DNA from: Dehalococcoidia bacterium
Lineage (GTDB): Bacteria > Chloroflexota > Dehalococcoidia > Lucifugimonadales > Lucifugimonadaceae
Direction of reading: 5' to 3'
Assembly (NCBI GenBank): GCA_009693115.1
Contig: SHXW01000021.1
Coordinates: forward strand, 1 to 39,571
Length of the DNA stretch: 39,571 nucleotides
Both the position numbers and the translations under genes were made by a program. Shown here one piece after another: positions 1-39,571 of this stretch (position 1 is the first letter of the stretch; the number at the start of each line of letters is the position of its first letter). The notes beneath the pieces were generated by a model. It searched no databases. It saw only the letters and a program-made list of their open reading frames with translations, and was not told the origin of the DNA.

Positions 1-92
1 AACATCCTTACCCGCGTGTTACTCCGTGGCCTTTCGGCACCCTGACCGTCGCAAGATCGCCATTCCGGTCTGACCAACAGGATCAGGGCCAT
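1..92 (-). CDS. Partial CDS of unknown function, cut by left edge
   Basis: An open frame reads leftward from an ATG at 90-92 to the window edge, giving about 30 residues that begin MALILLVRPEWRS. A Shine-Dalgarno-like GGAGGTG ends six bases upstream of the ATG. The gene sits just past the terminator of the preceding minus-strand gene, a plausible place for a new start. I do not recognise the protein, and too little is visible to assign a family. It could be a chance frame. Confidence 0.3.
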   Translation of the reverse strand, partial: MALILLVRPEWRSCDGQGAERPRSNTRVRM

Positions 93-189
93 CGGGCACA
101 CCTCCGGCCCTGACGGCAAGACCCCCCCGGCGAAGCTGCGGTCCCCGGCGGCCGGGCCAGGACACTGGCTAGGATACCCCGGTCTTAGC

Positions 190-228
190 GCCGTAAAACA
201 AGAGGGGACCCGGTCAGGGGTCCCCTCT
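190..228 (-). terminator. Rho-independent terminator of the stalked surface-protein gene
   Basis: A perfect 10-bp stem (201-210 with 219-228, 8-nt loop) reads on the minus strand as AGAGGGGACC...GGTCCCCTCT and is followed by TGTTTTA. It lies 28 nt past the stop of the surface-protein gene at 257. Confidence 0.75.
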
Positions 229-256
229 CACCATCAGCCTGTGTTCCCGGCATGGG

Positions 257-1426
257 CTATGAGTCTGTCCTGCGCATGGCGATTACGCCCACAAGTATCA
301 GCGCCACTCCCAACAGCGCCACACCGGCCAGGGCGCCGGAATTCGCTGAGTAGTCACCCGTCGCAGGCGGCACCGCCGTGGCCGTCGGCTGCGGCGTCGG
401 GGTCCTTGTCGGCGTCGGCGTGGCCGTCGGGGTCATGGTCGGAGTGGCCGTGCTACCCGGAGCGATCTCATAACCAATCGCAAAGTACGAGAAGTTAGCC
501 GACCAGGCGCATATGACACGGTTCACCGCGTCCACGGTGTTGGTCAGCTGTATCCACTGCCCGGCTGCAGCGTTGTACCTGTGGATCGACATGCCGCGGA
601 CACCGGCACGCGCGCTTTTTTCATCTTGCGCTGTGTATGGCAGACAGATCTCCGCCGCGACGTTCAGGCGTGCGCTGTCAAGCGCCACGCCATGTTTATC
701 AGTGATTTTGATGTCGAGCACCGTATCGCCGAACCTGAACGAACCGGGTGGCGGACTGGGAAGCGAAATCAGATTGGCCGTTTTCATCTGCACGCCGGCG
801 TGGTCATTCACAGCCCCGGGCGGGAGGGAGACCCTAGCGCCCGGGACAGCCCTGGACACAATCGTGCCGCCGTCTGCGGGAGTCACGACGCTCAATTCAA
901 CGCCGGGATCTTTCGCGATGATCGTCGGCACTGGCGTGCCCGTCGGGTTCACAGGCCTGGGCATGGCGGTGGCCGTGGCGGCCGGAGCCTGCACAACCAC
1001 ATTGGCCGTCTTGTCGCACTTGATTACGCCGTCCTGCCTGACAACCACGCCAATCGAGAAGGCGCCCGCGCCCGAAGGAGCGGTGTAGGTGACAAATGGC
1101 CGCCCGCTGCCGGACGCGGGACTGACCGTCCCGCCCGAGGCGCTGTTGAAGAAGGTGATGCCCGGCATGCTGTTGTTTATCACCACGCCCTGGGCAAGCA
1201 GATCCATGTAAAGATCAACCTGCTGGCCCGGCTGCATCACTACTGATGAGGTGAACACGCAGCCGTCCAGGATTGCGCCATCTGCAATGCCAACAGTGGA
1301 GCCGCTGTTGGCAGAGACCCAGGCGCTGCCTGACAATCTCGCGGAATAGCTCGCGGACAGGACAGATGCCAACCCGGCCACAGCCGCCAGAAGGACCCAG
1401 CGCCCAGAAGCCACCGAGCTTCGCAT
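257..1426 (-). CDS. Secreted, wall- or membrane-anchored protein with Thr/Pro stalk and sortase-like C-terminus
   Basis: Predicted surface protein of 389 aa. The start is placed at the ATG at 1424-1426, because AGGAGAGG lies a few bases upstream and the protein then opens with a signal peptide (MRSSVASGRWVLLAAVAGLA...). A longer in-frame ATG at 1507 has no such support. After the signal come two beta-rich segments separated by a short Pro/Thr linker. They are followed by a Thr-Pro repeat stalk, a PPATG motif, a hydrophobic helix and a short basic tail ending RRTDS. That layout resembles an LPXTG-type sorting signal, although the first residue of the motif is Pro rather than Leu. No enzymatic motif is visible. 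No sortase gene is in the window, so simple membrane anchoring by the last helix is equally possible. Confidence 0.75.
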   Translation of the reverse strand: MRSSVASGRWVLLAAVAGLASVLSASYSARLSGSAWVSANSGSTVGIADGAILDGCVFTSSVVMQPGQQVDLYMDLLAQGVVINNSMPGITFFNSASGGTVSPASGSGRPFVTYTAPSGAGAFSIGVVVRQDGVIKCDKTANVVVQAPAATATAMPRPVNPTGTPVPTIIAKDPGVELSVVTPADGGTIVSRAVPGARVSLPPGAVNDHAGVQMKTANLISLPSPPPGSFRFGDTVLDIKITDKHGVALDSARLNVAAEICLPYTAQDEKSARAGVRGMSIHRYNAAAGQWIQLTNTVDAVNRVICAWSANFSYFAIGYEIAPGSTATPTMTPTATPTPTRTPTPQPTATAVPPATGDYSANSGALAGVALLGVALILVGVIAMRRTDS

Positions 1427-1776
1427 GAATCCTCTCCTGTTCCGCCTCCCCCACAGGAAAGACGGGTGCGACAGCCCGCGTACGCTCCGGCGGATGCCGG
1501 GCATCACATGTCAGCACCGGGCCAAGGTACACCACCGCATTTCAAGCGGAAAGGCGGGAGGAGCCCCGCGGCAGACCCGTGACGGCCCCTTCAGTTCCCT
1601 CCGCCCTGGCCTCAGGATGCCGGAGAGCGGGATGTCGTGGACGGAGTTTGATAGGCCCATATGTAGAATCACAGCCTTGAGCGCAACCCCTGACACCGTC
1701 CGGGGCTCGCTCTGACTGCGAAACACGCTGTCACGTCCACACCCATCAACTCACTTTCAAGCAACGGAGCAGTGAC
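1427..1776. other. Intergenic region between divergent genes
   Basis: About 350 bases separate the start of the surface-protein gene (minus) from the SDR gene (plus), so promoters for both must lie here. I see the surface-protein Shine-Dalgarno at its left end and a GGAG before the SDR start. I see no convincing -35/-10 pair and no coding frame that looks real. Confidence 0.5.
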
Positions 1777-2556
1777 ATGGACATGGGGATCAAAGGCAAG
1801 GTTGCTCTAGTCACAGGAGGAAGCCGGGGCCTCGGCCGCGCCTCGGCCCTCGCTCTCGCACGCGAGGGGGTGGAAGTCGCCATCTGCGCTCGCGGGGGCG
1901 ACAAGCTCAGGGAGACTACTGACGAACTGCGCGCACTCAACGTCAGGGCCTTCGGGTACACATCAGACCTCGCCGACAAGGCCGCACCGGCGAAACTGCT
2001 GGCGGAAGTAGAACGAGACCTCGGCCAGGTGGACATCCTGGTCAACAACGTCGGCGGCAGCATGGGCACCCGCGACGCCCTCTCGGCCACAGAGGAAGAT
2101 TTCATCAAGGTGATGGATATCAACCTTTGGTCTGCCGTCCGCCTGATAAAGCTCGCCGTTCCCAAGATGACAGCCCGCAAGTGGGGCCGCGTCATCAACA
2201 TCTCGTCCATCTACGGCCGGGAATGGGGCGGCCCTTCTGCCCCCTACATGACGGCCAAGGCAAGCATGATCGCCATGTCCAAACACGTGGCGATGTCCGT
2301 GGCAAAAGAGGGAGTGACTGTAAACAGCGTCGCGCCGGGCTCCATCATCTTTCCAGGCGGCGGGTGGGAACGCTACATGGCGAGCAACTCGAAATCGGTC
2401 GTTGACGAGTTCATCGCCCGTAATCTCCCAATGGGCAGGTTTGGCTGGCCCGGCCCCGTAGGAGCGACGGTCGCATTCCTGGCATCCGCACAGGCGGACC
2501 TGATCACAGGGTCGTGCATTAACGTGGACGGCGGACAGGGCCACAACCTGTTCTAA
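1777..2556 (+). CDS. Short-chain dehydrogenase/reductase (FabG-like)
   Basis: 259-aa classical SDR oxidoreductase, an NAD(P)(H)-dependent enzyme acting on a keto or hydroxyl group; its substrate cannot be told from sequence. The cofactor motif TGGSRGLG is at residues 13-20 and the NNVG variant of NNAG at 90-93. The catalytic residues are N115, a Ser of NISS (143/144), Y157 and K161 (YMTAK). The C-terminus has the usual INVDGG. The start ATG at 1777 follows a GGAG about 8 bases upstream; a second ATG two codons later is the alternative. It is a single gene, converging on the rplL terminator. It resembles 3-oxoacyl-ACP reductases, but nothing nearby belongs to fatty-acid synthesis, so I give no symbol. 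Confidence 0.9.
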   Translation: MDMGIKGKVALVTGGSRGLGRASALALAREGVEVAICARGGDKLRETTDELRALNVRAFGYTSDLADKAAPAKLLAEVERDLGQVDILVNNVGGSMGTRDALSATEEDFIKVMDINLWSAVRLIKLAVPKMTARKWGRVINISSIYGREWGGPSAPYMTAKASMIAMSKHVAMSVAKEGVTVNSVAPGSIIFPGGGWERYMASNSKSVVDEFIARNLPMGRFGWPGPVGATVAFLASAQADLITGSCINVDGGQGHNLF

Positions 2557-2797
2557 AGTGTTCATGCCCTCCTGAGCAAGGCCAAACCGTACGGCTCTGC
2601 GAGCGTGGGCCAGGCCAGCTCGCCCCGGGCTTGCCGAGGGGCCCCGTAATCTGCGCGCCAAAGTTGCAGCGGCGAATACGCATGCAGAACCAGGCCACTC
2701 CGGAAGGACAGGCTCGGGTCCGGGTCCAGGTGGAAGTTCATGCCCTGACCCAGACCCTCTCCCGTCGGGGGAGGGGTTTGCGACGGTCCCTAAACCA
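2557..2797. other. Convergent intergenic region with a palindromic repeat
   Basis: Region between the SDR stop and the rplL terminator. It holds one copy of the dispersed palindrome (about 2740-2777, CCCTCTCCCGTCGGGGGAGGG). No coding signal is seen. Confidence 0.5.
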
Positions 2798-2830
2798 AGA
2801 GGCCCGTCCGGTGTTACCGGACGGGCCTCT
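2798..2830 (-). terminator. Terminator after rplL
   Basis: Perfect 14-bp inverted repeat, 2798-2811 with 2817-2830, around a 5-nt loop. On the minus strand it is followed by TGGTTT. It lies 29 nt past the rplL stop and closes the ribosomal-protein operon. The symmetric hairpin may also stop plus-strand transcripts from the SDR gene. Confidence 0.8.
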
Positions 2831-2859
2831 GATTGATGCGGTGCGTACCGAGCGGAAGG

Positions 2860-3252
2860 TTACTGGAGTTCCACCTTCGCGCCTGCGGCCTCTAGCTTCG
2901 CCTTGGCAGCGGCGGCCTCTTCCTTGGTCGCGCCTTCCTTGACCGGCTTCGGCGCAGCCTCTACGAGGTCCTTGGCTTCCTTCAGGCCCAGCGTGTTGTT
3001 GATCTCACGCACGGCCTTGATGACGGCGATCTTGTTAGGGCCGGCTTCCTTGAGGACGACGCTGAACTCCGTCTTTTCCTCTACTGCGGCGGCAGGGGCT
3101 GCGCCCGCTGCGGCGGGGGCGGCAGCGGCGGCCACGGGGGCGGCAGCGCTCACGCCGAACTCTTTTTCGAGAGACTTCACCAGGTCAGACAGGTCCAGCA
3201 CGGACATGTGCTTGATCGCGTTCAGGATTTCTTCTTTGGTCATGGTTGCCAT
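2860..3252 (-). CDS. rplL: 50S ribosomal protein L7/L12
   Basis: Ribosomal stalk protein that recruits and activates the translational GTPases EF-Tu and EF-G. The 130-aa product has the standard three parts. The N-terminal dimerisation helices cover about residues 1-36, an Ala/Pro-rich hinge covers about 37-60, and the C-terminal domain carries [20 protein letters not shown] and [19 protein letters not shown]. The open frame extends upstream to 3312, but the start is placed at the ATG at 3250-3252: a GGAG lies 11 bases upstream and the family begins at this point. Another ATG three codons later is possible. It follows rplJ and is the last gene of the operon; no rpoB follows. Confidence 0.96.
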
Positions 3253-3406
3253 CTGAATTCTGTCTCCGTCTACTTGTCCGGCTGCTGTTGGGCTGGCCGG
3301 GTTGTTTGTCATCTCTTCCGTATGTGTCGCTGGGGCCGTGGCGCCAATTCGCCATGAAAGTCAGGTGGTCTCGGGCTGCCCCATCGCTCCTGACTTGCGC
3401 ACATTC

Positions 3407-3970
3407 TCACGCGCTGGCGGGGGCTGCTGCTGGAGCATCCGCCGACTGTTCTGCGCCCCTCTGCTCTACCACGCGGCCAAGGGCGATGGCGAGAGCGCGG
3501 ACGGGCCCGCTCAGGACAGTGACGAGGCCCACCGTCGGGGCCGACATCTGTCCGAGTACCCGGGCGAGGAGTTGTTCCCTGCCTGGCAGCTTCGCAAGTT
3601 CTTCTATGCGCGCCACTGTCAGGATCTGGCTGTCCAGCACGCCGCCCTGAAGCTTCAACTCCATCCGGCTGGTCTGGAGGTAGTTCACAAGCGCCTTTGC
3701 CGCGCTCGCAGGGTCGCCCTGTGATGTAACGATTGCCACCTGGCCACCCATGACCTCGCGTATCGCAGGCCGCCCGGCCTGATCGGCCGCAATGCCGGCC
3801 AGAGTGTTCTTCACCACACGAAACTTTGACTTTGTGGGGCGCAGGGCATTCCTGAGGCCGTTGATCTGCACCATCTTCAGGCCCTTGTACTGAGCCGTTA
3901 TGACGAGGGGCGAACCCTCAAAGGCTTTCTTCAGCGCCTCGACTTCATTCGTAGATCTCTCGGTGGGCAT
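3407..3970 (-). CDS. rplJ: 50S ribosomal protein L10
   Basis: L10 anchors the L7/L12 stalk on 23S rRNA. The product is 187 aa and starts MPTERSTNEVEALKKAF. The longer open frame to 4075 is rejected, because a strong AGGAGGT lies 5 bases before the ATG at 3968-3970 and because the upstream part would run through the attenuator hairpin. Recognisable L10 segments are YKGLKMVQINGLRNALR and KFRVVKNTLAG, and the Ala-rich C-terminal tail is the L7/L12-binding helix region. rplL follows 154 bases downstream. Regulation is probably through the leader between rplA and rplJ (see separate entry). Confidence 0.95.
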   Translation of the reverse strand: MPTERSTNEVEALKKAFEGSPLVITAQYKGLKMVQINGLRNALRPTKSKFRVVKNTLAGIAADQAGRPAIREVMGGQVAIVTSQGDPASAAKALVNYLQTSRMELKLQGGVLDSQILTVARIEELAKLPGREQLLARVLGQMSAPTVGLVTVLSGPVRALAIALGRVVEQRGAEQSADAPAAAPASA

Positions 3971-4380
3971 CGTACCTCCTGTGTTCGCGCGCCCTGCCGC
4001 CCTACCCTGGGTTGGCCGGGACGCTCCATCTTCCAAGCACGGGGTGATTGACAAACAAAGACCCCGGCGCAACAAGCAGGCGCCGGGGTCTCATCCTCAA
4101 TAACGAGAATTGACTCTGGCCTCGGCGGGCGTCCGTGTGGACATTCACCCCCGCTCCCAGCCGCCGCGTCCCTTTGAGATCCTCAGGGCGTTCGGTGGCG
4201 AGAGAGCAGGCGAACCCGCTGTCTGCAGCTGCGATATTCAGTTCGTCTGATCAGTCTACAGCGCGATCGCCACATCTGGCGGCTGCGCCATTCCGCTTCC
4301 TCCCGCGGCAGGTGTTCCAGGCGCGGGGGCTCATGCTGACCATGGCCACACCCTCACCCACTTCTGGAGAGAGTGACGGG
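3971..4380 (-). promoter_or_regulatory. Long rplA-rplJ spacer, candidate L10 leader
   Basis: About 410 bases separate the rplA stop from the rplJ start inside what is otherwise one operon. The spacer has no credible coding frame. It contains a terminator-type hairpin (4060-4090) 90 bases before rplJ and, near its upstream end, a degenerate copy of the dispersed palindrome (about 4349-4377). In many bacteria the rplJL mRNA leader binds L10(L12)4 and controls these genes. The position and the hairpin suggest the same here, but I have not matched the L10-leader secondary structure. Confidence 0.5.
4050..4090 (-). terminator. Attenuator-like terminator before rplJ
   Basis: An 11-bp GC-rich stem, 4060-4070 with 4080-4090, has a 9-nt loop. 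On the minus strand it is followed directly by TTTGTTTGT, so it is a textbook intrinsic terminator. It lies between rplA and rplJ, where full termination would silence rplJL. It is best read as a partial terminator or attenuator. Confidence 0.75.
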
Positions 4381-5094
4381 CTACTGGGCCTTCGCCATTT
4401 CTTCCAGGCCGTTCAGGTCAACTTTGATCCCCGGGCCCATGGTCGTGGAAATCGTGGCGGTCTTGATGAACTGGCCCTTTATACCGGCAGGCTTGGACCG
4501 CGAAATGGTCGAGTACACGCTCGCCAGGTTCTCGGCCAGCTGCTTTTCAGTGAAGGCCCGGGTGCCGAACCGGACGTGGATGTTGGCCGTCTTGTCCATG
4601 CGGATTTCAGCACGGCCCTTCTTCATCGTCTCGATGGCCCGCCGCATGTCCTGCGGCTGGACCACCGTGCCGGTGCGCGGGTTGGGCATGAGGCCCTTGC
4701 GGCCGAGGAAGCGGCCGAGGCGGGCTATCTTGCCCATCTGGTCAGGTGTGGCAATGGCGAGGTCGAAGTCACTCCAGCCGGTTTCGATTTTGGCTGTCAA
4801 CTCTTCACTGGAGATGTAATCGGCACCGGCATCCTGTGCGAGGCGGGCACCCTCGCCCTCTGCGAAGACGAAGATGCGGACGTTCTTGCCTGTGCCGTGC
4901 GGGAGAGCGGCGACCTCACGAATCAGCTGGTCGGCCTGACGCGGGTCAGCGGAGGTCGCGAGGTGGAATTCGACCGCCTCGTCAAATTTCGTAAAGGAGT
5001 GTTTCTTGGCGAGCGCGACTGCTTCAGCGGGAGAAACAGGTGTTAGAGGGATTTGTTCACGCGCTGCCCGGTACTTCTTGCCGTGTTTTGGCAT
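4381..5094 (-). CDS. rplA: 50S ribosomal protein L1
   Basis: L1 binds 23S rRNA helices 76-78, forms the mobile stalk at the E site, and often represses its own mRNA. The 237-aa product starts MPKHGKKYRAAREQI at the ATG at 5092-5094, with GGGAGG 8 bases upstream. Seven extra codons upstream are open but unsupported. Family signatures include GTGKNVRIFVFAEG, GKIARLGRFLGRKGLMPNPRTGTV and the C-terminal KPAGIKGQFIKTATISTTMGPG, compared with the usual KGxYxKxxxxSSTMGPG. The gene lies unusually far (250 bases) from rplK, a spacer that contains a copy of the dispersed palindrome. Confidence 0.96.
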   Translation of the reverse strand: MPKHGKKYRAAREQIPLTPVSPAEAVALAKKHSFTKFDEAVEFHLATSADPRQADQLIREVAALPHGTGKNVRIFVFAEGEGARLAQDAGADYISSEELTAKIETGWSDFDLAIATPDQMGKIARLGRFLGRKGLMPNPRTGTVVQPQDMRRAIETMKKGRAEIRMDKTANIHVRFGTRAFTEKQLAENLASVYSTISRSKPAGIKGQFIKTATISTTMGPGIKVDLNGLEEMAKAQ

Positions 5095-5343
5095 GTGGTG
5101 TGCCTCCCTGTCCATCTCCGGCGGCCCCTCCCACTTTCGTGCGGGGCGCTACTGCCGGTACTTGCGGAGCCAGGCAAGTGCCAGGCTCATCTCCCACCGG
5201 AAGTCCCATCTACAGGGACAAGTGGGAATTGCGGGCGGGCCGAGCCCCTTCCCTAAAGCTTTCCCGAGGCCAATCCCCCATCTGGAGAGGGTGCGACGGC
5301 GAGGTTTTTGCATGGATCCCCGCCAGTCATTTCGGGACAGCCT

Positions 5344-5769
5344 CTAGTCCTTTACCGTGATGCCCATGCTGCGGGCCGAGCCCTCGATGATCTTCATCGC
5401 AGCCGCCATGTCGGAGGCGTTGAGGTCGATCATCTTGGTCTGGGCTATTTCCTTGATCTGGGCCTTCGTCACCGAACCGGCCATTTCCACGCCCGGTGTC
5501 TTTGAACCCTTGGGGACCTTGGCCGCCTTGCGGAGGAGGTCCGATGCGGGCGGGCTCTTGAGGGCCAGAGTGAAGGAGCGGTCTGCATAGACGGTAAGCT
5601 CGGCGGGGACGATGCTGCCCTTGAACTTGGCCGTCTTCTCGTTGTATTCCTTCACGAACGCCATGATGTTGACGCCGTGCTGGCCGAGGGCCGGGCCGAC
5701 TGGCGGCGCGGGTGTTGCCTCGCCGGCGGGGAGTTGGAGCTTGACTATCGCTGTTACTTTTTTTGCCAC
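5344..5769 (-). CDS. rplK: 50S ribosomal protein L11
   Basis: L11 forms the GTPase-associated centre with 23S rRNA and is needed for the stringent response via RelA-type enzymes. The 141-aa product is the standard length. The N-terminal domain contains [26 protein letters not shown] and the C-terminal RNA-binding domain contains KTPG and the GSARSMGI motif near the end. The start codon is GTG (5767-5769), giving [10 protein letters not shown]. No strong Shine-Dalgarno precedes it, only a purine-rich GGAAGAAACAGAG, so translation may depend partly on the upstream gene. nusG ends 141 bases upstream, and the spacer holds a palindromic repeat copy. Confidence 0.96.
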
Positions 5770-5910
5770 TGCTCTGTTTCTTCCACTACTACGGGCGTCC
5801 CGGTGTTACCAGGAGGCCCTGCTATTGGTTCCGAACTGTGTCCCACAAGGCGGAGGTTCCTCTCTCATCTCCCGGCAAACCGGGGCTGGGAGAGGCGGTT
5901 ACCGGCGTTC

Positions 5911-6525
5911 CTATGTCTTCTCCAACTGAAGGAAGTCCAACTCCACAGGCGTCTCGCGGCCGAAGAACGAAACAAGCACACGCACCTTGCCGCGCTCGTC
6001 GTTCACCTCGTCCACCGAGCCTATAAAGTCTACGAACGGCCCGTCCTTTATACGAACCATCTCGCCCTTTTCGAAGCCCACGCGCGCCCGGGGTGCCTCG
6101 GACGTCATCTGGCGCATGATCCGGTCCACCTCGACCTGCTCTAGCGGCACGGGTTTGGGACGTTTTTCGCGCTCGTCCTCAGCGGAGATGAACCCGGTCA
6201 CGCCCGGCGTGTTGCGCACGACGTACCAGCTCTCGTCGTCCATGACCATGTGCACGATCAGGTAGCCGGCGTACATCTTCTTCTGGATGGTCTTGCGCTG
6301 ACCTTCCTTGATCTCGACCTTCTCTTCAGTCGGGATCACGGTCTCGAAGATCTTGTCCTTGACGTCCATCGTGGAGACGCGCTGTTCAAGGTTTTTCTTG
6401 ACCCGGTCTTCCTGGCCCGAATAGGTGTGGACGATATACCAGCGCGCCTTCGACTTGTCGAAGACGGGCGGTGTCTCGCTCTGCGCCTGAACCGGGCTCT
6501 GGCCTTGAGTCGTCATGGTTTCCAC
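5911..6525 (-). CDS. nusG: Transcription termination/antitermination factor NusG
   Basis: NusG binds RNA polymerase, suppresses pausing, and links polymerase to Rho or to ribosomal protein S10. The 204-aa product has a poorly conserved N-terminal tail of about 27 residues, the NGN domain (ARWYIVHTYSGQEDRVKKNLE, PGVTGFI) and a C-terminal KOW domain (EKGEMVRIKDGPFVDFIGSV). The start is uncertain between a GTG at 6523-6525 and an ATG at 6514-6516; neither has a strong Shine-Dalgarno. It lies between secE and rplK in the classical order. Confidence 0.96.
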   Translation of the reverse strand: METMTTQGQSPVQAQSETPPVFDKSKARWYIVHTYSGQEDRVKKNLEQRVSTMDVKDKIFETVIPTEEKVEIKEGQRKTIQKKMYAGYLIVHMVMDDESWYVVRNTPGVTGFISAEDEREKRPKPVPLEQVEVDRIMRQMTSEAPRARVGFEKGEMVRIKDGPFVDFIGSVDEVNDERGKVRVLVSFFGRETPVELDFLQLEKT

Positions 6526-6592
6526 ACTTGCCTGCTGCCTTGTGTGACGGCAGCTCCGGCCGATGCCGGGAGGGGGGTGAGGGTAGCTGCCA

Positions 6593-6838
6593 TCAACGGG
6601 AAACGATGGCGAACAACCGGGCGAACAGGTTGTCAGTCAGACCCAGGAATATGCCCATGCTGACCGATATCGCCAGCACAAGGAGGGTCAGGCGCGTCGT
6701 CTCCTGCCGGGAGGGCCAGTTGACCTTCCTCAACTCAGAGATGACTTCACCGAAGAAGCCAATGCCCATACGCGAGCCAAAGCGCGGGCGCCGCATTGGC
6801 GGCGTCGATGGTCGGCTCCGTTGCTGCTCCTGGGTCAC
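6593..6838 (-). CDS. secE: Preprotein translocase subunit SecE
   Basis: Small membrane subunit that stabilises SecY in the SecYEG translocon. The 81-aa product has a hydrophilic N-terminus, the amphipathic helix FFGEVISELRKVNWPSRQE (the conserved SecE motif KVxWPSRxE) and one transmembrane helix (about LTLLVLAISVSMGIFLGL). The start is set at the GTG at 6836-6838: it lies just two bases after the rpmG stop, and AGGAAG within the rpmG end provides a ribosome site. The frame stays open to 6877 but would overlap rpmG there. It is translationally coupled to rpmG and followed by nusG. Confidence 0.92.
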   Translation of the reverse strand: MTQEQQRSRPSTPPMRRPRFGSRMGIGFFGEVISELRKVNWPSRQETTRLTLLVLAISVSMGIFLGLTDNLFARLFAIVSR

Positions 6839-6840
6839 GG

Positions 6841-7008
6841 CTACTTGACTTCCTTGTGCGACTTGTAGGAGCGGCACTTGCGGCAGAACTTGTTCAGGCC
6901 GATCCGCTCCGGGTCGTTCTTCTTGTTTTTCTCGGTGTGGTAATTGCGGGACTTGCAGTCATCGCAGGCCAGCCAGATGACTTCCCGCGCCTCGCCTTTT
7001 TTGGCCAT
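6841..7008 (-). CDS. rpmG: 50S ribosomal protein L33 (zinc-ribbon type)
   Basis: Short 55-aa gene starting MAKKGEAREVIWLACDDC, with the ATG at 7006-7008 and its TAG stop at 6841-6843. Two CxxC pairs (CDDC and CRKC) mark the zinc-binding form of L33, and YHTEKNKKN and LNKFCRKCR are standard L33 segments. A purine-rich GGAGAGAGGCG precedes the start. It sits between tuf and secE, the common position in Gram-positive-like operons, and its stop is two bases from the secE start. Confidence 0.93.
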   Translation of the reverse strand: MAKKGEAREVIWLACDDCKSRNYHTEKNKKNDPERIGLNKFCRKCRSYKSHKEVK

Positions 7009-7161
7009 TTCGCCTCTCTCCGGACTGTGTACCCGGCGGTCTTGCGACCGGGGCCGGGAACGTCACGGGGCCGTCCCGTCATGGGACAGCCCCGGTGATC
7101 TCGTCCAATCTCGCCCCGGCATCCTCCTTGCGGGAGAAAACCAAGGATCATGTGGTCTTGA
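7009..7161 (-). other. tuf-rpmG spacer with hairpin
   Basis: A 153-base spacer in the operon. It contains an inverted repeat around 7063-7096 (GGGGCTGTCCC...GGGACGGCCCC on the minus strand) without a following T-run. It may be an mRNA-processing or stability element. No gene is seen. Confidence 0.35.
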
Positions 7162-7182
7162 TCAGGGTGTGGTCTTGATCAG
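7151..7182. repeat. Short tandem duplication at the 3' end of tuf
   Basis: TGTGGTCTTGATCAG occurs at 7151-7165 and again at 7168-7182, a 17-base repeat unit. The tuf stop (7162-7164) is inside the outer copy. Confidence 0.8.
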
Positions 7183-8370
7183 CTCAATGAAGACACCGGA
7201 GCCTACAGTTCTTCCACCCTCGCGGATGGCGAAGCGCAGGTTCTTCTCCAGGGCCACCGGGTACATCAACTCCACGTCCATGACCGTGTTGTCGCCAGGC
7301 ATCACCATTTCCACGCCCTCCGGAAGCTTTATCTCTCCCGTGACGTCAGTGGTGCGGATGTAGAACTGGGGCTTGTAACCGGAGAAGAACGGCGTGTGAC
7401 GGCCACCCTCTTCCTTTGTCAGAACGTACACCTGCGCCTTGGCCTTTGTGTACGGCACGAAGGAACCCGGTGCCGCCAGCACAGCGCCGCGGGCCACCTG
7501 CTCACGCTCGACGCCGCGGATCAGAAGGCCGACGGCGTCTCCCGCCATGCCTTCGCCCAGTGTCTTGTGGAACATCTCGACGCCGGTGACTGTGGTCTGG
7601 AGGGTCTTGCCGAAGCCGACGATCTCGATGCTGTCGCCGACCTTGCACTGGCCGCGCTCGATACGGCCTGTCACAACTGTGCCCCGGCCCTTGATGCCGA
7701 AGACGTCTTCAACCGGCATCAGGAACGGCAGGTTGACAGCGCGCTCGGGCACTGGGATGTAGTCGTCCACGGCCGCCATCAGGTCAAGGATGGCCTTGGA
7801 CCACGGGTTCTTCGGGTCATCGCCGTGCTCGAGGGCCTGCAGGCCTGACACACGGACGATCGGGATGTCATCTCCCGGGAAGCCGTGGCGGCTCAGGAGC
7901 TCGCGGACCTCAAGCTCGACGAGCTCGAGTAGTTCCTTGTCTTCCATCACGTCGCACTTGTTGAGGGCGACGACGATCCGGGGCACATTGACCTGGCGGG
8001 CCAGGAGGATGTGCTCACGGGTCTGGGGCATGGGGCCGTCCGGGGCGGAGACGACAAGGATCGCCCCGTCCATCTGGGCGGCGCCGGTGATCATGTTCTT
8101 GATGTAGTCGGCGTGCCCCGGGCAGTCAACGTGCGCGTAGTGGCGCTTGGCCGTCTCGTACTCGACGTGCGTGATCGAGATCGTGACACCGCGCTCCCGC
8201 TCTTCCGGCGCGTTGTCGATCGAGTCGTACGGACGGAACTGAATGTTTGGGTTGTTCGACGCCAGCACACGCGTGATAGCCGCTGTGAGGGTCGTCTTCC
8301 CGTGGTCAACGTGGCCAATGGTGCCAATGTTGATGTGGGGCTTGTTTCTTTCGAATATTTTCTTTGCCAT
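7162..8370 (-). CDS. tuf: Elongation factor Tu
   Basis: GTPase that delivers aminoacyl-tRNA to the ribosome. The 402-aa product has the G1 loop GHVDHGKT (19-26), the switch region [15 protein letters not shown], the G3 motif DCPGH, the G4 motif NKCD, and the two beta-barrel domains ([33 protein letters not shown]). It begins [20 protein letters not shown]. The gene directly follows three tRNA genes, an arrangement like E. coli tufB. Its 3' end has a 15-base direct repeat, and the TGA stop lies within the second copy (see findings). Confidence 0.98.
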
Positions 8371-8403
8371 GTCTCCGGGGCCTCCCGCCTGTTGATATTT
8401 CTA

Positions 8404-8480
8404 TGGAGCCCACAACCAGGCTCGAACTGGTGACCTCGTTCTTACCAAGAACGCGCTCTGCCGGACTGAGCTATGTGGGC
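8404..8480 (-). tRNA. tRNA-Thr (anticodon GGT)
   Basis: The acceptor stem pairs 8474-8480 with 8408-8414. The anticodon stem CGTTC/GAACG closes the loop TTGGTAA, giving anticodon GGT. The T-arm contains GTTCGAG, and CCA is encoded at 8404-8406. It is the tRNA gene nearest tuf, as thrT is in E. coli. Confidence 0.95.
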
Positions 8481-8512
8481 GCGCTTGCTGCACGTTCGCC
8501 GGTCTGCAGAAG

Positions 8513-8601
8513 TGGTGCAGAGGACAGGATTCGAACCTGTGTAGGCCGTTAAGGCCGGCGATTTTACAGACCGCTGGTATTAGCCGCTCACCCACCTCTG
8601 C
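8513..8601 (-). tRNA. tRNA-Tyr (anticodon GTA)
   Basis: The acceptor stem GCAGAGG/CCTCTGC pairs 8595-8601 with 8517-8523. The anticodon stem GCGGT/ATCGC closes the loop CTGTAAA, giving GTA. A long variable arm (GCCGGCCTTAACGGCC region) is typical of tRNA-Tyr, and CCA is encoded. Confidence 0.95.
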
Positions 8602-8699
8602 CCAAACTGGCATTCTAGCACGCGCCAGATCGCCAGAAAAGGACAAAAGACGATTTTCGTCCCGATCTCACGAACGGGCTACATTCCGCCTCTGCTGAC

Positions 8700-8774
8700 T
8701 GGAGCCCCGGGTCGGAATCGAACCGACGACCGGCCGATTACAAATCGGCTGCGCTACCGCTGCGCCACCGGGGC
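8700..8774 (-). tRNA. tRNA-Thr (anticodon TGT)
   Basis: The acceptor stem GCCCCGG/CCGGGGC pairs 8768-8774 with 8704-8710. The anticodon stem CCGAT/ATCGG closes the loop TTTGTAA, giving anticodon TGT. The T-loop is TTCGATT and CCA is encoded. It is the first gene of the tRNA-tuf operon. Confidence 0.95.
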
Positions 8775-8866
8775 TTGGCCCTCATCCGCCGTTAAACCTC
8801 GCCACTCTGCGCTTTTCTGCGTGCGCGCTGTGGCATAGCGCGTGCAGGACAAGGGCTGCACTTCGC

Positions 8867-8896
8867 ATAGTAGCTACGAGTCTCGTCATGGGTCAA
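8867..8896 (-). promoter_or_regulatory. Sigma70-type promoter of the tRNA-tuf-ribosomal operon
   Basis: On the minus strand, TTGACC (8891-8896) and TACTAT (8867-8872) are separated by 18 bases. The pair lies about 90 bases upstream of the first tRNA-Thr. Confidence 0.6.
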
Positions 8897-9032
8897 GACG
8901 GACACGGGCTGGGCAGTGCATCAATTTGAAACTTCGTTCATCTACGCCCACCCCCTCCCGGAGAGTGAGGTCCGACTCTGCACACTGCCATGAGATGCAG
9001 CGCGCTCCTCCCCGGCCCGGCCGGCCACCCGC

Positions 9033-9638
9033 TCACTCCCGGCTGAGCCCGTGCGTGTCATAGAACCTGTCGAGCAGCTTCGGACTGGAGAGGTCTATCA
9101 GGGGCACGCCCGCCGGGATCATCGGCAGCAGCCTCTCACCCCGCTGTCTGTACCGTCTTCTGCTTGTGATGTGCCACCAGAGCAGCGACTTCGGGCTGAA
9201 GAAGGTCAGGCGCCACGATTCGTAGTTTTCACCGCAGATCTTCTGCCTGTCCTTTGCGCGCTGCAACGAACGAATGAAGACCCTACAGAACATCACCCGC
9301 CACGGCATGTTCACCCATATGACGGTATCCGCCTGTCTGACAACAAGGTCGCCGATCTTGCCGTGGTACTGGCCGTCCACAACCCACCCGTCCGGCGCGG
9401 CGGCAATGGCGCCCTCCGTCTTCGCGCGCAACTCATCCGCGCTACTCTCCACCCAACCCGGTTTCCAATGCAGCGCGTCGAGCTCAATGAAGGTCAGGCG
9501 CAGTTTCACGGACAGGGCCCTGGCCAGAGTCGTCTTGCCTCCGCCTCCAACTATGGATATGCGCCGCCCAAGCGGGTGGTCCAATGGCACACGCGGGTCT
9601 GCCACACCGCCCACTGGCGCTCGTGCCGAGGCGCTCAC
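9033..9638 (-). CDS. P-loop kinase-like protein (FlaR/topology-modulation family)
   Basis: Putative nucleoside-monophosphate-kinase-fold ATPase of 201 aa. The core reads RRISIVGGGGKTTLARALS, FIELDALHWKPGW, WVVDGQYHGKIGDLVVRQADTVIWVNMPW and SLLWWHITSRRRYRQR, which is the pattern of proteins annotated as DNA topology modulation protein FlaR or adenylate-kinase-like. Their cellular role is poorly known. The P-loop is unusual: GGGGKT rather than the usual GxSGSGKT, two residues shorter. The start is a GTG whose last bases overlap the larC stop (GTGA overlap), so the two are translationally coupled. A start closer to RRISIVG cannot be excluded. Confidence 0.75.
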   Translation of the reverse strand: MSASARAPVGGVADPRVPLDHPLGRRISIVGGGGKTTLARALSVKLRLTFIELDALHWKPGWVESSADELRAKTEGAIAAAPDGWVVDGQYHGKIGDLVVRQADTVIWVNMPWRVMFCRVFIRSLQRAKDRQKICGENYESWRLTFFSPKSLLWWHITSRRRYRQRGERLLPMIPAGVPLIDLSSPKLLDRFYDTHGLSRE

Positions 9639-10948
9639 CGCTTCTTGCCTGCGATCCAGTGCATTGCCTCCGCCTGCACACGCCTCATCACTTCCTGCAA
9701 AGGGACCCCGGTGCGGAGAGAGACTTCACGGCAGACCTCATATTCCGGAGATGCCTCCAGTATCTCCCCTCCGAGCCTCTTGACCTTCACCGGCACCCTG
9801 CCGAACTCGGACTCAACTGTGATGACCTCACGTTCAGCCTCATACCGTTCAACAGGCCTGACGCGCACTCCCAAAGTGGAGGTCTCCTTCAGTACCACGT
9901 TCACACATGCAGCGGATGCGCCGTCCGGGACGAGAGCCGAGAGAAGGACCCCGGGCCTGTTTTTCTTCATCTGGATGGGCGTGAACCATACGTCGAGCGC
10001 TCCAGCCTCGAAGAGCCGCTCCTGGGCGAACCCGAGCGCCTCGCCGGGCGTGTCGTCAAGGTTCGTCTCGATCAGCGCCAGCCCGCCCCGCAGGGACGCG
10101 CCGCCCACGGTTGCGGCTATCGCTGAAGCCGACACCGCTCGTCCTGCTGAATTAAGATCGGTGGAGTTGCCAGAGCGGCTGGGGCCATCTGCGCCACCAT
10201 CAGGAGTGCCAACAGACTCGCCCACCCACAGGCCCAGCACGTTGGGATACCCGGCCGGGTCGCGCTGGCCCGCGCCGTAACAGGCACGCTCCGGTGTGAA
10301 CGAAACAGGCCGGAAGTCCGCGAGTGTGGCGATGATGGCCGCACCCGTCGGAGTGACCGCTTCACCCACCGGCTGGCCCGACCCGCCTGCGCGCACAGGG
10401 ACACCCCGCGCCATGTATATCTTCTGCGTCGCTGGCGCGGTGGCCGATGCAACTCCGTGGCTGCTTTTTGACATCCCCGAACTGACCGGGAACGGCGATG
10501 CGTGCAACTTCCCTATCCCGAGCAGCCTCAGCCCAATTACCGAGCCCACCACATCCACAAGTGTGTCCACGCTCCCCAGTTCATGCAGGTGGGCACCGAG
10601 CGCGCCCTCGCCGGCATGGGCCTCTGCCTCTGCGGCCTTGAGCGTGGCAAAGACGGCGAGCGCGGACCTCTTGTCTGAGACCGGCAACGTCGAACCCTGC
10701 ACCGTCGCCTCGAAGTCGTCGAAGGTGCGCGTGCGCTCGCCTTCGGCGTCTGTCTCGACCGCGATGAGAGTCGCGTTCACCGCGCCCCGGCGTACCTTTT
10801 TTGCAGATAGCGCGTAGCCGCTCGCAGGGGCCTTTGCCAGCTCGGAGCAGAGCTCCTTGAGGTCCACCCCGGCATCAACGAGCGCGCCAAGCAGCATGTC
10901 GCCGCTCGCGCCGCCGATCATGTCCAAGTATCCGACTCTTGTACCCAC
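9635..10948 (-). CDS. larC: Nickel-pincer cofactor nickel insertase LarC
   Basis: LarC inserts nickel into the pyridinium-dithiocarboxylate precursor made by LarB and LarE, producing the nickel-pincer nucleotide used by lactate racemase LarA and relatives. The protein is about 437 aa. Its N-terminal motif YLDMIGGASGDMLLGALVDAGV matches the family's YxDxxxGxSGDMxLGA. HLHELGSVDTLVDVVG, VTPTGAAII and the C-terminal LETNLDD-like IETNLDDTPGE are also typical. The GTG at 10946-10948 is chosen because it places YLD at the expected position near the N-terminus; the open frame goes on to 11041. Unlike the split larC1/larC2 of lactobacilli it is one continuous frame. It lies downstream of larE and is coupled to the P-loop gene. 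Confidence 0.88.
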   Translation of the reverse strand: MGTRVGYLDMIGGASGDMLLGALVDAGVDLKELCSELAKAPASGYALSAKKVRRGAVNATLIAVETDAEGERTRTFDDFEATVQGSTLPVSDKRSALAVFATLKAAEAEAHAGEGALGAHLHELGSVDTLVDVVGSVIGLRLLGIGKLHASPFPVSSGMSKSSHGVASATAPATQKIYMARGVPVRAGGSGQPVGEAVTPTGAAIIATLADFRPVSFTPERACYGAGQRDPAGYPNVLGLWVGESVGTPDGGADGPSRSGNSTDLNSAGRAVSASAIAATVGGASLRGGLALIETNLDDTPGEALGFAQERLFEAGALDVWFTPIQMKKNRPGVLLSALVPDGASAACVNVVLKETSTLGVRVRPVERYEAEREVITVESEFGRVPVKVKRLGGEILEASPEYEVCREVSLRTGVPLQEVMRRVQAEAMHWIAGKKR

Positions 10949-11245
10949 GGGCCAATGATAGATGGAGGGGCGGGCGCATGGCGCGTCCGCCAGCACCCTC
11001 ATCCCGTCACACAGCTCGCCTGGTACCCGGTACCGATGCAAACGGTACGGAGCGCAGGGGCATGACGTTCATTGCAGGCGTGTCCGTGCCTGAACGACCG
11101 GGTTCAACATGAGTGTCGGGTCCCTCGACTGCGCTCGGGAAGAGGGTGGCCGTTGACTGACCATGTTGCAGAAGATGGCCCCATCACCAACCCGCGACCC
11201 ACACCCTTCACCCTCTCCCTGCAAGGGAGAGGGAATCGCCACCTT
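10949..11245 (-). other. larE-larC spacer with palindromic repeat
   Basis: About 300 bases without a credible gene. It contains one of the cleanest copies of the dispersed palindrome, CCCTCTCCCTGCAAGGGAGAGGG, at about 11210-11233. Confidence 0.5.
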
Positions 11246-12118
11246 TCAGGCGCGCTGTTTAACGACACCCTCGTTCAGGCTGCCGGACTTGAACCCGGCG
11301 AGGTCGAGTGTGGCCCAGCGGTAGCCCGCAGCCTTCACGCCCTTGAGCGCGGCATCGCGAAGCTCAGTGTCGGCGAAGCGTGCTATCTCCGCCGCGGGGA
11401 CTTCAATACGGGCAACGTCCCCGTGGTGGCGCACGCGCACTTCCCGGAACCCGAGCGAGCGCAGCGCAGCCTCCGCCCTGCCAATCTTCGTCAGCGCCTC
11501 CTGCGATACAGGTGTGCCGTACGGGATGCGCGACGACAGGCACGGCTGCGCCGGCTTGTCCCACGTCGGCAGTCCCAGCGCGAGCGAAAGTTCTCTTATC
11601 TCAGCCTTACTCAACCCGGCGTCAACAAGCGGGGCCTTCACCGCGTACTGCCTCGCCGCGTCCATGCCGGGGCGGTAGTCACCCAGATCGTCGGTGTTTG
11701 CGCCGTTGGCGACCACCGCGAAGCCTTCCGCCCGGGCGATCTCGCCCAGGCGCGTGTAAAGCTCGTTCTTGCAGAAGTAGCAGCGACGGACGTCATTCGC
11801 GACGTACCGCGGATCGTGCATTTCTTGTGTCTCGATGACACGGTGGTTCCAGCCTCGTGCGCGGGCTAGCGCGGACGCGTCATCCAGCTCCCCAGAGGCG
11901 AGACTCGGCGAGCTCGCCGTAATGGCCAGGGCCTTCTCACCCAGAGCTTCATGAGCGACGGCGGCAAGAAAAGAAGAGTCCACGCCGCCTGAGTAGGCGA
12001 CTATGACCGACCCGTATCCGCGCAACATGTCCCGCACGCGCTGAAGTTTGCCAACAGGCGTCAGGGCGGTTTCACTGCCGCCCGTGGGAGAGGCCTTTTG
12101 AGTGACCGGGTTTGTCAT
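11246..12118 (-). CDS. larE: ATP-dependent sulfur transferase LarE
   Basis: LarE adenylates the biscarboxylated nicotinate mononucleotide and supplies sulfur for the nickel-pincer cofactor. The 290-aa product has the PP-loop pyrophosphatase motif SGGVDSS (43-49), NGANTDDLGDYRPG, and PCLSSRIPYG with C193, which aligns with the functional cysteine of Lactiplantibacillus LarE. C113 and C116 (RRCYFCKNEL) provide two more cysteines, raising the possibility of an iron-sulfur-cluster type that does not sacrifice its own sulfur. The ATG at 12116-12118 has GGAG six bases upstream and overlaps the end of radA by 47 bases. larC is next downstream; no larB or larA is in the window. Confidence 0.92.
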   Translation of the reverse strand: MTNPVTQKASPTGGSETALTPVGKLQRVRDMLRGYGSVIVAYSGGVDSSFLAAVAHEALGEKALAITASSPSLASGELDDASALARARGWNHRVIETQEMHDPRYVANDVRRCYFCKNELYTRLGEIARAEGFAVVANGANTDDLGDYRPGMDAARQYAVKAPLVDAGLSKAEIRELSLALGLPTWDKPAQPCLSSRIPYGTPVSQEALTKIGRAEAALRSLGFREVRVRHHGDVARIEVPAAEIARFADTELRDAALKGVKAAGYRWATLDLAGFKSGSLNEGVVKQRA

Positions 12119-13559
12119 CTGGCTCCGGGATGGCGGCGCGGACAGCTTCCGATAGCGTCGCCACTGCGATCATACCCTTCGTCCCGCGCCCAGAGGGGGC
12201 ATCGCGGCCCGTCGCAATCCCATCTTCCGCGTCCCTGCCGCCTTCGGGCAGCAGGCACCCATTGAACCCCAGACGGCGTGCCTCGGATGCACGCCTTGAT
12301 GGCTGCGGCACGGGACGCAGCTCCCCGCCAAGCCCCACCTCCCCTGCCGCCGCCATTCCGGGGTCAACCGGCCTGTCGGTCAGGCTGGACACGATCGCCA
12401 GGGCAACTGCCAGGTCAGCGGCGGGCTCGCGCACCCGCAGTCCGCCGGCCACGTTCACAACAATGTCGCTCGTGGCGACAGGCAGGCGAAGGCGTTTGGT
12501 CAGCACAGCCGAGATCAGCAACAGACGCGACATTTCTATGCCGTTGGACACGCGCCTCGGAGACGGCAGCGCAGAAGGGGTCACGAGAGCCTGTATCTCC
12601 ACGGTGATCAGCCGTGTGCCCTCCAAGATCGTCGCCACGGCGGATCCTGGAGTTGATGCCTGCCTGTGTGCCAGGAAAAGCTGCGAAGGGTCCGCCACCT
12701 CCGCCAGGCCGTCGCCACGCATCTCGAACACACCGATCTCATCGGTCGGCCCGAAGCGGTTCTTCACACCCCGGAGCAGGCGCAAAACACCGCCCGGCTC
12801 GCCCTCCATCTGCAGTACCGCATCCACCATGTGCTCAAGGACCTTCGGCCCGGCGATGGCGCCGTCCTTGGTCACATGCCCGGTCAAGACCAGAGCCGCG
12901 CCGCTCATGCGTGCCTGCTCAGAAAGGTATGCCGCGCTCTCGCGAATCTGCGTGACTGTGCCCCTCGATGACGCGCCACCCGCGCCCAGGCCAGCCACGC
13001 CGTCCGTCAGATAAGCGGTCTGGATGGAGTCCACGATCACCACGGCAGGATGCTTCGAACCCATGTGGGCAGCGATCTCGGAGCAATCACCCGTACCGAT
13101 CAGGTGCACGCCCTTGCCTTCGAGCCCGAGCCTGCCTGCCCTCAGTTTGATCTGGCCTGCCGACTCTTCACCGGAGGCGTATAGCACCGTCCTGCCCTGC
13201 CGCGCGATGGCCGCTGCGGTCTGCAGGAGGAGGGTGGATTTGCCTATTCCTGGGTCGCCGGCGATAAGCGCGGTCGAGCCCGGCACCATGCCACCGCCGA
13301 GTACTCGATCCAGTTCGCCGATGCCCGTCGCGATCCTGGGGGCATCATCGCCGGGGACCTCTGAAAGTTCAACAGACTCCAGTTCGGGCGCGATGACGGG
13401 CGATGTGAATCGCCTGCCCGCAGTGTGAACCGCGGCCGCAGCGGCGTGCTCGTCAACCGAGTTCCACGTGCCGCACCGCGAACATCTGCCCTCCCACTTC
13501 GAAGGGGTGTGGCCGCAGTTACGGCAAACGTATGTTGTTTTTAGAGCGGCGCGTTTCAT
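12072..13559 (-). CDS. radA: DNA repair protein RadA
   Basis: RecA-related ATPase that promotes branch migration in recombinational repair. The 495-aa product starts MKRAALKTTYVCRNCGH. It has a four-cysteine zinc ribbon (C12, C15, C26, C29) and a Walker A GDPGIGKST (101-109). The RadA hallmark KNRFGPTDEIGVFEM and a C-terminal Lon-protease-like domain (VNVAGGLRVREPAADLAVALAI) complete the architecture. It is about 40 residues longer than E. coli RadA (about 460 aa), the excess being mainly in the last 60 residues. Its last 47 bases overlap larE. Confidence 0.96.
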   Translation of the reverse strand: MKRAALKTTYVCRNCGHTPSKWEGRCSRCGTWNSVDEHAAAAAVHTAGRRFTSPVIAPELESVELSEVPGDDAPRIATGIGELDRVLGGGMVPGSTALIAGDPGIGKSTLLLQTAAAIARQGRTVLYASGEESAGQIKLRAGRLGLEGKGVHLIGTGDCSEIAAHMGSKHPAVVIVDSIQTAYLTDGVAGLGAGGASSRGTVTQIRESAAYLSEQARMSGAALVLTGHVTKDGAIAGPKVLEHMVDAVLQMEGEPGGVLRLLRGVKNRFGPTDEIGVFEMRGDGLAEVADPSQLFLAHRQASTPGSAVATILEGTRLITVEIQALVTPSALPSPRRVSNGIEMSRLLLISAVLTKRLRLPVATSDIVVNVAGGLRVREPAADLAVALAIVSSLTDRPVDPGMAAAGEVGLGGELRPVPQPSRRASEARRLGFNGCLLPEGGRDAEDGIATGRDAPSGRGTKGMIAVATLSEAVRAAIPEPDDKPGHSKGLSHGRQ

Positions 13560-13880
13560 GGTCGGTGCAAAGTATCTGCGGCGCCCGCCCGAACTGCAAA
13601 CCGGGTGTCAGTATGTGCCCCGGCCCCTTTCCGCTCGCCCCTGGCCTGCCAGGGGGCCCCATCATTCCGAACCGAAGTGTGAGGAATCCAGGGAGACGGC
13701 CTACGCCTGACCCATCCCCAGATCCCTCGGCCATGCCAGGCCTCGGGATGACTGGCGCTGTGCCGTCGCCTGCGTTAAACAGCACCGGCCACCCCTGCGA
13801 GTGGCCGGTGCGCGTTGTCATTTATGCCCTCAACACCCACCTGCGGCGGGTACCCCCCTCCCGGCGGGAGAGGGGGCAGG
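13560..13880 (-). other. clpC-radA spacer
   Basis: About 320 bases with the clpC terminator (13782-13811) and a copy of the dispersed palindrome next to the clpC stop (about 13851-13879). The radA promoter should lie here but I cannot identify it with confidence. Confidence 0.4.
13775..13811 (-). terminator. Terminator after clpC
   Basis: An 11-bp perfect stem (13782-13792 with 13801-13811, 8-nt loop). On the minus strand it is followed by TGTTTAA. It lies 70 bases past the clpC stop. Confidence 0.75.
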
Positions 13881-16358
13881 CTACCCGGCTGTTGCCGGAT
13901 GCTTGACCTTCGGCGTGGTGACAGAGACGTTGCCGTCGCCGTCTATGTCCATCTCGACAACATCGCCCGGCTTGAAGTTGCCCCGTAGCAACTCCTCGGA
14001 CAGCACGTCTTCGAGCTTGTCCTGGATCAGGCGGCGCAGGGGGCGGGCGCCGAACTTGGGGTCGTAACCCTTTTCGGCGAGCCAGTCCCTTGTGCGATCC
14101 GTGACCTGCAGGACCATCCCCTTTTCAAGCACCTGCTTCTGCACTTCCTTGAGTTGGAGGTCCACGATCTCAAGAGTGTGTTCCCGGCTCAGCGGGTGGA
14201 ACACAACGGCGGAGTCAATCCGGTTCAGGAACTCTGGACGGAAGGCCCTCTTGACCTCATCCATCACCTTGTCCTTCATTCGTTCGTATTCGACCGCATT
14301 CTGGCGCATCTCGCCGCCGGAGGTGAAGCCCAGGTACTGCTGGTTCTTGATCAGGTCGGACCCGAGGTTGGAGGTCATCACGAGGACTGTGTTCTTGAAG
14401 TCCACGCGGCGGCCCCTGGAGTCAGTCAACTGTCCGTCTTCAAAGATCTGGAGCAGGATGTTGAACACGTCTGGGTGCGCCTTCTCGATCTCGTCGAAAA
14501 GGATCACAGTGTAAGAGCGGCGGCGCACCTGCTCGGTGAGTTGGCCGCCCTCGTCGAAGCCGATGTACCCCGGGGGGGCGCCCACTAGCCGCGAAACGGA
14601 GTGCCGCTCCATGTATTCGGACATGTCCAGCCGGATCATGGAGTCCTCTGAGCCGAACAGGAACTCGGCCAGCTTTTTCACAAGGTGTGTCTTTCCTACG
14701 CCTGTGGGGCCCAGGAACAGGAACACACCTATCGGCCGTTTGGGGTTCTTGATCCCTGCGCGGGAGCGACGAACCGCCTTTGAGACCGTCTTGATCGCCT
14801 CTTCCTGGCCTACGACAGTGCCCTGAAGAGCCGTTTCCATCTTGAGCAGGCGCTGGCTCTCCGCGACATCCAGACGAGTGACCGGGATGCGGGTCCACAT
14901 GGAGACGACCTCTGCGATGTCCTCCGCGCCGACCCTAACCTTTTCGCCCTCCGGCAGCGCGCCCTTCCAGTCCTTCTCCAGTTTTTCCACGGATGCCGCC
15001 TGGACAAGCTCTTTTTCGCGCAGCGCGGCGGCAGCGTCATACTGCTGCACGGATATGGCCTTGTCCTTCTCCTTGCGGAGTTCATCAAGCAGCTTCTGCG
15101 CCTCTTTGAGGGCGCGTGGCGCCGTACCGCGCTTGATGCGGACGCGCGACCCGGCCTCGTCTATCAGATCTATTGCCTTGTCAGGCATCTGACGGTCAGC
15201 GATGTACCTTTCAGCCAGATGGGCGGCGGCCTCCAGGGCATCATCTGTGATCTCCAGCTTGTGGTGATCTTCATAGCGGGACTTGATGCCACGCAGGATT
15301 TTCAGAGTGTGGGGCACATCAGGCGGGTCAACGTAGACCGGCTGGAAGCGGCGTTCGAGGGCAGGGTCGCGCTCGACGTGCTTGCGGTAATCGTCCGACG
15401 TCGTCGCGCCCACCACCTGAAGTTCACCCCGTGCCAGCGCTGGCTTGAGGATGTTGGCGGCGTCCACCGCACCCTCGGCCGCGCCCGCTCCGACCATGGT
15501 GTGCATCTCATCAATGAATAGGATGCAGTTCGCCGAACTCTTCAGTTCGTTTATGACCTTTTTCAGGCGTTCTTCAAATTCACCCCGGTACTTTGTGCCG
15601 GCCACTAGAGCGCCCATGTCCAGAGTGACGACGCGCTTGCCCTGTAGTGTGTCCGGCACGTCGCCGCTGATTATCTGCTGGGCAAGTTTTTCCACTATGG
15701 CAGTCTTGCCGACGCCAGGCTCGCCAATCAGCACAGGGTTGTTCTTTGTGCGGCGGCTCAGGATCTGAACGACTCGCTCCAGTTCGATATCGCGGCCCAC
15801 CACAGGGTCCAGCTTGCCTTCGCGGGCCAGATTGGTCAGGTCCACACCAAGTTCGTCCAGAGTAGGGGTGCGGGTCGGGGTCTTGGTCTGCTGACCCGTA
15901 ACCTGCTGCCCTGCGCTCTGGGTCAGGATCTTGTTGGTTTCGGCACGAACCTTGTCCAGGGTCACACCCAGGCTTTCAAGAACACCCGCGGCCACGCCCT
16001 CACCCTCTCGCATCAGCCCTATGAGGAGGTGCTCCGTGCCGATGTAGTGAGTGTTCATCCGGCGCGCTTCGTCCACCGCCAGTTCAATGACCTTCTTGGC
16101 GCGCGGCGTGAGGCCGATTTCACCGGGCGCGGGACGTTCGCCCTTGCCGATGATGAACTCGACGGCGGAGCGGATCTTTGGCAGTTCCACGTTCAGGTTT
16201 GCGAGAACCTTGGCCGCAACTCCCTCGGTCTCGCGTACGAGGCCAAGGAGGACGTGTTCCGTCCCAATGTAGTTGTGGTTGAAGCGTTGAGCCTCTTCCT
16301 GCGCCAAGGAAAGGACCCGGCGTGCTCGTTCCGAGAACTTTTCAAATCTGCTCGGCAT
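13881..16358 (-). CDS. clpC: ATP-dependent Clp protease ATP-binding subunit ClpC
   Basis: Hexameric AAA+ unfoldase that feeds proteins to ClpP. The 825-aa product has two N-terminal Clp repeats (about 1-150) and AAA+ domain 1 with Walker A GEPGVGKT (212-219). A middle region follows with a UVR-like coiled segment (about 425-460), which distinguishes ClpC from ClpB and ClpA. AAA+ domain 2 has Walker A GPTGVGKT (550-557), and a C-terminal D2-small domain closes the protein. The ATG at 16356-16358 has GGAGG a few bases upstream. It starts 45 bases after rpsA, so the two are probably co-transcribed. No clpP or mcsAB genes are nearby. Confidence 0.97.
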
Positions 16359-16403
16359 GATTAGCCTCCACGCGAGCCGGCGCTTTGCTTGTTGATGCTC
16401 GCG

Positions 16404-17627
16404 CTACCGTGGTTTTTCAAAGATCTCTTCAAAGCTCTTGTCGTCGAACATCGTGCCTTCGGACGGCGCTTCCGCCTCAGGCGTCTCGGCCCCCGGAAGC
16501 AGCGCCTTGACGCTCAGCCCCAGACGGCGGCGCTCAGGCTCGATCCGGATGATCTTGAGTTCCAGCTCCATGCCTTCCTGCACAACTTCCTTGGGATGCT
16601 TGATCTGCTGGTTGCTCAACTCCGATATGTGTACGAGGCCTTCAATGCCACCTTCAAGGCGGGCGAAGGCGCCGAAGTTGGCAAGCTTCGTGATGGTGCC
16701 CTTCACGATCTGGCCCACCTGATACTTCTTCTGTATCTCGTCCCATGGTTCCGGCTGGAGCCTGCGCAGGCTTAACGCTATCTTGAGGTTTTCCCTATCC
16801 ACTTTGAGAACGTAAACATCTATTTCCTGCCCGGCCTTGACGACTTCGTCAGGGGACTTCACCGGCTGCCATGACAGTTCTGAGATGTGGATCAGGCCGT
16901 CCGCCCCGCCAAGGTCTACGAATGCGCCAAAGTTTGAGATGCCGGCCACACGGCCACGGCGGGTCTCGCCTTCCTGAAGCTCCTGGACCAGCTTCAGTTT
17001 CTGGATCTGCTTCCACGCCTGCATGGCGGCGCGCTCGGAGAAGATCGCCCGGTTCCTCCGACGGTTAAGCTCAATGATCTTGAACTCAACCTGCATCCCG
17101 ACGAAGCCTTCCTTCGGCTGTTCGCCGCCGGGCACATAGAGGTCTCGCGCCGGACCGACGAGCTGCGACAGCGGGATGAAGCCCTGCACGCCTTCGGACT
17201 CGACCACGGCGCCACCACGGTTTGAGCCGATGATGCGCCCCTTGACTGTCTCACTGGCCTCCATGGCCTTCTCAAGGATGCGCCACCCCTGCTCGCCTCG
17301 GGCACGGTCTATGGAAAGGACAGATGAGCCGTCCTGGCCCTCGGTGTTGATCACATAGGCGATGATCTCGTCGCCAATCTTTATCTTTTCGAGATCCTCA
17401 GGGAGGATCGAGCGCATCTCCCTGGAAGGGACCATGCCTTCTGACTTGTAACCGATGTTGACGAGCAGCCCTTCCTGCGGCTTGGCCATGACGATACCGT
17501 CAATGATGTCCCCGCGACGCAGGGACTTGGCCGGAAAGAACTTTTCGAGAAGCTCCTCCATGGTGGCAGGAGCTGACTGGACGCCCGCGGCGCCAGACTT
17601 AGGTGTGGAATCGATCTTGGAAGTCAA
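16404..17627 (-). CDS. rpsA: 30S ribosomal protein S1
   Basis: S1 helps mRNA bind the 30S subunit. There are four S1 (OB-fold) repeats, the signature lines being GIVMAKPQEGLLVNIGYKSEGMVP, GSNRGGAVVESEGVQGFIPLSQ, GISNFGAFVDLGGADGLIHISE and KLANFGAFARLEGGIEGLVHISE; an acidic tail follows. Four repeats fit the shorter S1 of many non-proteobacteria rather than the six-repeat E. coli form. The frame is open to 17696, but the only upstream ATG (17667-17669) overlaps the -10 element of the promoter. I therefore place the start at the TTG at 17625-17627, preceded by AAAGGAG at ideal spacing, giving 407 aa. clpC follows. Confidence 0.92.
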   Translation of the reverse strand: MTSKIDSTPKSGAAGVQSAPATMEELLEKFFPAKSLRRGDIIDGIVMAKPQEGLLVNIGYKSEGMVPSREMRSILPEDLEKIKIGDEIIAYVINTEGQDGSSVLSIDRARGEQGWRILEKAMEASETVKGRIIGSNRGGAVVESEGVQGFIPLSQLVGPARDLYVPGGEQPKEGFVGMQVEFKIIELNRRRNRAIFSERAAMQAWKQIQKLKLVQELQEGETRRGRVAGISNFGAFVDLGGADGLIHISELSWQPVKSPDEVVKAGQEIDVYVLKVDRENLKIALSLRRLQPEPWDEIQKKYQVGQIVKGTITKLANFGAFARLEGGIEGLVHISELSNQQIKHPKEVVQEGMELELKIIRIEPERRRLGLSVKALLPGAETPEAEAPSEGTMFDDKSFEEIFEKPR

Positions 17628-17667
17628 AAGAGCTCCTTTGGTCAGTTCGGTTGCAATTGCAACTCCC

Positions 17668-17696
17668 ATTATATGAACGTGGGTGTTGATCTGCAA
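17668..17696 (-). promoter_or_regulatory. Sigma70-type promoter of rpsA-clpC
   Basis: TTGCAG (17691-17696) and a perfect TATAAT (17668-17673) on the minus strand are exactly 17 bases apart. Transcription should begin near 17660, leaving a leader of roughly 30 bases before the TTG start of rpsA. Confidence 0.8.
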
Positions 17697-18349
17697 AGTG
17701 ATTTACGCCGCAACCGCTGCCCTGGAGGCATGATTGCATCTTGTCCCACTCTGAGTTACCACCGCCTTACGACGGATCTCCTGAGTGCGAGGAAGTGACC
17801 CAAACAATCCCGTTGCCCGGCAGGACCAGCCGCAGCATCGGGCCACCCGCCAAAACCGGAACCCATGATTTCCGAGACAACCTGCACAGAACCGCCCCAC
17901 GGCCATGTGAAGATCCGGTCAGCTTCTAGACAACCCCCCCACCGGCGAATTCGCATGCGCGCTGATGGAAGGCACATGGGAGCTGCGAGGTTCCTCATCC
18001 GCCAACCCTCATGCTCGTGCGGTCGCCCCATCGGATTCAGACTATACACACGCCTTCGGCATGCGCCCGTCAACTTCAGGCGAGACTCTGCAGGCCGGGA
18101 ACGCAACCGCAATGACGCGACCATTGCGCTTGCTGACCCCCGCGGTGTAGCGAACCAAAGGACGAGCGCGTTGGCGCATTAGGCCCGGAGAAACAAGAAA
18201 CGCCTAACGCCTCCGCGGCCATGCGAAGCAACGGGACACGGCCAGGGCCGGCCAGATGGGTTGACGTTGACGACCGGTGTCGGATCTTTCAATAAGATAC
18301 CGTTGGAACAACGCCGGTATTGGAAACAGAAATTGACGCAATTAAACAA
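17697..18349. other. Gene-poor region between rpsA promoter and rRNA terminator
   Basis: About 650 bases with no gene I can support. Frames of up to 122 codons exist (for example 17756-18124 minus) but lack a ribosome site and any recognisable motif, and their residues are Arg-rich in the manner of shadow frames. On the plus strand, TTGACG at about 18262-18275 and AATAAGAT near 18290 hint at a promoter, but nothing recognisable follows. A small RNA or degraded gene is possible. Confidence 0.4.
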
Positions 18350-18379
18350 AACAAGGCTCCGATTTCTCGGAGCCTTGTT
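18340..18379 (-). terminator. Terminator of the 23S-tRNA-5S operon
   Basis: A 13-bp perfect stem (18350-18362 with 18367-18379) is capped by a GAAA tetraloop on the minus strand and followed by TTGTTTAATT. It lies a few bases past the 5S 3' end. Confidence 0.9.
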
Positions 18380-18392
18380 CTTGAGATAAGCC

Positions 18393-18511
18393 CCCTGGCG
18401 ATGACTTATTTTCCCACCCCCGTTGGGGGGCAGTATCGTGGGCGCTGCGGCGTTTCACTTCCGTGTTCGGGATGGGGACGGGTGGTTCCACCGCGCTCAA
18501 ATCACCAGGAG
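18393..18511 (-). rRNA. rrf: 5S ribosomal RNA
   Basis: The minus strand carries the conserved 5S core CCCATCCCGAACACGGAAGT, with GGTGGAACCACCCGTC on its 5' side. The terminal stem pairs CCTGGTG with CGCCAGG. It follows tRNA-fMet downstream of 23S. The ends are estimated from the terminal helix and may be off by a few bases. Confidence 0.95.
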
Positions 18512-18542
18512 AGCGATATAGGTTGAGCGGGCCAAGAAAGGG

Positions 18543-18617
18543 TGGTCGCGGGGGGTGGATTCGAACCACCGACCTTCGGGTTATGAGCCCGACGAGCTGC
18601 CGCTGCTCCACCCCGCA
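18543..18617 (-). tRNA. Initiator tRNA-fMet (anticodon CAT) between 23S and 5S
   Basis: The anticodon loop CTCATAA gives CAT, closed by a stem with three consecutive G-C pairs (GGG/CCC), the initiator hallmark. The first acceptor position appears as U1 opposite G72, a weak pair in place of the usual C1-A72 mismatch. CCA is encoded at 18543-18545. The gene lies in the 23S-5S spacer. Confidence 0.93.
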
Positions 18618-18687
18618 ACGCGACATTTATTGGCGCGGGGCCTGCGCTCAATTTACAAAGCGCTGCAATTTATCAATTGCAAGCGCC

Positions 18688-18714
18688 GGATTCCGCATAT
18701 TCCGAGTCCATCTA
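18688..18714. repeat. Right arm of the pre-23S processing stem (3' side)
   Basis: The 27 bases at 18688-18714 are the inverted complement of 21665-21692, with one bulged base. The pair flanks the mature 23S and would form a long double-stranded stalk, the usual RNase III substrate in pre-rRNA. Confidence 0.85.
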
Positions 18715-18730
18715 ACTGTTCCTCAAAGTG

Positions 18731-21648
<2,918 letters not shown>

Positions 21649-21664
21649 ACCTTAAGGATTCAGC

Positions 21665-21692
21665 TAGATGGACTCGGAATAATGCGGAATCC
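21665..21692. repeat. Left arm of the pre-23S processing stem (5' side)
   Basis: Partner of 18688-18714. It lies just upstream of the 23S 5' end and just downstream of the boxA-like element. Confidence 0.85.
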
Positions 21693-21701
21693 ACTATTCG
21701 G

Positions 21702-21712
21702 TTTTTAAAGCA
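21702..21712 (-). promoter_or_regulatory. boxA-like antitermination element
   Basis: TGCTTTAAAAA on the minus strand resembles the rRNA boxA consensus (TGCTCTTTAAC). It lies between the 23S promoter and the processing stem, where boxA normally sits. Confidence 0.45.
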
Positions 21713-21781
21713 CTGGCACACCCCGCAATGAGCGGAAGCGTACTCACCGGTTGGGCAACACCTGAAACCGGCCGTCCGCTC

Positions 21782-21811
21782 AATATAACCCCGGCTCCAT
21801 CCTCAGGTCAA
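21782..21811 (-). promoter_or_regulatory. Promoter of the 23S-tRNA-fMet-5S operon
   Basis: TTGACC (21806-21811) and TATATT (21782-21787) on the minus strand are 18 bases apart, about 130 bases before the 23S 5' end. This supports independent transcription of the 23S unit. Confidence 0.65.
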
Positions 21812-21885
21812 CAGGACAAGCGCCCAGGTTTTCCACACCGCCGGGCTGCAGGCCCCACATGTGGCCCGGCGGGCGTCATCAGTAG

Positions 21886-23301
<1,416 letters not shown>

Positions 23302-23551
23302 GGCCCCGTCCCCGCCGTGAACAACACAGGCCCATCCCCCCTCCCTTCAAGGGAGAACACTAGGGGGTTGGGCCTGCAGTTTGCGGACAACTTCAATCCC
23401 CCTACCCTACCCGCCTGCACGCCGGGTGGGAAAGGGAGACGCCCGATCGCAAACAGCCGACTCTGGAACTCAGGCGTCGGGTGTTGTGAGAGCCTCCTGA
23501 AGAGGGCGCCGACCGTTTGGTTCAGGTCTGACTGCGTGACCCGAGGCGTCC
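23302..23551. other. Convergent purA/glmS intergenic region with two palindromic repeats
   Basis: About 250 bases with a copy of the dispersed palindrome (about 23331-23372, CCTCCCTTCAAGGGAG) and a second related inverted repeat (about 23396-23442). These may act as bidirectional terminators. No gene is seen. Confidence 0.45.
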
Positions 23552-25324
23552 CTAAGGGACCGTGACACTCTTTGCCAGGTTGCGGGGCCGGTCTATCGGG
23601 AGGTTTTTCGCCCGGCCGCAGTAGTACGACATGAGTTGCGAAGCGACAGTGAAGACTGCGGCCGCCAAGCCAGCCTCCACTTTTGGCAGGATGATGACCC
23701 GGGTGGCCACATCTTCCACATCATGCATGGGCGCATCGGTGAGCACATAAATGGGAGCATTACGTGCCTTGATCTCTCGCAGCGTGGTGAGCATGCGCAT
23801 CTTGTGCGCATCGTCCGCGACGAGCGCAAGCACCGGAGTGTTAGCTTCCAGCAGGGCAAACGGGCCGTGCTTCAGTTCGCCCGCTGGCACACCTTCGGCG
23901 TGAACGTATGAGATCTCTTTGAATTTGAGAGCCGCCTCCAGCGTGACTGGTCTCGTCTGGCCTTTGCCAATGATGAACATGTTGTTGAACCGGGCCAGGT
24001 CCTCTCCGGCGGATTTGAACTCGTCAGCAAGTTCAAGAGTCTGCTGCACCTTGTTAGGGAGCGTACGGATGGCCTCCCGCAGGGACTTCGCCCGTTCGGT
24101 TCCGTCCATCAGCCGGGCGGCGAGCATGGCCATGATCACGAGTTGGGTCGTAAACGTCTTGGTTGATGCGACAGCCACCTCCGGCCCCGCCGTGGTGTAG
24201 ATCACTCCGTTGGCAAGCCGCGCGATGCTGCTGTGGCGCACGTTGGTAACAGCCAGAGTCTTGAAACCGGCTTCCGACAGGCCATTCATGCCGGCGATGG
24301 TGTCGGCAGTCTCGCCAGATTGCGATATGGCGATAGCGAGGCCAGCGGAGGGACGGTTGAATGGGACGACTGCCATCTCGGAAGCTACGACCGTTGACAC
24401 GGTGAATTTGCCGTTGCCAGCCATGAGGTACTCGCCCACCAGGCCCGCATGCAGAGACGTGCCACAGGCCGCAAACACGACGTGGTCAGGGTTTTCGACA
24501 GGTAGCCTGGGCAGGCCCGCGGGATAGGCGGTGATCGTGTCCCGGATGGCCTGGGGCTGCTCGAAGATCTCCTTGAGCATGAAGTGCTCGTACCCGCCCT
24601 TTTCTATCTGTGATACATCCCAGTCAATGGTGCGTACCAGCCGACTCACTTTCGAACCGTTGTGCCTGATATCAACCCCGGCGGTGGTGACAAGGGCCAC
24701 ATCACCGTCTTCCGGGTAGATGACCCGGTGCGTGTACGGCAAGATGGCCGGGGCATCAGACGCTACATATGTTTCGCCGTCACCAAGGCCAATCACCACC
24801 GGGCTTCCGCGCCGGGCAACGACCATGCGCCTGGTCGTTTGTTCAAGGACGACAATGGCGTAAGAGCCTTCAAGCTCCCCGGTGGCCGCCTCCACCGCCT
24901 CCACCAGTTCCGCTCCGTCGCTGAGTTTCTGCTCAATCAAGTGAGCGATGACTTCACTGTCAGTCTCTGAAGTGAAGGTGTGGCCCTGGGCTGCCAGACG
25001 CTCTCTGAGGTCCCGGTGGTTGTCTATGTCACCGTTGTGGACGAGGGCGATCTGCTTTGTACAGTCAAAGTGGGGGTGGGCGTTGCGCTCCGAGACGGCC
25101 CCTACTGTGGCCCAGCGGGTGTGTCCGATGCCCGTGCTGCCTTTGAACGGGATGTCAGCCCGCACCACGTCCACCGCGCCTACCTTCTTGAACACTTCTA
25201 TGCCGTGCCCGTTCAGCACGGCTACGCCATAGGAGTCGTACCCGCGGTAAGTCACCCGCTCAAGCGAACTGAGCAGTATGGGCAGGGCTTCCCTCTGCCC
25301 GATGTATCCGACTATCCCGCACAT
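23552..25324 (-). CDS. glmS: Glutamine-fructose-6-phosphate aminotransferase
   Basis: Makes glucosamine-6-phosphate from fructose-6-phosphate and glutamine, the first step to UDP-GlcNAc. The 590-aa product has nucleophile Cys2 of MCGIVGYIG (Cys1 after Met removal), the glutaminase segments HTRWAT, NAHPH, VHNGDI and SETDSEV, and two SIS domains (CGTSLHAGL, SQSGETADT; GKGQTRPVTLEAALKFKEISY) with the C-terminal KSVTV end. The ATG has GGAG 8 bases upstream. Deviations from common sequence are WATVGAV where WATHGxP is usual, and GYDSYG for GYDSAG. glmU, a later enzyme of the same pathway, lies 10 kb away on the other strand. Confidence 0.96.
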   Translation of the reverse strand: MCGIVGYIGQREALPILLSSLERVTYRGYDSYGVAVLNGHGIEVFKKVGAVDVVRADIPFKGSTGIGHTRWATVGAVSERNAHPHFDCTKQIALVHNGDIDNHRDLRERLAAQGHTFTSETDSEVIAHLIEQKLSDGAELVEAVEAATGELEGSYAIVVLEQTTRRMVVARRGSPVVIGLGDGETYVASDAPAILPYTHRVIYPEDGDVALVTTAGVDIRHNGSKVSRLVRTIDWDVSQIEKGGYEHFMLKEIFEQPQAIRDTITAYPAGLPRLPVENPDHVVFAACGTSLHAGLVGEYLMAGNGKFTVSTVVASEMAVVPFNRPSAGLAIAISQSGETADTIAGMNGLSEAGFKTLAVTNVRHSSIARLANGVIYTTAGPEVAVASTKTFTTQLVIMAMLAARLMDGTERAKSLREAIRTLPNKVQQTLELADEFKSAGEDLARFNNMFIIGKGQTRPVTLEAALKFKEISYVHAEGVPAGELKHGPFALLEANTPVLALVADDAHKMRMLTTLREIKARNAPIYVLTDAPMHDVEDVATRVIILPKVEAGLAAAVFTVASQLMSYYCGRAKNLPIDRPRNLAKSVTVP

Positions 25325-25780
25325 CGTCTAATCTCCATTTCCGTTCCGACCCTCCCGTCCCACGAAGCCACCCTCACAGCGGAAAGGCAGAAGTGTTGGA
25401 CAGCGGGCCGGCGCGGCTACCCCATTCATGTCCGGGATTTCCAATGAATGATCCGCCGCCGTGACCAGCGCGCATCTCACGCCGCCAAAGCCAGATCGTC
25501 ACAGGTCTAGCAGACCAAGCGATGACATTCTGGCACGCCACGGTGAACAACGGTAGAAATGCAGTTCAAACAGCCGTACCCGCCATGCCTCTTCCTGTAT
25601 TTAGTCACGCCGGGTCGGGCACTGCACATGCCCAATTTCAAGTCCCATGATGCTGCGCCATTGTGGCTGCCTCCACAAGCGTTGCCAGGCAACATCCGTG
25701 GCATGGAGGGAAGACTGATCTCGGACAGCGGCCTTGTGGACTTCGGCGTTTCTGTATTGAGATAGTCACTGGCGCCATGC
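25325..25780. other. Intergenic region upstream of glmS
   Basis: About 455 bases between the xseA stop and the glmS start. Two overlapping opposite frames (25507-25704 minus, 25559-25765 plus) exist, but neither has a ribosome site or recognisable motif. I looked for xseB, the partner subunit usually found after xseA, and for a glmS ribozyme, and saw neither. The stretch is AT-richer than its neighbours. Confidence 0.4.
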
Positions 25781-26998
25781 CTAACCGGCCGAGGACTTTG
25801 TTTCAGCCTCCACGTAGCCCTCAGCCAGCATGACGTTCAACACGTCGCCGGGCTGCGTGTCCTTCGCGCTGTGCAGCACAGGCCCGTCTTTGATGCGGAC
25901 TATGGCATAGCCGCGCTCGAGGATCTGCGATGGGCCCAGAGCATTAAGAGCGGTCATCTGAGTGAGGAGAGCGGCCCTCCTCGCGTCCATGACTCTGTCC
26001 GCTGAAACCTTCGCTGAACGCAGCAGGTCCTCGATGCGGCGGCGAGGCATCTCAATATCAGGCAGGCGGCTGTTCAGCCGGTCCCGAGCAAGTTCAAGCG
26101 ACGATCGCGCATCCCGCACGAGGCCCTCCAGTTCGTCTCCGAGCGTGCGGGCATCCGATGCCACCTGACGGGCCAGATCTGCCCTGTCAGGCGCAACTAT
26201 CTCCGCTGCTGCGGACGGAGTGGGCGCTCGTACGTCGGCCACGAAGTCAGCAATTGTGAAGTCAGTCTCATGGCCTATCGCGCTGATTACAGGGATGCGA
26301 CAGGCGAAGATCGCTCTGGCGACTGCCTCTTCATTGAACGGCCACAGGTCTTCAAGCGAACCTCCGCCGCGGGCGAGTATCGCCACGTCCAGTTCCGGTT
26401 CGGCGTTTACCGCGGCGAAGGCGCTCGCGATCCCTGCCGCCGCCGTTTCGCCCTGGACCACTGTGGGTACCAGGATGACCTCCACAAGAGGGTACCGCCG
26501 CCTGAGGACGTTCAATATGTCCTGGAACACAGCGCCCGTGGGAGAGGTGATGACCGCAACCCGCTGCGGGAACTTCGGCAGAGGCCGTTTGCGCGCTGCG
26601 TCGAAGAGGCCCTCCGCCTCAAGCCTCCGTTTCAATTCCTCGAATGCCTGCTGAAGCGCGCCCGCCCCCACAGGGCGCACAGACTGGACATACAGTTGCA
26701 CTTCGCCGCGGGCCGGGTAGAGCGATATGCGGCCGCGGGCGAGGATCTGTGCGCCGTCGTCCAGGTAGTTGGCTCCACGCCCAGGATGGAACATTACGCA
26801 ACGCAGGGTCGCGCTGGCATCCCGGAGGGCGAAGTAATGGTGCCCGGAACCGGGACGCCGGTAGCCGGAGATTTCGCCCGAGACAGAGATATCTGAGAGG
26901 ACAGGGTCTGCGTCCAGGGCTTCCTTCAGGTACGCGTTCGCCTGGGAGACCGTGAACACGGGCTCGCCGCGAATCATGCCGGGCTGCTGGAAGGACAA
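25781..26998 (-). CDS. xseA: Exodeoxyribonuclease VII large subunit
   Basis: Catalytic subunit of the single-strand-specific exonuclease VII. The 405-aa product has an N-terminal OB-fold (VSGEISGYRRPGSGHHYFALRD), the catalytic domain (VAVITSPTGAVFQDILNVLRRRYP, ARGGGSLEDLWPFNEE, AIGHETDFTIADFVADVRAPTPSAAAE), a coiled-coil segment, and a short C-terminal beta region with ILERGYAIV. The frame begins with TTG at 26996-26998 and GAGGCGG upstream; an ATG seven codons on (MIRGEPVFTVSQ) is an equally good family start. It is last in the aroQ-pepQ-efp-efp-xseA run. xseB was not found here. Confidence 0.95.
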   Translation of the reverse strand: MSFQQPGMIRGEPVFTVSQANAYLKEALDADPVLSDISVSGEISGYRRPGSGHHYFALRDASATLRCVMFHPGRGANYLDDGAQILARGRISLYPARGEVQLYVQSVRPVGAGALQQAFEELKRRLEAEGLFDAARKRPLPKFPQRVAVITSPTGAVFQDILNVLRRRYPLVEVILVPTVVQGETAAAGIASAFAAVNAEPELDVAILARGGGSLEDLWPFNEEAVARAIFACRIPVISAIGHETDFTIADFVADVRAPTPSAAAEIVAPDRADLARQVASDARTLGDELEGLVRDARSSLELARDRLNSRLPDIEMPRRRIEDLLRSAKVSADRVMDARRAALLTQMTALNALGPSQILERGYAIVRIKDGPVLHSAKDTQPGDVLNVMLAEGYVEAETKSSAG

Positions 26999-27218
26999 GA
27001 ACGCCGCCTCACAGGTAGGAGGAAACTGCCGGGCGAACCATAGAGCCTCTCCGGCTCTGTCTGCGCCTCATCCCTGCCCGCTTACCCAGAGCTAGCCGAG
27101 GGGCGTTGTCATCTTGAGGCAGCAACCCAAGGAATTTGGGTGGAGTCCAGGTGGAATCCAATGGTAAGGGCCTCCCCAGATTCCGCCCTGTTGTACCACT
27201 CTGGTCCGGATGCCCTCT

Positions 27219-27782
27219 CTAATCGGCCCGGCCTGCGTACTGGCCAGTGCGTGTGTCCACGCGAATCTTGTCGCCGACGTTGAGGAATAGAGGCAGATTG
27301 AGCTTCAAGCCGGTATTTGTAACGGCGGGCTTGGTCGCACCGGAGGCTGTGTCGCCCTTGAAGCCCCGGTCGGTCTGGGCGATCTCCAGAGTGACGTTTG
27401 GTGGCAGATCGATGGCCAGAGGTTCGTCCCCGTACGTCAGCAGTTCGATCTTTTCGCCCTCAACCAGATAGAACGCATCTTCGCCCAGTTTTTCCTTCGA
27501 AATCTCGAACTGGTCGAACGTGGCCGTGTCCATGAAGGTGTAGCTGTCCGCGTCGCGGTACAGGTACTGCGCCGTCTTGCGTTCCGTATTGGCGGCCGTC
27601 AGTTTCTGGGAGGCGTTGAACTTCTTTTCAAGCACATTCCCTGTCTTCATGTGCCGCACCTTGAGCGTGAGGGTGGGAGGCGCCTTCGGTGCCGAACGGT
27701 GCGCCCATTCGAGGATCATGTAGACGTCCCCATCCAGCAGGATCGTCATGTTCTTGCGGACTTCGCCTGATGAAATAGTCAC
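27219..27782 (-). CDS. efp: Elongation factor P, copy 1
   Basis: EF-P enters the ribosomal E site and relieves stalling at proline runs. The 187-aa product has the KOW-like N-domain, the central OB domain (QYLYRDADSYTFMDTATFDQF) and the C-terminal OB domain (GFKGDTASGATKPAVTNTGLKLNLPLFLNVGDKIRVDTRTGQY). The functional lysine at the loop tip is retained as K33, but the surrounding sequence is SAPKAPP rather than the canonical PGKG. The start is GTG (27780-27782) with AAAGG 8 bases upstream. It is the second of two adjacent EF-P genes of equal length, 80 bases after copy 2. Confidence 0.95.
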   Translation of the reverse strand: MTISSGEVRKNMTILLDGDVYMILEWAHRSAPKAPPTLTLKVRHMKTGNVLEKKFNASQKLTAANTERKTAQYLYRDADSYTFMDTATFDQFEISKEKLGEDAFYLVEGEKIELLTYGDEPLAIDLPPNVTLEIAQTDRGFKGDTASGATKPAVTNTGLKLNLPLFLNVGDKIRVDTRTGQYAGRAD

Positions 27783-27862
27783 TTCGCCAGCCTTTGGAAA
27801 TTGTGTCCCGTCATCGCCCTGTGGTCCAGTTTGCTTAGCCCTGAGCGGATCGCAGCCCGTGT

Positions 27863-28426
27863 TCAGTCCGCCCGTTCAAGATATTCGGCTATCCGTGTGT
27901 CAACCCTTATCTTCTGACCTGCGTTGACAAAGAACGGCACCTGCAGCTTCAACCCGGTCTTGGTCACGGCCGGTTTCGTGTTGCCAGCCTGAGTGTCTCC
28001 CTTGAAGCTGGGTTCTGTGTCCATGACTTCGAGGACAACAGTGGTTGGGAGTTCGATAACGACTGGAGAACCATTGTAAAAGCGTACATCGCAGGAGCCG
28101 CCCTCGACAAGATAGTGCACCGCTTCAGTCACGATGTCGCCGGACACGCTGAACTGTTCGAAGCTCTGGGAATCCATGAGTACCATGTCCTCCCCGTCCC
28201 GGTAGAGATACTGACATGGGCGCAGTTCGGTCGGGGCGGCGACGAGCTTTATATTCGCGTTCCATGTACGTTCCAGCGAGCGCCCGGTCTTCAAGTTCTT
28301 GAGCTTGAGAGTCATCGTCGGAGCGGCTTTCGGCGCCTTCCTGTGCGTATATTCGATCACACGCCAGACCTCATTGTCCATGAGGATTGTCACGTTCCTG
28401 CGGAGTTCGCCCCAGCTGACAGTCAT
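27863..28426 (-). CDS. Elongation factor P, copy 2 (paralogue)
   Basis: A second 187-aa EF-P, alignable with copy 1 from end to end without gaps but clearly diverged (for example GELRRNVTILMDNEVWRVIEYTH against GEVRKNMTILLDGDVYMILEWAH). It keeps K33 in the tip KAPKAAP, the QYLYRDGEDMVLMDSQSFEQF line, and the C-terminal FKGDT...KPAVTKTGLKLQVPFFVNAGQKIRVDTR. Both domains are complete, so it should fold. The ATG has no clear Shine-Dalgarno. I cannot tell whether both copies do the same job or whether one serves a subset of stalling motifs. No epmA, epmB, earP or ymfI-like modification gene is in the window. Confidence 0.93.
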   Translation of the reverse strand: MTVSWGELRRNVTILMDNEVWRVIEYTHRKAPKAAPTMTLKLKNLKTGRSLERTWNANIKLVAAPTELRPCQYLYRDGEDMVLMDSQSFEQFSVSGDIVTEAVHYLVEGGSCDVRFYNGSPVVIELPTTVVLEVMDTEPSFKGDTQAGNTKPAVTKTGLKLQVPFFVNAGQKIRVDTRIAEYLERAD

Positions 28427-28542
28427 CTTTGAATACCAACCCCTGTTTAAATGCCTCTCTCCCAGTGGGAGAGAGCGATGAACAAGTCCGAACTCAATAA
28501 ACCGGAAGTGGAACCCTCATGAGGTCCTCTTGAGAGGGTCAG

Positions 28543-29640
28543 TTAGAACTTCATCCGCGGAGCCTTGCTCAAAACGCGCGCCCTGCCATTTTCGAGCACT
28601 ACCACGTCCTCTATGCGCACGCCACCCCAACCGGTGATGTATATGCCCGGTTCGATTGTAAACACCATGTTTTCCTGGAGTTTGCCAGGGCTGCTCGGGC
28701 CTACTCCGGGGCTTTCGTGTACTTCCAGCCCCACACCATGGCCCAGGGAATGGCCGAAGGCGTCACCATGCCCTGCCTCCTGTATGACCTTGCGGGCAAT
28801 GCCATCGCACTCCGCTCCCGTCATTCCCGGCCTCACCATTTCGATCGCGGCAAGCTGCGCCGCAAGGACAATGTCATAGACCTTCTTCGCCTGCGAGTCC
28901 GGCTTGCCCAGGACAACCGTGCGGGTGAGGTCGCTGCAGTAGCCCTGGTACCTGGCGCCCATGTCAATGACTATGGTTTGCCCTTCCCGCAGCACGTCGC
29001 TTCCGGCGCGGTGGTGTGGGCGGGCAGCGTTGGGGCCGCTACCGACAATTGTGTCGAACGAGATGGCCTCTGCGCCGCGTACGCGCACCGCCTGTTCTAT
29101 GCGCCAGGCAACCTCTTCTTCAGTCATCCCCGGGCTGAGCGTCTTCTCCACCTCTGCAAAGGCCTCATCCCCGATCTGTATGGCGCGGGACAGGAGGTTG
29201 ACTTCCTCCGCATCCTTGACGGCGCGCAGTCCAAGCGTGATGCCCTGCGTGGGCCTGAGTTGCGTGCCTGAAGGCAGGTCTTTGACATCCTTCATGGCCT
29301 CGTTGATACGGTCGAACTGGGCGACGGTGATGTGGTCCGCTTCAAACCCCACCTGCTTTGCACCGTGTTCAACGAAGAGCTTCGACATCCAGTCGAGCTT
29401 GCCGCCGATGCGGTCCACGCGGTAGCCCGGTGCCTGGAGGCCGGCCTGCTCCGTATATCGGAAGTCGGTGCAAAGCACTGCATTGGCCTTCGTCACGAAG
29501 AGCCATCCAGCCGTGCTGACGAAGCCAGACAGATAACGCCTGTTCTCTCCGCTGGAGATCAGGATGCCGTCAAGCTTTTCCTCTTCGATCTTTGCCCGCA
29601 AACGGTCGATCCGGTGCGGGTGTTTGAAATTCGCCGTCAT
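28543..29640 (-). CDS. pepQ: M24-family aminopeptidase (Xaa-Pro dipeptidase type)
   Basis: Metallopeptidase that cleaves the N-terminal residue before proline. The 365-aa product has a creatinase-like N-domain (about 1-125) and the pita-bread catalytic domain. The five metal ligands are visible in DMGARYQGYCSDLTRT (two Asp), GHSLGHGVGLEVHE (His), FTIEPGIY (Glu) and VRIEDVVVL (Glu). The ATG at 29638-29640 is preferred over an open extension to 29691, because the extension runs through a copy of the dispersed palindrome. It follows aroQ and precedes the two efp genes, a common order. An Xaa-Pro aminopeptidase (PepP) assignment is also possible. Confidence 0.9.
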   Translation of the reverse strand: MTANFKHPHRIDRLRAKIEEEKLDGILISSGENRRYLSGFVSTAGWLFVTKANAVLCTDFRYTEQAGLQAPGYRVDRIGGKLDWMSKLFVEHGAKQVGFEADHITVAQFDRINEAMKDVKDLPSGTQLRPTQGITLGLRAVKDAEEVNLLSRAIQIGDEAFAEVEKTLSPGMTEEEVAWRIEQAVRVRGAEAISFDTIVGSGPNAARPHHRAGSDVLREGQTIVIDMGARYQGYCSDLTRTVVLGKPDSQAKKVYDIVLAAQLAAIEMVRPGMTGAECDGIARKVIQEAGHGDAFGHSLGHGVGLEVHESPGVGPSSPGKLQENMVFTIEPGIYITGWGGVRIEDVVVLENGRARVLSKAPRMKF

Positions 29641-29776
29641 TTCTTGTCTCGCCTCCCCTCTCCCGTCGGAGAGGTCAGAGGGTGAGGGCATCTTGAACTG
29701 CGGCCCCGTCTCGCGTCAGGGGCGTCCCCGCAAAACGGGACGCCCCTGATTGAGCACGTCTGTCCAGCGCAATAGC

Positions 29777-30217
29777 TTATCCCGGTTTCACAGTGGCTGC
29801 GAGGAAGTCCAGCGCGTACAGGTAGCCGCGCCACCCGAGGCCCGCTATCTGTCCCTTCGCGAAGGCGGCAAAGACAGAGTGCCGCCTGAACTCCTCACGG
29901 GCGTGGATGTTTGAAAGGTGGACCTCTACGAAGGGCAGCTTCGCATCGAGGAGTGCGTCCAGTACCGAGTATCCAACGCCTGTGAGCGCGCCGCCGTTGA
30001 TGATGACGCCGTGCGCCCCTGCTGAGTTCGCCTGTACCCAGTCCACGACCGCGCCTTCGTGGTTGGACTGGAAGAACGCTACCCCGACGCCTAGCTCTCT
30101 GGCGCGCTTCGCGACTTCTTCTTCGATCTCAATGAGCGTCTTGCTGCCGTACTGGCCGGGGTCACGCCTGCCCAGATTGTTCAGGTTGGGTCCGTTGATG
30201 ACAAGGATTTTGGTCAT
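29777..30217 (-). CDS. aroQ: 3-dehydroquinate dehydratase, type II
   Basis: Shikimate-pathway enzyme converting 3-dehydroquinate to 3-dehydroshikimate, normally a dodecamer. The 146-aa length is typical. The N-terminal NGPNLNNLGRRDPGQYG carries the lid Arg (17/18) and catalytic Tyr23; QSNHEGAVVDW, N74, the catalytic His100 in VEVHLSNIHAREEF and R111/R112 are present. One departure: the usual INPGAYTHTS reads INGGALTGVG, so the His after Thr that lines the active site is Gly80. The gene precedes pepQ. Confidence 0.93.
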   Translation of the reverse strand: MTKILVINGPNLNNLGRRDPGQYGSKTLIEIEEEVAKRARELGVGVAFFQSNHEGAVVDWVQANSAGAHGVIINGGALTGVGYSVLDALLDAKLPFVEVHLSNIHAREEFRRHSVFAAFAKGQIAGLGWRGYLYALDFLAATVKPG

Positions 30218-30321
30218 GGTGTGATCTTAACCTGTCCCGGCTGGTAGAGGTGACTCTCTCCACATCCCGACCCTCTCTCGCGCAGAAAGCAGCCGCGGAG
30301 GCAGATGGGATTCTGAGATGG

Positions 30322-31335
30322 TCATTTGGTGACCACAGGTGAAGGCGGCGCGGCGCCCGCGGCGGGCGAAGGAGGAAGAACTGGGGCATGGGCCTGCCCA
30401 GCCCTCGGGTGTGCGGCCATGTAAACCTTGCGCGCCTGCGCCGCGGAGACGTGGGTGTAAATCTGTGTTGTCGCCGGGCTGGAGTGCCCCAGCAGGTCCT
30501 GTACGACGCGCAGGTCCGCACCGCCGTCCAGCATGTGCGTGGCGAAGCTGTGGCGAAGCGTGTGCGTGTGGAATGCGGGGTCCAACCCGGCCGCGACGGC
30601 GCAGCGCTTGACCGTCTCCTGCATGCTACGGACCGAGAGCCGCCCGCCGGACTGGTTCAGGAAAAACGCATCCCCTGACCGGCGCGTCGCCCATAGTGGC
30701 CGCACATCAGAGACATAACGTCCCAACCACTCTGCGGCGGGCTTTCCGACCAGCGTGATCCGGGTCTTCGACCCCTTGCCTGTGACACGCGCCTCGCGAG
30801 CCCCAATATCAACCCCTGCCACATCCAGCGCCGCCGTCTCGCTTACGCGCAACCCGGCGGCGTAGATCAATTCCAACAGTGCCCTATCACGCACTCCTGC
30901 GGGCTTCTGTGTATCAGGGATCGAGAGCAGCCTGCCTATGTCCTCGACTGAAACAATTTCAGGCAACCGCCGTTCGAGCTTTGGCGCACTGACAAGATCG
31001 GTCTGGTCCGGCCCGATGAGATCCATGTCCCTGAGGAACCGATAGAAGGCCCGCAACGCGGACAGCTTGCGAGCCACGCTCGGCCTCTTGTAACCGATTT
31101 CGAGCAACCACGCCAGATAAGCCCTGAAGAACAGTCTGTCCGCCTTGCCCAGGTCCGTCGCGTCCCGCTTCTTCAGGAACTCGAAGAACGGCATCAGGTC
31201 GTTCAGGTAGTTGCGCACGGTGAGGGGCGCGAGATGGCGCGTCGCCCGAAGGTCAGCCTCAAAGTCCCGTACGATCTGCGCCCATGGCGTGCCGCGCAGC
31301 GAGTCCGCAAGGCCAGGGAGTGAAAGCAAGGTCAT
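30322..31335 (-). CDS. Tyrosine recombinase XerC/XerD
   Basis: Site-specific recombinase, probably the one that resolves chromosome dimers at dif. The 337-aa product has the N-terminal SAM-like domain (FEADLRATRHLAPLTVRNYLNDL) and the catalytic domain with the R-H-R-Y set visible in AAGLRVSE, HTHTLRHSFATHMLDGG, LLGHSSPATTQIYTH (Tyr). The C-terminus carries a 30-residue Pro/Ala-rich tail. The ATG at 31333-31335 has GGGAGGAG upstream; the open frame to 31512 would run inside topA. It starts 52 bases after topA. XerC and XerD cannot be separated by eye; the dprA-topA-xer order suggests the XerC role. Confidence 0.92.
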   Translation of the reverse strand: MTLLSLPGLADSLRGTPWAQIVRDFEADLRATRHLAPLTVRNYLNDLMPFFEFLKKRDATDLGKADRLFFRAYLAWLLEIGYKRPSVARKLSALRAFYRFLRDMDLIGPDQTDLVSAPKLERRLPEIVSVEDIGRLLSIPDTQKPAGVRDRALLELIYAAGLRVSETAALDVAGVDIGAREARVTGKGSKTRITLVGKPAAEWLGRYVSDVRPLWATRRSGDAFFLNQSGGRLSVRSMQETVKRCAVAAGLDPAFHTHTLRHSFATHMLDGGADLRVVQDLLGHSSPATTQIYTHVSAAQARKVYMAAHPRAGQAHAPVLPPSPAAGAAPPSPVVTK

Positions 31336-31387
31336 CCCCGCTCCTCCCGTGTGACCAGATGTGGGGCAGGCCGACCGCAGTGGACGC

Positions 31388-33811
31388 CTATACCGGCACA
31401 GGCGAAAGTTCGTCTTCGGCGCGGGAAGACGCCCGCTCCGGCGCGCCCTCTTCCGTTGCACCTTCCACCTGTTCGTGTACGCCCGAGTACTGACACTGTG
31501 TGCATCGCACACGGTTCCGTCCCGCAGAAATCAGCAGGCCCTCGCACTGAGGGCAAGGCTCCTTTTGAGGCCGTTGGCCCACCAGGAAGTCGCAGTTCGG
31601 GTAGCGGTTGCAGCCCCAGAAGGCGTTGCCTCGCTTGTTCTTGCGCCCGACAAGTTCTCCTTCGCCGCACTTCGGGCACTTGATGCCCGTGGGTGCCTGT
31701 ATAGGCTTGGCGTTCTTGCACTCGGGGAAGCCAGAGCAGGACAGGAACTTGCCGAAGCGGCCGGACCGGATGACCATCTTCCGCTCGCACTTCTCGCAAA
31801 CCTGATCGGTCTCTTCGACGAGCGCCTCCCACGGCACCCGCGGTGCGAGTTTCGCCGCCTCCAGCTTGATCTGGAAGGGTCCGAAGAACTCTTTCAGCAC
31901 TGGCACCCATTCGGCATTGCCTTCGGCGATGGCGTCGAGTTTTGACTCCATGGCGGCGGTGAAGCCAGGATCCATGACATCAGGGAAGTTGACCGTCAGC
32001 AGGTCACATACGGCGAACCCGAGCTTCGTGGGCCTGAAGCGCGCCTTCTCACGGGTGACGTAGTCCCGTTCTGCGATTGTGCCCACGATGCTGGCGTAAG
32101 TGCTAGGCCTGCCGATGCCCTTTTCCTCCAGAGTACGAATCAGCATGGCTTCCGAGAACCGGGCTGGAGGCTGGGTAAACTTCTGGTCCGAGTTGACATT
32201 GCCCAGGTCCAGCGGCTCTTGCGCCGCGAGTGGCGGCAGCTCGCGTGAGTCGTCCTCATCGTCCTTTTCGTCTTGCTCTTTGCTCTCCATGTAGAGCGCC
32301 CGGAACCCCGGGAAGCGCATGACCGATCCCGTCGCCCTGACGGTGTACTTGCGGCCGTGCGGGGCCGCAGCGGCGATGTCCGCGGTGGTCTGATCCGTGA
32401 CAGCGTCCGGCATCTGACTGGCAACCATCCGCTTCCAGATCAGTTCGTACACCCTGCGCTGGTCCGGGTTCAGGAATTGAGCGACGCTATCGGGCGTCCG
32501 CAAGACGGACGTCGGGCGGACGGCCTCATGCGCCTCCTGTGCGTTGGCGGACTTTGTCTTATAGATGCGGTGCTTGTGGGCGTACCCCGATCCCCAACGC
32601 TGCTTGATGTAATCGTGCGCCTCGTGGAGTGCAGACTCAGCCAGGTTCGTCGAGTCTGTACGCATGTACGTGATCAGGCCAACAGGCTCCCCGCCGCCTA
32701 TCTGGACTCCCTCATAAAGCTCCTGGGCTATGCGCATGGTGCGCTGTGCCGTCATCCTGAACGACCGCGCCGCCTCCTGCTGGAGCGTGCTGGTGGTGAA
32801 GGGCGGCTGCGGGCGCTGGTGGGCCTCCCGCTGTTTTACATCTCCGACCACATAGGTCGAAGCTTCAAGGTCCGCCTTGATGCGGCCTGCGATCTCCCCA
32901 TTCGGGACGCTCGCCTTGCCCTTCTCGCCATCAATGGTCTGCAAAGTCGCTTTGAAACGACGTATCCGAACTGTGGGGCCACCGTCGCCTGGGGGAACCG
33001 CAGCCATGCCTGGTTGCTTATCGAGTTCGACTGAGACTACCCAGTACTCCTCCGGCTTGAACGCCTCGATCTCGCGTTCACGCTCGACGATGAGGCGTAG
33101 AGCTACGGACTGGACGCGCCCTGCTGAGAGACCACGGCGGACCTTTGACCAGAGTATGGGGCTGAGTTCGTAGCCCACTATACGATCCAAGACGCGCCGG
33201 GCCTGCTGCGCGTTTACCAACCGCATGTCTATTTCGCGCGGGTGGTTGAAGGCGTCCTCAATGGCTGGCCTCGTGATCTCGTGAAAAACGACTCTCTTGA
33301 GGTCTCTGCCATCGCGGGCCAGATTCGCGGCCTCGACAAGATGCCAGGAGATGGCCTCGCCCTCGCGGTCGGGGTCAGTCGCCAGTATGACCGCGCTAGC
33401 TCCGGCCGCGGCGTCCTCGATTTCACCGATGAGTTGCTTGCGCCCGTCGGCGTTTACATATTCAGGCAGGAAGTCATTCTCCATGTCCACTCCCATTCTG
33501 TGCGGAGGGAGGTCTCGGACATGGCCCATTGATGCCATGACGATGTAGGCATCGCCCAGGAACCGGCCTACCGTCCGCGCCTTGGCAGGAGACTCGACTA
33601 TGACAAGGCTCTTCCCGCTCATCTGGATTTTTGCAGTGCGCGTGGATTTCTTTACTTCAGATTTGTTTTCCGCCGCGGAGGTTTTTGCCGCCCGCGAACT
33701 CTTCACCGCCGCCGGACTTTTCTTCACCGCCGGGGTCTTTTTTGCCGCTGGGACCTTCTTTGTCGCCGGGGCTTTTTTTGTTGCTGGAGTTTTTTTTATT
33801 GCTGGTGACAT
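31388..33811 (-). CDS. topA: DNA topoisomerase I with basic N-terminal tail
   Basis: Type IA topoisomerase that relaxes negative supercoils. The 807-aa product begins with about 63 residues rich in Lys, Ala and Pro in KKTPA/KKAPA-like repeats. The Toprim domain follows (LVIVESPAKARTVGRFLG) and then the catalytic region with the active Tyr in GLITYMRTDSTNLAE. Three C-terminal four-cysteine zinc ribbons (CEKC...CSGFPEC, CPKC...CNRYPNC, CPQC...CTQC) complete the protein. M64 (MSGKSLVIVE) is where most TopA proteins start. The repeat-rich tail is in frame, coding-like and preceded by its own ATG, so I keep it. Lys-rich tails are better known at the C-terminus of actinobacterial TopA. Confidence 0.95.
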   Translation of the reverse strand: MSPAIKKTPATKKAPATKKVPAAKKTPAVKKSPAAVKSSRAAKTSAAENKSEVKKSTRTAKIQMSGKSLVIVESPAKARTVGRFLGDAYIVMASMGHVRDLPPHRMGVDMENDFLPEYVNADGRKQLIGEIEDAAAGASAVILATDPDREGEAISWHLVEAANLARDGRDLKRVVFHEITRPAIEDAFNHPREIDMRLVNAQQARRVLDRIVGYELSPILWSKVRRGLSAGRVQSVALRLIVEREREIEAFKPEEYWVVSVELDKQPGMAAVPPGDGGPTVRIRRFKATLQTIDGEKGKASVPNGEIAGRIKADLEASTYVVGDVKQREAHQRPQPPFTTSTLQQEAARSFRMTAQRTMRIAQELYEGVQIGGGEPVGLITYMRTDSTNLAESALHEAHDYIKQRWGSGYAHKHRIYKTKSANAQEAHEAVRPTSVLRTPDSVAQFLNPDQRRVYELIWKRMVASQMPDAVTDQTTADIAAAAPHGRKYTVRATGSVMRFPGFRALYMESKEQDEKDDEDDSRELPPLAAQEPLDLGNVNSDQKFTQPPARFSEAMLIRTLEEKGIGRPSTYASIVGTIAERDYVTREKARFRPTKLGFAVCDLLTVNFPDVMDPGFTAAMESKLDAIAEGNAEWVPVLKEFFGPFQIKLEAAKLAPRVPWEALVEETDQVCEKCERKMVIRSGRFGKFLSCSGFPECKNAKPIQAPTGIKCPKCGEGELVGRKNKRGNAFWGCNRYPNCDFLVGQRPQKEPCPQCEGLLISAGRNRVRCTQCQYSGVHEQVEGATEEGAPERASSRAEDELSPVPV

Positions 33812-33872
33812 GGGTTCTCTGTCTGTTGTCCGCTGGGAGCAGGGACGGCAAAGGCGCCATCCCTGATGAGGG

Positions 33873-35039
33873 CTATCGTATGGAACGGGCTGTGACCGGG
33901 CGTTCAGGGTCTGCTGCGAACTGCATTGGGCCGACCTGCCGGACGGTCCCTCGCAGCTCCAACACCGTCAGGGTCGAACTGACCTCCGCTGCTGGCAAGC
34001 CGGCTGCCCGCGCGAGGTCGTCCACGTGCAACGGGCCGTTTGCCAGAGCAGCGATGATCAACCGCTCGCTGGCACTGTTTTTAGGCCCCGTGTCAAGCGC
34101 GTCGCCGCGGCCGCCTACGGCGGCCGTTTTCCGGGGAGTGGTCTCGCGGGGATGCGCGGCGCGCGTGCCTGCATCCGTTCGCGAGGGCATGTCTGGCCCC
34201 GCGGCTTCGTCCGTCGGCTGTTGCACAACCTGTTTCAAGACGGCGATGTTCAGCTCTTCGAGAACGTCCTGATAACTCATGACCAGCTTCGCGCCCTGCT
34301 GGATGAGCCAGTTCGGCCCGTTGCTCTTGGGAGACAGTGCGCTGCCCGGCACGGCGAAGACCTCACGATCCTGCTCTAGCGCCCACTTGACGGTGATTAT
34401 TGCTCCGGAGTCCATGTCCGCCTCTATGACCAGCACGCCCAGTGTCAGGCCGCTGATAACGCGGTTGCGCCGCGGGAAGTGTTCGGCCTTGGGCCTCATG
34501 CCGATCGGGTATTCGGATATGACCGCCCCGCTCTCTGTGATGCGGCGAGCGAGGGGCGAATGCTCAGGCGGGTAGATGCTGTCCAGCCCGCCTCCAATGA
34601 CCGCAAGCGTCCTGCCACCCGCTTCGAGCGCAGATTGATGCGCGATGCCGTCTATGCCGCGAGCCAGTCCACTAGCCACGGTGACGCCTGCAGCGGCAAG
34701 GTCGTACGCCAGGCGGCGCGCCATCTCTTTGCCATACACCGTGGGGCCGCGAGTGCCCACAACGGCCACTGCCCGCTGATCCACGGCCGCCAATTCACCC
34801 CTGATGTAGAGGACGCTTGGAGGGTCGTATGTCTCGGCAAGGATAGCCGGATAGTCAGGCGAGCGTCTATGAACCGCCCTGACGCCATGCTTCTGGAGTT
34901 TTCCCATCTCAGCGTCAGGGTCAATCTCAGGACGCGCCTCCACAATTTCACGGAGTGTGCCGGAGTCCAACCCCGCCGCAGCGAGGTCGTCCTGGCCCGC
35001 TTTCCACGCTTCGGCGAGCGTACCAAAGCGCGCCTCCAA
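33873..35039 (-). CDS. dprA: DNA-processing protein DprA (open part, after in-frame amber)
   Basis: DprA/Smf loads RecA onto incoming single-stranded DNA in transformation. This 388-codon frame carries the Rossmann-like core (VAVVGTRGPTVYGKEMARRLA, SGLARGIDGIAHQSALEAGGRTLAVIGGGLDSIYPPEH, SEYPIGMRPKAEHFPRRNRVISGL, VIEADMDSGAIITVKWALEQDREVFAVPG) and a C-terminal winged-helix region. Its apparent start is a TTG with only a weak AGG upstream, and the family N-terminus is missing from it. The missing part is encoded directly upstream in the same frame but is separated by a TAG (see the 35037-35108 entry). topA follows 61 bases downstream. It may be a broken gene, a re-initiating gene or a sequence error. 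Confidence 0.85.
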   Translation of the reverse strand: MEARFGTLAEAWKAGQDDLAAAGLDSGTLREIVEARPEIDPDAEMGKLQKHGVRAVHRRSPDYPAILAETYDPPSVLYIRGELAAVDQRAVAVVGTRGPTVYGKEMARRLAYDLAAAGVTVASGLARGIDGIAHQSALEAGGRTLAVIGGGLDSIYPPEHSPLARRITESGAVISEYPIGMRPKAEHFPRRNRVISGLTLGVLVIEADMDSGAIITVKWALEQDREVFAVPGSALSPKSNGPNWLIQQGAKLVMSYQDVLEELNIAVLKQVVQQPTDEAAGPDMPSRTDAGTRAAHPRETTPRKTAAVGGRGDALDTGPKNSASERLIIAALANGPLHVDDLARAAGLPAAEVSSTLTVLELRGTVRQVGPMQFAADPERPVTARSIR

Positions 35040-35108
35040 CTTCCCGAACCTGACCGGCCCGAGCCCCTAGATGCGGTGGAATGCGACCCAGTACTTGAGA
35101 TCGTCCAT
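35037..35108 (-). pseudogene. dprA: N-terminal part of dprA interrupted by amber codon
   Basis: From the ATG at 35106-35108, the frame of dprA reads MDDLKYWVAFHRI, then TAG (35067-35069), then GLGPVRFGKLEARFGT without a frame change. This is the conserved DprA start (YWxAxxxIxGLGPxRFxxL), so the TAG interrupts a once-continuous gene at codon 14. A single C-to-T change from CAG is the simplest origin. The nearest purine-rich ribosome site (GGGAGG) lies 16 bases upstream of the ATG. Confidence 0.8.
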
Positions 35109-35210
35109 ATATTAAAATCCGGCGCCTCCCGGCCATACACGAGGCGCGCAAAGTGAAGCCACACCGGGGCGCGAAGGATAACCGAAAAAGGAACTGATGA
35201 AGAAAGGGGG

Positions 35211-35302
35211 TGGCGGAGAGGGCGGGATTCGAACCCGCGATACCGGTTACCCGGTATACGCGCTTTCCAGGCGCGCCCATTCGGCCGCTCTGGCACCTCT
35301 CC
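35211..35302 (-). tRNA. tRNA-Ser (anticodon GGA)
   Basis: The acceptor stem GGAGAGG/CCTCTCC pairs 35296-35302 with 35215-35221. The loop CTGGAAA gives anticodon GGA. A long variable arm (TACCGGGTAACCGGTA) is typical of tRNA-Ser. CCA is encoded. Confidence 0.95.
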
Positions 35303-35400
35303 GCGTGGAGGCCGATCACGTCGCGATGTCAATTCGCGGTGCTCCGGTGCACCCTTCACCACTCCCGGGCGCGCCATCACCGAGACGGGCGCAGCGGACG

Positions 35401-35491
35401 TGGCGGAGAGGGCGGGATTCGAACCCGCGATACCGGGGACCGGTATACCGGTTTTCGAGACCGGCCCATTCGGCCGCTCTGGCACCTCTCC
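35401..35491 (-). tRNA. tRNA-Ser (anticodon CGA)
   Basis: Acceptor, D and T arms are the same as in the neighbouring tRNA-Ser. The anticodon stem CCGGT/ACCGG closes the loop CTCGAAA, giving CGA. The long variable arm and encoded CCA are present. Confidence 0.95.
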
Positions 35492-35555
35492 TTGGACGAA
35501 CACAGAAGTATAGCAACGTGAACACCGCTTGGCGCCCGCAGCGCAGGGACTTCAC

Positions 35556-35586
35556 TTGACACCCAGAACATTCTCTCAATTAGCAT
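35556..35586 (+). promoter_or_regulatory. Probable glmU promoter
   Basis: Perfect TTGACA (35556-35561) and TAGCAT (35581-35586). The spacing of 19 bases is longer than ideal. It would give a leader of about 110 bases before glmU. Confidence 0.45.
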
Positions 35587-35592
35587 GGGCAC

Positions 35593-35702
35593 AGACACGA
35601 CATGACCAGCCGTAGCTGATGGCTGGCTAGGATATGCGATGCTGAACTCGGTTCAGCATCTCTACAGTCCGCCCCCGGGCCACCTGAAAGGCCGCTAGTA
35701 AT
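35593..35702 (+). promoter_or_regulatory. Structured 5' leader of glmU
   Basis: The leader contains three consecutive hairpins. The first has a CCAGCC/GGCTGG stem (35606-35611 with 35621-35626). The second is a perfect 10-bp stem with a TCG loop (35638-35647 with 35651-35660). The third is GGCC/GGCC (35678-35681 with 35690-35693), just before the start. The unpaired stretch CTCTACAGTCCGCC lies between the second and third. This amount of structure is unusual for a housekeeping gene and suggests a cis-regulatory RNA, but it does not match any riboswitch class I can name. Confidence 0.4.
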
Positions 35703-37184
35703 TTGAGCTCAGACGTGATTGGCATCATTCTCGCCGCGGGCCAGGGTAGGCGGATGCATTCGAAAACGCCGAAGCCACTACATCAGGTCTGCGGTGTGCC
35801 CATGCTTGAGCATGTTTCCATGGCCATGAGGGGAGCGGGGATCGGTCGTCTCGTGGCCGTCTCCGCCCCGGACACGGAGGCAGACCCCGGTTTCATCAAG
35901 GCCGCGGGACCCGACGCAGCTGTGGCCGTGCAGCAGTGGGTTGATGGCAAGCCACGCGGTACGGCGGACGCCGTACGCTGCGCGCAAGTTCACTGCCACG
36001 GAGGGAAGGTCGCGGTCGTCGGCGCGGGAGATATGCCCCTCATCACAGCAGAAACCATCCGGACATTGGTCCAACGCCACAGAGAGTCGAAAGCCGTCGT
36101 GACCGTCCTGACCGCCATGGACGCGCCCGTCGCTGGTCTCGGCAGGGTAATTCGAGAACCCCAGGGGACGGGTAGGCCCGTCGCTATCGTTGAGGAGCAA
36201 GACGCCACGGAGCAGCAGGGGCAGGTCAAAGAGGTCAACACTAGCTGGTACTGCTTCGACGCAGCGTGGATGTGGCAGGCGCTCGAAAGGGTCACGCCTT
36301 CAAAGGCGTCAGGAGAGATGTACCTGACGGATCTTGTCGAAATGGCCGTGCGGGAGGGCCGTCATACGGCCGCCATTAGCGTCGCAGACCCGATTGAGGC
36401 CTTGGGCGTGAACGACCGTGTCCAGCTTGCAAGGGCGGAAGCGGCGATGCGCCTGCGTACTTGCAAGCTGCTCATGCTCGGCGGCGTGACTGTGATCGAC
36501 CCTGCCGCCACGTATATAGATGCCAATGTTCGTGTTGGCCAAGACACGGTCATCCAGCCCGGCGTCCACCTGCGCGGCAGGACGCTGATAGGTGCCGGCT
36601 GCCGTATCGGGCCAGGTTCGGTGATCACCGACAGCCAGATCAGCTCGGACTGTGAAGTCGGGCCAAACTCTATCGTGGCAAATTGCGAAATCGGCCCTAA
36701 CTCGAAAGTAGTCGCATCATTCTGCGACGGCGCGAAGGTTGGCTCGAATGTGTCCATCGGCCCATTCAGCCGCCTGAGACAGGGAGCGGTCATCGGTGAC
36801 CGGACCCGCATCGGCAACTACGCCGAGGTTAAGAACAGCAAGATCGCGGAGGATGTGCATATCAGTCACTTCAGCTACACCGGCGATGCGACGGTGGGCC
36901 GAGGTGTGAACATCGGCGCGGGGACAATCACCTGCAACTTCGACTCCGAGTCCGGTGAGCACTCAATGACGGAGATCGGCGACGGGGCATCCCTGGGTTC
37001 CGGGACGATGCTGATCGCCCCGAGGAAGGTGGGCAGGGACGCCGTGACCGGAGCCGGGTCGGTGGTGACGAAAGACATCCCCGATGGTGAGGTCTGGGCC
37101 GGCAATCCTGCCCGCCCGCTCAGAAAACGTTCAGTGAAGTCACGGCAATCCTCCGAAAATCCCAACACAAAAAAGATAGGTTAG
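35703..37184 (+). CDS. glmU: Bifunctional UDP-GlcNAc pyrophosphorylase / GlcN-1-P acetyltransferase
   Basis: Makes UDP-GlcNAc from glucosamine-1-phosphate by acetylation and then uridylation. The 493-aa product has an N-terminal nucleotidyltransferase domain (LAAGQGRRMHSKTPKPL, GKPRGTADAV, GAGDMPLI) and a C-terminal left-handed beta-helix of hexapeptide repeats from about residue 255. The helix carries RIGNYAEVKNSKI, the catalytic His in the HISHFSYTGD segment, and GVNIGAGTITCNFD. The start is a TTG at 35703-35705 with AAAGG 11 bases upstream, so initiation may be weak. It stands alone downstream of a structured leader. glmS is in the same window; glmM is not. Confidence 0.96.
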   Translation: MSSDVIGIILAAGQGRRMHSKTPKPLHQVCGVPMLEHVSMAMRGAGIGRLVAVSAPDTEADPGFIKAAGPDAAVAVQQWVDGKPRGTADAVRCAQVHCHGGKVAVVGAGDMPLITAETIRTLVQRHRESKAVVTVLTAMDAPVAGLGRVIREPQGTGRPVAIVEEQDATEQQGQVKEVNTSWYCFDAAWMWQALERVTPSKASGEMYLTDLVEMAVREGRHTAAISVADPIEALGVNDRVQLARAEAAMRLRTCKLLMLGGVTVIDPAATYIDANVRVGQDTVIQPGVHLRGRTLIGAGCRIGPGSVITDSQISSDCEVGPNSIVANCEIGPNSKVVASFCDGAKVGSNVSIGPFSRLRQGAVIGDRTRIGNYAEVKNSKIAEDVHISHFSYTGDATVGRGVNIGAGTITCNFDSESGEHSMTEIGDGASLGSGTMLIAPRKVGRDAVTGAGSVVTKDIPDGEVWAGNPARPLRKRSVKSRQSSENPNTKKIG

Positions 37185-37401
37185 TAAGCCACTCCCCTCT
37201 CCCTTCGTGGGGAAGGGGAAGGCATAGTGAAGTCTGAACCTGCCGTGCCAATTTCGAGACAGCTTCAGAACGTTGTCATGAAATCATGCGCATGGATTTA
37301 GGTCAGCACCCTCACCCTGCGCCCTCTCCCGACGGGGCATTGGTTTCAGGCCCGAGTCCTGCGCGTTTCTCCACTGACAGTTCAACCCATAGGAAGCAGA
37401 C
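37185..37401 (+). other. glmU-corC spacer with two palindromic repeats
   Basis: About 217 bases with two copies or fragments of the dispersed element: 37190-37225 (CCCCTCTCCCTTCGTGGGGAAGGGG) and 37309-37345 (CACCCTCACCCTGCGCCC then TCTCCCGACGGGG). No gene is seen. Confidence 0.5.
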
Positions 37402-38673
37402 ATGAACATTGGCATCGCGTTCGGGTGGCTAATCGCCATCGTCGCGGCGTGTTTCTACCTGGTCATCGCCGCGGTGATCGCCGCATTCGGTGACCGCGTC
37501 GCCGCACTACGTTTCAGCCGCATGGCGGAGACCAGCGAGCAACCCGGCGCCGGCACGCTCTATCTCTCCGCAAACGCTCTGATCTTGGGCCGCGCCCTCC
37601 AGGGCGCCGCGCTGGTGGCGGGGACACTGGGAATGTACGCAGGGCTGAACGATGCGTTTAGCGGCCCCGCCGGCGAGGCTGCCGGACTGGCCTCAACAGG
37701 GCTGCTGTCCGTAGCCTCCGCCACAGTCTTGCAATTCGCAGCGTGGGGAGTGGCATCAAGCTACCCGGTCAGGGCGCGCAGGCTGCTGGCTCCGATGGCA
37801 GGCTTGCTGCATGCGGCAAGCGGGTTCAGGTGGCTTGATTGGGCCGGGAGGGTCTCACGCCTGGGCCAACGCGAAAACGGGCCCCTGCCGTCGACGCCAG
37901 AGGCCGAGATGAGCCAGGCGCTCAAGGAGAATCTGGACCTAATCAAGGAAGCCAACATCCCGCTTCAGGGCGGCGAGATGCAGATGATCCGCGGCATTCT
38001 GCGCATGGACACAGTAAAGGTGCGAGAAATCATGCGCCCGCGCGTGGATATGATCGTCGTGCCTGTTGAGTCAACGCCAGAAGAGATGGTCGAGCGGATG
38101 CGCGTGGCGGGCCATAGCAAGGTTCCGGTTTATGAGGGTTCTCTGGAAAACATCGTGGGGGTGGTCTATGCGCGTGACCTGCTCGCATCACTGAAGGACA
38201 CAGGTGACACGACCACGCACATCCGCAGGCTCGCGAAGCCTCCTTTATTTGTGCCCGAGTCCCAAAACCTTGACCGGCTCCTGCGTGAGTTTCAGGAACG
38301 GCGGTCCGGTATCGCCATCGTCGTTGACGAATATGGGGGCGTGTCCGGACTGGTGACTGTCACAGACCTCATCGAAGATATTGTTGGAAAACTGGAGGAT
38401 GGCACAGGCACACCCCGTCCCGGCGTCCAGCAGGCCGCGGCTTCCGAGGCGCTGGTGGATGCCCGGCTTTCAATTGACGACTTGAACCAGGCCCTTGGCA
38501 CAACCATAGAGCCGCAAGGTTTCGACACCGTTGGCGGGCTGGTTTATCGAGAGCTGGGCCGCGTGCCTATAAAGGGAGATACCGTCCACGTGTACGGGTT
38601 GATCATGACGGTGCAGTCCACTGTCGGCCGCCGGGTCCAGCAGGTCAAGGTGATCAAGCAAACCACCGCTTAG
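37402..38673 (+). CDS. CorC/HlyC-CNNM family membrane protein with CBS pair
   Basis: 423-aa protein with an N-terminal membrane region of about four hydrophobic segments (within residues 1-145), a weak DUF21/CNNM-like domain. A CBS domain pair follows (VREIMRPRVDMIVVPVESTPEEMVERM...HSKVPVYEGSLENIVGVVYARDLL; FVPESQNLDRLLREFQERRSGIAIVVDEYGGVSGLVTVTDLIEDIVG). The C-terminal CorC_HlyC transporter-associated domain (VDARLSIDDLNQALG...FDTVGGLVYRELGRVPIKGD) closes it. Relatives are annotated as hemolysin-like or Mg2+/Co2+ efflux proteins; magnesium or divalent-cation export is the likeliest role. The ATG has AGGAAG upstream. It is probably read with, or just after, glmU. Confidence 0.9.
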   Translation: MNIGIAFGWLIAIVAACFYLVIAAVIAAFGDRVAALRFSRMAETSEQPGAGTLYLSANALILGRALQGAALVAGTLGMYAGLNDAFSGPAGEAAGLASTGLLSVASATVLQFAAWGVASSYPVRARRLLAPMAGLLHAASGFRWLDWAGRVSRLGQRENGPLPSTPEAEMSQALKENLDLIKEANIPLQGGEMQMIRGILRMDTVKVREIMRPRVDMIVVPVESTPEEMVERMRVAGHSKVPVYEGSLENIVGVVYARDLLASLKDTGDTTTHIRRLAKPPLFVPESQNLDRLLREFQERRSGIAIVVDEYGGVSGLVTVTDLIEDIVGKLEDGTGTPRPGVQQAAASEALVDARLSIDDLNQALGTTIEPQGFDTVGGLVYRELGRVPIKGDTVHVYGLIMTVQSTVGRRVQQVKVIKQTTA

Positions 38674-38929
38674 CAGCCCCGTAGCAAGCAAGAAGTCCGA
38701 ACCCGCCGGGCCTCTTCTCCTGGAACTACGCCGTACCCACTACTGCCACCAGCCGGACGTGCATGCCAGTCCACGGCAAGCGTCCTTCCGAGCGCATTGA
38801 ATCGTTCTGAGAGGTGTGGCTGGAGATCACCCACGGATCCCACGCCAAATTCCTACTGCTCTCTGCATGGTTCCCTGATGACGAAGCGACGCATGGCTGA
38901 GGCCGTAGGACAAGCCACCGCACAAATCA
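38674..38929. other. Convergent intergenic region
   Basis: About 255 bases between corC-like and collagen-like genes. I see no gene, promoter or palindromic repeat in it. Confidence 0.4.
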
Positions 38930-38958
38930 AAAGCGCCCCGACATCGTCGGGGCGCTTT
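38923..38958 (-). terminator. Terminator of the collagen-like lipoprotein gene
   Basis: A 13-bp perfect stem (38930-38942 with 38946-38958, 3-nt loop) is followed on the minus strand by TGATTTG, within a T-rich stretch. It lies 23 bases past the gene's stop and may also terminate corC from the other side. Confidence 0.8.
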
Positions 38959-38981
38959 AGTTGCCTGGTTTTCAGTTCCGA

Positions 38982-39571
38982 TTAGTCGTTCGGGTTCTTA
39001 TTGACGACGACAACTACACCAAGACCGGTCGTGTTCAAGTCACCGCTCGCCCGTATGGTGTGCGGTGAGCCGGCCGGAGTCATGGCTGCCGGAATCTTCA
39101 CGTTGACCTGAAATGCGCCAGCCGGGTTTGCGGTAGCCGTACCGCTGGCAATCGCCAGAAGCATTACAGCGCCAAGGTCGTTCGTGGCGATCAGGCTGAC
39201 CTTCTCGCCGGGTTTGAACCCGCTACCGGTCACCACCGCCAACGTGTCACCAGTTCCCTTCCTCTCTACAAAGAGAAGGGTGCCTGCGGCAGCGTCGGTA
39301 ACCAGAAGTGCCGAAGATGAACCAGGAGCGCCAGCAGCACCAGCAGCACCGGCAGCGCCAACAGCACCGGCAGCACCGGCAGCACCCGTAGCGCCAGCAG
39401 CACCCACGGCACCTGTAGCACCCACGGCACCTGGGTTACCCGGCTCACCGGGGTTACCGGGTAGACCAGGCAGTCCGGGGTCACCGGCAGGTCCGGCCGG
39501 GCCCTGCGCACCTGCGCAGCCCGCAACTGCGACCATGGCTACGATCGCGACCACGAGGAAAAAGGCCTTAG
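38982..39571 (-). CDS. Collagen-like lipoprotein, N-terminus cut by right edge
   Basis: Predicted exported lipoprotein. The frame is open to the window edge, and the visible N-terminus KAFFLVVAIVAMVAVAGC is a lipoprotein signal with lipobox VAGC, so the true start is just outside. About 20 uninterrupted Gly-X-Y triplets follow (GPA, GDP, GLP, GNP, GEP, then GAA/GAT/GAV). A globular beta-rich C-terminal domain of about 110 residues comes next (GTLLFVERKGTGDTLAVVTGSGFKPGEKVSL...). Bacterial collagen-like proteins form trimeric stalks, and the C-terminal domain may serve trimerisation or binding. Its exact function is unknown. Confidence 0.85.
   Translation of the reverse strand, partial: KAFFLVVAIVAMVAVAGCAGAQGPAGPAGDPGLPGLPGNPGEPGNPGAVGATGAVGAAGATGAAGAAGAVGAAGAAGAAGAPGSSSALLVTDAAAGTLLFVERKGTGDTLAVVTGSGFKPGEKVSLIATNDLGAVMLLAIASGTATANPAGAFQVNVKIPAAMTPAGSPHTIRASGDLNTTGLGVVVVVNKNPND
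39325..39505. repeat. Low-complexity Gly-X-Y coding repeat
   Basis: Imperfect 9-base repeats (GCAGCACCGGCA-type on the plus strand) encode the Gly-Ala-X triplets of the collagen-like protein. Such tracts are prone to copy-number change. Confidence 0.7.

Follow-up and report, generated by a model that had tools for sequence, protein, structure and literature searches.

Tandem EF-P genes with an APKA loop tip in a SAR202 genome: a family-wide tip and a second copy known from one genome

The chemistry of the EF-P loop has already been worked out for PGKG lysine loops, for arginine loops with EarP and for proline-stiffened actinobacterial loops. Pinheiro et al. 2020 (Cell Rep 30:4332) are said to have described an actinobacterial EF-P subfamily whose PGKGP loop is active unmodified. 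In E. coli EF-P, function is lost with the substitutions P32S/G and G33A/S and falls to 3.8% with G35N, and among 1,166 sequences proline at position 32 goes with nearly all lysine tips (PMC6544042). Loop stiffening and loop extension are given as two ways to EF-P activity without modification (PMC11611912), and the passage of that paper that cites Pinheiro 2020 says that altering the loop can 'increase stiffness' and make unmodified EF-P functional. Two EF-Ps per genome are not rare: they were counted in 29 of 1,137 genomes with YeiP/EfpL excluded (PMC6544042) and in 660 of 4,777 with EfpL included (PMC11611912), and in Geobacter one of the two matters under a particular growth condition (PMC5585712).

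The window, a stretch of 39,571 nucleotides, belongs to a SAR202/Dehalococcoidia family that includes the cultured Candidatus Lucifugimonas marina, whose cultivation was reported in PMC10444878. Two EF-P genes of 187 amino acids each lie in it on the minus strand: efp-1, the downstream copy with a GTG start (27219..27782), and efp-2, the upstream copy with an ATG start (27863..28426). They are separated by a spacer of exactly 80 bp (27783..27862, minus strand), in which neither a terminator-like site on the genes' strand nor a sigma-70-type promoter match was found; scanning for promoters and terminators yielded no match beyond chance level. Pairwise alignment gave 51% identity and 71% positives, gap-free over 187 residues. 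Both copies contain all three EF-P Pfam domains (KOW-like, OB and C-terminal), and the two scored 204.2 and 207.4 bits in a profile search with TIGR00038, above the EF-P equivalog cut-off of 185.8 bits. Coordinates, alignment and domain matches agree with the preliminary description of two full-length, gap-free alignable EF-P genes 80 bases apart, and by gene identity both are true EF-Ps. No other EF-P gene is present in the source genome (2.02 Mb, 95.6% complete). An assembly artefact was ruled out by the 51% identity of the copies and by the location of both on a single contig, with conserved neighbours on either side. Transfer from elsewhere was unsupported: GC3 of efp-2 (0.70) is near that of the neighbours (0.73-0.77), and the family-derived residues N11, R29, P32, K33 and A34 occur in both copies. 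As with the paralogue EfpL/YeiP, which has an extended R-tip loop, efp-2 is a second EF-P-type protein in one genome; unlike EfpL, its loop is unextended and carries lysine, and EfpL identity was ruled out for both copies by loop length and by scores of 132.0 bits (efp-1) and 117.9 bits (efp-2) against a cut-off of 216.

The loop between strands 3 and 4 (residues 28-37) reads HRSAPKAPPT in efp-1 (27672..27701, minus strand; K33 codon 27684-27686) and HRKAPKAAPT in efp-2 (28316..28345, minus strand; K33 codon 28328-28330). In both copies K33 is aligned to the lysine at the tip of solved EF-Ps ('hvkpgkgaaf' in 1yby against 'hrsapkappt' and 'hrkapkaapt'), confirming that the lysine is kept and that an APKA tip replaces PGKG. 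The replacement of the flanking glycines by proline and alanine, which had been pointed out before, also held, and the change goes further: relative to canonical P-G-K-G, both copies show P31 to A, G32 to P and G34 to A, giving A31-P32-K33-A34, so that the proline two before the lysine is replaced as well. The prerequisite of the EpmA-modified lysine type (proline two before the tip lysine, glycine on both sides) is therefore absent from both copies; neither has the arginine tip of the EarP-modified type, and neither has the PGKGP loop of the unmodified actinobacterial type, the loops being APKAPP or APKAAP. The pair resembles E. coli Efp (KPGKGQA, EpmA/EpmB-modified) in its three domains, seven-residue loop, lysine tip and TIGR00038 match, whereas it differs in the APKAPP loop with P31 and both glycines replaced, in that EpmA was not found, and in being nested among Q-tip EF-Ps.

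The tip HR-x-[AP]PKAPPT occurred in every EF-P examined from the window's family, Ca. L. marina included, with P32, the lysine, A34 and P36 invariant, and the [AP]PKAPP tip was found in none of the other families examined. A degenerate DNA pattern for H-R-x-[AP]-P-K-A-[AP]-P-T matched 3 of 301 genomes drawn evenly across the phylum, all three from the window's family, which indicates that the tip is not a matter of chance. Searching the GTDB species genomes with an alignment of the family as query returned 71 loci, all Chloroflexota/Dehalococcoidia/SAR202, a result in which the tip was one of two search patterns and which cannot by itself show absence elsewhere; efp-2 alone as query had given no match in the first genome scan. 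Among the 71 is Candidatus Lucifugimonas marina JH1073 (L085, CP046147.1), with EF-P at 560524-561084; genome G011, a member of the window's family, has EF-P at identical coordinates and is evidently the same genome. EF-Ps of other families in the same order have the loop KMQQRAP (Q tip), with a few K or G tips; in the rest of the class K-x-GRGSA (R tip) predominates, alongside AQRAA variants and some loops one residue shorter, and other classes of the phylum have GRG, PGNWRA or PGKG. The APKA tip is a family-wide trait that is independent of the duplication. The preliminary description had allowed that APKA tips might prove widespread and already assigned to a known modification; among the genomes examined they occurred in one family only, and our literature search found no paper assigning the APKA tip to a known modification and none on SAR202 or Chloroflexota EF-P loops.

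Further loop types were seen in the course of these comparisons. Loops one residue short (L211, L214, L237 and L254; KMKR-TA, KM-KHTA, KTKK-SA) form a length class outside the usual description of a seven-residue loop. Some Dehalococcoidia (L214, L215, L217, L235 and L236, and the related genomes G262, G297, G343, G345 and G464) encode two unlinked EF-Ps that differ strongly from each other. The loop of one is shortened or R-tipped (e.g. KM-KHTA); the other shows lower similarity and, in the two cases in which it was read (L235, L236), belongs to the PGKGR type. In certain genomes of the class (e.g. G315) a PGKGR-type EF-P was the only one recovered.

In a maximum-likelihood tree of 82 EF-Ps from which loop residues 28-37 were left out, all 34 APKA rows formed one clade with 100/99 support, and all bootstrap trees gave a single origin of the tip. 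This supports the suggestion that such EF-Ps form a subfamily apart, here recognisable by its tip. The APKA clade groups with the SAR202 Q-tip (MQQRAP) EF-Ps with support 99 in a 164-row tree, and in the tree without the loop it is nested within the glutamine-tip clade, which suggests that lysine was re-acquired in a loop without Pro-Gly-Lys-Gly. The simplest reading of the tree is a tip order from R through Q to K. The Q-tip EF-Ps of other SAR202 families and the R-tip (GRGSA) EF-Ps of Dehalococcoidia are closest in the tree and have the same loop length; unlike the APKA loops, their tip is Q or R and they lack prolines at 32 or 35.

We put at roughly one in two the probability that both copies are working EF-Ps in which a proline-stiffened loop presents an unmodified lysine, by analogy with the actinobacterial PGKGP EF-Ps. 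Both would enter stalled ribosomes beside the P site, where the lysine-tipped loop would reach the peptidyl-transferase centre and relieve proline stalls. The loop would have been rebuilt in the SAR202 family from a glutamine-tip ancestor to [AP]P-K-A-[AP]-P, and the second gene would have arisen by tandem duplication in place, followed by about twofold faster divergence, giving what is probably an extra EF-P that differs in substrate preference or in expression. The ribosomal action is inferred from the EF-P family, and the stiffness, the lack of modification and the role of the second copy are likewise inferences. The likeness to the actinobacterial subfamily lies in a proline-rich loop around an apparently unmodified lysine and in the best structural match of the efp-2 model. 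On the other hand, the loops described here have no glycines and the lineage is unrelated, and the two would be convergent if the mechanism is the same.

The duplication itself is restricted. EF-P was present as one copy each in 72 of 75 other family genomes, the remaining three, which are incomplete, giving no EF-P match, and each of the 71 named loci carries just one EF-P; genome G022 has one EF-P gene and a fragment at a contig end. The gene order topA-xerC-aroQ-pepP-efp-xseA is found wherever the contig allows and is complete in 44 loci. The window's pair sits exactly where other family genomes have the single efp, between genes that we take to be pepP-like (an Xaa-Pro peptidase, 28543..29691, minus strand, upstream of the pair) and xseA-like (25781..26998, minus strand, downstream), with an aroQ-like gene at 29777..30217 (minus strand), all three being conserved neighbours. 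The topA-like gene (31388-33811, minus strand) has a repetitive N-terminal tail of about 60 residues rich in Lys, Pro and Ala. Among the genomes searched, which represent other genera of the family, the second copy is known from the source genome alone; the duplication may be genus-wide. The idea of the pair as a conserved feature was thus not borne out: each of the other EF-P-bearing family genomes has only one gene at this position, and by the criterion set beforehand, that every relative should lack one of the copies, the duplication does not count as a conserved trait.

The age of the second copy admits another reading, in which efp-2 is no recent genus-level copy but an ancient paralogue: its split would predate the diversification of the family, and every other lineage would have lost it. 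Identity to the nearest family EF-Ps is 57-60% for efp-1 and up to about 51% for efp-2, and in the 82-row tree the end branches are 0.41 for efp-1 and 0.94 for efp-2, the longest in the family; judged by divergence, efp-2 evolves about twice as fast as efp-1. Several family-derived residues are missing from efp-2, and at five such sites (L8, Y26, A35, R49 and T54) it has the state of the sister group, which hints at an older split. AU tests rejected neither a tree in which the rest of the family EF-Ps group without efp-2 (p = 0.365) nor one in which efp-1 joins the main family group and efp-2 does not (p = 0.33). Against this, the best tree joins efp-1 and efp-2, albeit weakly (88/43 in the 82-row tree), and the two have in common 10 residues seldom seen in the family, a number that reaches no more than six for any other member, although about half of these residues are probably ancestral states. 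An old paralogue would also require many independent losses. We therefore regard this history as possible but somewhat doubtful, and duplication in place remains our reading of the pair.

The preliminary description had left it between a modification of its own and none. No stand-alone EpmA (GenX) was found above cut-off in any of 25 genomes, only full-length synthetases matching below it, with two control genomes above it; deoxyhypusine synthase (DHS) was found in 0 of 25, with the control positive in seven genomes; and in the YmfI search of the family no match exceeded the NCBIfam cut-off of 238, the best in the source genome reaching 208.2 bits, with the control positive. The matches below the YmfI cut-off are probably FabG-like reductases. 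EarP was likewise found in 0 of 25 genomes, a count for which no control genome gave a match either, and it would in any case not be expected because the tip is lysine. These searches favour the second alternative as regards EpmA, DHS and YmfI, and the adjoining genes are housekeeping ones with no candidate enzyme among them. The SAR202 loop breaks the rules derived from E. coli (PMC6544042) and yet is fixed in the family, which presumably means a different mode of action; prolines at 32, 35 and 36 would fit loop stiffening, and modification-free stiff loops have precedent. Still, a lysine-tip loop without the residues essential in E. coli might need another partner or modification, and a modification enzyme that is novel or evolves fast could escape homology searches. 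K33 could be modified by a not-yet-known enzyme specific for the APKA loop: lysine-tip EF-Ps are modified in many studied bacteria, E. coli EF-P requires the glycine that precedes the lysine (PMC6544042), and the residues invariant in the family (the lysine, P32, A34 and P36) would suit an enzyme recognition site. With none of the three enzymes found, we consider such a modification unlikely and keep to an unmodified lysine.

Whether efp-2 works was judged from its conservation and predicted fold. Of 24 columns with at least 90% conservation in the other Chloroflexota EF-Ps, it keeps 21 and efp-1 keeps 22, and of the 40 family-conserved columns it has lost 11, against three lost in efp-1. Its predicted fold has a pLDDT of 85.8, in a low-resolution model that is uninformative on loop stiffness, and among solved EF-Ps the best TM-score is 0.92, with the actinobacterial C. 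glutamicum EF-P (6s8z). This pattern, from a single genome, suits a working EF-P with altered specifics, although the 11 lost positions could mean that efp-2 is weakened. Alternatively, efp-2 could be heading to loss of function or merely raising dosage, with no division of labour. Its occurrence in one genome and its long end branch are in keeping with that, and tandem copies can decay: in the SAR202 genome G132 (L216, G132:C31), a short piece downstream of a full Q-tip EF-P, at about 1172-1291, matches the EF-P C-terminus only, with a second match of 10 residues at 476-505, and is likely the remnant of a tandem duplicate. The intact reading frame of efp-2, its GC3 near that of its neighbours, the retained pan-EF-P columns and the confidently predicted EF-P fold speak against decay, which we hold to be rather improbable; a second working EF-P is the reading we prefer, and the division of labour suggested earlier may or may not apply to the two.

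A diproline, APPT, lies within the loop of 32 of 32 other family EF-Ps compared, and is itself a potential stall motif. The efp-1 product has two PP motifs (APPT and LPPN) and that of efp-2 none, so that EF-P might be a client of itself and efp-2 independent. A bolder combined reading seems very unlikely: the family would have re-invented the lysine tip on a glutamine-tip background, in a modification-free proline cage under rules opposite to those of E. coli, and in this genome the pair may form a self-feeding circuit, efp-1 perhaps needing EF-P for its own synthesis and PP-free efp-2 supporting efp-1 translation.

A family in which an [AP]PKAPP loop is fixed, derived from Q-tip and R-tip relatives and unaccompanied by any known modification enzyme, would demonstrate that lysine tips can re-evolve under other rules. 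Ca. L. marina, being in culture, makes this testable. Across the Dehalococcoidia, the tips (R, Q, K and shortened) would form a natural series on the loop features that give independence from modification.
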